Assembly: GCA_028871705.1 (NCBI GenBank) | Contig: JAGWMP010000002.1 | Location: 1 to 55,699, forward strand | DNA from: Gammaproteobacteria bacterium | GTDB lineage: Bacteria; Pseudomonadota; Gammaproteobacteria; Steroidobacterales; Steroidobacteraceae | Direction: 5' to 3' | DNA length: 55,699 nucleotides | In this document: one piece after another, positions 1-55,699 of the stretch | Numbering within the stretch: the first letter of the stretch is position 1 | Layout of the letters: the number at the start of each line of letters is the position of its first letter | Position numbers and translations under genes: made by a program | The notes under the pieces: generated by a model | Seen by the model: only the letters and a program-made list of their open reading frames with translations | Databases searched by the model: none | What the model was told of the DNA's origin: nothing

Positions 1-135
1 GGCATCATGGGTCCGCCGACCATCGCCTTCTACGGCGCCGATGGCCGCGAACGCAGTGACCTGCGCGTGGTGGGATACATGAAAGCCGACGCCTTCGCCG
101 CAAGGGCCCGCGAGGCGCTCCAAGCTCCGCCGTGA
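1..135 (+). CDS. dsbD: Thiol:disulfide interchange protein DsbD, C-terminal end (partial)
   Basis: Only the last 44 codons are inside the window; the gene begins to the left. The segment reads GPPTIAFYGADGRE, then RVVGYMKADAF, which matches the end of the C-terminal thioredoxin-like domain of DsbD, including the cis-Pro loop (GPPT). In the family, DsbD carries electrons from cytoplasmic thioredoxin across the inner membrane to periplasmic thioredoxin-like proteins. Its TGA stop overlaps the GTG start of the next gene (GTGA), and that gene encodes a TlpA-like thioredoxin, a plausible electron acceptor. The identification rests on a short segment plus this context. Confidence 0.75.
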   Translation, partial: GIMGPPTIAFYGADGRERSDLRVVGYMKADAFAARAREALQAPP

Positions 136-875
136 GCGGGCGCCGCCGCCCGCTCGGTGCCGCTGCCGCGGTGACCGGGATGCTGCTCGTGGCCGCGGGC
201 GCGGGCTTTCTCCTGCAGCGGTTGACCGCACCCCCGCCATCGACGCTGCGCCCGCTGCCACCGGCAGCAGCCCCCAGGCCTGCGGACCCGGCGCCGCCGA
301 CGGCTTCCGGGCCCACGCCGCGCCCGCCCGCCGCACCCGGCGCCGCTTCGGCCTCCGGGGGGCTCCCCGATTTCACCCTCCCCGATCTCAGCGGTGCGCC
401 TCGCCGGCTTTCGGACTGGCACGGACGGACGCTGGTGATCAACTTCTGGGCCACCTGGTGCGAGCCCTGTCGCCGCGAAATCCCACTCCTCGAGACTGTT
501 CGCCGTGAAAATTACTCTAAAAACCTCGAAATAATCGGTATCGCCGTCGATCATCTGGATTCCGTGCAAAAAATGGTCGAGGACCTCAAGATCGACTATC
601 CGGTGCTGGTCGGGGAGAAGGGAGGGCTCGCCGCGGTGAGCGCCTTCGGCATGGATACGGTGCTGCCCTTCACGGTGTTTGCCGACCCGCAGGGCCGCAT
701 CGTTACGGTCAAGGTCGGAGAGTTGCATCGGGACGAGGCGACGTTCATCCTCGCGCGGCTGGCCGAGGTCGCGGCCGGAAGGCTCACCGTCGCAGCCGCA
801 CGGGGCCGGATCGATGACGAGATCCGCCGCCTGGCCACCGCCCGTGCGGCATCTGCAGGTCCCACCCACAATTAG
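132..875 (+). CDS. TlpA/ResA-family membrane-anchored thiol-disulfide reductase
   Basis: The 247-residue protein has an N-terminal membrane anchor (about residues 9-30), a Pro/Ala-rich linker (about 33-77) and a thioredoxin domain with the redox motif WCEPC (Cys110 and Cys113). This layout fits TlpA, ResA and CcmG proteins, which reduce apocytochrome c or other exported cysteines on the outer face of the membrane. The GTG start overlaps the dsbD stop, so the two are probably co-translated and DsbD may keep this protein reduced. The C-terminal extension after about residue 215 is Ala/Arg-rich. About 55 bases near position 505 are markedly A-rich compared with the surroundings. The exact substrate cannot be told from sequence. 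Confidence 0.85.
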   Translation: MSGRRRPLGAAAAVTGMLLVAAGAGFLLQRLTAPPPSTLRPLPPAAAPRPADPAPPTASGPTPRPPAAPGAASASGGLPDFTLPDLSGAPRRLSDWHGRTLVINFWATWCEPCRREIPLLETVRRENYSKNLEIIGIAVDHLDSVQKMVEDLKIDYPVLVGEKGGLAAVSAFGMDTVLPFTVFADPQGRIVTVKVGELHRDEATFILARLAEVAAGRLTVAAARGRIDDEIRRLATARAASAGPTHN

Positions 876-988
876 CAAGATCGGGTGAGATCCTCGCAGA
901 TCCCGCCAAGAACCTATCCAAGTGCGCTCCGATTGGGGTACATTCGCCGCGCTTGTTTGACCCAAACCGATAAGAAGACCCGCCAGCC

Positions 989-1435
989 ATGGCCCGAGTG
1001 CTGTTGTTGAACGGCCCGAACCTGAATCTGCTCGGTACCCGTGAGCCCGCCATCTACGGCACCGAGACGCTCGAGTCGATCGAGAAGCGCTGCGCGGCGC
1101 TCGCGCGCGAGGCAGGCCACGAGCTCGTGGCCTTCCAGAGCAACGCCGAGCACGAGCTGATCGGGCGGATCCAGCGCACCGGGACGGACGGCATCGCCTT
1201 CCTCATCTTCAATCCCGGCGCCTTCACCCACACGAGCATCGCGCTGCGCGACGCGCTGCTCGGCGCACACGTCCCGTTCATCGAGCTGCACCTCTCCAAC
1301 ACGCACGCGCGTGAGAGCTTCCGCCAGCATTCCTACTTCTCCGACATCGCCGTCGGGGTGATCGCCGGTTTCGGCGCTTTCGGCTACGAGATGGCGGTGC
1401 GCGCCGCCGCCGAGCGGCTCGCGCGCCGCGCCTGA
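989..1435 (+). CDS. aroQ: Type II 3-dehydroquinate dehydratase
   Basis: This cytoplasmic enzyme of the shikimate pathway converts 3-dehydroquinate to 3-dehydroshikimate. The 148-residue protein begins with the family signature [13 protein letters not shown], whose lid loop carries the catalytic Arg and which is followed by the Tyr of IYG. It also has the [10 protein letters not shown] segment and ELHLSN. The length matches the usual dodecameric type II enzymes of about 145-150 residues. It heads the run aroQ-accB-accC-prmA, an order common in Gammaproteobacteria. About 110 bp separate it from the gene before, so a promoter probably lies in that gap. Confidence 0.95.
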
Positions 1436-1476
1436 GTCACCAACCCTTCGCCTCAAGACCTCGGGGTATTCCCGGC

Positions 1477-1944
1477 ATGGACATACGAAAAATCAAGAAA
1501 CTGATCGAGCTGCTGGAGGAATCCGGCATCGCCGAGATCGAGATCAAGGAGGGGGAGGAAGCGGTGCGCATCAGCCGCATGGGCCCCGCGCAGCCGGTTA
1601 CCCAGCTGGTGCACGCCCCGGCCCCGGTCGCGGCCGCCGCGGGACGCTTGCCGGAGCTGCAGCCCGCGGCGCTCGCCGAGGGCGGCGGCGCGCCGAAGCC
1701 CAAGCCCAACGAGCATGTCATCACCGCGCCGATGGTCGGGACCTTCTACGCCGCGCCCTCCCCGGGCGCCAAGGCCTTCGTCGAAATCGGCGATGAGGTC
1801 AAGGTCGGCCAGGTCCTGTGCGTCATCGAGGCGATGAAGATGATGAACCAGATCGAGGCCGACAAGGCCGGCAAGCTCTCCTCCATCATGGCGCGCAACG
1901 GCGACCCGGTGGAGTTCGGCCAGCCCCTCTTCGTCATCGAATAA
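1477..1944 (+). CDS. accB: Biotin carboxyl carrier protein of acetyl-CoA carboxylase
   Basis: This is the carrier subunit (BCCP) of acetyl-CoA carboxylase, which makes malonyl-CoA for fatty acid synthesis. The 155-residue protein starts [17 protein letters not shown], typical of AccB. An Ala/Pro-rich linker follows, then a C-terminal biotinyl domain with the biotinylation motif EAMKMMN, in which the first Lys carries biotin. It sits 8 bp before accC, the usual accBC pair. The carboxyltransferase genes accA and accD are not in this window. Confidence 0.97.
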
Positions 1945-1952
1945 AGCCGGCC

Positions 1953-3296
1953 ATGATCGAGAAGCTGGTCATCGCCAACCGCGGCGAGATTGCGCTGCGC
2001 ATCCTCAGAGCCTGCCGCGAGCTGGGCATCAAGACGGTGGCGGTGCACTCGACCGCCGACTACAGCCTGAAGCACGTGCTGCTCGCGGACGAGTCGGTGT
2101 GCATAGGCCCGCCGGCCTCCGCCGGCAGCTACCTCAACATGCCGGCGATCATCTCGGCCGCCGAGGTGACCGACTCGGTCGCCATCCATCCCGGCTACGG
2201 CTTCCTCTCCGAGAACGCCGACTTCGCCGAGCGGGTCGAGAAATCCGGCTTTGTATTCGTCGGACCGAAGGCCGAGACCATCCGCACCATGGGCGACAAG
2301 GTCTCGGCCATCAAGGTGATGAAGTCGCACGGCGTGCCGTGCGTACCGGGCTCCGACGGCCCCCTCGGGGACGACGGCGACGAGAACCTGCGCATCGCGC
2401 GCGATATCGGCTATCCGGTGATCATCAAGGCATCCGGCGGCGGCGGCGGCCGCGGCATGCGCGTGGTGCACACCGAGGCCTCGCTCCTGAATGCCATCGG
2501 CATCACGCGCGCCGAGGCGCGCGCCGCCTTCGGCAACGACCAGGTCTACATGGAGAAATTCCTCGAGCGCCCCCGCCACATCGAGTTCCAGGTGCTCGGC
2601 GATGCGCACGGCAACGTGATTCACCTCGGGGAACGCGACTGCTCGATGCAGCGCCGCCACCAGAAGGTGATCGAGGAGGCACCGGCCCCGGGAATCACGC
2701 TCCGGCAGAGGAAGACCATGGGCGATCGCTGCGTCGAGGCGTGCCGCGCGGTCGGCTACCGCAGCGCCGGCACGCTCGAGTTTCTCTACGAGGACGGCGA
2801 GTTCTTCTTCATCGAGATGAATACCCGCATCCAGGTCGAGCATCCGGTGACCGAGCTCGTGACCGGCATCGACCTGGTGAAGGCGCAGCTCATGATCGCG
2901 AGCGGCGAGCGGCTGCCCTACGCGCAGAGCGACGTACAGATCCGCGGCCACGCCATGGAGTGCCGCATCAACGCCGAGGACCCCAAGACCTTCGTGCCCT
3001 CGCCCGGTCCCATCCGCCTGTGGCATGCGCCCGGCGGGCCCGGCATCCGCGTCGACAGCCACGTGTACTCGGGCTACAACGTGCCGCCCTATTACGACTC
3101 GCTGATCTGCAAGCTCATCGCCCACGGCGACAATCGCGATACCGCCATCGCGCGCATGAAGAACGCCCTCGCCGAGATGGTCATCGAGGGCATCAAGACC
3201 AACGTCGCGCTGCACCAGGAGATCTGCAATCACGCCGCCTTCCAGAAGGGCGGCACCGACATCCACTACCTGGAGCGCCGGCTGGGATTGCGTTGA
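1953..3296 (+). CDS. accC: Biotin carboxylase subunit of acetyl-CoA carboxylase
   Basis: This ATP-grasp enzyme carboxylates the biotin on AccB using ATP and bicarbonate. The 447-residue length is close to E. coli AccC (449). It begins [17 protein letters not shown] and has the glycine-rich ATP loop [11 protein letters not shown] and the catalytic-region motif [13 protein letters not shown]. The ATG at 1953 was chosen over an upstream in-frame start because it gives the canonical N-terminus and follows the accB stop directly. Its TGA overlaps the TTG start proposed for prmA. Confidence 0.97.
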
Positions 3297-4168
3297 GCCG
3301 GGTATCGGTCTCCTTCGATCTGGGCGCCCTCGATCCGGCGGTGGCCGAGCGCCTGTGCCTCGCGCTCGGCGCCGCGGCGGTCACCTTCGCCGACGCGCGC
3401 GATGATCCGGTGCTCGAGCCGTTGCCGGGCGAGATGCGCCTGTGGCCGGCGACGCGCCTCACGGCGCTGTTCCTCGAAGCCCCCGAGCCCGGCGCCGTCG
3501 CCGCCGCGCTCGCCGCGGCCCTCGGCATGCCCGCCGCGCGCATCAGCGCCGCGGTGCTGCCGGAGCGCGTCTGGGAGCGCGAGTGGCTGAAGGATTTTCA
3601 CGCCATGCGCTTCGGGGAGCGGCTCTGGATCTGTCCGCGCCACGAGCGCGTCACCGAGCCCGATGCCGTCATCGTCACGCTCGACCCGGGGCTCGCCTTC
3701 GGCACCGGGACCCATCCGAGCACGGCGCTGTGTCTCGAATGCCTCGACCGCCATCCGCCCCGCGGCGAGCGGGTCATCGACTACGGCTGCGGCTCGGGGG
3801 TGCTGGCGCTCGCGGCCGCCAGGCTCGGGGCGGCCGAGGTGCATTGTTTCGACATCGATCCCCAGGCACTCACGGCCACGCGCGAGAACGCGCTCGCGAA
3901 CGAGGTCGCCGCGGCGGTGCACGTGCACGAGCGTGCCGCGCAGCTGCCCGGGGGCGCGGGGCTCCTGCTCGCGAATATCCTCTCCGGTCCCCTGTGCGCG
4001 CTCGCACCGGCTTTCGCGGCGCTGCTGCGCCCCGGCGGCTTCGCGGTGCTTGCCGGACTGATGCGGCACGAGGTCCCCGACGTGACAGCCGCTTACGCCG
4101 CGTGCTTTGATGTGGAGGGCTGCGCAGAGAAGGGCGATTGGGCGTGCCTCAGGGCGCGCCGGCACTAA
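3293..4168 (+). CDS. prmA: Ribosomal protein L11 methyltransferase
   Basis: PrmA uses S-adenosylmethionine to trimethylate lysines and the N-terminus of ribosomal protein L11. The gene codes for 291 residues (E. coli 293). The SAM-binding region shows [14 protein letters not shown], then [19 protein letters not shown] and NILSGPL. A TTG start at 3293 is proposed because it overlaps the accC stop as TTGA and gives the N-terminus [11 protein letters not shown] at the expected length; no in-frame ATG lies nearby. The reading frame stays open far upstream through accC, an artefact of high GC content and not part of the gene. Confidence 0.93.
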
Positions 4169-4174
4169 CGAGCG

Positions 4175-5374
4175 ATGTTCACCGTCTGTCCCAAGTGCGC
4201 CCTGACGCTGGTCGTGACGGCGGCGGACCTGCGCGTCGCGCAGGGGTACGTGCGCTGCGGCCGCTGCTCGAGCGTGTTCAACGCACTCGCCCAGCTCTCC
4301 GACGAGCGCGGCGCGGCACGCGCCGCCGAGCCGCCGCCCCCCGAGCGCGAGCCCGAGCCCGAACCCGAAGCACAGCCCGAGCCCCCGCCACCGCCGGCGC
4401 GCACGCCGGCGCCGCCTGCCGCGGAGGAGGAAGGACTCCCCGAGGAGGCGCTCGAGTTCAATCCCGAAAGAACCGACGCCGCCTCGGTGTTCGTTGCGGC
4501 GCCGCCAAGTCCCGAGTGGACCGCGGCGACCGGCTCGTTCAAGGCACTCGTGGCCGCCAACCAGGAGCCGGTCGCGCCTGCGCCGGCACCGGCCGCCGCG
4601 AACGAGGACCTCGACATCGAGCTCGACGCCGCGCTCCTCTCCGAGATCGTCGCGAGCCAACCGCGTGCACGGGACGCGCCCCCGCCGCCCGCTGCCCCGC
4701 CGCCCGCGCCGCAGAAGCCACCCGCTCCGCCGCGCCGCAGCGCGCCCCATACTGCGCCCGCCGCGGTGCCTGCTGCCGCGGCGCCCGCCGCGCCGCAGCC
4801 GGACACGGAGCCGGAACCGCTCGCAACCGCCTCGCCCGCGCCACGGCGCGCGCCCTGGCTGTGGAGCATCGCCGCGGCGCTCGCGGTGCTGGTACTCGCG
4901 GCCCAGGCCGTCGATCATCAGCGCGACGCCCTCGCCACCGATCCGCGCTTCGGCGCCCCGCTCACCGCGCTCTATGCCTCGCTCGGCGTTCCGCTCATGC
5001 CACGCTGGGATCTGCACGCCTACGACGTGCGCCAGCTCGGCGCCACGGTCGCACCGGCGGCCGCGGCCGGCGCCACCGGCGCGATCACCGTGCGCGCCAG
5101 CATCCACAACGCGGGATCGAAGCCGCAGCCGCTGCCGCTGTTGCGCGTGACGCTCGAGGACCGCTTCGGCAACCGCATCGCCTCGCGCGACGTGTCCCCG
5201 CGCGACTACCTGCCGCACAGCATGACGCCGGGCGCGCTGCTCGCCGTGGGCCAGCGCATCGACGCCGAGCTCGCCTTCGTCGATCCGGGCTCGAGCGCCG
5301 TCGGCTTCGAGCTCGACGCCTGCCTCGCGATGCGCGGCGGCGTCACCTGCGCCAACGACGCGGGCGCCCGCTAG
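4175..5374 (+). CDS. Zinc-ribbon and DUF3426 domain membrane protein
   Basis: The 399-residue protein has an N-terminal MJ0042-type zinc ribbon (CPKC at residues 5-8 and CGRC at about 28-31). A long low-complexity region rich in Pro, Ala and Glu follows (about 45-225), then one membrane span near WLWSIAAALAVLVLAAQAV, then a C-terminal DUF3426 domain, probably periplasmic, which ends with a cysteine pair. Proteins of this design commonly lie between prmA and dusB in Gammaproteobacteria. Their function is not established. The start lies only 6 bp after prmA, so it belongs to the same operon. Confidence 0.85.
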   Translation: MFTVCPKCALTLVVTAADLRVAQGYVRCGRCSSVFNALAQLSDERGAARAAEPPPPEREPEPEPEAQPEPPPPPARTPAPPAAEEEGLPEEALEFNPERTDAASVFVAAPPSPEWTAATGSFKALVAANQEPVAPAPAPAAANEDLDIELDAALLSEIVASQPRARDAPPPPAAPPPAPQKPPAPPRRSAPHTAPAAVPAAAAPAAPQPDTEPEPLATASPAPRRAPWLWSIAAALAVLVLAAQAVDHQRDALATDPRFGAPLTALYASLGVPLMPRWDLHAYDVRQLGATVAPAAAAGATGAITVRASIHNAGSKPQPLPLLRVTLEDRFGNRIASRDVSPRDYLPHSMTPGALLAVGQRIDAELAFVDPGSSAVGFELDACLAMRGGVTCANDAGAR

Positions 5375-5382
5375 GAGCGCGC

Positions 5383-6372
5383 ATGCGTATCGGGCCCTGG
5401 ACGCTGCCCTCGCCCGTCGTGCTCGCGCCCATGGCGGGCGTGACCGACCGGCCGTTCCGCATCCTGTGCCGCAGCCTCGGCGCGGGACTGGCGGCCTCAG
5501 AGATGCTCACCTCGGATACGCGGCTCTGGACCAGCTCCAAATCGCGCCTGCGCATGAACCACCAGGGCGAGCCGGAGCCGCGCGTGGTTCAGCTCGCCGG
5601 CGCCGATCCGGAGGCGCTCGCCGAGGCGGCCCGGCTCAACGTCGCGCTCGGCGCCCAGATCATCGACCTGAACATGGGCTGTCCGGCAAAAAAAGTCTGC
5701 GGGAATCTGTGCGGCTCGGCGCTGCTCAGGGACGAGCCGCTGGTGGCACGCATCCTGGAGACGGTGGTCCGCGCGGTCGAGGTGCCCGTGACGCTCAAGA
5801 TCCGCACCGGCTGGGATCGCGCGCACGTGAACGGCGTCGAGATCGCGCGCATCGCCGAGCGCTCCGGCATCGCAGCGCTCGCGGTGCACGGGCGCACACG
5901 CGCGGACTTCTACGCCGGGACCGCGGAGTACGCGACGATTCGCGACATCAAGGCGCGCGTATCGATTCCGGTGTTCGCCAATGGCGACATCGGCGACGGA
6001 AAAAAAGCGCGCGAGGTACTTGATTTCACCGGTGCCGACGGAGTAATGATCGGCCGCGCGAGCCACGGGCGACCGTGGATTTTCCGCGCTGTCAACGGTG
6101 AGCTGCAAAGCGGATTTGCGACGCCGGCACTTCTGCGCAGCGAGGTGCGTGATATCATCCTCGCGCATCTCGACTCGGTGTACTGCTTCTACGGCGAGGA
6201 GACCGGAGTCCGGATCGCGCGCAAACATCTCGGCTGGTATTGCGGACAGCTGCTCGGCGAGCCGGCGGCGGTCCGGCGGGATCTGATGGGGGCATTGAGT
6301 ACCGCCGCACAGTTCGCGCAGACGCTTAAAGCTTTCGATGCATGGGTGGGCGAGGCCGCATTGGCGGCCTGA
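5383..6372 (+). CDS. dusB: tRNA-dihydrouridine synthase B
   Basis: This FMN enzyme reduces specific uridines in the tRNA D-loop region to dihydrouridine. The 329-residue protein has the N-terminal barrel signature VVLAPMAGVTDRPFR. It carries the catalytic-cysteine loop NMGCPAKKV and the FMN-phosphate-binding segment GADGVMIGRAS. The ATG at 5383 gives the canonical N-terminus and lies 8 bp after the DUF3426 gene. In many Gammaproteobacteria dusB and fis are co-transcribed, as is likely here. Confidence 0.95.
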   Translation: MRIGPWTLPSPVVLAPMAGVTDRPFRILCRSLGAGLAASEMLTSDTRLWTSSKSRLRMNHQGEPEPRVVQLAGADPEALAEAARLNVALGAQIIDLNMGCPAKKVCGNLCGSALLRDEPLVARILETVVRAVEVPVTLKIRTGWDRAHVNGVEIARIAERSGIAALAVHGRTRADFYAGTAEYATIRDIKARVSIPVFANGDIGDGKKAREVLDFTGADGVMIGRASHGRPWIFRAVNGELQSGFATPALLRSEVRDIILAHLDSVYCFYGEETGVRIARKHLGWYCGQLLGEPAAVRRDLMGALSTAAQFAQTLKAFDAWVGEAALAA

Positions 6373-6399
6373 CGATCGGTTTTTCTCCGGGGGTCTTAC

Positions 6400-6693
6400 A
6401 TGACGGCAAAGAAAAAGACTCGGACTCGTGAAGCCGCCGCCGCCAGAGTGAATGGACGCGATCTGCCGCTGCGCAATCACGCCGAGCGCGCCTTGAGTGA
6501 ATACTTCACCAGCCTGAACGGCCATCGGCCCGCGCACCTGTACGATCTGGTGCTGCGCGAGGTCGAGGAGCCCCTGTTTCGCGTGGTGCTCGACTACGCC
6601 CAGGGCAACCAGAGCCGCGCCGCCGGAATCCTCGGCATCAACCGTGGCACGCTGCGCAAGAAGCTCAAGCAGTTCGGACTCGCGGGCTCCTGA
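6400..6693 (+). CDS. fis: DNA-binding protein Fis
   Basis: Fis is a nucleoid-associated protein and transcriptional regulator that bends DNA. The 97-residue protein (E. coli 98) has the helix-turn-helix in its last 45 residues, with the conserved segment [20 protein letters not shown] followed by TLRKKLK. The basic, Lys/Arg-rich N-terminus is more variable, as is usual outside the Enterobacteria. It follows dusB by 27 bp and precedes purH by 47 bp. A G-rich stretch (CCGGGGG) upstream of the ATG could act as ribosome binding site. Confidence 0.95.
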
Positions 6694-6740
6694 GGCCCGC
6701 CGGCGCCGGGCGCCCCGGCCCGTCGGGGGCTGAAAGCACG

Positions 6741-8324
6741 ATGCCCTCGCTCCCCGTACGCCGCGCGCTGCTGTCGGTCTCCGACAAGACCGGGCTCGTC
6801 GAGCTCGCCCGCGCGCTGCAGCAGCGCGGCATCGAGATCCTCTCCACCGGCGGCACGGCGCGCCTGCTGGCATCGGCGGGCGTCGCGGTGCGCGAGGTGG
6901 CGAGCTGGACCGGCTTCCCGGAGATCATGGACGGGCGCGTCAAGACGCTGCACCCGAAGATCCACGGCGGCCTCCTCGGCCGCCGCGGCGTCGATGATCA
7001 GGTCATGGCGCAGCACGGCATCGGGCCCATCGATCTGCTGGTCGTGAATCTCTACCCGTTCGCCGCCACCGTGGCGCGCCCCGGCTGCACCTATGAGGAC
7101 GCCATCGAGAACATCGACGTCGGCGGTCCGGCGATGCTGCGCGCCGCCGCCAAGAACCACGACTCGGTGCTGGTGGTGGTCGATCCGGCGGACTACCCGC
7201 AGCTCCTGAAGGAACTCGACACCCACCAGGGTGCAAGCGACACGGCGACGCGCGCGCGCCTCGCCGCCAAAGCCTTCGCGCATACGGCGAGCTACGACGC
7301 CATGGTCGCGGCGTATCTCCAGGCGCACACCGCCGGGGTGGCCGCGGCAGCCGGGCGGCCGCCCTTCCCGGCAACGCTCGCGCTCGTCTTCGAGAAGGTC
7401 CAGGACCTGCGCTACGGTGAGAATCCGCACCAGGCGGCGGCCTTCTACCGCGACCCGGCCGCCCGTGGCGCGAGCATCGCACGCGCCGCGATGCTGCAGG
7501 GCAAGGATCTGTCCTTCAACAACATCGCCGATGCCGATACCGCCATCGAGTGCGTGCGGCAGTTCGCCGGCCCCGCCTGCGTCATCGTCAAGCACGCCAA
7601 CCCCTGCGGCGCGGCGCTCGCGCCCTCCGTGCTCGAGGCCTACGAGCGCGCCTATCGCACCGACCCGACCTCGGCCTTCGGCGGCATCATCGCCTTCAAC
7701 CGCGAGCTCGACGGGGCGACCGCGCGCGCCATCACGTCGCGGCAGTTCGTCGAAGTGCTGGCCGCCCCGAGCGTAGCCCACGAAGCCGCCCAGGTGCTCG
7801 CCGGCAGGCCGAACGTGCGCGTGCTGGCGCTCGGCGACCTCGGCGCGGGCAGCCAGGATGCGCTCGAGCTGCGCAGCGTCGGCGGCGGCCTGCTCACGCA
7901 GACGCGCGATCTCGCGGATCTGCCCGAGAGCGAGCTGCGCGTACCGACGCGGCGCAAGCCGAGCGAGACGGAGATGGCGGACCTCAAGTTCGCGTGGACC
8001 GTGTGCCGCTTCGTGAAATCCAACGCCATCGTGCTGGCGCGCGAGCGCGCCACCGTCGGTGTGGGCGCCGGTCAGATGAGCCGCGTCTATTCGACGCGCC
8101 TCGCCGCCATGAAGGCGGCGGACGAGAAGCTGGTGGTGGCGGGCGCGGTGCTGGCATCGGATGCCTTCCTGCCGTTTCGCGACAATCTCGACGTGGCCGC
8201 GGGCTTTGGGGTCCGCGCGGTCATCCAGCCGGGCGGGAGCGTGCGCGACGCGGAAGTGATCGCGGCCGCGGACGAGCACGACATGACCATGGTTTTCACC
8301 GGCATGCGCCACTTCCGCCACTAG
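6741..8324 (+). CDS. purH: Bifunctional AICAR transformylase / IMP cyclohydrolase
   Basis: PurH carries out the last two steps of IMP synthesis: formylation of AICAR, then ring closure. The 527-residue protein begins [20 protein letters not shown], the MGS-like cyclohydrolase domain. It continues into the transformylase domain with the catalytic motif VKHANPCG. It ends [15 protein letters not shown], typical of the family. The length equals that of most PurH proteins. It lies directly ahead of purD with an 11-bp gap, the common purHD operon. Confidence 0.97.
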
Positions 8325-8335
8325 GTGCGCCGCCC

Positions 8336-9628
8336 ATGAAGATTCTGATCGTCGGCGGCGGCGGCCGTGAGCACGCGCTCGCCTGGAAATGCGCATCCGC
8401 CGCGCGCGTCAGCGAGGTGCTGGTGGCGCCCGGCAACGCCGGCACCGCGGCCGAACCCCGGGTGCGCAACGTCGCGGTCGGCGCCGAGGACATCGCCGGT
8501 CTCACCCGCCTCGCCGCCGCCGAGCGCGTCGATCTCACCATCATCGGACCGGAGGCGCCGCTGGTGGCGGGGGTCGTCGACGCCTTCGGCGCCGCGGGCT
8601 TGAGGTGCTTCGGCCCGACGCAGGCGGCCGCGCGGCTCGAGGGCTCGAAGGCCTTCGCCAAGGAATTCCTGCGCCGGCACGGCATCCCCACGGCGCGCTC
8701 GGCCACCTTCACCCGCGAGAGCTTCGATGCCGGCTGGGTGCGCGCCCAGACAGCCCCGCTGGTCGTAAAGGCGAGCGGTCTCGCCGCCGGCAAGGGCGTG
8801 GTCATCGCCGCCTCCGCCGCCGAGGCCCTCGCCACGGCCGAAGCGATGTTCGCCGGCCGGTTCGGCGCCGCCGGCCGCGAGGTCGTGATCGAGGAATTCC
8901 TCGCGGGCGAGGAAGCGAGCTTCATCGTGATGGCCGACGGCGCCCACGTGCTGCCGCTCGCGACCTCCCAGGACCACAAGCGCCGCGACGACGGCGACCG
9001 CGGCCCCAACACCGGCGGCATGGGCGCCTACTCCCCCGCCGCGGTGGTGACGCCCGCGATGCACGCGCGCATCATGCGCGAGGTGATCGAGCCTGCGATC
9101 GCCGGCCTGGCCGCCGACGGCACGCCTTACACCGGCTTTCTCTACGCCGGCATCATGATCGCCCCCGACGGCACGCCCAACGTGCTCGAGTTCAACTGCC
9201 GGCTCGGCGATCCGGAGACGCAGCCGATCCTCGCACGCCTCGCCTCCGACCTCACGGGGCTGTGCGAGGCGGCGCTCGAGCGGCGGCTCGATCGCGAGCG
9301 CGCGCAGTGGGATCCGCGCGCGGCGCTCGGCGTCGTCATGGCGGCGGGCGGCTATCCGGACAGCGTGCGCACGGGAGACCCCATCGAGGGGCTCGAGCGC
9401 GCCGCGCAGCTGCCGGGCAAGATCTTTCACGCCGGTACGCGGCTCGAGGCCGGGCGCGTGGTCACGAGCGGTGGGCGGGTGCTGTGCGCGGTCGGACTCG
9501 GAGCCGATGTGGCCGCGGCGCAGCGCCAGGCCTACGCGCTCGCGGACACGGTGCATTGGACCGGCGTGCAGTACCGGCGCGACATCGGCTTCCGTGCGAT
9601 CGCGCGCGAGCGCGGCGCACCGGCCTGA
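8336..9628 (+). CDS. purD: Phosphoribosylamine-glycine ligase
   Basis: This ATP-grasp ligase joins glycine to 5-phosphoribosylamine in the second step of purine synthesis. The 430-residue protein starts MKILIVGGGGREHALAWK. It has the ATP loop VKASGLAAGKGVV, the motif DHKRRDDGDRGPNTGGMGAY and the metal-site region EFNCRLGDPETQ. The ATG at 8336 gives the canonical N-terminus; the frame is open far upstream only because of GC content. The next gene starts about 8 bp after its stop. Confidence 0.97.
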   Translation: MKILIVGGGGREHALAWKCASAARVSEVLVAPGNAGTAAEPRVRNVAVGAEDIAGLTRLAAAERVDLTIIGPEAPLVAGVVDAFGAAGLRCFGPTQAAARLEGSKAFAKEFLRRHGIPTARSATFTRESFDAGWVRAQTAPLVVKASGLAAGKGVVIAASAAEALATAEAMFAGRFGAAGREVVIEEFLAGEEASFIVMADGAHVLPLATSQDHKRRDDGDRGPNTGGMGAYSPAAVVTPAMHARIMREVIEPAIAGLAADGTPYTGFLYAGIMIAPDGTPNVLEFNCRLGDPETQPILARLASDLTGLCEAALERRLDRERAQWDPRAALGVVMAAGGYPDSVRTGDPIEGLERAAQLPGKIFHAGTRLEAGRVVTSGGRVLCAVGLGADVAAAQRQAYALADTVHWTGVQYRRDIGFRAIARERGAPA

Positions 9629-9636
9629 AGCGCGCC

Positions 9637-10068
9637 GTGGCGCTCGATTTCCCCGGCGCGCACGTGGTGGAGCTCGAGGTCCGCCCCGCGGACATCGACG
9701 CCTACGACCACGTCAATAACGCCGTCTACCTCACCTGGCTCGACCGCGCGGCCTGGTCGCACTCCGCGGCGCTCGGCCTGCCGCTCGAGCGCTGCGTGGC
9801 GCTGCGGCGCGGCATGGCGGCGCTGCGCACCGAGATCGACTTCGTGCGCGCGGCGCTCGCCGGCGATCGCGTGCAGGTGGCCACCTGGATCGAGGCCGGC
9901 GATGCGCGGCTGCGGGTGGGGCGGCGCTTCCAGGTGCTGCGCGCGGCGGACGGCGCGACGCTGGCGCGGGCCCGCACCGACTACGTCTGCATCAATCTCG
10001 ACACCGGCAAGGCGGTGCGCATGCCGCCGGAATTCACGCGCGCCTACATCCCCACGGTCAGAAACTGA
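9637..10068 (+). CDS. Hot-dog-fold acyl-CoA thioesterase (YbgC/FadM type)
   Basis: The product is a 143-residue single hot-dog domain of the 4-hydroxybenzoyl-CoA thioesterase family, which hydrolyses acyl-CoA esters. The signature is RPADIDAYDHVNNAVYLTWL, with the catalytic Asp of the DxxxHVNN motif. The GTG at 9637 is the best start; a CTG at 9625 is also in frame. The gene follows purD closely and may be co-transcribed with it, although the link to purine synthesis is not obvious. Its 3' end overlaps the convergent outer-membrane protein gene by 11 bp. The physiological substrate cannot be told from sequence. Confidence 0.85.
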   Translation: MALDFPGAHVVELEVRPADIDAYDHVNNAVYLTWLDRAAWSHSAALGLPLERCVALRRGMAALRTEIDFVRAALAGDRVQVATWIEAGDARLRVGRRFQVLRAADGATLARARTDYVCINLDTGKAVRMPPEFTRAYIPTVRN

Positions 10069-10918
10069 AGCGGATGAAGCCTTCGGGCCCCTTGAAGCTC
10101 ATGTTGACGACGCCGGCGAAGCCGCTGCTGTCGCCGCTCACCGAGATGTGCATGCTGGTGTAGCCGAGGCCGAGCGAGAAGTAGGGGTTCCAGCGGTACT
10201 GCAGGTCCGCGTGCAGGTCGGTGTAGGAGCCGCTGTAGCCGCTCAGGCTGGCCTTGACGTAGTTGCCGCGCGCATTGAGCGAGAAGCGCCTGGAGATGCA
10301 CCAGACGAAATCGACCGGCAGCGTCGGCAGCGGCTCGGCGGCCGACTCATTCTGCACCTGGCCGGTGGCGGGAATCGCCCCCATGGCCTCGGCCTGCACC
10401 GCGAACACCCCGATCCCGGTGCCGAGCTCGATGCTGTCGGTGTGAATGAGCGAGTAGGTGTAGGTGAGCCCGAAGCTGCGCCAGTTGATCGAGGTCTGGA
10501 CCTGCTGCCCGGCGGCGAAGGTCTGATTGCCGAAGGTGATGTTGTTGGCGAGCACCTGACTGGCCGAGCGGTCCGACTCGTAGTACTCGGCGCGCAGCTT
10601 GTGCCGCTCGCGCATGCGGAACATGAACTCGACCCGGCCCTGGTGCATGCGCGCCGGGAGGCCGAGGTCGCGCTCGGCGTTGACCGGCGTACCCAGGGTC
10701 CCCGGGGGCACGCCGGTGGTCGGGTCGTAGCGTACGTTGGTGCTGATCGACGGCGGATAGAAGGCGCCGAGGATGTAGAAATGGTCGTGGATCGGGCTCG
10801 AGCGCTCGGGCCGCGCGGGCGGCGGCAGCGGCGCGCCCGAGAGCTTGTCGACGTCGGCAACGGCCAGCCCCGACTGAGTCGCGAGAACCACGATGGCGGC
10901 CGCGAGCCGGATGCGCAT
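10058..10918 (-). CDS. Outer-membrane beta-barrel protein (OmpW/OmpA-like), function unknown
   Basis: The 286-residue protein starts with a signal peptide (MRIRLAAAIVVLATQSGLAVA). Alternating, aromatic-rich beta strands follow, and the chain ends GFIRFSF; a terminal Phe is typical of outer-membrane barrels recognised by BamA. The ATG at 10918 was chosen because it opens the signal peptide and has AAGGGAG upstream; a longer in-frame start lacks these. The repeated strand pattern suggests roughly 8 strands (inference). The gene stands alone between convergent purD-thioesterase genes and rho. I do not recognise a specific family. Confidence 0.7.
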   Translation of the reverse strand: MRIRLAAAIVVLATQSGLAVADVDKLSGAPLPPPARPERSSPIHDHFYILGAFYPPSISTNVRYDPTTGVPPGTLGTPVNAERDLGLPARMHQGRVEFMFRMRERHKLRAEYYESDRSASQVLANNITFGNQTFAAGQQVQTSINWRSFGLTYTYSLIHTDSIELGTGIGVFAVQAEAMGAIPATGQVQNESAAEPLPTLPVDFVWCISRRFSLNARGNYVKASLSGYSGSYTDLHADLQYRWNPYFSLGLGYTSMHISVSGDSSGFAGVVNMSFKGPEGFIRFSF

Positions 10919-11056
10919 GCGAGTCGAGCTCCCTTGGCGCCCGTTTGGCGCAGGTAGCGCGATCTTACTGAGGCGTGCGGCGCTTGTACCAGCGTCGCCG
11001 GATGCCGACGTGACGCCGCGCACGTTAGCCGGGCGGCCAGACCGCCCGGCGGCGCG

Positions 11057-12498
<1,442 letters not shown>

Positions 12499-12502
<4 letters not shown>

Positions 12503-12855
12503 TTTGCGGCCCGTACGCCGGCGGCATCGAGGTTGCTGTCGAGGAACGCCGCCAGCTGCGACTTGGAGACGGCGCCGACCTTCTGGGCCTCGACCGTGCC
12601 GTTCTTGAAGAGAATCAGCGTGGGTATGCCGCGGATGCCGAACTTCGGCGGGGTCTGCGGGTTCTCGTCGATGTTGAGCTTGGCGATCTTGATCCGGTCC
12701 TGGTACTCGCTCGCGATCTCATCGAGTATCGGGGCGATCATCTTGCAGGGACCGCACCACTCGGCCCAGAAGTCCAGCAGCACCGGCTTGTCGGATTTGA
12801 GAACGTCCTGTGTAAAAGTGGCATCGGTGGTATGCACGATGTTCGGGCTACTCAC
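12499..12855 (-). CDS. trxA: Thioredoxin 1
   Basis: This general cytoplasmic disulfide reductase is recycled by thioredoxin reductase. The 118-residue protein has the active site [11 protein letters not shown], the buried Asp region, the cis-Pro motif IRGIPTL and LFKNG. The GTG at 12855 is preferred because GGAGG lies 9 bases upstream; an in-frame TTG nine bases earlier sits directly on that ribosome binding site. The stop overlaps the rho start (ATGA), pointing to coupled translation. Confidence 0.96.
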
Positions 12856-13138
12856 GCGGTTCAACCTCCGTTGAGACAGAGAGTGTGGATTTCATGGCTG
12901 TTGGAAAATTCGGAAAAATCGGGGCGGGTCGGCACACGCGCAGGAAAAAGCGATGCCAGTTGCACCCGTCAAACGGTTACACTAACTCGTCGGTTGAGTA
13001 TCGGACCCCTTGGGGGAAAGGATAACCGGACTGGCGGGTACGGACCCTCGGGCCCGCTGACTGAGACACTTTGTAGCGCTTCCGGGCCGGTTTTTCAAGT
13101 CCCGAGGCGCTTTTCGCATAACGCTGCAGCTGTAATTG

Positions 13139-14473
13139 ATGACTGATCCACAATCGGATTCCGTGACTTTTGCATCCCTGGGCCTGCGCGAGGAGGTCAT
13201 GCAGGGCGTGCGCCAGGCGGGCTTCAGGCAATGCACGCCGATCCAGGCACAGACGCTCCCCCTCGCGCTCGCGGGCCGCGACGTCGCCGGACAGGCGCAG
13301 ACCGGCACCGGCAAGACCGCCGCCTTCCTCATCGCGCTGTACCAGGCGCTGCTCACGCGGCCGCCGGCCGCCAACCGCAGCCCGACCTCGGTGCTCGCCC
13401 TGATCGTCGCACCGACGCGCGAGCTCGCCGTGCAGATCCACTACGACGCGCTCACGCTCGGCGCGCACACGGGCCTGCGGCACTCGGTGGTGTTCGGCGG
13501 CATCGACTACGACAAGCAGCGCCAGGAGGTCGCGGGGGGCTGCGATGTGCTGATCGGCACGCCGGGGCGCCTCATCGACTACTTCAAGCAGCACGTCTAC
13601 GACCTGCGCCACGCGCAGGTGATGGTGCTGGACGAAGCCGACCGCATGTTCGACCTGGGGTTCATCGCCGACATCCGCTACATCCTGCGCCGGCTGCCGC
13701 CGCCGCAGCGGCGCCAGTCGATGCTGTTCTCGGCGACGCTCTCGTACCGCGTGCTCGAGCTCGCCTACGAGCACATGAACAACCCCGAGCTGGTGCGCAT
13801 CGAGCCCGACAAGCGCACCGTGGATGCGGTCCGGCAGGTCATCTATTACCCGGCGATGGAGGAGAAGGTGCCGCTGCTCATCGGGCTGCTGCATCAGAGC
13901 GAGGCCGTGCGCACGCTGGTGTTCGTCAATACCAAGAGGAGCGCCGAGCGGCTCGAGAGCGTGCTCAGGGCAAACGGCTTCAACGCCCAGGCGCTGTCGG
14001 GCGACGTGCCGCAGAACAAGCGCCTGCGTTTCCTGCGCGACTTCCACGACGGCAAGCTCGCGGTGCTGATCGCCACCGACGTCGCCTCGCGCGGGCTGCA
14101 CATCCCCGACGTGAGCCACGTGTTCAACTTCGACCTGCCGCAGGATCCGGCCGACTACGTGCACCGCATCGGCCGCACCGCGCGCGCCGGCGCCGCGGGC
14201 GATGCCATCAGCTTTGCCTGCGAGGAGTACGCGGTCGGGCTGCCGGACATCGAGACCTACCTCGGCCACAAGATCCCGGCGAGCCCGATCTCCCCGGAGG
14301 TGCTCGCGCGCGAGGTGCTGCCCGGGAGCCTCCCGCCCCGCTCGCACCGGCCGCATCACGGCGGCGGTGGCCGCCGCGGTGGTGGTGGTGGCGGGGGTCG
14401 TGGCGGCGGCGGCGGGGGTCCGCGCGGCGGCGGCAGGGGTCCTCGCTCCGGCCGCCAGGGGCGGGGCCGCTGA
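13139..14473 (+). CDS. rhlB: DEAD-box ATP-dependent RNA helicase RhlB
   Basis: RhlB unwinds RNA for the degradosome in Enterobacteria. The protein has all helicase motifs in order: the Q motif CTPIQ, AQTGTGKT, PTRELA, DEADRMFDLGF, SAT, and HRIGRTARAG. Its sequence around GRDVAGQAQTGTGKTAAFL and IGTPGRLIDYFKQ resembles E. coli RhlB more than other DEAD proteins. The position, divergent from trxA-rho, is the same as for E. coli rhlB. The last 40 or so residues form an Arg/Gly-rich tail (GGGRGGG-type repeats) that may bind RNA. The ATG at 13139 is taken as start, 3 bases after an in-frame TTG. Confidence 0.93.
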   Translation: MTDPQSDSVTFASLGLREEVMQGVRQAGFRQCTPIQAQTLPLALAGRDVAGQAQTGTGKTAAFLIALYQALLTRPPAANRSPTSVLALIVAPTRELAVQIHYDALTLGAHTGLRHSVVFGGIDYDKQRQEVAGGCDVLIGTPGRLIDYFKQHVYDLRHAQVMVLDEADRMFDLGFIADIRYILRRLPPPQRRQSMLFSATLSYRVLELAYEHMNNPELVRIEPDKRTVDAVRQVIYYPAMEEKVPLLIGLLHQSEAVRTLVFVNTKRSAERLESVLRANGFNAQALSGDVPQNKRLRFLRDFHDGKLAVLIATDVASRGLHIPDVSHVFNFDLPQDPADYVHRIGRTARAGAAGDAISFACEEYAVGLPDIETYLGHKIPASPISPEVLAREVLPGSLPPRSHRPHHGGGGRRGGGGGGGRGGGGGGPRGGGRGPRSGRQGRGR

Positions 14474-14474
14474 G

Positions 14475-14497
14475 CCGCGGGCGCGGCGCGCCCGTGG
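14475..14497 (+). terminator. GC-rich hairpin directly after rhlB
   Basis: A 10-bp stem (14475-14484 with 14488-14497, one G-T pair) and a 3-base loop begin 2 bases after the rhlB stop. There is no T-run behind it, so it is not a classic intrinsic terminator. It may mark the 3' end of the message or shield it from exonucleases. Confidence 0.3.
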
Positions 14498-14589
14498 CAC
14501 TTACCGCGCCGCTCGGCTAAGCTCCCCATGTTGGGGGCCGCCGCCAGCAGCTCCAGGCCGTCCAGCCCACCCCGAGATTGGGCCATCGC

Positions 14590-14814
14590 ATGGCGGAAAT
14601 CGAAGACAACGTCGACCGCGAGCTGTTTCGCAACGTGGAGAAGCTGCGGCAGTTGCGTATCGAGCACCGCGACCTCGATGAGGTCATCTCGCGGCTGTCG
14701 CTCGATCTGCACATCAACGAGCTGCAGTTGAAGCGCCTGAAGAAGCGCAAGCTCATGCTCAAGGATCAAATCGCGCGCCTGGAGAGCCAGTTGATCCCGG
14801 ATCTGAACGCCTGA
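14590..14814 (+). CDS. DUF465 (YdcH-like) small coiled-coil protein
   Basis: The product is a 74-residue, highly charged, all-helical protein (RELFRNVEKLRQLRIEHRDL, then LKRLKKRKLMLKDQIARLE) that fits the DUF465/YdcH family, whose function is unknown. The ATG at 14590 gives MAEIEDNVDREL; a TTG four codons earlier is less likely. Its TGA overlaps the ATG of the following mechanosensitive channel gene (TGATG), so the two are probably translated together. Confidence 0.8.
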   Translation: MAEIEDNVDRELFRNVEKLRQLRIEHRDLDEVISRLSLDLHINELQLKRLKKRKLMLKDQIARLESQLIPDLNA

Positions 14815-16190
14815 TGGGTAATGCCGAAAGCGCCGTGCGGGAGCTCCTGCTGCGGCTCGCATCCCCGCAGTTCCTCGCCGAGGCCCTCGCGATCCTGATC
14901 GCGCTCGCGGTCGGATTCGGCGCGGCGCGCGCGGTGCGCCCGTGGCAGGCCGCGGACGCGGCCGAAGCGCCGGCACGCTCGACCTGGCCCGAGCGGCTGC
15001 TCGCGGCGCTGCTGACACTGGTGCCGCTCCTCGCCATGCTCGCGACGCTGCTCGCCGGCCGTGCCACGCTCGCCGCGGCGGGGCTCGCGACCGGCGTGGC
15101 CGACTCGGCGGTACAGCTCCTGATCGCCCTGGTGGTGGTGCGCCTCGGCGTGTACGTCCTCGGGCGGCTGCTCGGGCCCCACTCCTGGGTGCGCAGTCGC
15201 CAGCTCACCATCACATTGGCGCTGGCGTTCATCGTGGCACTGGCGCTGCTCGGCTGGCTCGATGCGATCGAGGCCGCGCTCAGCCGCGTGAGCCTCGTGC
15301 CCGGCCGCAGCCAGTTCAGCCTGTGGGCACTGCTCAAGGGTCTGGTGGTGATCACCGCGTTCGTCGTGGTGGCGAGCCTCGTCGCCCGGGCGCTCGAGCG
15401 CCACGTCATGCGGCTCGAGCAGCTCGCGGTCTCGACCCGGGTGGGCGTCTCGAAGTCCACGCACTTCCTGCTGGTGGGGCTCGGGCTGCTGCTCGGGATC
15501 AACGCCGCGGGCGTCGACATCACGACGCTCAACGTGCTCTTCGGCGCAATCGGACTCGGGCTCGGCTTCGGCCTGCAGTCGGTCGCCAGCAATTTCGTCA
15601 GCGGTTTCGTGCTACTGATGGACAAGTCCATCAAGCCGGGCGACGTCATCAGCTTCACCTCCGCCAATACGGGCGACAACACCGGCAGCAGCAATTTCGG
15701 CTGGGTACAGGAGCTGCGCGGCCGCTATGTCGTGGTGCGCGACCGCGACGGCGTCGACACGCTGGTGCCGAACCAGAACCTCATCACGAGCCCGTTCATC
15801 AACTGGAGCTACTCGGACCAGCGGGTGCGCATCCGCCTCCCGGTCACGGTGAGCTACGAGGACGATCCGGAGGTGGCCTTACAGCTGCTGCTCGAGGCCG
15901 CCGAGGGCCACCCGCGGATCCTGCGCGAGCCGGCGCCGGTCTCGCGCCTCATCAGCTTCGAGGACAACGGCATGCGCCTGGAGGTGCGCTTCTGGATCGC
16001 CGATCCCGTCAACGGCGTCAACAACGTGCGCTCGGACGTGAATCGCGCGATCTGGCGGATCTTCCGCGCGCATGGCGTGCACATCCCGGTGCCGCAGCGC
16101 GACCTGCGCATGCGCGAGGAGACCCGGCGCCGTCCGCCGGCCGGCGGCGCCGCGCCCGGCGTGCCCGGTTTCGACCGGGCCGCGGACTGA
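14814..16190 (+). CDS. MscS-family mechanosensitive ion channel
   Basis: The 458-residue inner-membrane protein has about five or six hydrophobic spans in its first 260 residues. The pore-lining helix signature GLGLGFGLQSVASNFVSGFV follows, then the beta domain (DKSIKPGDVI, VVVRDRDGVDTLVPNQNLI) and the alpha/beta cytoplasmic domain. Such channels open under membrane tension to release solutes during osmotic downshock. The extra N-terminal spans make it larger than E. coli MscS (286 residues). It is coupled to the DUF465 gene by a one-base stop-start overlap. Confidence 0.9.
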   Translation: MGNAESAVRELLLRLASPQFLAEALAILIALAVGFGAARAVRPWQAADAAEAPARSTWPERLLAALLTLVPLLAMLATLLAGRATLAAAGLATGVADSAVQLLIALVVVRLGVYVLGRLLGPHSWVRSRQLTITLALAFIVALALLGWLDAIEAALSRVSLVPGRSQFSLWALLKGLVVITAFVVVASLVARALERHVMRLEQLAVSTRVGVSKSTHFLLVGLGLLLGINAAGVDITTLNVLFGAIGLGLGFGLQSVASNFVSGFVLLMDKSIKPGDVISFTSANTGDNTGSSNFGWVQELRGRYVVVRDRDGVDTLVPNQNLITSPFINWSYSDQRVRIRLPVTVSYEDDPEVALQLLLEAAEGHPRILREPAPVSRLISFEDNGMRLEVRFWIADPVNGVNNVRSDVNRAIWRIFRAHGVHIPVPQRDLRMREETRRRPPAGGAAPGVPGFDRAAD

Positions 16191-16218
16191 CGGCGCGCGG
16201 GCCGCGCGCAACTCCCCA

Positions 16219-16644
16219 GTGCCGCTGCGGGTCGAGGCGGGTGTCGAGATTCCGGACGCGGAGCTCTCGGTCAGCTTCATCCGCTCCTCGGGTCCCGGCG
16301 GGCAGAACGTCAACAAGGTGGCGAGCGCGGTGCAGTTGCGCTTCGATCTCGCCGGCAGCACCGTGCTCGGCGAGGCCGTCAAGGCGCGGCTGCGTCACCT
16401 GAGCGGCCGCCGCCTGACCGCCGACGGGGCGCTGCTTCTCGTCGCCCGCACTCACCGCAGCCAGGGGGAGAACCGCCGCGACGCCCTCGAGCGGCTCGCC
16501 GAGCTCATCCGGCGTGCGCTGGTGCAGCCCAAGGCGCGCCGCGCCACCAAGCCGCCCCGCGCCGCGCGCGAGCGGCGCCTCGAGGGCAAGAGCCGCGTGC
16601 AGCGCGCCAAGCGCCTGCGGTCGCGGCCGCGCTGGGACGACTGA
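16219..16644 (+). CDS. arfB: Alternative ribosome-rescue factor ArfB (peptidyl-tRNA hydrolase)
   Basis: ArfB (YaeJ) releases ribosomes stalled on mRNAs without a stop codon by hydrolysing peptidyl-tRNA. The 141-residue protein (E. coli 140) has the catalytic GGQ in RSSGPGGQNVNKVASAVQL. It also has the basic C-terminal tail (ARRATKPPRAARERRLEGKS, then RVQRAKRLRSR) that reaches into the empty mRNA channel. The GTG at 16219 gives the expected length and N-terminus PLRVEAGVEIPDAEL. It lies 28 bp after the channel gene. Confidence 0.93.
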   Translation: MPLRVEAGVEIPDAELSVSFIRSSGPGGQNVNKVASAVQLRFDLAGSTVLGEAVKARLRHLSGRRLTADGALLLVARTHRSQGENRRDALERLAELIRRALVQPKARRATKPPRAARERRLEGKSRVQRAKRLRSRPRWDD

Positions 16645-16658
16645 GGAGACGCACGTCC

Positions 16659-17117
16659 ATGTATGCATCGGCATTGATGGCATTTCTGCACCACTGCGCC
16701 GCCTTCACCCTGGTGGCAGCGCTGGCGGTCGAGGTCGCGCTCTTCAAGCCGCCCCTCACCCTGGCGCAGGCGCGGCGCCTGCAGCGCACCGACCTCATCT
16801 TCGGCATCGCCGCCGGCGCCGTGCTCGTCATCGGCGCCCTGCGCGTCGCCTACTTCGAGAAGCCGAGCACCTACTACCTGCACGACGCCTGGTTCATCGC
16901 CAAGCTCGCGGCGTTCCTCGCCGCGGGCCTGGTCTCGATCTACCCGACGATGACGTTTCTGTCGTGGAACGCGGCGCTCAGGGACGGCCGCGTGCCGGAG
17001 GTGAGCGCCGCGCGCACCCGCCGGGTGCGCCTGTGTCTCATGCTCGAGCTCACCGCGATCGTCGTGATCCTGCTGTGCGCCGCGCTGATGGCGCGCGGCT
17101 TCGGGTACACGCGATAA
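16659..17117 (+). CDS. DUF2214 family four-span membrane protein
   Basis: The 152-residue protein has four predicted membrane helices, near residues 5-27, 46-63, 78-100 and 126-146. The motif FLHHCAAFTLVAALAVE and the region LRVAYFEKPSTYYLHDAWFIAK resemble DUF2214 proteins, in which conserved His residues sit at the membrane surface. The function is unknown; it may bind metal or haem (inference from the His residues). It follows arfB by 14 bp and looks like the last gene of the rightward group. Confidence 0.75.
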   Translation: MYASALMAFLHHCAAFTLVAALAVEVALFKPPLTLAQARRLQRTDLIFGIAAGAVLVIGALRVAYFEKPSTYYLHDAWFIAKLAAFLAAGLVSIYPTMTFLSWNAALRDGRVPEVSAARTRRVRLCLMLELTAIVVILLCAALMARGFGYTR

Positions 17118-17121
17118 TAGG

Positions 17122-17850
17122 TCACACCTCAGGGTCTTCGTCGATTCCCGAGTCGCGACTCTTCTCGGGGTCTCGGCTCGGCTGCTCCTGCGCCGACTCG
17201 CCCTGCGAGATTGAGCCGTCTCTGTCTTGTTCGCGGAGCCTCAGCCAATCTTGTCGCGCCCTGGCACGAGTCTCCTCAGGATCCTCGGCTGCGCCCGGCA
17301 GCCGCCGCAGCCTGAGCCATTCCTCGCGCCCCAGTCTTTGCGCCTCGAGCACCGGGTCCGCTCCATGCGGGGCTGCGGCGGATCGCTGCTCCGCCGCACC
17401 GCGCGACTGATCCGCGCTCAAAGCCGCAACGTCAGCCAGATCCTGCGGTCGGCCCGCAGCAAGTTTTGCGGCGAGTAGGTCCTCGCGCGAGATGAAAGGT
17501 GCGCGCAGCGACCCGTCAATTGCGACGTCCACACGCCGCTGCCATGCCTGCTCGAAATCAACGCCGCTGATGCGCGAGAGAATGTCCACCATTACCGGCG
17601 GAGTGCCCATGCGGAAAAAGCTCCCTGGCTCGACCAAGTCCTGTGCGGTCAACCCCTCCACAGGGGCTCCGAACTGCGCCAAAGCCGCATACAGCGCGCC
17701 ACCATTGACGGCGTCGGCACTGATCAGGATGTCGAGATCGCGGGTTGCTCGGGGCTGCGCGTGGAATCCCACCGCGTATCCCCCGACGATGAGGTACCTA
17801 ACCCGGTGGGCGTTTAATGCGGACAAGAGATCTTTGAAGTCTGGGAACAT
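17122..17850 (-). CDS. Nucleotidyltransferase-fold protein (MNT-like), possible toxin-antitoxin component
   Basis: Residues 1-150 form a minimal nucleotidyltransferase domain with the signature YLIVGGYAVGFHAQPRATRDLDILI (GG followed by the metal-binding DxD). A second acidic residue is expected near VMVDIL. The C-terminal 90 residues are hydrophilic and contain two copies of a short motif, REEWLRLR and RQDWLRLR. An overlapping 66-residue gene lies just upstream on the same strand, an arrangement typical of nucleotidyltransferase toxin-antitoxin or phage-defence pairs. Whether this one acts as toxin or antitoxin, or modifies tRNA or protein, is not visible here. Its base composition is slightly less GC-rich than the neighbours, which would fit transfer. 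Confidence 0.75.
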   Translation of the reverse strand: MFPDFKDLLSALNAHRVRYLIVGGYAVGFHAQPRATRDLDILISADAVNGGALYAALAQFGAPVEGLTAQDLVEPGSFFRMGTPPVMVDILSRISGVDFEQAWQRRVDVAIDGSLRAPFISREDLLAAKLAAGRPQDLADVAALSADQSRGAAEQRSAAAPHGADPVLEAQRLGREEWLRLRRLPGAAEDPEETRARARQDWLRLREQDRDGSISQGESAQEQPSRDPEKSRDSGIDEDPEV

Positions 17851-17998
17851 CGACGTGGCCCTTGAGAGCGTAGAGTTCCAGCGTGAGATCCATCACCGCC
17901 CGCAGTCGTTCTTGCGCGGGCAGGCGCTGCCATGCCGGATACTCGGCTCTCTTCATCGCCTCAAGGCTTCGGTAACGCGTGATCGTCTTGTCCACCAC
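17798..17998 (-). CDS. Small protein upstream of and overlapping the nucleotidyltransferase gene
   Basis: The 66-residue protein has the core sequence ITRYRSLEAMKRAEYPAWQRL and ends RLQRSLVRIKRPPG. It is basic and mostly helical. It overlaps the first 53 bases of the nucleotidyltransferase gene in another frame, so the two are almost certainly co-expressed. From memory, similar small proteins precede nucleotidyltransferases in other bacteria; this could not be checked here. The start is GTG at 17998 or 17995, with GAGG unusually close to both, so the true start is uncertain. Confidence 0.6.
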   Translation of the reverse strand: MVDKTITRYRSLEAMKRAEYPAWQRLPAQERLRAVMDLTLELYALKGHVDVPRLQRSLVRIKRPPG

Positions 17999-18060
17999 CT
18001 CAACTTAGCACATCGGCAGCTCCGGCAAGTAGCTGCGGGTGGTCTGGATTCACTATTGAT

Positions 18061-20430
18061 TCATGGACTTGCGGGGCGAGCCGGGCGGATCAGCCAGGCG
18101 GCCAGCGCCGGCAGCAGGATGATCGCCGCCAGCATGTTCACCAGGAACATGAAGGTCAGCATGATGCCGATGTCCGCCTGGAACTTGAGGGGCGAGAACA
18201 CCCAGGTGGCGACCCCGATGGCGAGCGTCACACCCGTGAAGATGATGCTGGCGCCCGTCACGCGCAGCGTGCGCTCGTAGGCCTCGCGGACGTCGAGCCC
18301 CTGGTGCAGAAACTCCTGCATGCGGCTGAAGAGGTAGATGCCGTAGTCGACGCCGATGCCGGCGCCGAGCGCCACCATCGGCAGCGTCGAGACCTTGAGC
18401 CCGATGCCGACCAGAGCCATGACCGCATACACCAGCACCGAGACCAGGGCGAGCGGCACCACCACCAGCACCGTACCGGTCACGGAACGGAAGGTCAGCA
18501 GGCACATGAGGATCACCGCGCCGAACACGCCCGCGAGGATCAGCAGCTCCTTCGCCTCGACCGTCTCGTTGGTCGCCGCCATGACGCCGACGTTGCCGGC
18601 GGCGAGCCGCACCCGCGCGCCGGCGAGCGCGTTGGCGCTGCGCCACGCTTTCACCGCGGCCACCGCGCGCGCGATGGTCGCGGCGCGGTGGTCGGTGAGA
18701 AAGATCATGACCGGCACGACGTCGCAGTTCTCATTCAGCAGCCCGGTGCTGGTCTCGATGTAGCGCGTCGATTGCGTGAGCTGGGTCTGCTCGCGCGGGA
18801 TGCTGCGCCACTTGAGACTCCCCTCGTTCCAGCCGGCGATCGCCACCTTGGCGATGAAGGGCAGCGTGATGACCTCCTGCACGCCGGCGACGTTGCGCAT
18901 GTGCCAGCCGAAGCGATCGACGGCGGCCATGAGGTCGTGGCTGACGCACAACGGCTGGTCGGACTCGACGATCGCCGTCAACACGTCGACCCCGATGGAG
19001 AAACGGCTGGTGATGACGTCGTTGTCGCGGTTGTAGCGCGAGTCGGCGCGCAGCTCCGGCACGCCCCGCTGGGTATCGCCGATCGGCGTCTCGCGCCCCT
19101 TCCACCAGCCCGCCAGCGCGAGCAGCGCCGCGGCCGCGATGATGGCGAGCGCCGGGCCGCGCGCGGTGATCCCCGCGACGTGGTGCCACAGCGCGGCGAG
19201 CTGCCGCTGGCGCCGCTCGACGCGTGCGCGGTAACCCGGGGCGAAGCGTACGTAGGACACCAGCACCGGCAGCAGCACCAGGTCGGTGAGGATGACGATC
19301 GCCACGCCGATGCTGGCGGTGATCGCCATCTCGCGGATCACCTGCACCGGAATCATGAGAATGGTGACGAAGCCCACGAGGTCGGCGAGCAGCGCCACCA
19401 CCGCCGGCAGCAGCAGCTGGCGGAACACGCGCCGCGCGGCGGCCTCGCTGTCGAGACCGGCGAGCGCGGCATCCGCGGCGGCGCTGATCTTCTGCACGCC
19501 GTGGCTCACGCCGATCGCGAAGATCAGGAACGGCACCAGCAGCCCGATCGGATCGATGCCGTAGCGCAGCGCCACCAGCGCGCCGAGCTGCCAGATCACC
19601 GCGATGCACGAGCACACGACCGGCACGCAGGCGATGCGCCACGACTGGCAGTAGAGCCGCACCGCGAGCAGCGTCAGCACCAGCGTGATGCCGGCGAACA
19701 GCACCACGGCGGCGGCGCCGTCGGCGATGTCGCCCATGACCTTGGCGAAGCCGATCATGCGCACGTCGATGCCGTGCCCTTCGAGCGGCTGGCGTACCTC
19801 ACGCTCGAGCGCGTGCGCGACCGCGATCGGGTCGACCGGGCGGCCCTGCGCGTCCCGGTCGAGCACGATGGCGCTCACCAGTGCGCCGGAGAAGTCGTTG
19901 GCCACCAGGCGGCCGATGATGCCGGCCTTGCGGATGTTGTCGCGCACGCGCGCGAAGTTCTCCGGCGTGGGACTGAAATCCTCGGGCGTGACGTTGCCGG
20001 CCTCGATGCCGTCTTCGACCACCTCGAGGTAGCGCACGTTGGGCGTGAAGATCGACTGCACCTGGGTGCGGTCGATGCCGTCCATGACGATGATCGCATC
20101 CGTCGCCTTGCGCAGTGCGGCGAAGAACTGCGGCGTGAACATGTTGCCGTCGCGCGCGATGAGGGCCACCAGCACGCGGTCGGCGCCCTGGAACTCGGCC
20201 ACCTTCGGGTCGAGGTAGGTGCGCATGTACTCGTGATGCACCGGCAGCGTCTTGGTGAAGGAGGTGTCGATGCGCAGCCCGCGCCACGCCACCGTGCCGA
20301 GAATCAGCGTACCGAGAGCGAACAGCGCGAGGATCAGCGTCCGCTGGCCGAAGATGAGCCGCTCGAGAACGCCGCCGAATCCCGGCAGGGGGCGATCCGC
20401 CGCCGCGGCGTCCCCGGCCGCGGCCGTCAT
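18061..20430 (-). CDS. RND-superfamily (MMPL/HpnN-like) transporter
   Basis: The 789-residue inner-membrane protein has the RND layout: one N-terminal span (LILALFALGTLILGTVAW), a large periplasmic domain (about residues 50-250), five or six spans, a second periplasmic domain and another six spans. It is single-subunit, about 250 residues shorter than the AcrB type, and resembles MMPL/HpnN proteins that move lipids. The proton-relay helix reads LGAGIGVDYGIYL. It is the last gene of a four-gene operon and its ATG overlaps the stop of the YCF48 gene (ATGA). The substrate is probably a hydrophobic molecule (inference from the partners). Confidence 0.88.
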   Translation of the reverse strand: MTAAAGDAAAADRPLPGFGGVLERLIFGQRTLILALFALGTLILGTVAWRGLRIDTSFTKTLPVHHEYMRTYLDPKVAEFQGADRVLVALIARDGNMFTPQFFAALRKATDAIIVMDGIDRTQVQSIFTPNVRYLEVVEDGIEAGNVTPEDFSPTPENFARVRDNIRKAGIIGRLVANDFSGALVSAIVLDRDAQGRPVDPIAVAHALEREVRQPLEGHGIDVRMIGFAKVMGDIADGAAAVVLFAGITLVLTLLAVRLYCQSWRIACVPVVCSCIAVIWQLGALVALRYGIDPIGLLVPFLIFAIGVSHGVQKISAAADAALAGLDSEAAARRVFRQLLLPAVVALLADLVGFVTILMIPVQVIREMAITASIGVAIVILTDLVLLPVLVSYVRFAPGYRARVERRQRQLAALWHHVAGITARGPALAIIAAAALLALAGWWKGRETPIGDTQRGVPELRADSRYNRDNDVITSRFSIGVDVLTAIVESDQPLCVSHDLMAAVDRFGWHMRNVAGVQEVITLPFIAKVAIAGWNEGSLKWRSIPREQTQLTQSTRYIETSTGLLNENCDVVPVMIFLTDHRAATIARAVAAVKAWRSANALAGARVRLAAGNVGVMAATNETVEAKELLILAGVFGAVILMCLLTFRSVTGTVLVVVPLALVSVLVYAVMALVGIGLKVSTLPMVALGAGIGVDYGIYLFSRMQEFLHQGLDVREAYERTLRVTGASIIFTGVTLAIGVATWVFSPLKFQADIGIMLTFMFLVNMLAAIILLPALAAWLIRPARPASP

Positions 20431-21491
20431 TGCGCCGCCCCGGCGGCGGTGGCGCCCGTGCCGAGCGGGATCGTGCGGGCGCCGTCCTCGCCCACCACGG
20501 CGAGCGCGCCCGGCCCGGCGGCCAGCGCCGCCGCGAGCCCGCTGCGGTCGCTCTGCTGCTCGAGTGTGAAGGACTCCCCGCCGTCGCGGCTCACCAGCAC
20601 CACCCCGGCGAGGCCCACGACCGCGACGGTGCCGCCGGGCAGCCGCGCCGCCCCATCGAGCATCTCGACGGTGCCGGTCTCGAGGCGCCGCCAGCTCGCG
20701 CCGCCGTCCTCCGAGCGGTAGAGATTGCCGCGCATACCGCTCGCCAGCAGTGCCTCGCCGCCGAGCGGCAGCACGTCGAAGAACGAGCCCGTATAGGGCG
20801 AGGCGAGCTCGCGCCACCCGCTCCCCGCGTCGTCGGAGCGGTAGAGGTGTCCCGCCTCGCCGGCGATGTAGAGCCGCGCGCCGGGACCGCCCACGATGCG
20901 ATTGAGGTGATAGCCGCCGCCCGCCGCCTCCTCGGCCGCGCCGGAGGCGGCCGCGCGCGCCGCGCCCGCCGGCCGCGCCCGCGGGATCGGGGCAAAGGGG
21001 GGCGCGCTCCAGGTCGCGCCGCCGTCGGCGCTCGTGAGGTAAGTGCTGTAGGCGCCGACCGCGATGGCGGCGCCATTCGCGCCGCACCAGACGTCGAGCA
21101 GCGGGCGCTGCGCCTCGGGAGCGTGGTGGACCAGCCGCCAGTGCACGCCGGCATCGCTGGTCGCGAGGATCGCCTCGTCGTGGCCCACCGCGACGCCGCG
21201 GCGCTCATCGAAGAAGCACACGCCGGTGAGCAGCGCCTGGACCGGGACGCTCGCCGCCTGCGTCCAGCTCGAGCCCCGGTCGTCGGAATACACGATGACG
21301 CCGCGGTCGCCGACCGCCACCAGCCGACCGCCCGCGGGGGCGAGTGCGATGAGGAGTGCGTGCGCTGCGAGCGGCGCCTGCTCGGCGGGCAACGGCGCCG
21401 GTGCCGGCGCATCGGCCGCCGGACCGGCGGCGGCGTTCAGTGCCGCGGCCGCCGCCACCAGCGCCGCGAGCGCTGCGCGCCGATACACCAC
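20427..21491 (-). CDS. Exported YCF48/BNR-repeat beta-propeller protein
   Basis: The 354-residue protein has a hydrophobic, Ala-rich signal sequence and repeated WDR/BNR-type blades marked by S-x-D-x-G-x-x-W motifs (YSDDRGSSWTQ, TSDAGVHWRL, TSADGGATWS, SDDAGSGWREL, SEDGGASWRRL). These resemble YCF48, known in plants and cyanobacteria as HCF136, a photosystem II assembly factor. In bacteria without photosynthesis such propellers often sit beside RND transporters. The start is GTG at 21491, or the next codon, also GTG, 4 bp after the DUF1329 stop. A scaffold role within this export operon is inference. Confidence 0.85.
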   Translation of the reverse strand: MVYRRAALAALVAAAAALNAAAGPAADAPAPAPLPAEQAPLAAHALLIALAPAGGRLVAVGDRGVIVYSDDRGSSWTQAASVPVQALLTGVCFFDERRGVAVGHDEAILATSDAGVHWRLVHHAPEAQRPLLDVWCGANGAAIAVGAYSTYLTSADGGATWSAPPFAPIPRARPAGAARAAASGAAEEAAGGGYHLNRIVGGPGARLYIAGEAGHLYRSDDAGSGWRELASPYTGSFFDVLPLGGEALLASGMRGNLYRSEDGGASWRRLETGTVEMLDGAARLPGGTVAVVGLAGVVLVSRDGGESFTLEQQSDRSGLAAALAAGPGALAVVGEDGARTIPLGTGATAAGAAQ

Positions 21492-21495
21492 GGCG

Positions 21496-22857
21496 TCACC
21501 GGATGCCGCGGCGCTCCAGCATGCTCGGCTGGTAATCCTCGGGCGAGCGCTTGATGTCGAAATTGTAGGACTTGGGCTCCTCGTTCTGCAGGCCGAGAGC
21601 GAGGTAGCGTCCGTTGGAAAGGTCCATGACCAGCTCGAGCGTCGTCCACAGCGACGGCAGATCGTAGTAGTTCATGGCGTGCCCTTCCTGCACCCGGTAG
21701 AGCTGCCCGCGCGCGTCGTAGCAGTCGACCGCGAGGATCTGCCAGGAATCCTCGTCCACGTACAGCGTGCGGCGGCTGTAGAGGTGGCTCTGGCCGGGCT
21801 TCAACTTCGAGTCGACCACCCACACCCGGTGCAGCTCGTAGCGCGCCAGGTCCTGGTTCAGGTGGTTCTTGTGCAGCATGTCGCTGTACTTGATCTTCGG
21901 ATCCTGCAACCGGTAGGCGTTGTAGGGGACGTACATCTCCTTCTTGCCGACGATCGTCCAGTCGTAGCGCTGCGGGCTGCCGTTGTACATGTCGAACTGG
22001 TCGGCGGTGCGCAGGTTGTCGGCGTTGGTGCCCGGGTTGTCGAAGGCGACGTTGGGCGCGCGGCGCACGCGGCGCTGTCCGGGGTTGTACACCCAGGCGC
22101 GGCGGTTCTCTTTCGACTGATCGAGGGTCTCCTGCACAAGCAGGATCTCGCCCGCGAGGCGCGCCGGCGCGGTGGTCTCCTGCGTGAAGTAGAGCAGGAT
22201 GTTGTTCATCTTCGCCTCGGTCATGCCGGGCTCGTAGTACTGGAAGTAGAACTCCTCCTTGAAGTTCACGAGCGTGAAGCTGCCGCTCGCGGTGAGCGGC
22301 GCCTGGCCGACCTCGAGCGCGGCGGCGAGCCCGCGCCAGCGCGTCACGTGGTTCCAGTAGATCTCGACGCCCGATTGCGGGATCGGGAACGGCACGCCGC
22401 CGAGCGCGCCGGTGATGCCGTTGCCGTCGGGCACGAGCCGGCCGCTCACGGCATTGCGCCTGGTGGCCTCGTAGACGTGCTCGGGGGCCGCGGCGCTGCG
22501 GCGCGTCTGGTACACGATCATCTTGTAGTCGGGATAGGTCTTGAAGAGCGCCTTGTGCCCCTCGGTGAGCCTGGCGGTGTACTGCGCCATGTTGGCCGCG
22601 GTGATCGTGAACAGCGGCTTGTCGGCGGCGTACGGGTCGGGGTGATGGTCGCCCGAGTGGTAGTTGGGAAAGCCCGCATCGGCGGCAGACTTGAGGCCCC
22701 CCGTCCAGGCGGGAATCGTGCCGTCGGCGTTACCGGCCTTCTCGCCCCCGAGCGGCGTCAGGTCCGCGCCGAGCCGCGCGGCTTCCTGCGGGCTCACCGC
22801 CCCGTACGCCACCGGCGCCATGAGGAGCGCCGCCGTCAAGCTGATCACCGTCTTCAT
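21496..22857 (-). CDS. DUF1329 periplasmic LolB-like lipid-binding protein
   Basis: The 453-residue protein starts with a signal peptide (MKTVISLTAALLMAPVAYGA) and fits DUF1329. The typical opening is SPQEAARLGADLTPLGGEKAGN followed by DGTIPAWTGGL; further matches are RRVWVYNPGQRRVRRAP-like and YVDEDSWQILAVDCYD. Known DUF1329 structures have a half-barrel related to LolA/LolB, which suggests binding of a lipid or other hydrophobic ligand. ATG 22857 has GGAGGGGG nearby; an ATG five codons upstream is possible. It lies between the DUF1302 gene (47-bp gap) and the YCF48 gene (4-bp gap). Confidence 0.9.
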   Translation of the reverse strand: MKTVISLTAALLMAPVAYGAVSPQEAARLGADLTPLGGEKAGNADGTIPAWTGGLKSAADAGFPNYHSGDHHPDPYAADKPLFTITAANMAQYTARLTEGHKALFKTYPDYKMIVYQTRRSAAAPEHVYEATRRNAVSGRLVPDGNGITGALGGVPFPIPQSGVEIYWNHVTRWRGLAAALEVGQAPLTASGSFTLVNFKEEFYFQYYEPGMTEAKMNNILLYFTQETTAPARLAGEILLVQETLDQSKENRRAWVYNPGQRRVRRAPNVAFDNPGTNADNLRTADQFDMYNGSPQRYDWTIVGKKEMYVPYNAYRLQDPKIKYSDMLHKNHLNQDLARYELHRVWVVDSKLKPGQSHLYSRRTLYVDEDSWQILAVDCYDARGQLYRVQEGHAMNYYDLPSLWTTLELVMDLSNGRYLALGLQNEEPKSYNFDIKRSPEDYQPSMLERRGIR

Positions 22858-22904
22858 CGCAGCCCCCTCCATAGCCCATGCACGCCCATCGGGGCGCGCG
22901 CGGC

Positions 22905-25031
22905 TCAGAATGAGAATTTGACGGACGCCGCGAGAAAATCGCGATCGCCCAGCAGGTTGTACTGACCGGCGCCACCGTAGTGGGTGTAGGAGACGTCGAA
23001 CTCCCAGCGCTGCCGCGTGCTCGCGGTCACACCGACGGTGCTCCCATAGCGGCCGGCGAGGAACGCGCCTCCGGGACCGGGCGACACGCCGCTCACGTCC
23101 TGACTCCAGGTGAAGTGCGGCAGCAGGTTCCAGTCGCCGATGAGGTTGTCGTACTCGAGGCGGCCGGCGAGCACGTAGCCCCAGGCGAAGTCGCTCGCGA
23201 ACGCCGAGCCCGGGATGACGCACTGGAAGCCCGCGTTGACGCACTGGCCGTTGACCGCCGGGAACTCCGGGTAGCCGCCGAGGTTCGGGTTGCCGCTGAG
23301 CGTGCCCGGCCCGCCGAAGCGCAATCCGAAGCCCTGGGGACCGCCCGAGTACTTGTTCGGCAGCGAGGCGTAGTCGGCCCCGGCCTCGGCGACCAGGACA
23401 GCCTGGGAGGCCTTGAGGACGTTGGCCCATACCTGGGTCGCGGTGACGTCGAAGTGCCAGGTGTCCTTGAGCTCATAGCCCTGTACGGTCTGCCCGAGCC
23501 CGTAGAGGCCGAACTGGTTGCAGCCCGTGATGGGCGTGGCGGAGGCCGGAACGCAGCGCCCGGGACCGGTGGTCGGCTCGCCGAGCAGCTTCGCGATCCC
23601 CGTCTCGAAGGGGCTGAGCGAGGCATAGATCAGCTCGGGCAGATCCAGCTGCAGCGGCACGTCGTGACGGTAGGCGACCTCGCCCTGCAGCGCGGTACCC
23701 GTCGCCTGGATCTGGGTGTTGAACGAGAGTCCCAGCATCTTGATATTGGTCGGGAACTGCTCGACGTAGCCCTGGGAGGCGGCGTACTCGTTGGCCGCGA
23801 TGTTGCTCGCCTGGTTGTTGACGTTGCCGCCGGCGCGCAGGGTGTTGGCGCCGATGGTGGCGTACTCGGTCGCGGTGGCTGCGCTCAGATTTCCGCCCTG
23901 CGTCGCGGCGGCCTGCTGCCCGACGGCGGCGCCCGTCGCGACCGCCTCCGCGAACGGCAGCCCGGCGGCGAGCGCCTGCGCGGCGGCGCCCACGGCGTTG
24001 ACGGCGCCCCAGGCGTTGCCGAAGCCCACCTGCGAGCCCGACTGGATGGAGATGAGGGGCAGCCTGCTCGTGTAGTTGAGGAAGTAGAAGCCGAGCTCGG
24101 TGCCCTGGCTGAAGTTCGGCAGGTACCACTTGAACTTGATGCCCGCCTGGCCGGAGTTGGGGGGGCGTTCGTCCGGCAGCCGCGGGATCGCCTGGAAGTT
24201 GCTGATGAGACCGCCGCCGAGCGGGCTGAAATCGACACCCTGATCGGAGAGCGCGCCGAAGCCGAGCACGATCTTGTTGCCGCCGGCGCCGGCGATGTCG
24301 TTGGTGCTGAAGTAGGCGCCATCGGGCTCGATGATGTCCTGGTGCCAGTCGAAGAGGTACAGCAGCTGCGTGCTCAGGTTCTTGGTGAGCTGCAGGTTGA
24401 GCACCACCGACTCATCCGGCAGCAGCGCCTGCTTGAGCTCGGCGCCGGGCACCTGCAGAGCCGTCACGTCGAAGTAGTCGACCTGATTGAGACCTCCCGG
24501 GATGAACGTGCTTTCACCCCAGTCGATGACCTGGCGGCCGACCCGCAGCTCCGATGGCATCGAGCCCATGTTCCAGCGCAGGTAGCCGAAGGCATCCAGC
24601 AGCCGTGTGTAGCTGCCGACCACGTCCTTGGCGCCCTGCGAGAGCGGAGTGCGCTCGGCGAACCCGCCCATGACGTAGAAATCGTAGAGGCCCGAGCCGC
24701 GCACGAACACGCCGGCCTTTTCCTTATAGTTGAGCGAGAGCTCGGTGACGCCGGTGAGCGCCTCGGTGAAGGTACTGCCCTTGGCGTAGTTCAGGTCGCC
24801 GTCGTCGATGTTGGGTCCGTAGCCGCACCCTCCGTCGGCGATGGCGATGAACGCGCAATTGCGTCCGCCGATGCGCCACCCCTGGCCGTAGCCAATGGTG
24901 GTGTCCCACGAGCCGCTCCAGTCCCCTGACGAGAAATCGACTGCCCGCGCCTGCGGTGCCGCGCACAATGCCAGGCAGACCGCCGCGGGGGCGATCAGCA
25001 GCCCGCGACGCCCCATGTGAACTTTCCTCAT
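22905..25031 (-). CDS. DUF1302 outer-membrane beta-barrel protein
   Basis: The 708-residue protein has a signal peptide ending near AQARA and the DUF1302 opening VDFSSGDWSGSWDTTIGYGQ. Typical blocks include LRVGRQVIDWGESTFIPGG and YLFDWHQDIIEPDGAYFS, followed by KFKWYLPNFSQGTELGFYFL. It ends AASVKFSF, again an outer-membrane barrel C-terminus. DUF1302 proteins are large porin-like barrels often encoded next to DUF1329. It is the first gene of the operon that runs to the RND transporter at 18061. Either the ATG at 25031 (GGGGGAG upstream) or the ATG at 25016 could be the start. Confidence 0.9.
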   Translation of the reverse strand: MRKVHMGRRGLLIAPAAVCLALCAAPQARAVDFSSGDWSGSWDTTIGYGQGWRIGGRNCAFIAIADGGCGYGPNIDDGDLNYAKGSTFTEALTGVTELSLNYKEKAGVFVRGSGLYDFYVMGGFAERTPLSQGAKDVVGSYTRLLDAFGYLRWNMGSMPSELRVGRQVIDWGESTFIPGGLNQVDYFDVTALQVPGAELKQALLPDESVVLNLQLTKNLSTQLLYLFDWHQDIIEPDGAYFSTNDIAGAGGNKIVLGFGALSDQGVDFSPLGGGLISNFQAIPRLPDERPPNSGQAGIKFKWYLPNFSQGTELGFYFLNYTSRLPLISIQSGSQVGFGNAWGAVNAVGAAAQALAAGLPFAEAVATGAAVGQQAAATQGGNLSAATATEYATIGANTLRAGGNVNNQASNIAANEYAASQGYVEQFPTNIKMLGLSFNTQIQATGTALQGEVAYRHDVPLQLDLPELIYASLSPFETGIAKLLGEPTTGPGRCVPASATPITGCNQFGLYGLGQTVQGYELKDTWHFDVTATQVWANVLKASQAVLVAEAGADYASLPNKYSGGPQGFGLRFGGPGTLSGNPNLGGYPEFPAVNGQCVNAGFQCVIPGSAFASDFAWGYVLAGRLEYDNLIGDWNLLPHFTWSQDVSGVSPGPGGAFLAGRYGSTVGVTASTRQRWEFDVSYTHYGGAGQYNLLGDRDFLAASVKFSF

Positions 25032-25255
25032 GTCTCCCCCTGCTGCCTTGCGGCCCGGCGCCTGTGTCCGGGATATCTGATTTGCGACTGGTTCGCTGCT
25101 GGCGCCTGCACGCCGGGTTCTTGTTTGTTCCGCAACACAAGACCTGCGCGTCGGAGTCTACGACTCGGCCACGCGGGGCGGCAAGCAGCTGGCGAATCAG
25201 CGTCCTATGATGTACCGCCGCCACTACCGGGCGGCGCCAGGCAGCCGTGGCGCAA

Positions 25256-26059
25256 ATGGATACTTTCACCGGCAGGACCGTTCTGATCACCGGAGCCTCG
25301 ACCGGCATCGGGCGCGCGCTCGCGCTCGAGCTGGCCCGCGCCGGGGCGCGGCTCGCGCTCACTGCGCGCGACGCGGCGCGCCTTGGCGCCACGGCCGCGG
25401 AGTGTGCGGCGCTCGGCGCCGAGGTACTCGCCGTTCCCGGGGACGTCGCCGTCGCCGCGGACTGCCGCACGGCCGTCGCGCGCACGGTGGAGCGCTTCGG
25501 CGCCCTCGACGTGCTGGTGAACAACGCCGGCATGACCATGTGGGCGCGCTTCGATCAGCTCGCCGACCTCGGGGGTCTCGAGCGGCTGCTCGCGGTCAAC
25601 TACCTCGGCGCGGCGCGCGTGACCGCGGCGGCGCTGCCGTATCTCAAGAGCGCGCGCGGGCTGATCGTGGCGGTGGCGAGCATCGCCGGACTCACCGGCG
25701 TACCCGAGCGTACCGGCTATGCCGCCAGCAAGCACGCCATGGTCGGCTTCTTCGAGTCGCTGCGCATCGAGCTCGAGAGCTGCGGCGTCGGCGTGACGAT
25801 CGTGGCCCCGGACTTCGTCAAGAGCGAGCTGCACAAGGCGGCCCTCGGACCCGACGGCCGCCCCCTCGGCAAGACCCCGATGGACGAGCCGCGCATCATG
25901 ACCAGCGAGGAATGCGCGCACCTCATGATGGGGGCGATCGCCAGGCGCCAGCGCCTCCTCATCACCTCGCGACGCGGGCGGCTCGGGCGCTGGGCGCGCC
26001 TGGTGGCACCGGGCCTGGTCGATTCACTCGCCGCCCGCGCCATTCGCCTGCGGCGCTGA
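25256..26059 (+). CDS. Short-chain dehydrogenase/reductase
   Basis: This is a classical NAD(P)-dependent SDR of about 267 residues with the cofactor motif TGASTGIGRA, the NNAG motif (VLVNNAGMT), the catalytic Ser in VASIAGLTG and the YAASKHA motif (YxxxK). The C-terminal tail is basic and hydrophobic (LLITSRRGRLGRWARLV), a feature of SDRs such as DHRS7-like and membrane-associated forms. ATG 25256 gives MDTFTGRTVLITG; a GTG 9 bases upstream is also possible and neither has a strong ribosome binding site. It is divergent from the DUF1302 operon, so the two share a 215-bp regulatory region. The substrate is unknown. Confidence 0.88.
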   Translation: MDTFTGRTVLITGASTGIGRALALELARAGARLALTARDAARLGATAAECAALGAEVLAVPGDVAVAADCRTAVARTVERFGALDVLVNNAGMTMWARFDQLADLGGLERLLAVNYLGAARVTAAALPYLKSARGLIVAVASIAGLTGVPERTGYAASKHAMVGFFESLRIELESCGVGVTIVAPDFVKSELHKAALGPDGRPLGKTPMDEPRIMTSEECAHLMMGAIARRQRLLITSRRGRLGRWARLVAPGLVDSLAARAIRLRR

Positions 26060-26078
26060 GCGCGCGGCGCCCGCGCCC

Positions 26079-26600
26079 TCACTCGAAGGCGATCGCCGGC
26101 AGATCGAGCGCGATGAGGAAGTACTCGAACAGGTGCTGGATCACGCGGATCTGGTTGTGGAGGCGATGATCGCTCTCGAGCAGGTGCAGCGCCGCACGGT
26201 TGCTCTGCGCGAAGCGCACGCTGTGCTCGAACGGCACCACCTCGTCGCGCCAGCCGTGCACCACCGCCGCCGGACAGTCGACGCCGCCGGCGCGCAGCTC
26301 CGGCAACCCCTCGAGGTACAGCGCCGGCGCCATGAGAAACACGCCACGGGCGTGCAGCAGCGAGGCGGAGGCGACCGCCACGTAGCCGCCCATGCTCGAG
26401 CCGACCAGCACCAGGTCGCCGGCCAGCTCCTTGCAGAAGTCGACCAGCTTCGCGACGCGCGCGCGCGGCTGGTCGATGCCGCGGTAGTCGACCGAGTGCG
26501 CCTCGTAGCCCTCGCTGCGCGCCACTTCCGCGAGCGCGGTGATCTTGCGTCCCCAGGGACCGCTTTCCTGTCCGTGGGAAAAGACGACGTGACGGGTCAC
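26079..26600 (-). CDS. YqiA-like alpha/beta hydrolase
   Basis: The 173-residue small alpha/beta hydrolase has the nucleophile elbow LVGSSMGGYVA (GxSxG type), an Asp in the loop VVHGWRDEVVPF and a His near ESDHRLHN, giving a complete triad. The short N-terminus (VTRHVVFSHGQESGPWG) fits RBBP9/YqiA-type hydrolases. The GTG at 26600 is chosen because GGAGG lies 5 bases upstream; a longer frame starting at 26696 would overlap the divergent oxoprolinase start. It converges on the SDR gene, 19 bp apart. The substrate is unknown. Confidence 0.82.
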   Translation of the reverse strand: MTRHVVFSHGQESGPWGRKITALAEVARSEGYEAHSVDYRGIDQPRARVAKLVDFCKELAGDLVLVGSSMGGYVAVASASLLHARGVFLMAPALYLEGLPELRAGGVDCPAAVVHGWRDEVVPFEHSVRFAQSNRAALHLLESDHRLHNQIRVIQHLFEYFLIALDLPAIAFE

Positions 26601-26656
26601 GAACGCCTCCACGCTGCCGCCGCCGGGCTTGGGTGCCGGATCCGCATGGGCGAATA

Positions 26657-29600
26657 ATGCAGGCAATGGAAACGTTAAGCCAATCGGAAACGGCAAGCGC
26701 GCGGGCGCCGGGCTGGCAGTTCTGGATCGATCGCGGCGGCACCTTCACCGACGTGGTCGCCCTCGCACCCGACGGTGCGCTGCACATCCGCAAGGTGCTG
26801 TCGGCGCCCGCCGGCAGCGGCGCTGACGCCGATCCGGGCCTCGCCGCCGCGCGCGAGCTGCGCGCCGCGTTGGACCCCGGGGCGCCGGTCGTGGAAGTGA
26901 AGGTCGGGACCACCGTGGCAACCAACGCGCTGCTGACGCGCGGTGGCGAGCCGGTGGTGCTCCTCACCACCGCCGGCTTCGCCGATGCGCTGCGCGTCGG
27001 CTACCAGAACCGCCCCGACATCTTCGCGCGCCGCATCGTGCTGCCGCAGCCGCTCTATACCGCGGTCATCGAGGCCGAGGAACGCATCGACGCCGACGGG
27101 CGCGTGCTCGTGCCGCTCGCCCTCGAGCGGCTGCGGGCGGACCTCACGCGCGCGCGGCGCGCCGGACGGCGCGCGCTCGCCATCGTGTTCATGCACGGCT
27201 GGCGCCACGGCGCGCATGAGCGCGCCGCCGCGGCCCTCGCCCGCGAGCTCGGCTTCGAGGAAGTCTCGGTGTCGCACGAGCTCTCGCCGCTGGTGCGCTA
27301 CGTGACGCGCGGCGACACCACGGTGCTCAACGCCTACCTGGCGCTGCCGCTGCGCGTCTACGTCGGGGGCCTCAGGGCGCAGCTCGCCGCGCTCGACAGC
27401 GGCGCGCGTCTCGCCTTCATGCAGAGCAACGGCGGCTTGGCGGACGCGGCCGCGTTCCACGCCCTCGCGAGCGTGCTGTCGGGGCCGGCGGGCGGACTGA
27501 TCGGCATGCACTGGGTGGGCGAGCGCGTGGGTACGCCGAAGCTCATCGGCTTCGACATGGGCGGCACCTCGACCGACGTCTCGCTCATCGACGGTGCGCT
27601 GCCGCAGCGATTCGAGCACACCATCGCCGGGGTGCGCCTCACGCAGCCGATGCTCGACGTGCACACCATCGCCGCCGGCGGCGGCTCCATCCTGAGCTAC
27701 CGCGACGGGCGCTTCGCGGTGGGTCCGGCCTCGGCGGGCGCGGCTCCGGGACCGGCGTGCTACCGGCGCGGCGGGCCGCTCACGCTCACCGACGTGCAGG
27801 TGCTGCTCGGGCACCTGCGCCCCGACACCCTGCCGGCGCTGTTCGGCAACGACGGCCGCGCGCGCATCGACGCCGAGGTGGTCGCGGACAGGTTCGCGGC
27901 GCTCGCGGCCGAGGTGAGCGCGCGGGTGGCGCACGGCTGCTCGGCGGAGCTCGTGGCGGAGTCGTTCCTCGAGGTCGGCGTCGAGTCGATGGCCAATGCC
28001 ATCCGCCAGGTGTCGGCGCGCCAGGGGCTCGATGCCGGCGACTTCACGCTGTTCTGCTTCGGCGGGGCGGCCGGCCAGCACGCCTGCCGCGTGGCGCAGG
28101 CCGCCGGGATGCGCCGGGTGCTGGTGCATCCGCTCGCGAGCGTGCTGTCGGCATTCGGCATCGGCGTGGCGGACCGCCTGGCAGTGCGCCGCGCGAGTCT
28201 GCGGGCGCCGCTCACCGCGGCCGGCCTCGGGGAGGCGCGCCTCGAGCTCGAGCGCCTCGAGGCGCGCGCGCGCGCCGAGCTCGCCGCGTTCGCCGCGGCG
28301 CCCGAACGGGTGCGGGTGGCATGGCTGCTCGAGGTGCGCGCCGGCGACAGCGAAGTGACGCTCTCGGTGGCCTATGGCGCGCTCGGGGAGGTGCGCGAGC
28401 GCTTCCACGCCGAGCACCTGAAGCGCTTCGGCTTCGCCGCCCACAGCCTCGAGGCGGTGATCGAGGCGGTGCGCGCCGAGGCGCGCCTCACTTCGCTCGA
28501 CGGCGCAAGGCTGACAATCCCCGCGCCGGCGGTGCCGGCGGCCCTGCCGCCGACCGCGCGCGCCTGGTTCGCGGGCTGGCGCGAGGTGCCGCTCGTCTCG
28601 ATGGCGACTCTGGAGGAGACGCTTGCGGGACCTGCGCTCATCGTCGAGCCGCACAGCACCGTGGTGCTCGAGAGCGGCTGGCAGGCGCGCCGCCTCGAGG
28701 GCGGGGAGCTCCTGCTCGAGAGCCAGGCAGCCGCCGGCGGCGGCGGCGAGCACGCCGCCGATCCGGCGCGCATCGAGATCTCCAACAATCTCTTCATGCA
28801 CATCGCCGAGCAGATGGGCGAGGTGCTCAAAGCCACCGCCCAGTCGGTGAACATCCGCGAGCGCCTCGACTACTCCTGCGCGCTGTTCGACGCGCAGGGG
28901 GGCCTGGTCGCCAACGCGCCGCACATGCCGGTGCACCTGGGGTCGATGGGCGCGAGCGTGCGCGCGGTCATCGAGGCGCGGCGCGGGCAGCTGCGGCCCG
29001 GGGACTCCTGGCTCCTCAACAGTCCCTACCACGGCGGCACCCATCTGCCCGACATGACCGTGGTCACGCCGGTCTTCAGCGGCGGCGGCGCTGCGCCCGA
29101 CTTCTTCGTCGCCTCGCGCGCCCACCACGCCGACATCGGCGGGGTGACGCCGGGCTCAATGCCGCCCTTCAGCCGCGACATAGAAGAGGAAGGGGCGCTG
29201 TTCGAGTGTTTCCACATGGTGGAGGACTCGCGGCTGAGGGAGCGGGAGCTGCGCGCCGCGCTCGCCGCCGGACGCTGGCCGGCGCGCCGCCCCGCGCAGA
29301 ACCTCGCGGATCTGCGCGCGCAGCTCGCCGCCAACGCGCGCGGCATCGCCGAGATCGGCCGCGCGCTCGAGCGCTACGGGCTCGCCGGCCTCAGCGCCCG
29401 CATGCGCGAGGTGCAGGACAACGCCGCGCTCGCGGTGCGCGAGTGCCTCGGTGCGTGCTCGAGCGGCGAGTTCCGCTACGAGATGGACGGCGGCTTCTGC
29501 GTCGCGGTGCGCATCGACATCGACCGCGACGCGCGCCGCGCGCGCATCGATTTCACCGGCTCCTCGCCCCAGGGCCCGCACAACTTCAACGCCCCGCGCG

Positions 29601-30292
29601 CCGTGTGCGTGGCGGCGGTGCTGTACGTGTTCCGCACGCTGATCGAGCGGCCGATTCCGCTCAATGAGGGTTGCCTCGAGCCGCTCGAGATCGTCATCCC
29701 GCCGGGCTCGATGCTCGATCCGCGGCCGCCGGCGGCGGTGGCCGCCGGCAACGTCGAGACCTCGCAGTGCATCGTGGACGCGCTCTACGGCGCGCTCGGT
29801 ATCCTCGCCGCCTCCCAGGGAACGATGAACAACCTCACCTTCGGGGACGAGCGGCTGCAGTACTACGAGACGATCTGCGGCGGCGCCGGGGCGGGGCCGG
29901 ATTTCGACGGCTGCGATGCGGTGCACACGCACATGACCAACTCGCGCCTCACCGATCCGGAGATCCTCGAGGCGCAGTACCCGGTACTGGTGCGCGAGTT
30001 CGCGATCCGCCGCGGCTCGGGCGGCGCCGGCCGCCACCACGGCGGCGACGGCGTGGTGCGCAGGCTCGAGTTCCGTGCGCCCTTCACGGGCGCACTGCTC
30101 GCCAATCACCGGCGCATCGCGCCCTTCGGGCTCGCGGGGGGAGCGCCGGGGGCGTGCGGCGCGGCCCACATCCGCCGTGCGGCGGGCGGCGCGCTCGAAA
30201 CCCTCGGCGCCACGGCCCGTTTCGAGGTGGCGCCGGGGGACGAGCTCACGATCCTCACCCCGGGCGGGGGCGGCTTCGGCAAGAGTGACTAG
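26657..30292 (+). CDS. 5-oxoprolinase (fused hydantoinase A/B), ATP-hydrolysing
   Basis: A single chain of about 1211 residues contains a HyuA half, then a HyuB half from about residue 700. HyuA features include WIDRGGTFTDVVA, the central GFDMGGTSTDVSLIDG and the FGGAAGQHACRVA loop. HyuB features include NSPYHGGTHLPDMTVVTPVF, SRAHHADIGG and the C-terminal PGGGGFG. The fused form and length match eukaryotic and bacterial 5-oxoprolinases, which open pyroglutamate to glutamate with ATP. Related hydantoinases and acetone carboxylases share the fold, so substrate assignment is likely but not certain. The start may be ATG 26657 or 26666. Its stop overlaps the convergent sheath gene by 4 bp. Confidence 0.88.
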   Translation: MQAMETLSQSETASARAPGWQFWIDRGGTFTDVVALAPDGALHIRKVLSAPAGSGADADPGLAAARELRAALDPGAPVVEVKVGTTVATNALLTRGGEPVVLLTTAGFADALRVGYQNRPDIFARRIVLPQPLYTAVIEAEERIDADGRVLVPLALERLRADLTRARRAGRRALAIVFMHGWRHGAHERAAAALARELGFEEVSVSHELSPLVRYVTRGDTTVLNAYLALPLRVYVGGLRAQLAALDSGARLAFMQSNGGLADAAAFHALASVLSGPAGGLIGMHWVGERVGTPKLIGFDMGGTSTDVSLIDGALPQRFEHTIAGVRLTQPMLDVHTIAAGGGSILSYRDGRFAVGPASAGAAPGPACYRRGGPLTLTDVQVLLGHLRPDTLPALFGNDGRARIDAEVVADRFAALAAEVSARVAHGCSAELVAESFLEVGVESMANAIRQVSARQGLDAGDFTLFCFGGAAGQHACRVAQAAGMRRVLVHPLASVLSAFGIGVADRLAVRRASLRAPLTAAGLGEARLELERLEARARAELAAFAAAPERVRVAWLLEVRAGDSEVTLSVAYGALGEVRERFHAEHLKRFGFAAHSLEAVIEAVRAEARLTSLDGARLTIPAPAVPAALPPTARAWFAGWREVPLVSMATLEETLAGPALIVEPHSTVVLESGWQARRLEGGELLLESQAAAGGGGEHAADPARIEISNNLFMHIAEQMGEVLKATAQSVNIRERLDYSCALFDAQGGLVANAPHMPVHLGSMGASVRAVIEARRGQLRPGDSWLLNSPYHGGTHLPDMTVVTPVFSGGGAAPDFFVASRAHHADIGGVTPGSMPPFSRDIEEEGALFECFHMVEDSRLRERELRAALAAGRWPARRPAQNLADLRAQLAANARGIAEIGRALERYGLAGLSARMREVQDNAALAVRECLGACSSGEFRYEMDGGFCVAVRIDIDRDARRARIDFTGSSPQGPHNFNAPRAVCVAAVLYVFRTLIERPIPLNEGCLEPLEIVIPPGSMLDPRPPAAVAAGNVETSQCIVDALYGALGILAASQGTMNNLTFGDERLQYYETICGGAGAGPDFDGCDAVHTHMTNSRLTDPEILEAQYPVLVREFAIRRGSGGAGRHHGGDGVVRRLEFRAPFTGALLANHRRIAPFGLAGGAPGACGAAHIRRAAGGALETLGATARFEVAPGDELTILTPGGGGFGKSD

Positions 30293-31923
30293 CCAGGCGA
30301 GCCAACGACTCCACCGCGCAGGATCGAGGTCTGGATCTCCCACTCGACGCGCTGCCCCGCGGTCGCCTGGCGGTTCACCGACACGGGACGCACGCGGCTC
30401 ACGCCCGCGCGGTGCGTCACGAGCCAGGTGTCGAACTCACCGGGGCGCGTGGTGGCGAAACCGAACAGCAGGTTGAACTTGCCCTCGGCAACGCTCTGGG
30501 CGCCGTTGACGCGTTCGTCGCAGATCACGAAGTGACTGTCGCGCGGCGTCACGCCGGCGAAGGCGCCCTGCGCGGCGAGTGAGTCGAGGAACTCCGAGAC
30601 GCGCGCGCGCGCGCGCGCCCAGGTCGCCGGGCCGTTGTGCTCGAGCAGCACCCAGCGGGTGCCCTGCTCGATGCTCGCGGCGACGTAGAGCCCGAGCCGC
30701 CGCGCGCAAAGGTAGCGCCAGTCCGAGGCGCTGCTGCCATCCCCGGCGAGCGTGCGTGGACCCGGATTGGTGCGGCCGGCGCTGCGTACCGCCTGCAGGG
30801 TGTTGACCCCCTGCTGCGCGAGGCGCGCGCGCTCGGCGTCCGACACCGTCACCGCCGGCCGCAGCCCCGGGCGCAGCGACGCCTCCTCGGCCTCCACCGC
30901 CGTCCAGATGGGCCAGCTCTCGTCCGAGCGCGCGATCATTCCGGCGGCCGCCCCGCAGGATGCGAAGGTTTCGACCCGGCCGCGCAGGCGGTCGAAGGCC
31001 TGGACGCGCGGGTAGTACATCACCGCGCAGTCGCTGCGGAACGGCCAGCTGCGCAGCGCCGCGAGCGCCACCGCGGCGCTGCTCCAGGATGCGGGCGGAT
31101 CGACCACCAGCAGCGCGCAGCGCTCGCGGCACAGGCGCGCCGCCACGTAGAGCGTCGACATGCCGACGTCCTGCTCGCGTGCCAGCGGCGGAATGCACAG
31201 CAGGTTGAAGCGCTCGGCGGCGGCGAGCGCGAACAGGCCCGTGCCGCGGGCGTGCGAGCCGATCACGTCGTAGTCGGTGAGCGGTGCGCCGTCATCGCCG
31301 TCGGGATTGGAGAGCGTGTAGCCGGCCGCGACGCCGCCGGGCCCGCCGGCGGAGCGATCCGGACGCTGCGCCGGAAGCGTGCCGTGCACGCGTACCAGGG
31401 CCGATTCGAGCAGTGCCTGGGTGAGAAAGCCCTTCGCGCCGGCCGTCATGGACACGCGCCGGTAGATCTCCTGATCCTCGACGAGCTCCGAGCCCGCGGT
31501 GCGCACGCGCTGCACCACGAGATTGAAACGATCGGCGTCGGCCGCCGAGAGCCCGTCATAGTCGACCGAGGCGCGCAGGTACTCACGCGAGCCCGGGTTG
31601 ACCGCGATCAGCGTGAGGATCTCGCCCGCCGCCGGGAGGCTGAGCGTCGGCGGCCGCGCGCCGTTGACCACGCGGACGATGCGCGCTTCGCGCCCGCCGT
31701 TCTCGAAGAACTGCTCGACGGCGTAGGACAGCGTCGCGGGCTGCCACAGGCCGCCGAAGTGCTGCTGGAACTCGGAGAAGCTGCGGACGGTGAGCGGCTG
31801 TGCGACCGGGCCCTTGAGCGTGCGCCCGACGAAAGCGGCGACCCCGGTGGCGACGCCGTCGATGGCCTGATAGTCACGGCTTTGTTGGGCGAGTTGTGCG
31901 CCGGACACGCGGCTGTTGGCCAC
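30289..31923 (-). CDS. Orphan phage tail sheath family protein
   Basis: The 544-residue protein looks like a full-length contractile tail sheath. The N-terminal part reads VAAFVGRTLKGPVAQPLTV and SFSEFQQHFGG, then AVEQFFENGGREARIVRVV. The middle has the LLVVDPPASW segment. The conserved sheath C-terminal domain reads ARRLGLYVAASIEQGTRWVL, FLDSLAAQGAFAG, HFVICDERVN and FNLLFGFATTRPGEFDTWLV. No tail tube, baseplate, spike, ATPase or other phage gene lies nearby. The GTG start has AGAGG 8 bases upstream. It is the last gene on the minus strand after lemA, TPM, L,D-transpeptidase and a 61-residue gene, with a 90-bp gap. The function outside a phage or injection machine is unknown. Confidence 0.88.
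   Translation of the reverse strand: MANSRVSGAQLAQQSRDYQAIDGVATGVAAFVGRTLKGPVAQPLTVRSFSEFQQHFGGLWQPATLSYAVEQFFENGGREARIVRVVNGARPPTLSLPAAGEILTLIAVNPGSREYLRASVDYDGLSAADADRFNLVVQRVRTAGSELVEDQEIYRRVSMTAGAKGFLTQALLESALVRVHGTLPAQRPDRSAGGPGGVAAGYTLSNPDGDDGAPLTDYDVIGSHARGTGLFALAAAERFNLLCIPPLAREQDVGMSTLYVAARLCRERCALLVVDPPASWSSAAVALAALRSWPFRSDCAVMYYPRVQAFDRLRGRVETFASCGAAAGMIARSDESWPIWTAVEAEEASLRPGLRPAVTVSDAERARLAQQGVNTLQAVRSAGRTNPGPRTLAGDGSSASDWRYLCARRLGLYVAASIEQGTRWVLLEHNGPATWARARARVSEFLDSLAAQGAFAGVTPRDSHFVICDERVNGAQSVAEGKFNLLFGFATTRPGEFDTWLVTHRAGVSRVRPVSVNRQATAGQRVEWEIQTSILRGGVVGSPG
30600..30618. repeat. Alternating CG dinucleotide run inside the sheath gene
   Basis: About nine CG dinucleotides occur in a row within the sheath coding sequence, encoding the alternating Arg-Ala stretch WARARARV. 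Such runs can adopt left-handed DNA and are prone to slippage, but here the reading frame is intact. Confidence 0.6.
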
Positions 31924-32013
31924 TCAAACGCCTCTTGGAGTTGTATCTGGGGACTCTAGCACAGGGTGTCGGCCGACGCCGACAGTCTCGCGGCGCGCGC
32001 GACCTGACGTGAC

Positions 32014-32199
32014 TTAAGTGCCGTCGCCCGTGTGCGGCGCGGCATCGCGCTCGAGCGCGCGCTGGGCCTCCTCGAGGCGGGCACGCTCGCGTGCCTCGCG
32101 CTTGGCGGCAATCTCCGCCAGCATGAGCTCGAGCCACTGCGATAACGCCGGGGCAGGCGCGTCCTGCCGCGATAGCGGCGGCGTCGGGGAATCGCTCAT
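32014..32199 (-). CDS. Small charged protein coupled to the L,D-transpeptidase gene
   Basis: The 61-residue protein starts MSDSPTPPLSRQDAPAPALS. It then forms a strongly charged helix (LELMLAEIAAKREARERARL, then EEAQRALERDA). Its ATG overlaps the stop of the transpeptidase gene (TGATG), which supports real, coupled translation. There is no signal peptide, so it should be cytoplasmic. The family is not recognised. A coiled-coil adaptor between this operon and the sheath gene 90 bp downstream is conceivable but unproven. Confidence 0.6.
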   Translation of the reverse strand: MSDSPTPPLSRQDAPAPALSQWLELMLAEIAAKREARERARLEEAQRALERDAAPHTGDGT

Positions 32200-33476
32200 C
32201 AGCCGCCGCCGTCCTTCGTAGGGGGCGGCGTCTTGCCGGGCGGTGCAGCCGCGGCAGGTGCGGGGACAGCCGCGGCGGGTGCCGCGGCGCCCGTGGTGGG
32301 CGCAGGAGCCTGTGCACCGGGCTCGATCTCCGAGAGGATCTGCTTGAAGGACGCCTCGTCCATCGGCAGGTCGGACTTGCCGTCCCAGCTCGAGCCCGCG
32401 GGCAGCGCGTTCTGCACCCGCGGCGCGCGGGCGAGCACCTGCTCGAGACTCGCGTCCGGGGTCGAGATCGGCACCGGCACGCCGCGCGGATTCCTGGTGA
32501 GCGAGGCCACCAGGGCCCAGTCGATCTGCAGGTGATGGCTCTTGAGCTGCTGCTGCAGCGTCGCGGCGAGCTCCTTGCTGAGGAGCTTGCGCTGCGCCTT
32601 GTTCCAGTCGCGCGCATCGTCCTCGAGCACGTCGTAGGGCTGCAGGTACAGCTGCCCGTCGGTCCAGCCGAACTCGAACGGCTGGTTCACCACGCGCACC
32701 TGCGTGCCGACCGGCACCATGTTGAAGAACTGCTCGATGTCCTCGGGATAGAGGCGAATGCAGCCGTGACTCGAGCGCAGGCCGACGCCGGCCGGCTTGT
32801 TGGTGCCGTGGATCAGGTAGCTCGGCCACTGCAGATAGAACGCGTACTTGCCGAGCGGATTGTCGGGGCCCGGTCCGATCACCGGGTCGAGATCCTCGCC
32901 GTTGTCGTGATGCTCCTTGCGCACCGACACCGGCACGCGCCAGGTCGGATCCTTCTGGCGGCGCACGATCCGGGTGACGCCCTCGGGCGTGCGCCAGCCC
33001 ACCTTGCCGATGCCGATGGGATGGGTGATTACGACGGTGCGTTCCCCGGCCTTGACCGGCGGGAAGTAAAAGATCCGCATCGCGGGGATGTTGATCACCA
33101 GGCCCGTGTAGGGGGCGTTCGGCAGCACGAACTGACTCGGTACGACGATCTCGGTGCCCTCGCCCGGCAGCCACGGGTCCACCTTCGGGTTGGCGCGCAG
33201 GATCTCCTCGTAGCCGACGTTGAAGCGGCGCGCGATGTCGGTGAGCGTGTCGTCCTTGCCCGCGGCCACCACCTGCACGACGCCGACCACGCTCTGCCCT
33301 GGCTCGAGCTCGAAGCGTTCCGTGACCGCCGGCTGCGGCAGCGCCGGAGGCGCCGGTGCCGCCGGCGGGGGCGGCGGCGGGGCCTTGCGATGCAGGGGGC
33401 CGAACAGCGAGCAGGCGGCGAGCAGGCAGCAGCCCGCGAGCGCCACGGCCGCTGCGCGCAGCGGAACGGTATTCAT
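32199..33476 (-). CDS. L,D-transpeptidase (YkuD) lipoprotein with LysM domain
   Basis: The 425-residue protein has a lipoprotein signal (LLAACSLFG, lipidated Cys) and a Pro-rich linker. A LysM-type module follows (DTLTDIARRFNVGYEEILRA, then NP), then a YkuD catalytic domain with the full motif HGTNKPAGVGLRSSHGCIRL, whose Cys is the nucleophile. YkuD enzymes make 3-3 peptidoglycan cross-links or attach proteins such as Braun's lipoprotein to the wall in the periplasm. The C-terminal 100 residues are Ala/Pro-rich and disordered. ATG 33476 opens the signal peptide; no clear ribosome binding site precedes it. It follows the TPM genes on the same strand. Confidence 0.93.
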   Translation of the reverse strand: MNTVPLRAAAVALAGCCLLAACSLFGPLHRKAPPPPPPAAPAPPALPQPAVTERFELEPGQSVVGVVQVVAAGKDDTLTDIARRFNVGYEEILRANPKVDPWLPGEGTEIVVPSQFVLPNAPYTGLVINIPAMRIFYFPPVKAGERTVVITHPIGIGKVGWRTPEGVTRIVRRQKDPTWRVPVSVRKEHHDNGEDLDPVIGPGPDNPLGKYAFYLQWPSYLIHGTNKPAGVGLRSSHGCIRLYPEDIEQFFNMVPVGTQVRVVNQPFEFGWTDGQLYLQPYDVLEDDARDWNKAQRKLLSKELAATLQQQLKSHHLQIDWALVASLTRNPRGVPVPISTPDASLEQVLARAPRVQNALPAGSSWDGKSDLPMDEASFKQILSEIEPGAQAPAPTTGAAAPAAAVPAPAAAAPPGKTPPPTKDGGG

Positions 33477-33526
33477 AAGGAGCGAATTATGACCGATGTG
33501 CGGCCGTGGCGAGCGTCGGCGCACGA

Positions 33527-34024
33527 CTACAGGAGCACCGGCTGATTGGGCAGCTCGCCGCCCCCGGGCGCGACTCCAGGGAAATGCCGCCCGAGCAGCG
33601 CCCCGACCCCGGCGACCCCGCTGACCGAGCCCTCGCGGAAGCGCCCCTCGCGATAATGGTGCTGCATCTGGCGGCACACGGCGTCCCACTCGGCCTGGCT
33701 TACGCGCGCGGCGATGCCGCGGTCGGCGACGATCTCGACGACCCGGTCGGCGAGGTCCACGTAGATCAGCACGCCGTTGTTGTGGGCGGTGTCCCACACC
33801 CCGAGCAATCCGAAGAGCTGCAGTGCGCGCTGCCGCGGCGTGAGGTCGTGCCAGAGCTCGGGGAAATCGAAGGCGGTTTCGACCACGAAGCGGATCTCGC
33901 CCGCGTGTCGCGCCTCGCACTCGCGGATCGCCGCCTCGATCGCCTGACGCACCGGCGGCGAGAAGTGGCGCCGCGTGCGAAAGCGCGTGCTGGCAAGGTG
34001 GCGCAGGAGCCTCAGGATCTTCAT
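33527..34024 (-). CDS. TPM-domain protein (second copy, membrane-free)
   Basis: The 165-residue protein consists mainly of one TPM domain (EAAIRECEARHAGEIRFVVE, then LLGVWDTAHNNGVLIYVDLADRVVEIVAD). It has a basic N-terminus and no signal peptide or membrane span. TPM domains occur in acid phosphatases of chloroplasts and in bacterial proteins next to LemA. The gene starts 3 bp after the larger TPM gene and clearly belongs to the same operon. The last residues are Gly/Pro-rich. Its biochemical role is unknown. Confidence 0.85.
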   Translation of the reverse strand: MKILRLLRHLASTRFRTRRHFSPPVRQAIEAAIRECEARHAGEIRFVVETAFDFPELWHDLTPRQRALQLFGLLGVWDTAHNNGVLIYVDLADRVVEIVADRGIAARVSQAEWDAVCRQMQHHYREGRFREGSVSGVAGVGALLGRHFPGVAPGGGELPNQPVLL

Positions 34025-34027
34025 CGC

Positions 34028-34954
34028 CTACCAGCTCCCCGAGGCCCCGCCGCCCGCGAAACCCCCGCCTCCGCCGCTGAATCCTCCGCCGCCGAAGCCG
34101 CCACCGCCGAAGCCTCCCCCGAGGCCCCCGCCGAAACCTCCGAAGCCCCCGCTCGACCAGCCGCTGCCGCGCCCGAGGCCCCCGAGCAGCGTGAACGCGA
34201 ATCCGGCGAGCGCGGCGAGCCCGGCGAGCGCGAGCGCGTAACCGGCGATCCATACGAGCAGCCCCGCGCCCGCGCCGGTCAGCACCGAGCCGAGCGTGCG
34301 CCCGAAGATGCTGCGCAGCAGCGCCGAGCCCACCAGCACCGCAAAGAGCAGCGGCAGCAGCAACCCGCCGCCGCCGTGCGGCCGGCGCGCTCCCTGCCAT
34401 CCCTGCTGCGGTGGGGGCAGCGGCTCGCCCTGGACGAGCTTCATCATCTGATCGAGGGCGGCGTCGATGCCGCCGTAGAAATCGCCCTGGCGGAAGGCGG
34501 GCTTCACGGTCTCATCGATGATGCGGTTGGTGAGCGCATCCGTGAGCACTCCCTCGAGGCCGCGGCCCACCTCGATGCGCACGCGATGATCGTCCTTGGC
34601 GACGAGCAGCAGCGCACCATCGTCGATCCCCTTGCGGCCGAGCTTCCAGGCATCGGTGACGCGGATCGAATACTGCTCGATCTCCTCGGGCTGCGTGCTC
34701 GGAACGATCAGCACGGCGAGCTGCGAGCCCTTGGCGGATTCGAACGCGGCGAGCTTCTGCTCGAGGGCGGTCTGCTGACCGGCGGTGAGCGTGCCGGTGA
34801 GGTCGGTGACGCGCGCGCTGAGCGCCGGCACGGCGACCAGCCCCGCCGCCGCTGGGTCCGCGGCGCCCTGGCCGGCGGCGCACACCGCCAGCCCGAGCAG
34901 CAGCGGCAGCGCGGCAGCCGCGCAGCGGCGGGCCCGAGGCGCCGAGCCCCTCAT
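34028..34954 (-). CDS. TPM-domain membrane protein with glycine-rich tail (YgcG-like)
   Basis: The 308-residue protein has a signal peptide (ending near AAGQGAADP) and a TPM domain (VTDLTGTLTAGQQTALEQKL, YSIRVTDAWKLGRKGIDDGA, LLLVAKDDHRVRIEVGRGLE). Two membrane spans follow (about residues 200-218 and 232-258), then a 50-residue tail made largely of Gly, Phe and Ser (GGFGGG repeats). This is the usual form of the TPM protein encoded after lemA. It lies 4 bp after lemA. The family is linked to the cell envelope but its activity is unsettled. Confidence 0.9.
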   Translation of the reverse strand: MRGSAPRARRCAAAALPLLLGLAVCAAGQGAADPAAAGLVAVPALSARVTDLTGTLTAGQQTALEQKLAAFESAKGSQLAVLIVPSTQPEEIEQYSIRVTDAWKLGRKGIDDGALLLVAKDDHRVRIEVGRGLEGVLTDALTNRIIDETVKPAFRQGDFYGGIDAALDQMMKLVQGEPLPPPQQGWQGARRPHGGGGLLLPLLFAVLVGSALLRSIFGRTLGSVLTGAGAGLLVWIAGYALALAGLAALAGFAFTLLGGLGRGSGWSSGGFGGFGGGLGGGFGGGGFGGGGFSGGGGGFAGGGASGSW

Positions 34955-34958
34955 CGCG

Positions 34959-35609
34959 TCAGGGTTTTGCGGCGGGCGGGGTGGCCGCCGGCGCCGGGCT
35001 GCCCGGCATCGCCGGCGTGCTGGTGTCGAAGCTCACCGCCGGCGCCGTCGCGATCTGCTGTTCGTTGGCGACCGTGAAGTTCGGCTTCACCTTGAAGTCG
35101 AACATCTTCGCGGTGAGGTTCACCGGGAAGGAGCGCACCGTGACGTTGTAGCTCTCCACCGCTGCGATGTAGCGGTTGCGCGCCACGGTGATGCGGTTCT
35201 CCGTGCCCTCGAGCTGCGACTGCAGGTCGGCGAAGCGCTGGTCGGACTTCAACTGCGGATAGTTCTCGGTCACCGCCATCAGGTGACTCAACGCCTGGGT
35301 GAGCTGGCCCTGCGCCGCCTGGTACTTCTGGAAGAGCTCCGGGTTGTCGAGCACCTGCGGTGTCACCTGGATCGAGTTCGCCTGGGCGCGCGCCTCGGTG
35401 ACCCCGATCAGCACCTTCTGTTCCTGGGCGGCGTAGCCCTTCACCACCTCGACCAGGTTCGGGATCAGGTCGGCCCGCCGCTGGTACTGGTTGACGACCT
35501 CGGACCAGGAGGCCTTAACGGCCTCGTCCTGCTGCTGCAGCTTGTTGTAGCCGCAACCGGAAAGCATCAGCACCGCGGCCGAAAGCAATGCCACCATCCA
35601 CGCACGCAT
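34959..35609 (-). CDS. lemA: LemA family protein
   Basis: The product is a 216-residue membrane-anchored helical protein. The N-terminus (MRAWMVALLSAAVLMLSGCG) looks like a lipoprotein signal with a Cys after LSG. The LemA core follows: NQYQRRADLIPNLVEVVKGY, TEARAQANSI, ENYPQLKSDQRFADLQSQLE, then GTENRITVARNRYI. ATG 35609 was chosen because AGGAG lies 7 bases upstream. LemA and TPM genes are a common pair; here two TPM genes and an L,D-transpeptidase follow, suggesting a shared envelope role. The molecular function of LemA is not known. Confidence 0.93.
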   Translation of the reverse strand: MRAWMVALLSAAVLMLSGCGYNKLQQQDEAVKASWSEVVNQYQRRADLIPNLVEVVKGYAAQEQKVLIGVTEARAQANSIQVTPQVLDNPELFQKYQAAQGQLTQALSHLMAVTENYPQLKSDQRFADLQSQLEGTENRITVARNRYIAAVESYNVTVRSFPVNLTAKMFDFKVKPNFTVANEQQIATAPAVSFDTSTPAMPGSPAPAATPPAAKP

Positions 35610-35705
35610 CGGGGTTCTCCTAGGCAAGACGCGCCCGGACCTGCAGCCAGGCCCTTGGGGGCGGGAATTGTCACATGGGGGCCGAAGCGGCGTCGATCAA
35701 GGGCC

Positions 35706-35737
35706 AAAAAAAAACCCCAGGTTTTTAGGCCTGGGGT
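35706..35737 (-). terminator. Intrinsic terminator for the 35785-35988 gene
   Basis: On the minus strand an 8-bp stem (35730-35737 with 35714-35721, core CCCCAGG/CCTGGGG) is followed by a run of nine T (A-run at 35706-35714 on the plus strand). It lies about 50 bp after the stop of the small minus-strand gene and would also insulate lemA downstream. Confidence 0.85.
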
Positions 35738-35784
35738 CTGGAAGGGCGGACCTTCGATGAAGGGAAGGAAGTCCGCCAGGGGAT

Positions 35785-35988
35785 TCAGTGCAATCGAGCC
35801 CAGTGCAGGATGCGGATCTCGTCCGAATCCAGATCGAAACTCTGTGCCAGGAGCGAGCGCAACTCGCGGTTGGCCCGTCCCTGCGTCAGCGGCTCGCGCA
35901 ACTCCACCACTCCGCTCCACTCGTTGCCGGGCATGGTGCGCGCCCTGCCAGTACCGGTTACGAAGTGCGTGTAGTACTTGGTAGCCAC
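35785..35988 (-). CDS. Small conserved-looking protein of unknown function
   Basis: The 67-residue soluble protein starts MATKYYTHFVTGTGRARTMP and ends DLDSDEIRILHWARLH. It has no signal peptide, membrane span or known motif. A strong intrinsic terminator follows it, which supports it being a real transcription unit. The GTG start at 35988 lacks a ribosome binding site; an internal ATG (MPGNEWSGVV) is the alternative. It lies divergent from greB across a 105-bp gap that holds a perfect 20-bp palindrome. Confidence 0.6.
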   Translation of the reverse strand: MATKYYTHFVTGTGRARTMPGNEWSGVVELREPLTQGRANRELRSLLAQSFDLDSDEIRILHWARLH

Positions 35989-36035
35989 GGCAAAAGGTTA
36001 GTGCCGGGGCACCGGCGAAGTCCGTGAGATGTTCC

Positions 36036-36055
36036 ACAGAACCCCGGGGTTCTGT
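36036..36055. promoter_or_regulatory. Perfect 20-bp palindrome between a small gene and greB
   Basis: The sequence 36036-36055 is an exact palindrome (half-site ACAGAACCCC) with no loop. It lies 38 bp before the greB start and 47 bp before the divergent small gene. Its symmetry and place suggest an operator for a dimeric regulator of one or both genes; an RNA hairpin with no loop bases is less likely. No protein can be assigned. Confidence 0.45.
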
Positions 36056-36093
36056 AAAAAGGGCTGCGACATAATTCACAGGATTTTCCCGCG

Positions 36094-36618
36094 ATGCGAC
36101 GCGCGCCCCCGCGAGAGCCTCCGGCCTCGAAGTACATCACCCCCCAGGGGGCGCAGCGGCTGCGCACCGAGCTCGATGCGCTCTGGCGCGACGAGCGGCC
36201 GCGCGTGACGCAGGCGGTCGCGGCGGCCGCGGCCCAGGGCGATCGCTCGGAGAATGCCGAATACACCTACGGCAAGCGGCGGCTGCGCGAGATCGACCGC
36301 CGGGTGCGCCACCTGCGCCGGCGCCTGGATGGCATGGTGATCGTCGATCAGCCGCCGGCCGACCCCACCCGGGTGTTCTTCGGGGCCTGGGTGCTCATCG
36401 AGGCCGACGACGGCGCGCAATCGCGCTACCGCATCGTCGGCCCCGACGAATTCGACATGCTGCCCGGGTACATCAGCATGGATTCGCCGTTGGGAAAGGC
36501 GCTGCTGCGCCGGCGCCTCGACGAGGAGGTCGCGGTCGCGACCCCGGCCGGCGAGCGCACCTACCTCATCGTCTCGATCGAGTACGAGAGGCTCACCACA
36601 ACACCCGGACGTTCTTGA
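36094..36618 (+). CDS. greB: Transcript cleavage factor GreB
   Basis: GreB inserts its coiled coil into the RNA polymerase secondary channel and triggers cleavage of backtracked RNA. The 174-residue protein has the coiled-coil tip region QGDRSENAEYTYGKRRLREI, which includes the acidic Asp/Glu pair, and the C-terminal FKBP-like domain (GPDEFDMLPGYISMDSPLGK, then ALL). The EYTYGKRRLREIDRR segment favours GreB over GreA. A short Arg/Pro-rich N-terminal addition precedes KYITPQGAQRL. The 3' end overlaps the convergent homospermidine synthase gene by 26 bp. Confidence 0.93.
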   Translation: MRRAPPREPPASKYITPQGAQRLRTELDALWRDERPRVTQAVAAAAAQGDRSENAEYTYGKRRLREIDRRVRHLRRRLDGMVIVDQPPADPTRVFFGAWVLIEADDGAQSRYRIVGPDEFDMLPGYISMDSPLGKALLRRRLDEEVAVATPAGERTYLIVSIEYERLTTTPGRS

Positions 36619-38017
36619 ACTGCCAGGGATCGCTCTTGTCGATGTCCTCGGGGAAGAGGCGCTCGCGCTCGTGCAGCGGCGTCCAGTCGGTATATTCCCC
36701 GGACACCGGGCCTAAGTACGGCATGCAGATCTCGAGGTTGCGCCGGAAGTCCATCTCGTCGGGCTCGACGAGTCCCAGGTTCGGGTTCTCCATCGCCCAG
36801 ATCACCCCGGCAAGCACCGCCACGGTCACCTGCAGGCTCGTGGCGTTGTTGTAGGGGGCGAGCTGGCGCGCCTCGCCGATCGAGAGCTGCGAGCCGTACC
36901 AGTAGGCGTTACGGCGGTGGCCGGCGAGCAGCACGCCGAGCTCGTCGATCCCAGAGGTGATGTCGTCCATGAGGATGCGCTGGCGCTCCTGCTGCACGTA
37001 GTTGCGGCCGGCGAGCTCGTGCACCGACATGACCGCCGCGTCGCACGGGTGATAGGCGTAGTGCACCGTCGGGCGGTAAACCACCTGCGCCCCCTCGCGC
37101 ACCGTGTAGTAATCGGCGATCGAGATCGCCTCGCCGTGGGTGATGCACAAGCCGTGGAAGTGCCCGGCGCGCGGCGTCCAGGTGCGCACCCGCGTCGCCG
37201 CCCCCGGCTGCATGAGATAGATCGCGGCGAGACAGCCGAAGTCGTGGCGCTTGCCGTCGCGCGGGAAGTTGCGCTCGTGCGTGCCCCAGCCCATCTCGCT
37301 CGGCTGCGAGCCCTCGGAGACGAAGCCGTCGATCGACCAGGTATTGACGAACTCGCCGGGCAGCTTCGGCTTGCTCGAGATCTGGGTGTCGCGCTCGGCG
37401 ACGTGGATCACCTTGACGCCGAGCCGGCGCGCGAGCTCACCCCACTCGGCGCGGCTCGCCGGATTGCCGGCCTCGACCTTGGTGTCCTGCGCGATGTTGA
37501 GCAGCGCCTGCTTGACGAAGTGCGACACCAGCCCCGGGTTGGCGCCGTGGGTCAGCACCGCGGTCGGGGCACGCTCGTTCCCGGCGCGCAACGCCAGGGC
37601 CTCCTCGCGCAGCGCGTAGTTGGTGCGGCGCGCCACGGGCACGGTCGGATCGGTATAGCCGCCGGGCCAGGGCTCGATGCAGGTATCGATGTACATCGCG
37701 CCTTTTTCCCAGCACAGCTTGATGAGCGCGATGCTCGAGACCTCGACCGAAACGTTGATGAGAAAATCCCCGCGCCCGAGCAGCGGATTGAGCACGCGGC
37801 GGAAGTTCTCGCGCGTCAGCCGCTCCTTCACGAACCTGACGCCGAATTTCGCCGCCTCCTCGTTCCCCTTGTCCTCGGCGGTGACGATGGTGATGCGCTC
37901 GGGAGCGACGCCGATGTGCCGCAGCACCAGCGGCAATACGCCCTGGCCGATGCTGCCGAAGCCGATGAAGAGAATCCGCCCGGGGAACTCGACGTGAACT
38001 TTGTGCTCGTTGCTCAT
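36593..38017 (-). CDS. hss: Homospermidine synthase
   Basis: This NAD-dependent enzyme makes sym-homospermidine from two putrescine molecules (or putrescine and spermidine). The 474-residue protein has the Rossmann motif LFIGFGSIGQGVLPL. It also has family segments such as YIDTCIEPWPGGY, THGANPGLVSHFVKQALL, GHFHGLCITHGEAISIADYY and HPCDAAVMSVHEL. The saccharopine-dehydrogenase-like fold and this length match bacterial Hss. ATG 38017 gives MSNEHKVHVEFPGRI. An arginine decarboxylase gene lies less than 2 kb away, which makes a polyamine role coherent. Confidence 0.93.
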   Translation of the reverse strand: MSNEHKVHVEFPGRILFIGFGSIGQGVLPLVLRHIGVAPERITIVTAEDKGNEEAAKFGVRFVKERLTRENFRRVLNPLLGRGDFLINVSVEVSSIALIKLCWEKGAMYIDTCIEPWPGGYTDPTVPVARRTNYALREEALALRAGNERAPTAVLTHGANPGLVSHFVKQALLNIAQDTKVEAGNPASRAEWGELARRLGVKVIHVAERDTQISSKPKLPGEFVNTWSIDGFVSEGSQPSEMGWGTHERNFPRDGKRHDFGCLAAIYLMQPGAATRVRTWTPRAGHFHGLCITHGEAISIADYYTVREGAQVVYRPTVHYAYHPCDAAVMSVHELAGRNYVQQERQRILMDDITSGIDELGVLLAGHRRNAYWYGSQLSIGEARQLAPYNNATSLQVTVAVLAGVIWAMENPNLGLVEPDEMDFRRNLEICMPYLGPVSGEYTDWTPLHERERLFPEDIDKSDPWQFKNVRVLW

Positions 38018-38126
38018 GATGCCCGTTGCTCGAGTGGACCGTGAACGGGCACACCCGGTGCACCCGCCGCCAGTGCGGAGCGTATCAATCGGCCGTGCGC
38101 GGGTCACGCGGCTTACCGCCGCGCGC

Positions 38127-38786
38127 TCATCTCCAGTGCGGCGGGTAGGTGCGCTCGTAGCCGGGGAGCGAGGCGACGCGCTCGAGCCAGCGGCCGAGCG
38201 CCGGGTAGTTGACTTCCACCGGCATGAAGCGCGAGGACAGCTCGCGCGCCTCGGGGCGCTCGAGCGCCCGCTTCAGCAGCTGGATGCCCGGGAAGATCAC
38301 CATGTCGACCGCCGAGCATGCATCGCCCACCACCCACTCGCCCTTCGACAGCCTGCCTTCGATGGTGCGCGCCTCGTTCGCGACCGCGTGCATGGCGCTC
38401 GTGACCTCATCCCCGGCGAGATCGCCTTCGTGCTGGAACACCGCGCGCGTGATGGTGCGCAGCTGCGGCTCGATGTAGGCCTGGTACTCGCAGATCACCC
38501 GCATGATGACCCCCGCCTCCTCGGGCGTGCGCCCGAAGATCGGCGGCTGCGGGTACTTCAGATCGAGGTAATAAAGAATGGCGAGCGACTCGAAGCACAC
38601 GTAGTCGCCGTCCTTCAGTACCGGCACGCGGCCGCGCGGATTGAGCGCCAGCATCTCGTGGGACTTGTGCTCCTGCTTGGAGAACTGCAGCAGGTGGCTC
38701 ACGTAGGGCAGCCGCTTGTACTCGAGCGCCAGCAGCACCCGCCACGCGTAGGGACTGCCGCTGCCCCAGTAGACGTCGATTGCCAT
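38127..38786 (-). CDS. Glutathione S-transferase family protein
   Basis: The 219-residue protein has an N-terminal thioredoxin-like GST domain ([40 protein letters not shown], then YYLD, which includes the glutathione-binding ES pair) and an all-helical C-terminal domain ([18 protein letters not shown], typical of GST helix 6). ATG 38786 has GAGGGA upstream. The catalytic residue is probably the Ser or Tyr of SPY. It lies divergent from the sulfurtransferase gene. Its substrate is unknown. Confidence 0.88.
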
Positions 38787-38851
38787 CGGTCCCTCAGCAC
38801 TTGGTGCTGCGGTGATTGTAACGACAAGTGCTTCGCGCCGAAAATGCGCGC

Positions 38852-39721
38852 ATGGCTGCAACGCTGATCGATGCCGCGGGGCTCGCCCGCCACCTGGGCG
38901 ACGGCGACTGGCTGTGCATCGACTGCCGCTTCGACCTCGCCCGCCCCGAATGGGGGGCGCAGGCCTTCGCCGCCGCTCACATCCCCGGTGCGCTGTACGC
39001 CCACCTCGACCGCGATCTCTCCGGGCCGCGCACCGCGGCGAGCGGCCGTCATCCCCTGCCCGACCCGGCGGCACTCGCCGCCACCTTCAGCCGCTTCGGC
39101 ATCGATGCCCGCGTTCAGGTCGTCGCCTGCGACCAGGGGCCGGGCGCCTACGCGGCGCGGCTCTGGTGGCTGCTGCGCTGGCTCGGCCACGAGCAGGTGG
39201 CGGTGCTCGACGGGGGCTTCGGCGCCTGGGAGCGCGCCGGGCTGGCGGTGACGGGGGAGCGCACCTCGCGGCCGGCGCGCCGCTTCGAGGCGCGTGCCCC
39301 CGCCGACCGCGTGGTGAGCACGGCGGCGATCGCCGCGGCGCTCGGCCGCGGCGACCTCGCGCGCGGCGAGCCGCTGCTGGTCGACGCGCGCGCCGCCGAC
39401 CGCTTCGCGGGCGAGAACGAGACCATCGACCCGGTCGCCGGCCACATCCCGGGCGCGCGCAACCACCCCTTCGCCCGCAACCTCGACGCGCGCGGGCACT
39501 TCCTGCCGCCGGCGGAGCTGCGCCGTGCGTGGAGCGCGACGCTCGGCGGGCGGGCGCCCGAGGCGCTGGTCGCGATGTGCGGCTCGGGTGTAACCGCCTG
39601 TCACAACCTGCTCGCGCTCGAGCACGCCGGACTTCCCGGAGCGAAGCTCTACGCCGGCTCGTGGAGCGAGTGGATCCGCGATCCGGCGCGCGCGGTGGCG
39701 CGTGGTGGCGACGATGTGTGA
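38852..39721 (+). CDS. sseA: 3-mercaptopyruvate sulfurtransferase (two rhodanese domains)
   Basis: The 289-residue protein has tandem rhodanese domains. The C-terminal active-site loop is [10 protein letters not shown]; the CG[ST]GVTA form is typical of 3-mercaptopyruvate sulfurtransferase and differs from thiosulfate sulfurtransferase (CRKGVTA). The N-terminal domain has [17 protein letters not shown] and [18 protein letters not shown]. The enzyme moves sulfur from 3-mercaptopyruvate to thiol acceptors or cyanide. ATG 38852 is chosen over a GTG eight codons upstream. The stop lies 45 bp before the speA start. Confidence 0.88.
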
Positions 39722-39752
39722 CGCGGCACTCTCACTCGCCACACAATTTTGA

Positions 39753-39758
39753 TATAAC
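39753..39758 (+). promoter_or_regulatory. Possible -10 element ahead of speA
   Basis: TATAAC lies 8 bp before the speA GTG, in an AT-rich patch (ACAATTTTGATATAAC) that stands out in this GC-rich DNA. No good -35 box is seen at the right distance. If used, the transcript would start almost at the GTG and be leaderless; no Shine-Dalgarno sequence is present. Confidence 0.3.
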
Positions 39759-39766
39759 GCGGACCC

Positions 39767-41746
<1,980 letters not shown>

Positions 41747-41748
41747 GT

Positions 41749-42303
41749 TCAGGCCAGCGCCGCCAGCACCGCGAGCGCCAGGAACACCGCGGCACCGATC
41801 CGGTGCATGAGCTGTACGGGGATGCGCTCGGCCACCGCGCGGCCGAGCAGCACCGCCGGCACGTCGCAGATCAGCATCCCGAGCGTGGTGCCGGCGACTA
41901 CCGGCAGCAGCACCCGATAACGCGCGGCCAGCGCCAGTGTGGCGATCTGCGTCTTGTCGCCCATCTCGACCAGGAAGAAGGTGACGACGGTCGTGCCGTA
42001 GGCGCCCAAACGCGTCGCGCGTGCGCCGGCGGCCGGCTCCTCGTCGGGAATCAGCATCCACACCGCCGTGGCGAGAAAGGAGGCCACCAGCAGCCAGCGC
42101 AGCACCTGCGGCGAGAGCAACGCGGCGAGCAGCATGCCGACGGCGCCGGCGGTCAGATGGTTGAGGAGTACGGCCGTCACGATCCCGGCGATCACCGGCA
42201 CCGGCGCGCGAAAGCGCGCCGCCAGCAGCAGCGCGAGCAGCTGCGTCTTGTCGCCGAGCTCCGCGAGCGCGACGACGCCCGCGGAGACCAGAAATGCTTC
42301 CAT
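41749..42303 (-). CDS. GDT1/TMEM165 family (UPF0016) cation exporter
   Basis: The 184-residue inner-membrane protein has six or seven spans and two copies of the family signature: ELGDKTQLLALLLAARF near the start and EMGDKTQIATLALAARY in the second half. Such proteins export Mn2+ or Ca2+ in exchange for protons. ATG 42303 opens directly into the first signature helix; a longer frame upstream is not supported. It converges on speA with only 2 bp between the stops. Confidence 0.92.
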   Translation of the reverse strand: MEAFLVSAGVVALAELGDKTQLLALLLAARFRAPVPVIAGIVTAVLLNHLTAGAVGMLLAALLSPQVLRWLLVASFLATAVWMLIPDEEPAAGARATRLGAYGTTVVTFFLVEMGDKTQIATLALAARYRVLLPVVAGTTLGMLICDVPAVLLGRAVAERIPVQLMHRIGAAVFLALAVLAALA

Positions 42304-42540
42304 GGAGACCCTCGAGGTTTGCGTCCCGGTGGGGCCGGGAGTAGCATGACACGGGCGTTCGTATCCGTCGTGGATGAGTGCGCTTTGTACGATTGTGTTG
42401 ACTTCCCTTCCCGCCGCGCGCTCCTCATCCGTGCGCGAACGCAGGTGCAGGCCGCCGGCCCAAGCGCTGCGCATCGACTGAAACACTGTCGTGTGCCTTG
42501 AAGCCTTGACCTGTTTGATCCTTCACGCGGTTCATGCGAC

Positions 42541-42556
42541 CGCCGCGCATGCGGCG
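42541..42556. repeat. 16-bp perfect palindrome in the leader of the RRM gene
   Basis: CGCCGCGCATGCGGCG reads the same on both strands and lies about 36 bp before the GTG of the RNA-binding protein gene. In RNA it could form a 6-bp hairpin with a GCAU loop. It might regulate the gene or be chance in GC-rich DNA. Confidence 0.35.
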
Positions 42557-42591
42557 TGCCGCTGTCCGCATTTTCATAGAGAGACCGCCCA

Positions 42592-42873
42592 GTGACGACG
42601 ATTTACGTAGGCAATCTGCCCTTCACCGCCACCGAGCAGGACGTGAAGGCCTTGTTCGAGCGCCATGGCAAGGTGGAGTCCGTCAAACTGATCAACGACA
42701 GGGAAACCGGTAAGCCGCGCGGCTTCGGTTTCGTCGACATGCCGCAGAGCGAGGCGCAGGCCGCGATCCAGGCTCTGAACGGCTTCCAGATGGCCGGCCG
42801 CCCGCTGCGCGTCAACGAGGCGCAGGAGCGCCCGCAGCGTCCGCGCCAGGGCGGCGGTCCCTTCCGTCGCTGA
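42592..42873 (+). CDS. RRM-domain RNA-binding protein
   Basis: The 93-residue protein has a single RNA recognition motif with RNP2 (IYVGNL) and RNP1 (RGFGFVDM), then a short Arg/Gly/Pro-rich tail (RPQRPRQGGGPFRR). It resembles the small glycine-rich RNA-binding proteins of cyanobacteria and many Proteobacteria, several of which respond to cold. The start is GTG 42592; the upstream AGAGAGA is a weak ribosome binding site. A clear intrinsic terminator follows, so it is a single-gene unit. Confidence 0.93.
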   Translation: MTTIYVGNLPFTATEQDVKALFERHGKVESVKLINDRETGKPRGFGFVDMPQSEAQAAIQALNGFQMAGRPLRVNEAQERPQRPRQGGGPFRR

Positions 42874-42907
42874 ACTGTCACGGCCGGCCGTTGAAGCGCA
42901 CAAAGAA

Positions 42908-42930
42908 CCCCGCGCCCCGCGGGGTTTTTT
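42908..42930 (+). terminator. Intrinsic terminator after the RRM gene
   Basis: A 6-bp stem, CCCCGC (42908-42913) with GCGGGG (42919-42924), a 5-base loop and a run of six T (42925-42930) lie 35 bp after the stop of the RNA-binding protein gene. Confidence 0.9.
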
Positions 42931-42979
42931 CATGTGGCGGCCAAGGGGTAGGCGGCGGCGTACGTTGCACGGGATCGTC

Positions 42980-43816
42980 ATGACCATCGACAAGAACAAG
43001 AAGAGATGGGCGGCACTCGCCGCCGCGGCGCTGCTGCTCGGCGCGTGCACCGCTTACAGCACCCGCCAGAGCACTTCGCTCGCGCTCGATCGCATCCTCG
43101 CGGGCGATCAGAGATCGGAGCAGAACCGCGCGCGCGACCGCTACCGCCACCCGAAGGCGACGCTGCTGTTCTTCGGCATCCGCCCCGAGATGAGCGTGCT
43201 CGAGGTGTGGCCGGAGCCGGGCTGGTACACGGAGGTACTGGCGCCGCTCCTGGCCGACAAGGGCCATTACTACGCCGGCGTGATCGCCGCCGATCCCAAG
43301 AGCCCGTACGTCACGCATCGCCTCGAGGCCTACCGGCAGAAGCTCGCCGCACGCCCCGAGGTCTACGGGCACGTGACGGTCGTGACCTTCCCGCTCGACG
43401 GTTCCGACGTGGTGCCGCCCGGCACGCTCGACATGATCCTCACCTTCCGCAACATCCATAACTGGATGGCGCACGCTCAGGCGGCCGCGGCTTTCGCCAC
43501 CATGTTCCGGGCCTTGAAGCCCGGCGGGGTGCTCGGCGTCACCGAGCACCGCGGCGACCCCGCCGTGCCGCAGGACCCGAAGGCGAAGAGTGGCTACGTC
43601 AACGAGGACTACGCCATCCGGCTGATCGAGGCGGCGGGCTTTCGGCTCGAGGCGAGCTCGCAGGTGAACGCCAATCCGAAAGACACCCGGGACTACGAGC
43701 AGGGCGTGTGGACGCTGCCGCCCACCTACGAGCTCGGCGACAAGGACCGCGAGAAGTACGCGGCCATCGGCGAGAGCGACCGCTTCACGCTGAAATTCGT
43801 CAAGCCCGCGCGATAA
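42980..43816 (+). CDS. Exported methyltransferase-like lipoprotein
   Basis: The 278-residue protein has a lipoprotein signal (WAALAAAALLLGACTAYS; Cys after LLGA) followed by a class I methyltransferase-like domain. The usual SAM loop GxGxG is replaced by VLEVWPEPGWYTEVLAP, but the acidic start and Gly remain. Later segments are typical: DMILTFRNIHNWM, MFRALKPGGVLGVTEH, and IRLIEAAGFRLEASSQV. It resembles predicted exported methyltransferases of the COG4798 type. ATG 42980 opens the signal peptide. How an enzyme outside the cytoplasm would get SAM is unclear, so it may have another role. Confidence 0.82.
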   Translation: MTIDKNKKRWAALAAAALLLGACTAYSTRQSTSLALDRILAGDQRSEQNRARDRYRHPKATLLFFGIRPEMSVLEVWPEPGWYTEVLAPLLADKGHYYAGVIAADPKSPYVTHRLEAYRQKLAARPEVYGHVTVVTFPLDGSDVVPPGTLDMILTFRNIHNWMAHAQAAAAFATMFRALKPGGVLGVTEHRGDPAVPQDPKAKSGYVNEDYAIRLIEAAGFRLEASSQVNANPKDTRDYEQGVWTLPPTYELGDKDREKYAAIGESDRFTLKFVKPAR

Positions 43817-43823
43817 CGCGCGC

Positions 43824-45917
43824 CTACCACATATCGCGCAGGCGGGCGCCCACGTCGACCGTCAGCTGCTGCTCGCCCGTGCCCTGGAGCGCATCCTCGC
43901 CGAGGCGGCTCGAGCCCTGGAAGATGGCGGCGTCGAGCGTCTTCAGTACCTTCTCGGTCATGAAGCGGCTGCGTCCGCCGTAGACGTGGGCATCGCCCTG
44001 GCGCGACTGCTGCGTCAGATGGAACTTCAGCGGCATGACGAGCGCGAGGTCGTTCTGGGCGCGCGTCAGCGCCACGTACAGGAGGCGCCGCTCCTCCTCG
44101 ATCAGCTCGGGTCTGCCGGTGGAGAATTCCGAGGGAAAACTGCCGTCCACCACGTTGAGCAGATACACCGTGTCCCACTCCATGCCCTTGGCCGAGTGGA
44201 TGGTGGACAGCACCAGGTAGTCTTCTTCCAGCGACGGCCGGCCGGCGAGATCGCTGGTGGCATGCGGTGGATCGAGCGTGAGCTCGGTGATGAAGCGCTC
44301 GCGCGAGGGATACTGGCCCGAGAGGTGCTCGAGCTGATCCAGGTCGCCGAGGCGCGTGTGAAAGTGCTCGTAGATGCGCTCGAAGTGCTTCTGGTACCAC
44401 TCGCGCGCCTGGTGCACCTGGCCGGCCCAGGGCAGCTGCGGGTCGGCGAGCGCACGCAGCAGCTCGATGAGCCGCCGCCAGTCGATCTCGTGGGTCTGCG
44501 GCGGCTTGAAGCCCGCGAGCGCCTCGAAGGTATTGCCGCCGGTCTCCATGTGCTCGATCGCGGCGGCGGCGTTCACCGGTCCCATGCCCGGCAGCAGCTG
44601 CAGCACGCGAAACGCCGCCAGGCTGTTGCGCGGGTTGTCGGCCCAGCGCAGTACCGCCAACAGGTCCTTGACGTGCGCGGCCTCGAGAAACCTGAGCCCG
44701 CCGTACTTGACGTACGGGATCTTGTGCTTGGTGAGCTCCACCTCGAGCACGTCGCTGTGACTCGCGCTGCGAAACAGTACCGCCTGGCGCCTGAGCGGTA
44801 CGTTGGCCTCGCGGCGGCGCAGCACTTCGGTGCGCACGTACTCGGCCTGGGTCTGCAGCTCGTCCACGGTCACGGCGCGCGGCCGCGTCCCCTGGCCGCG
44901 CACCGACAGGAGGTACTTGCGCTGCTCGCGCGGCGCCTCGCCCATCACCGCGTTGGCGACGTCGAGCACCTGCTGGGTCGAGCGGTAGTTCTGCGCGAGC
45001 GCCACCACCTCGGCGCGCGGCTGAAAGCGCTGCGCGAAGCCGAGGATGTTCTCGACCGCCGCGGCGCGGAACGAATAGATCGCCTGCGCGTCGTCGCCCA
45101 CCACGGTGAGTCCCGCGCCGTCGGGCTTGAGCGCATGCAGGATCTCCGCCTGCAGCCGGTTGGTGTCCTGGTACTCATCGACCAGCACGTGATCGAAATG
45201 CGCGCCGATGTGCTGCGCGAGGCGCGCCTCGGACATCATGCCGTGCCAGTAGAGCAGCAGGTCGTCGTAGTCGAGCAGATGGGCGTGCTGCTTCTGCTCG
45301 ACGTAGCCGCGGAACAGCGCGGTCAGCTCCGTCTCCCACTGCAGGCACCACGGATAGTGCCGCTCGAGGGTCTCCTTGAGCGGCGCGCGCGTATTCACGC
45401 GATTCGAATAGATCGCAAGGCAGGTGTCCTTGCGCGGAAAGCGCTGGTCGCGGGCGGCGAGCCCGAGCTCGGCGCGCAGACTGTCCATGAGGTCGGCGGA
45501 GTCGCCGCGATCGATGACGCTGAAGTGCGGATCGAGCTGCAGGTGGCCCGCGTAATGGCGCAGCAGCCGGTTGCCGATCGAATGGAAGGTGCCGGCCCAG
45601 GCGAGGCGCTGCGAGATCGTGGCGCTCACGCCGCCCATCGACTCCTTCAGGGCCTGCTTGGTGATTTCGTGGGCGCGGCGGCGCATCTCGTGGGCGGCGC
45701 GGCGCGTGAAGGTCAGCATCAGGATGCGCGCCGGATCGACCCCGTGGATCACCAGGTGCGCCACGCGGTGCGCCAGAGTGTCGGTCTTGCCGGTGCCGGC
45801 CCCGGCGAGGATCAGGAGCGGCCCGGAGGCGAAACCCTTCTCGGGCAGCGGCTCGCCGTGCGTCACCGCCTTGCGCTGCGCGGCGTTGAGCTTGTCCAGA
45901 TGCGCGGTGGTGGCCAT
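43824..45917 (-). CDS. UvrD/Rep-type superfamily 1 DNA helicase
   Basis: The 697-residue ATP-dependent 3'-5' helicase has all SF1A motifs: LNAAQRKAVTH (Q motif), ILAGAGTGKTDTL (Walker A), FTRRAAHEMRRRAHE, VDEYQDTNRLQ (Walker B), GDDAQAIYSFRAA, AQNYRSTQQVL, TIHSAKGMEWDTVYL and EERRLLYVALTRA. It is slightly longer than Rep and lacks a nuclease domain. Such helicases act in DNA repair and replication restart. It differs from canonical UvrD or Rep in the C-terminal third, so no symbol is given. It converges on the methyltransferase-like gene. Confidence 0.92.
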   Translation of the reverse strand: MATTAHLDKLNAAQRKAVTHGEPLPEKGFASGPLLILAGAGTGKTDTLAHRVAHLVIHGVDPARILMLTFTRRAAHEMRRRAHEITKQALKESMGGVSATISQRLAWAGTFHSIGNRLLRHYAGHLQLDPHFSVIDRGDSADLMDSLRAELGLAARDQRFPRKDTCLAIYSNRVNTRAPLKETLERHYPWCLQWETELTALFRGYVEQKQHAHLLDYDDLLLYWHGMMSEARLAQHIGAHFDHVLVDEYQDTNRLQAEILHALKPDGAGLTVVGDDAQAIYSFRAAAVENILGFAQRFQPRAEVVALAQNYRSTQQVLDVANAVMGEAPREQRKYLLSVRGQGTRPRAVTVDELQTQAEYVRTEVLRRREANVPLRRQAVLFRSASHSDVLEVELTKHKIPYVKYGGLRFLEAAHVKDLLAVLRWADNPRNSLAAFRVLQLLPGMGPVNAAAAIEHMETGGNTFEALAGFKPPQTHEIDWRRLIELLRALADPQLPWAGQVHQAREWYQKHFERIYEHFHTRLGDLDQLEHLSGQYPSRERFITELTLDPPHATSDLAGRPSLEEDYLVLSTIHSAKGMEWDTVYLLNVVDGSFPSEFSTGRPELIEEERRLLYVALTRAQNDLALVMPLKFHLTQQSRQGDAHVYGGRSRFMTEKVLKTLDAAIFQGSSRLGEDALQGTGEQQLTVDVGARLRDMW

Positions 45918-45985
45918 GGGCGCGCCGACTATACCCGTGGCCGCGAGCGGCTGGCGACCGACGCCCGCACGACCCGCGGGTTAGG

Positions 45986-46534
45986 ATGCGCCGCATGAAA
46001 CCCGCCAGCGAAACCGTGCATTTCACCGGGCGCGTCATCCGCGTCACCACCGAGCAGGTGGTGCTGCCGAACGGCCACCGCGCCGAGCTCGAGGTCGTCC
46101 ACCACCCGGGCGGCGCCGCGGCCGTGGCGGTGGATGCGGCGCGGCAGGTGTGCCTGCTGCGCCAGTACCGCTACGTGGCCGGCGGGTGGCTGTGGGAGCT
46201 GCCCGCCGGCAAGCTCGAGCCGCGCGAGCCGCCGCTCGGCACCGCGCAGCGCGAGCTCATGGAGGAAGCGGGCGTCAGCGCGCGCCATTGGCGCCCGCTC
46301 GGCACCTGCCTGTCCTCGCCCGGAGTGTTCACCGAAGTCCTGCACCTCTACCTCGCTACCGGAGTCGCTCCCGCCGCCACGGCGCACGAGCGCGCCGAAG
46401 TGATCGAGATTCACTGGTTGCCGTTCGACACCGCCTGCGACTGGGCGCTCGATGGCACCATAACGGACGCCAAGACGATCGTCGGCCTGCTGCGCGCGCG
46501 GTTTGCCATAACCACCACAAGTGTCGCCATTTGA
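45986..46534 (+). CDS. NUDIX hydrolase (ADP-ribose pyrophosphatase-like)
   Basis: The 182-residue protein has an exact Nudix box GKLEPREPPLGTAQRELMEE, then AGV (GX5EX7REUXEEXGU), and the preceding LLRQYRYVAGGWLWELPAG found in ADP-ribose pyrophosphatases (NudF type). It would hydrolyse nucleoside diphosphates linked to another group. The start is ATG 45986 or ATG 45995. It is divergent from the helicase gene. The exact substrate is uncertain. Confidence 0.9.
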   Translation: MRRMKPASETVHFTGRVIRVTTEQVVLPNGHRAELEVVHHPGGAAAVAVDAARQVCLLRQYRYVAGGWLWELPAGKLEPREPPLGTAQRELMEEAGVSARHWRPLGTCLSSPGVFTEVLHLYLATGVAPAATAHERAEVIEIHWLPFDTACDWALDGTITDAKTIVGLLRARFAITTTSVAI

Positions 46535-46622
46535 TCCGTGACGCAGGTCGCAGAACGCCGGATGCCCGCGCGGTTACGCTTGGAAACGTGAAGCGCGTCT
46601 TGCGCCCGACGGTATTGATCCC

Positions 46623-46964
46623 GTGGACGACACGAGTAGAAAAACACAGTCCCAGGAGAGCCCCGCCACGGCAGGCGATGCCGAGCGGCGGCGTATCGGG
46701 TTGGTCGTGCACGACGACCGCGGCCAGGCCTCGGTCGAGTGGCGCGACGCGCCGAGCGACTACGAGCGTCCGGTGCTCGAAGTCATCGGCAATCCGCAGC
46801 TCGCCCTGAAGAGCGAAGAGAGCTACGACCCGTACGCGCGCCACACCGCGACCTATCCGAAGGCCGGCCCCGGCAGCACCACGCGCACGGATCTGCGCAA
46901 GCTCTCCGAGTGGATCAAGATGAAGCGGGCCCTCGAGGAGCGCAAGCAGCGCGGCGAGGACTAG
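46623..46964 (+). CDS. Hypothetical hydrophilic protein
   Basis: The 113-residue protein has a disordered, polar N-terminus. A central segment reads RRIGLVVHDDRGQASVEWRD, and a charged C-terminal helix reads TRTDLRKLSEWIKMKRALEE. No signal peptide, membrane span or known motif is seen. The start is GTG at 46623. Less biased composition before the gene (46535-46622) and a codon pattern with third-position GC support coding. Its stop overlaps the convergent 46961-47614 gene by 4 bp. Function unknown. Confidence 0.6.
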   Translation: MDDTSRKTQSQESPATAGDAERRRIGLVVHDDRGQASVEWRDAPSDYERPVLEVIGNPQLALKSEESYDPYARHTATYPKAGPGSTTRTDLRKLSEWIKMKRALEERKQRGED

Positions 46965-47614
46965 GACGTCCTCTCGATGTGCGCGCGCTTGCGCGCGTTG
47001 CCGAGCCGGTAGAAGCGCCGCAGCTCCGTGAGCACCTCCCGCTCCCCGTGCACGGGAGCGGCCAGCCGCCCCTCGAGCCGGCGGCAGAAGCGCTCGGCAT
47101 AGCGGCTCGCTTCCCCATACAAGCCGCGCCGCTGCGCGCTGAGCCGCGGATCGATGCGCGTGCGCTCGAACAGCGCACGGCGCAGCTCCGCCGGGAAATG
47201 GTCCGGGTACTGCCGGCGCATGAGCCAGTAGCTCGCCACGTACTTGTCGACCTCGGCCTGCATCTCGAGCTCGAGCAGCGACACCGGCTTGTCATGGCCG
47301 GCATTCCAGGCGAGATAGAGGAAGTGACTGACGCCCTCGAGCGCGGTCCACCAGTCGCCGAGGTTGGCGCCGTTCAACTCGATGAGCGGATCGGCGCCCG
47401 CCAGGCGCTCGAGGAGCTTCGGATCGAGGTACAGCGACAGCGCGAGCTCGCTGCCGTCCGCGCTCTGCGCCACGATGAGCTCCTCGTCGGCGAGGCCGCC
47501 GTGCGGCGCGCGCGGCAGCTGCCCGCGGTCGGTCACGAGGAAGTCGTACACGTCGTAGGCGACGCGTACGTCGTAGATGCCGCCGATGAGCTCCTGCAGG
47601 CGCGACAGCAGCAT
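46961..47614 (-). CDS. Uncharacterised soluble protein, second gene of a pair
   Basis: The 217-residue protein begins MLLSRLQELIGGIYDVRVAY. It has segments such as YDFLVTDRGQLPRA, YLDPKLLERLAG, LNDWW-like (NLGDWWTALEGVSHFLYLAW) and ELEMQAEVDKYVASYWLMRR. It is a mixed alpha/beta protein without signal peptide or membrane helix. GAAGG lies 7 bases before the ATG. It follows the 47625-48251 gene by 10 bp and is surely co-transcribed with it. I do not recognise the family; the conserved-looking Trp/His/Glu pattern (SHFLYLAWNAGHDKP) might include catalytic or metal residues. Confidence 0.7.
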   Translation of the reverse strand: MLLSRLQELIGGIYDVRVAYDVYDFLVTDRGQLPRAPHGGLADEELIVAQSADGSELALSLYLDPKLLERLAGADPLIELNGANLGDWWTALEGVSHFLYLAWNAGHDKPVSLLELEMQAEVDKYVASYWLMRRQYPDHFPAELRRALFERTRIDPRLSAQRRGLYGEASRYAERFCRRLEGRLAAPVHGEREVLTELRRFYRLGNARKRAHIERTS

Positions 47615-47624
47615 GCGCGCGCCT

Positions 47625-48251
47625 TCAATGCTCGCGGGCGATGCCGCCGCGCTCGCGCGTCGGGCAGACGCCGAGCCGGTCGAGGAGCGAGTAGCAGCGC
47701 GCGCTGCCGGTCTTCAGCCACAGCTCGTAGAGGCGCAACACGTCGCGGTCGCTATGGCGGCAGGAGGTCTCGCTGATGTCGTTGAGCGCATCCACCATGG
47801 GCTGGAATTTCGCCGACAGCTCGGCGAACACCGCGCCGAGCACCCGCCCGCGGCCCCGTCCGACGGCGTGCGCGAGCTCGCCGTAGGCACGGCCGCCCAT
47901 GGCGATGTGATAGTCGATGTCGATGAGCCGCGCGGCGAAGCTCGGTGCGAAGAAGCCCGCGACGAACAGCGACACGTCGCCGAGGCGCTGCAGGGCGCGC
48001 TGCCGCTCGTTCTCGCTCGGCGCCTCGAGCGCCTCGCACAGCATGACTACGAGCGGCTTCAGGCGCACCGCGCCCGGGGAACCCTCGTAGAGCGCCTCCG
48101 AGCGCGCGAACAGCGTGAGCAGGTTCACCACGTAGTGCTCGGTCTGGTCCTCGACCGCGACATGCGCGCGCGTGAGAGCGCCATGCAGGCTGTCCCGGAA
48201 GAACTCCTGCAGGTTCGCCACCGGCACCACCCGTTCGGTATCGGCACTCAT
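47625..48251 (-). CDS. Uncharacterised helical protein, first gene of a pair
   Basis: The 208-residue protein starts MSADTERVVPVANLQEFFRD and is almost all helix (HYVVNLLTLFARSEALYEGS; RALQRLGDVSLFVAGFFAPS; IDYHIAMGGRAYGELAHAVG). It ends with a segment that may bind metal or nucleotide, DVLRLYELWLKTGSARCYSL. No signal peptide is present. The ATG at 48251 lies 36 codons inside a longer frame with no better start. It is paired with the gene at 46961-47614. I do not recognise a named family; both seem cytoplasmic. Confidence 0.7.
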   Translation of the reverse strand: MSADTERVVPVANLQEFFRDSLHGALTRAHVAVEDQTEHYVVNLLTLFARSEALYEGSPGAVRLKPLVVMLCEALEAPSENERQRALQRLGDVSLFVAGFFAPSFAARLIDIDYHIAMGGRAYGELAHAVGRGRGRVLGAVFAELSAKFQPMVDALNDISETSCRHSDRDVLRLYELWLKTGSARCYSLLDRLGVCPTRERGGIAREH

Positions 48252-48413
48252 GGTCCGCGCGCCTCCTCGTACTCCTGTAACGGCCCGCTGACAGATTCTC
48301 TCCAGGCGCCGTACCGATACCGTGACGCGCTGCGCTGAACGGGTGCAAACTCGCGCCACAAGAATCTGGCAGCGCAGCTGCGCGAGTGCTGATTGCCGCG
48401 CCGGGGGCTCACC

Positions 48414-49763
48414 GTGCCGACGACTCCGTTAACTGCCCCACAGGGGACCTTTCTCGGCCTCTCGGGCTATCACTGGCTGGTGATCGCGGCGGGCTGGGCC
48501 GGCTGGGGACTGGACGTCTACGACGCGGTGCTCTTCAACTTCGTCGCGCGCAACTGCATCCCGGCACTGCTGCACCTGCCGCCCGACTCCGCCGCGGCGA
48601 AATCCGCCGCCGTCTTCTGGAACGGCGTGATCACCTCGACGCTGCTCGTGTGCTGGGCGGTCGGCGGCATCGCCTGCGGCGCCGTGGCGGACCGCATCGG
48701 CCGCAAGCGCGCCCTGTTCCTCACCATCGCCGTGTACACGCTCGGCACCGGCGCCTGCGCCCTGGTGACCAGCATCCCGCAGCTGATCCTGTGCCGCGCC
48801 GTCGCCGCCCTCGGCATCGGCGGCGAATGGGCCATCGGCGCCGCGCTGGTCGCGGAGGTAGTGCCGGAGAACCGCCGCGTCGAGGCGGGAGTCATCATGC
48901 AGACCGGCTCGCCGCTCGGCGTGGTCCTCGCCGGACTCGTGAACTACCAGATCAGCGGCGTGTGGCTCGCCGGGCGGCCCGAGAGCGCGTGGCGCTACGT
49001 GTTCCTCGCGGGCCTGCTGCCGGTGGTGCTGGCGGTCTGCGTGCGGCTCTTCCTGCGCGAGAGCGAGCGCTGGGAAGCCGGTCGCGGCGCGGCGCGCACG
49101 GCGAGCCCGCGGGCGCTGTTCACGCCGCAGCTGCGCGCGGCGACGCTCGGTGGCCTCTTCGTCGCGACGGCGGCGATCCTCAGCTGGTGGGGCTGCAATG
49201 CCTTCGTGCCGCTCCTCGGCAGCAGCCTGGCGGGCGAGACGGCCCGCAGCGCCGGACTGGCCGGCGCCCAGATGCAGGCGCTGACCGCGGCGTGGCAGGC
49301 GCACGGCTCGGCCTGCTTCAATCTCGGCGGTCTGCTCGGCACCTTCGCCGCCGTGCCACTGGCGCGCGCCCTCGGCCGGCGGCCGATGTTCGTCATCTAC
49401 TTCCTCTTCTCGGCGCTCGCGCTGTTCGCGACCTTCGGGCTGCCGCTCGAGCCGTACACGCGGCTGTCGCTTCTCGCCCTGGTGGGCGCCGGTGTCTACG
49501 GCATCTTCGGCGGCTTCACCTTCTATCTGCCGGAGCTGTTTCCGCTGCGGGTGCGCGCCACGGGAGCCGGCTTCTGCTACAACACCGGGCGGGTGCTGTC
49601 CGCTTTCGGCCCCTACCTGGTCGGCTCGGTCTCCGCGGCCGCCGGCGGCTCGGGCGCCGCTCTCACGCAGGTGTTCTTCTGGCTCGGCGTCGTGCCGCTC
49701 GCGGCGGGCCTGATCTCGTGGCTCGTGGTGGTGGAGACGCGCGGGCGCCCGCTGCCCGCCTGA
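48414..49763 (+). CDS. Major facilitator superfamily transporter
   Basis: The 449-residue membrane protein has 12 predicted spans and the MFS loop motif GAVADRIGRKRALFL between spans 2 and 3. The fourth-span region reads CRAVAALGIGGEWAIGAALV, and the second half has a related loop, VPLARALGRRPMFVIY. The GGEWAIGAALVAE motif is typical of the metabolite:H+ and sugar-porter-like groups that carry organic acids. The GTG at 48414 is chosen with GGGGG 7 bases upstream. The substrate is not known. Divergent from the uncharacterised pair, it shares a 160-bp intergenic region with it. Confidence 0.9.
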   Translation: MPTTPLTAPQGTFLGLSGYHWLVIAAGWAGWGLDVYDAVLFNFVARNCIPALLHLPPDSAAAKSAAVFWNGVITSTLLVCWAVGGIACGAVADRIGRKRALFLTIAVYTLGTGACALVTSIPQLILCRAVAALGIGGEWAIGAALVAEVVPENRRVEAGVIMQTGSPLGVVLAGLVNYQISGVWLAGRPESAWRYVFLAGLLPVVLAVCVRLFLRESERWEAGRGAARTASPRALFTPQLRAATLGGLFVATAAILSWWGCNAFVPLLGSSLAGETARSAGLAGAQMQALTAAWQAHGSACFNLGGLLGTFAAVPLARALGRRPMFVIYFLFSALALFATFGLPLEPYTRLSLLALVGAGVYGIFGGFTFYLPELFPLRVRATGAGFCYNTGRVLSAFGPYLVGSVSAAAGGSGAALTQVFFWLGVVPLAAGLISWLVVVETRGRPLPA

Positions 49764-49780
49764 AACGACTGCGCCGCCCC

Positions 49781-50470
49781 TCAGGCCCCGAGCCTCGAGG
49801 CGAGCTCGCCACAGTCGCGCACGTCGAGCTCGGCCGGCGCGAGCTCGGCCGGCCAGGCGCTGCCGCGGCGGTTCATCCAGGCGCTGCGGCAGCCGGCGGC
49901 GCGGGACGCCTCGACATCGAGCCAGGGGTCGTCGCCGACGTAGAGGATCTGGTGCGCGGCGAGCCCGAGCGAGCGCGCCAGGTGCTCGAAGCTGCGGCGG
50001 TCGGGCTTGCCGGCACCGATCTGCCGGGCGTTGAGCGAGAGCGCGAAGGCGGCGTCGAGGCCGATGCGGCCGAGATCGGCATTGCCGTTGCTGAGCGAGG
50101 CGAGCGTGAAGGCGCGCCCGAGGCGCGCCAGCGCCGGACGCACGTCGGGCAGCACCTCGACCTCGCAGCGCGCGGCGAGGAACACCTCGAAGGCGCGCGC
50201 GGCGACCTCCGCGCCGTAGCCGCACTCGCGCGCATGCCGCTCGAGCGCCGTCAGGCGCAGGTACGTCACGTCGTGCGCGTTGTGGGGCTCGGCGCGCGCC
50301 AGCTCCTCGCGCGCGGCGCGCATGTCCGCGAGCGACAGCTGCTCGGGGATGCGCGGGCAATTGAGCCGCAGCCATTCGATGAGGCGCGCCTCGGCACGCG
50401 CGAGCACCGGCTCGACATCCCAGAGTGTATTATCGAGATCGAACGCGACGGCGCGCACGTCGTTCAGCAC
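49781..50470 (-). CDS. HAD-superfamily hydrolase (subfamily IA)
   Basis: The 229-residue protein has the four HAD motifs: AVAFDLDNTLWD (nucleophile Asp in DxDxT), TLASLSNGNADL (motif II), GKPDRRSFEHLA (motif III Lys) and YVGDDPWLDVEAS (motif IV). The helical cap lies between motifs I and II. Such enzymes remove phosphate from small metabolites or nucleotides; YjjG-like pyrimidine nucleotidase activity is one possibility. GTG 50470 is the chosen start. It converges on the MFS gene and diverges from the next GST gene. Confidence 0.88.
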   Translation of the reverse strand: MLNDVRAVAFDLDNTLWDVEPVLARAEARLIEWLRLNCPRIPEQLSLADMRAAREELARAEPHNAHDVTYLRLTALERHARECGYGAEVAARAFEVFLAARCEVEVLPDVRPALARLGRAFTLASLSNGNADLGRIGLDAAFALSLNARQIGAGKPDRRSFEHLARSLGLAAHQILYVGDDPWLDVEASRAAGCRSAWMNRRGSAWPAELAPAELDVRDCGELASRLGA

Positions 50471-50491
50471 GCCCCGAAGGTTATCACTGAA

Positions 50492-51145
50492 GTGGCACAG
50501 CTCACGCTCGCCATCGGCAACAAGAACTATTCCTCGTGGTCGCTGCGCGCCTGGATCGCGCTCAGGCACCTCGGGGTCGAGTTCGACGAGGTGCTGATCG
50601 CGCTCGACCAGCCCGACACCCACGAGCGCATGGACGCGTTCGGACCGAGCGGCCGGGTGCCGGTGCTGCGCGCCGGGGACCTCGCCATCTGGGACTCGCT
50701 GGCGATCTGCGAGTACGCCGCCGAGCTCACCGGCCGCGGCTGGCCGCGCGAGCGCGCGGCGCGCGCCGTGGCGCGCTCGGTTGCCGCGGAAATGCACTCG
50801 GGATTCCAGACGCTGCGCACGCTGTGGCCCATGAACGCCCGGGCCCGCAACCGCCGCACCGCGACCCCGGCGGCCCTCGCCGCCGACGTCGAGCGGATCG
50901 ATGAGCTCTGGAACGACTGCCGGCGCCGCTTCGGCGGCGGGGGACCGTGGCTCTTCGGTGCCGAGTACGGCATCGCGGACGCGATGTACGCACCGGTCGT
51001 GCTGCGCTTCAACACCTACGGCGCGCGGGTATCCGACACCGCGCGCTGGTACATGGCGGCGGTGCTCGAGGACGGCGCACTGCAGGAGTGGATCCAGGGC
51101 GCGCGCGCCGAGCCCTGGACGATCGCCAGCGACGAAGTCGGCTGA
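50492..51145 (+). CDS. Glutathione S-transferase family protein (second copy)
   Basis: The 217-residue protein starts AQLTLAIGNKNYSSWSLRAW, a conserved opening of one bacterial GST group in which the Ser of YSSWS probably activates glutathione. It has GPSGRVPVLRAGDLAIWDSL for glutathione binding and the C-terminal helical domain (FGAEYGIADAMYAPVVLRF). The start is GTG 50492, with GAAGG about 10 bases upstream. It lies 13 bp before the S9 peptidase gene and may share its operon. Confidence 0.88.
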   Translation: MAQLTLAIGNKNYSSWSLRAWIALRHLGVEFDEVLIALDQPDTHERMDAFGPSGRVPVLRAGDLAIWDSLAICEYAAELTGRGWPRERAARAVARSVAAEMHSGFQTLRTLWPMNARARNRRTATPAALAADVERIDELWNDCRRRFGGGGPWLFGAEYGIADAMYAPVVLRFNTYGARVSDTARWYMAAVLEDGALQEWIQGARAEPWTIASDEVG

Positions 51146-51158
51146 AGGGATCCATCGC

Positions 51159-53246
51159 ATGCGTCCCCGCGTGTCCCCGCTGCCCCCGTTCGTGTGCCTG
51201 CTCGTGCTGGGGTGCGCGCCGCTCGCGCACGCCGCCCCGTTCACGCCCGAGGACCTCGTGGTCCTCAAACGCGTGAGCGATCCGGAGCTCTCCCCCGACG
51301 GCCGCTACCTCGTCTTCGTCGAGCGCGAGACCGATCTCGCGGCCGACAAGGGCCACACCAGCCTCTGGCTGCTCGACCCGCGTCCCGGCGCCACGCCGGC
51401 GCGCCTCACCGACGGCAAGGTCAACGACTCGAGCCCGCACTGGTCGACCGACTCGCGCACGCTCTACTTCCTTTCCGACCGCGGCGGCAGCTCGCAGCTG
51501 TGGCGGCTGTCGCTCACGGACGGCGGCATTCAGCGCATCAGCGACTACCCGCTCGAGGTCGGCTCATTCAAGGTATCGCCCCGGGGCGAGGTGCTCGCCC
51601 TCTCCCTGGCGGTCTTCCCGGACTGCCCCGACCTCGCCTGCACGCGGGCGCGCCTCGACGCGCAGGCAAAGGACCCGGCGAGCGGCCGCCTCTACGACCG
51701 CCTGTTCGTACGCCACTGGGATACCTGGAGCGACGGCACGCGCTCGCACCTTTTCACGGCACGGCTCGGGGCGGATGGCCATGTGGGCGTGCCCGTCGAC
51801 GTGTCGAAGGGGTTCGACGCGGACATTCCCGGCAAGCCCTTCGGCGGCGACGAGGACTACGCCTTCAGCCCGGACGGGGCGACCCTGGTGTTCTCGGCGC
51901 GCATTGCCGGGCGCACCGAGCCCTGGTCGACCAACTTCGATCTCTACCAGGCGCCCGCCGACGGCTCCACCGCCGCGGTCGACCTCACGGCCGGCAATCC
52001 CGCCTGGGATGCGCAGCCGGTGTTCCTGCCGAACGGCGACCTCGCCTGGCTCGCACAGGACCGGCCGGGTTTCGAGTCCGATCGCTTTCACGTGATGCTG
52101 CGCAGCGCGCGAACCGGCACCGCGCGCGCCCTCACCGCCTCCTGGGACCGCTCGGTCGCGCGCCTCGGCGCGATGCCCGATGGGCGCCACCTGCTCGCGA
52201 GCGTCGAGGAGCGCGGCCAGCGCGCGCTGTACTCGATCGACGTCGCGACGGGCAAGCCCGTGAAGCTCATCGGCGAGGGCGAGGTGGCCGGCTACAGTGC
52301 CGGGCGCGCGACGATCGTCGTGAGCCTCGCGAGCCTCGCCGGCCCCGCTGACCTGTACGCGCTGCCGGCGCGCGGCGGCGTCTTGAAGCGCCTCACCGAC
52401 GTCAACCACGAGCTGCTGGCGGCGCGCAGCCTCACCGGCTTCGAGCAGTTCAGCTTCAAGGGCTGGAACGACGAGACGGTGTACGGCTACGTGATGAAGC
52501 CCTACGGCTATGAGCCGGGCAAGCGTTTCCCGGTGGCCTTCATCGTGCACGGCGGCCCGCAGGGCAGCATGGGCAACGAGTGGCACTACCGCTGGAACAT
52601 GCCGGTATTCGCCGGCCACGGCTACGGCGTGGTGAGCATCGACTTTCACGGCTCCACCGGCTACGGCCAGGCATTCACCGATTCCATCAGCCGCGACTGG
52701 GGCGGCAAGCCCCTCGTCGACCTCGAGAAGGGCCTCGCCGCCGCTCTCGAGCGCTACCCGTGGCTCGACGGCACGCGGGCGTGTGCGCTCGGCGCCTCCT
52801 ACGGCGGCTTCATGATGAACTGGATCGAGGGCAACTGGCCCGACCGCTTCCGCTGCATCGTGACCCACGATGGGGTGTTCGATCAGCGCATGATGTATTA
52901 CTCAACCGAGGAGCTCTGGTTCCCCGAGTGGGAGATGGGCGGCACGTACTACAACGCGCCGGAGCTCTACGAGAAATTCAACCCGGCGGGCTTCGTGGCC
53001 CGCTGGCGCACGCCGATGCTCGTCATCCACGGCGAGCAGGACTTCCGCATCCCCTACTCCCAGGGACTCGGCGCATTCACCGCCCTGCAACGCCGCGGGA
53101 TCGAAAGCCGCTTACTGGTCTTCCCCAACGAGAATCACTGGGTGCGCAAGCCCGCCGACAGCCTGCAGTGGCACCACGAAGTCTTCAAGTGGCTCGATGC
53201 GCATCTGCAGGACCCACCTCACCAGCCGAGCACTCCGTCGAAATGA
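51159..53246 (+). CDS. Secreted S9 prolyl oligopeptidase family peptidase (intact triad)
   Basis: The 695-residue protein has a signal peptide (MRPRVSPLPPFVCLLVLGCA, then PLAHAA), a beta-propeller of TolB/DPP-like blades (ELSPDGRYLVFV, PHWSTDSRTLYFLSD, FSPDGATLVFSA) and a C-terminal alpha/beta hydrolase domain. The triad is complete: Ser in LGASYGGFMMNW, Asp in VIHGEQDFRIPY and His in FPNENHWVRKP. It resembles dipeptidyl-peptidase/acylaminoacyl-peptidase enzymes of subfamily S9C that act on short peptides in the periplasm. AAGGGA lies 8 bases before the ATG. The stop overlaps a minigene start (ATGA) that leads to the next S9 gene. Confidence 0.93.
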   Translation: MRPRVSPLPPFVCLLVLGCAPLAHAAPFTPEDLVVLKRVSDPELSPDGRYLVFVERETDLAADKGHTSLWLLDPRPGATPARLTDGKVNDSSPHWSTDSRTLYFLSDRGGSSQLWRLSLTDGGIQRISDYPLEVGSFKVSPRGEVLALSLAVFPDCPDLACTRARLDAQAKDPASGRLYDRLFVRHWDTWSDGTRSHLFTARLGADGHVGVPVDVSKGFDADIPGKPFGGDEDYAFSPDGATLVFSARIAGRTEPWSTNFDLYQAPADGSTAAVDLTAGNPAWDAQPVFLPNGDLAWLAQDRPGFESDRFHVMLRSARTGTARALTASWDRSVARLGAMPDGRHLLASVEERGQRALYSIDVATGKPVKLIGEGEVAGYSAGRATIVVSLASLAGPADLYALPARGGVLKRLTDVNHELLAARSLTGFEQFSFKGWNDETVYGYVMKPYGYEPGKRFPVAFIVHGGPQGSMGNEWHYRWNMPVFAGHGYGVVSIDFHGSTGYGQAFTDSISRDWGGKPLVDLEKGLAAALERYPWLDGTRACALGASYGGFMMNWIEGNWPDRFRCIVTHDGVFDQRMMYYSTEELWFPEWEMGGTYYNAPELYEKFNPAGFVARWRTPMLVIHGEQDFRIPYSQGLGAFTALQRRGIESRLLVFPNENHWVRKPADSLQWHHEVFKWLDAHLQDPPHQPSTPSK

Positions 53247-53278
53247 AAACGCACGGGCTGGATGCGCACCTGAAATGA
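53243..53278 (+). CDS. 11-codon minigene bridging two S9 genes
   Basis: The reading frame MKTHGLDAHLK begins with an ATG that overlaps the stop of the active S9 gene (ATGA, 53243-53246). It ends with a TGA that overlaps the ATG of the next S9 gene (ATGA, 53275-53278). It could pass ribosomes from one gene to the next by re-initiation. The peptide itself resembles nothing known. Coding is plausible but unproven. Confidence 0.35.
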   Translation: MKTHGLDAHLK

Positions 53279-55176
53279 GGACGCTGCTCGCACTTGTGGG
53301 CCTGGGGGCGCTCTCGGCCACGCTGGCCGCACCGCCTCCCGCGGCGGAGGTGTTCGCCGCGCTCCCGGAAGCGACTCAACCCGCGATCAGCCCGGATGGC
53401 CACTACCTGGCGTGGTCCGAGCGCAAGGGTGACTCGGTCGGCGTGGTGATCTTCGATCTCGGTACGCGCCAGAATCTGCGCGTCCTCGGCGTCGTCGCCG
53501 GCGACACGCTGGTCTCACTCGGCTGGCAAAGCAACGAGACGCTGCTGATGGAGCTGCAGATCGCGGCCAATCACCCCGGCCCGGGGCGGCAGGTGTTGGC
53601 GCAGAACGTCGCCAGCGGCGAGAGCCGCGAAGTGGTCTCCCGCTTCGAGTACCTGGTCGCAGCGCGCACTACCAAGCCCGACACGGTCATCGTCGCCACG
53701 CAGCCGCCCAACGTCACCACCATCGGAGAGGCCGGCGGTTACACGCACCTCCTGGAGGTCGACGTGCGCACGGGCACCCAGACCTCGCTGCGCGAGGGCG
53801 GTAAGCGCACGATCCGCTGGTTCGTCGACCGCGACGGACACCCCGTGGCGCGCGAGGACTGGGAGTGGCTGCAGAACCAGTACTGTGTCTATGCCATCCC
53901 GGGCAACACCAAGCGCGAGCTGCTGTGTCGCGACGACTCCGACCCGCCCACCATCAGCGGCATGCTGGGCGACGGCAGCGCGCTGGTGGTTCTGGAGGCC
54001 AACGGACACAGCCACGAGGCGGCCTGGGCGCTGCCGCTCGACGGCTCGCACCCGCGCGTACTGGCGGAGCTGCCGGACGCCGACATCACCAGTGTCTTCC
54101 TCGACTCCTATAGCGGCGCGGTGACTGGTGTGCTCGCGAGCGGCCTCGGCAGCTCCATTCGCTGGCTCGACCCTGCCGCCGAGCAACGCTACACCTCGAT
54201 CGCGCGCGCCTTCCCCAATCTGCAAGTGGAGCCCTACGGATGGACCGAGGATGGCAGCAAGACGCTGGCTCGCGTCAGCTCCCCGTCCGCTCCGCCCGTG
54301 TACTACCTGACCGACTTCAAGACCAACAAAGCGGACATCGCCGCCGAGACGTATCCAGGGCTGGCCGGCGCGGCGCTGGGTGAGGTGAAGGAGATCAGCT
54401 ACAAGTCCCGCGACGGGACCGACATCCCGGCCTACCTCGCGACGCCGCCGGGCGCCAAGCCGCCTCTTGCGCTCGTCGTGCTGCCGCACGGCGGTCCCAA
54501 CTCGCGCGACTACCTCGTGTTCAATGCCCTGGTGCAGTTCCTCGCCACCCGCGGCTACGCGGTACTGCGGCCTGAGTTTCGCGGCTCAAGCGGTTTCGGT
54601 GACGCCTACCGCGAGGCCGGCGATCAGCAATGGGGCGGCAGGATGCAGGATGACATCACCGACGGCGTCCGCGCGTTGGTCGCACAGCAGCTCGCCGACC
54701 CGCACCGGGTCTGCATCTTCGGTGACACGCCGTACGGCGGCTACGCGGCGCTGGCGGGTGCGGCGTTCACACCCGAGCTCTACGCGTGTGCGGTGAGCAT
54801 CAACGGCGTCTCGGACTTGCCGGCCTATGTCACCGCGTTGCTGCCGCGCACCGGCACGCCTCTCGCGCACACGGCGTCCTCATCCAGCGCGGCGCGGGTG
54901 GAGAAACGCATCGGCAAGCCGGGCGACCCGATCCTCAAGAGCCGCTCGCCGATCAACGCCGTCGCAAACATCCGCGCGCCCATCCTGATCATGTATACCG
55001 GCAACACCGGGCTGCTCCCTGTGCAAGGAGCTGATATGGCGCGGGCGCTCACCGCGGCGGGCAAGGACGTGACGCTCGACAAACTGCCCGGCGATGCCTG
55101 GGCCAATTCCCGGGTGCGCGCACAGATCTTCAGCGAGGTCGAGCGTTTCCTCGGCCAGCACCTGCAGGCGAACTGA
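53275..55176 (+). CDS. S9 peptidase homologue lacking the catalytic triad (pseudopeptidase)
   Basis: The 633-residue protein has a signal peptide (MRTLLALVGLGALSATLAAP), a beta-propeller (ISPDGHYLAWSERKGDSVGV) and an S9-type alpha/beta hydrolase domain (VVLPHGGPNSRDYLVFNALV; LRPEFRGSSGFGDAYREAGD, then QQWGG). The nucleophile elbow reads FGDTPYGGYAAL, so Ser is replaced by Thr-Pro. The Asp loop is MYTGNTGLLPV where family members have HGxxDxxVP. The usual His near GxDHW is absent (LPGDAWANS). The chain is full length and not frameshifted, so a binding or scaffolding role is more likely than decay. It lies directly after the intact S9 gene. Confidence 0.88.
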   Translation: MRTLLALVGLGALSATLAAPPPAAEVFAALPEATQPAISPDGHYLAWSERKGDSVGVVIFDLGTRQNLRVLGVVAGDTLVSLGWQSNETLLMELQIAANHPGPGRQVLAQNVASGESREVVSRFEYLVAARTTKPDTVIVATQPPNVTTIGEAGGYTHLLEVDVRTGTQTSLREGGKRTIRWFVDRDGHPVAREDWEWLQNQYCVYAIPGNTKRELLCRDDSDPPTISGMLGDGSALVVLEANGHSHEAAWALPLDGSHPRVLAELPDADITSVFLDSYSGAVTGVLASGLGSSIRWLDPAAEQRYTSIARAFPNLQVEPYGWTEDGSKTLARVSSPSAPPVYYLTDFKTNKADIAAETYPGLAGAALGEVKEISYKSRDGTDIPAYLATPPGAKPPLALVVLPHGGPNSRDYLVFNALVQFLATRGYAVLRPEFRGSSGFGDAYREAGDQQWGGRMQDDITDGVRALVAQQLADPHRVCIFGDTPYGGYAALAGAAFTPELYACAVSINGVSDLPAYVTALLPRTGTPLAHTASSSSAARVEKRIGKPGDPILKSRSPINAVANIRAPILIMYTGNTGLLPVQGADMARALTAAGKDVTLDKLPGDAWANSRVRAQIFSEVERFLGQHLQAN

Positions 55177-55699
55177 TCAGCGCCCCTTGCGCACGAACTG
55201 GTAATCCCCGACGGCGAGTGCGCCGGCGCTGAGCTCCATCTGCGCAGCGGCCGGGACGGCCGCGCTGTCGGGACACACCTTCGGGTCGTGCGTGGCGGCG
55301 AAGCCGTTGCCCTTCTTCTTCCAGATGAGCCGGCAGCCTTCCGGCTGCACGTCCTCCATCTGCATGCTGGTGAAGAGGTCCTTGTTGAGGTAGCCGTCGC
55401 GCCAGCGCGTCGGCTCGTTGAGCTCGTAGAGCGTCTGCACCAGGCCGCGCTTCTCGTCGAGCTCGAAGCTCCACATCTTCTGGCCGAGCACACGGCGCGC
55501 ATCGTCGAGCGCCGACTCCTGCGCGTAGTACACGTAGTGACCGAGGCGCGGCGTGTACACGTGCGTGACGACGAGCTGGACCGATTCGTGCGCCGGGTGG
55601 ACGTTGTTGCGCGCATCGAGCTGCGCCTGGGCGCTGTTGTCGTAGCGCCCCGGCAGCATGGTGAGCATCAGCATCAGGTCGGGCTGGGTCAGCCTGTCC
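55177..55699 (-). CDS. CpcT/CpeT family protein (partial, 5' end outside the window)
   Basis: The visible 173 codons begin mid-gene at the window edge (DRLTQPDLMLMLTMLPGRYD, then NSAQAQLD). They have the CpeT/CpcT pattern: a leucine-rich helix, GRYDN.AQ, then YTPRLGHYVYYAQESALDDA, LVQTLYELNE and a Cys-containing segment (PEGCRLIWKKKGNGFAATHD, then PKVCPD). In cyanobacteria the family attaches bilins to phycobiliproteins, but homologues occur in many non-photosynthetic bacteria with unknown function. The stop lies right against the end of the convergent S9 homologue. The N-terminus, including any signal peptide, is not visible. Confidence 0.8.
   Translation of the reverse strand, partial: DRLTQPDLMLMLTMLPGRYDNSAQAQLDARNNVHPAHESVQLVVTHVYTPRLGHYVYYAQESALDDARRVLGQKMWSFELDEKRGLVQTLYELNEPTRWRDGYLNKDLFTSMQMEDVQPEGCRLIWKKKGNGFAATHDPKVCPDSAAVPAAAQMELSAGALAVGDYQFVRKGR

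Follow-up and report, generated by a model that had tools for sequence, protein, structure and literature searches.

The S9-fold gene and its locus

The right-hand end of the window, i.e. the whole stretch of 55,699 nucleotides that was analysed, carries two S9-type genes in tandem, followed by a convergent gene that we take to be CpcT/CpeT-like (Table 1). The second S9 gene encodes a protein recognised by the Pfam model Peptidase_S9 (PF00326) at 87.6 bits (cutoff 22.6; 1.1e-24), which places it in the S9 fold family. The AlphaFold2 prediction consists of a single complete propeller joined to an alpha/beta-hydrolase (pLDDT 92.2, pTM 0.92), and the top solved matches of this predicted structure in Foldseek are the S9 enzymes 8wt1, 5l8s and 3o4j; by both measures the protein has the S9 architecture. 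Its closest curated NCBIfam models are those of Dpp5 (NF053518) and of the Atxe2-type lasso-peptide isopeptidase (NF033523), for each of which it scores 37.5 bits, far below the respective cutoffs of 900 and 400. Seven further S9-like loci are found elsewhere in the genome.

Residue columns were assigned by aligning the window protein to 85 homologues and to its own clade. The nucleophile elbow, G-x-S-Y-G-G in relatives, reads I-F-G-D-T-P-Y-G-G in the window protein, with the Ser gone and one residue extra, and the His region reads GDAW as compared with GEDHW in relatives. An active S9 peptidase would be recognised by a Ser in GxSxGG, a catalytic Asp and a catalytic His, none of which is present; the retained fold without the Ser is that of an S9 pseudopeptidase. 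The FRGS motif is kept, as is the HGGP oxyanion motif, which is altered in the five other Ser-less members of the clade described below. A sequence-only reading of the same DNA had reported that Thr-Pro replaces the Ser, that the Asp loop has become YTGNTG and that the His is missing, in an intact frame with complete propeller and hydrolase core, just downstream of an active-type S9 enzyme. The alignments, the 633-aa ORF with its confidently predicted fold and the triad motifs of the upstream gene bear out all of these points.

Table 1. Features at the right-hand end of the window and within the S9-fold pseudopeptidase (window protein).
Feature	Position	Strand	Details
Upstream S9 peptidase, Dpp5-like	51057..53246	+	intact triad by sequence (GASYGG / GEQD / NENH)
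Gap between upstream S9 stop and pseudopeptidase ATG	53247..53274	+	28 bases
S9-fold pseudopeptidase gene	53275..55176	+	633 aa; ATG 53275, stop 55174-55176
Probable N-terminal signal peptide	start of window protein		MRTLLALVGLGALSATLA; judged by eye
Beta-propeller	residues about 30-365		
Alpha/beta-hydrolase	residues about 366-633		
HGGP oxyanion motif, residues 405-408	54487..54498	+	intact; alignments
Thr485-Pro486 (ACG CCG)	54727..54732	+	replaces nucleophile Ser; sequence and alignments
Thr578 (ACC)	55006..55008	+	catalytic Asp column; alignments; loop MYTGNTG
Ala608 (GCC)	55096..55098	+	catalytic His column; alignments
Presumably CpcT/CpeT-like gene	55177..55699	-	exits window; ancestral right-hand neighbour

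The gene order around the locus is largely kept throughout the genus (UvrD, nudix, two small genes, MFS, HAD, GST, S9, CpcT-like), and the upstream S9 gene is found with 62-82% identity in many same-genus genomes. The pseudopeptidase gene is absent next to it in all 14 same-genus loci read, in 12 of which the CpcT-like gene lies downstream of the S9 gene, and among the genomes read this ORF-sized insertion is seen only in the window. Compared with an insert-free genome whose upstream S9 protein is 82% identical (G024), homology ends at CACCTGAAA (~53273) and restarts at TCAG (~55178); since it is found on both sides of the ORF, the insert essentially corresponds to the ORF itself. Its GC content (0.69) and GC3 (0.88) are near those of the surroundings. 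The 28-base gap has its homologue in the sequence just 3' of the S9 gene in an insert-free genome, and the insert therefore probably relies on read-through transcription; given this short gap, co-transcription of the two S9 genes is likely.

Towards its 3' end the upstream S9 gene has its LDAHLK tail repeated in tandem over a short stretch (window 53190-53275; also in L189 of G075, ~6500-6700), and the insertion in the window starts in or right after the second repeat copy. In G061 (L190), a methyltransferase-like sequence, identified by eye, lies at the equivalent spot between the S9 homologue (ending at ~6456) and the CpcT-like gene (~7249), so that this spot may accept cargo repeatedly.

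Relatives and the distribution of the losses

Homologues were collected by whole-genome searches of the genus, family, order and class and by one collection scan, in which the window protein alone retrieved no match and an alignment query retrieved L138. The resulting orthologue clade has eight members, seven of them from the window's own family, the Steroidobacteraceae, the eighth being L138, a soil MAG record. Two members, L010 (G001) and L138, have a full triad at ~50% identity to the window protein; the other six are Ser-less, five of them also without the His. No further clade members were returned by the class-wide search, and L215, an additional order-wide match, belongs to the active relatives and lies outside the clade, as placed by its motifs and not by the tree. 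Within the genus the pseudopeptidase gene is sparse, occurring in 4 of 58 genomes.

The replacements differ from one lineage to the next: in the order Ser, Asp, His, the triad columns hold T/P, T and A in the window protein, A, E and Q in G061, G, D and D in G118, N, D and D in G130, A, D and H in G123, and Y, a gap and Y in G017, so that the Ser is replaced by TP, A, Y, G, N and A across the six. An adjacent clade of nine (L011-L015, L039, L040, L057 and L097), hereafter the Gly clade, carries a Ser-to-Gly change in 9/9 members. The remaining complete alignment rows are canonical with the sole exception of L025 (1480-3414 in G050), a separate and probably inactive Ser-less S9 homologue from another family, whose triad columns hold Gly, Asn and Leu. 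One genome (G066) encodes two distinct Ser-to-Gly homologues (L039, L057). Some Gly-clade genes (L056, L059, L063) are flanked by thiolase-like and patatin-like genes, families that we named by eye, the patatin-like one having a cyclic-nucleotide-binding domain; this context is conserved and unlike that of the window clade.

In a careful tree computed without the catalytic columns, L010 and L138 are nested among the Ser-less members, with ultrafast bootstrap values of 94 at both forks holding them. Constraining the window clade's six Ser-less members to be monophyletic cost 101.7 log-likelihood units (AU test, p-AU 6e-9), and the same constraint on all 15 Ser-less rows cost 156.6 units (p-AU 1.7e-7); these tests were chosen post hoc with the tree already known, which makes the p-values optimistic, while the likelihood differences are large. 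The topology thus points to about five independent losses of the Ser in the window clade, or to fewer combined with a regain. With a single Ser-less clade rejected, and if no regain took place, the Ser must have been lost separately five times or more in the window clade and once in the Gly clade. The window protein and that of G061 may share a single loss (support 90/90).

The sequence-only reading had suggested looking for the same changes in close homologues, and had named homologues with a full triad as a sign of recent decay. The changes are not common to the clade, as the triad is complete in L010 and L138 and the remaining Ser-less members are differently replaced. Taken literally, these two relatives are homologues of the kind named, but the pattern of conservation described below is unlike that of a simple recent decay.

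Constraint outside the catalytic centre

Among residues invariant in the active members, 23 lie inside the catalytic motifs and 67 outside. The window protein retains 63/67 (94%) of those outside but 15/23 of those inside (Fisher p=0.0015), and comparable counts are found for G061 (63/67 and 12/23), G017 (67/67 and 17/23) and G130 (63/67 and 15/23); for G118 and G123 the contrast points the same way but is not significant. Active members, when left out singly, retain 92-99% outside and 92-100% inside the motifs. In simulations of neutral drift to 62% identity a mean of 7.9 stops accumulated, and 0 of 500 runs remained stop-free.

A codon model with free omega, fitted to five Ser-less members, was better than one with omega=1 by 402 log units, a result that concerns these members jointly, not the window branch in particular, and is obtained with synonymous sites near saturation. 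Two branch-specific fits were discarded, the first being unstable with branch lengths at their bounds, the second giving likelihood ratios below zero and near-zero omegas through synonymous saturation. The Gly clade lost its Ser ancestrally; those of its pairs whose synonymous sites are not saturated gave NG86 dN/dS values of 0.13-0.43, and purifying selection after the loss is well supported there. Ser-less and window-clade pairs have higher dN/dS (0.13-0.52) than active pairs (0.025-0.21), indicating weaker constraint.

For the window gene itself purifying selection after the Ser loss is likely, not proven: its own branch is long (0.66 changes/site), and part of the constraint may predate the loss. 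The non-catalytic role under selection that had been proposed from the sequence thus agrees with the intact frame, the fold and the constraint outside the catalytic centre, while for the window branch we infer the post-loss part of that selection.

Possible functions and known systems

Our preferred interpretation, to which we assign a probability of roughly 0.55, is that the gene encodes a periplasmic S9 pseudopeptidase, likely a binder of peptides or proteins, from a lineage in which catalysis has repeatedly been dispensable. Its origin would lie within the window's bacterial family, in a subgroup of S9 peptidases of the periplasm whose ancestor may already have had a second, non-catalytic function, possibly the binding of peptides or proteins in the cavity between propeller and hydrolase or at the surface. 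Catalysis would have disappeared several times over, with constraint persisting on the propeller, the hydrolase scaffold and the interface between the domains. The window copy, presumably made by read-through from the upstream gene, would now only bind, as a periplasmic peptide or protein binder or a scaffold. Neither a conserved neighbour nor a conserved replacement residue in the window clade gives a clue to its ligand.

A possible, if rather unlikely, account is that a dispensable gene is slowly decaying, S9 paralogues having made its catalysis redundant and the triad having been lost so recently that the remainder has not yet eroded. The sparse distribution without conserved context, the further seven S9-like loci of this genome, the raised dN/dS and the full-triad relatives at 50% identity would all fit. 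However, the whole frame and 94% of the other invariant residues are retained, the same pattern recurs in several separate lineages, and the Gly clade shows purifying selection after its loss. Moreover, the change of 8 of the 23 motif residues, together with the inserted residue and the altered loops, argues that considerable time has passed since the loss.

It is tempting to speculate, and compatible with the pseudopeptidase interpretation, that the clade ancestor lost its Ser and that the lineage of L010 and L138 regained it, a scenario that we consider doubtful. The catalytic Ser codon is AGY in 18/18 near outgroup active members (L079-L096), and TCT in L010 and TCA in L138. A codon can pass from AGY to TCN only through a residue other than Ser or by two changes at once, and the rate among the other active S9 rows (4 class switches per 35.5 substitutions/site) would predict only ~0.06 switches on the ~0.57-long path, which speaks for an intermediate without Ser. 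Against this, tandem double changes happen, and active S9 subfamilies can differ in their codon class; TCN is often used by other subfamilies, for which reason we rejected it as unique proof of a regain. Furthermore, L010 and L138 retain 23/23 motif residues including the His and HGGP, whereas Ser-less lineages lose such residues fast.

The sequence-only reading had offered a role as partner or regulator of the upstream S9 enzyme, i.e. a heteromer of pseudoenzyme and enzyme, which now appears improbable. The same strand and a gap too short for a promoter of its own would suit such a pair, and pseudoenzymes often regulate active paralogues (PMC11266112). But the gene is missing from all 14 upstream-S9 loci read, 12 of them with the CpcT-like gene in its place downstream, the insertion being seen there only in the window; its orthologues occupy other contexts, no neighbour being common to them among the loci compared, which argues against an old partnership. 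In addition, identity between the two proteins is only ~29% and covers part of the hydrolase domain. A different catalytic activity through Thr485, which can occupy the nucleophile position when left-aligned, or through other pocket residues next to the intact HGGP is very improbable, as the triad columns hold no general base or acid, the elbow is altered by an inserted residue and a Pro, and replacements that vary between lineages leave no conserved new active site.

The periplasmic pseudopeptidase that we favour has the architecture of its bacterial family's active S9 peptidases of the periplasm (L010, L138, L079, L081 and others), with which it shares 40-50% identity and the invariant residues outside the catalytic motifs; these enzymes have the Ser, Asp and His and the window protein none of them. 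The Gly-clade homologues are likewise Ser-less S9 proteins with intact frames from the same bacterial family. They differ in the uniform Ser-to-Gly change, in keeping the Asp with a variable His, and in an HGGP altered to PGGP or PGGA, and they do not form one clade with the window protein.

Inactive S9 proteins are an already known kind, to which the window protein would add a bacterial one. Mammalian DPP6, with Asp at the Ser position, and DPP10, with Gly, are inactive S9B proteins that serve as Kv4 subunits, and fly DPP10 combines Kv4 binding with peptide cleavage (PMC4350108, PMC4873792); DPP10 retains His759 and Asp727 (PMC4350108). Like the window protein, DPP6 and DPP10 combine an S9 propeller and hydrolase with a replaced Ser, and their role is non-catalytic. 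They are membrane-anchored channel subunits, whereas the window protein comes from a bacterium, is probably secreted and is devoid of all three residues. In our reading it would resemble them in kind, as a fold without the chemistry, and would not belong to their subfamily. In the library of papers searched, bacterial S9 pseudopeptidases yielded nothing relevant, which is weak evidence of absence.

Pseudopeptidases are mostly found singly, and whether a new role came before the loss of catalysis or resulted from it is then hard to tell. Here, a single orthologue clade contains two apparently active and six Ser-less members, so that catalytic and non-catalytic functions of S9 proteins become separable by natural variants. 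If the regain were true, the clade would document how a serine peptidase died and was revived while a non-catalytic function was conserved, and if the evidence from the Ser codons holds, the reversibility of enzyme death would become testable.
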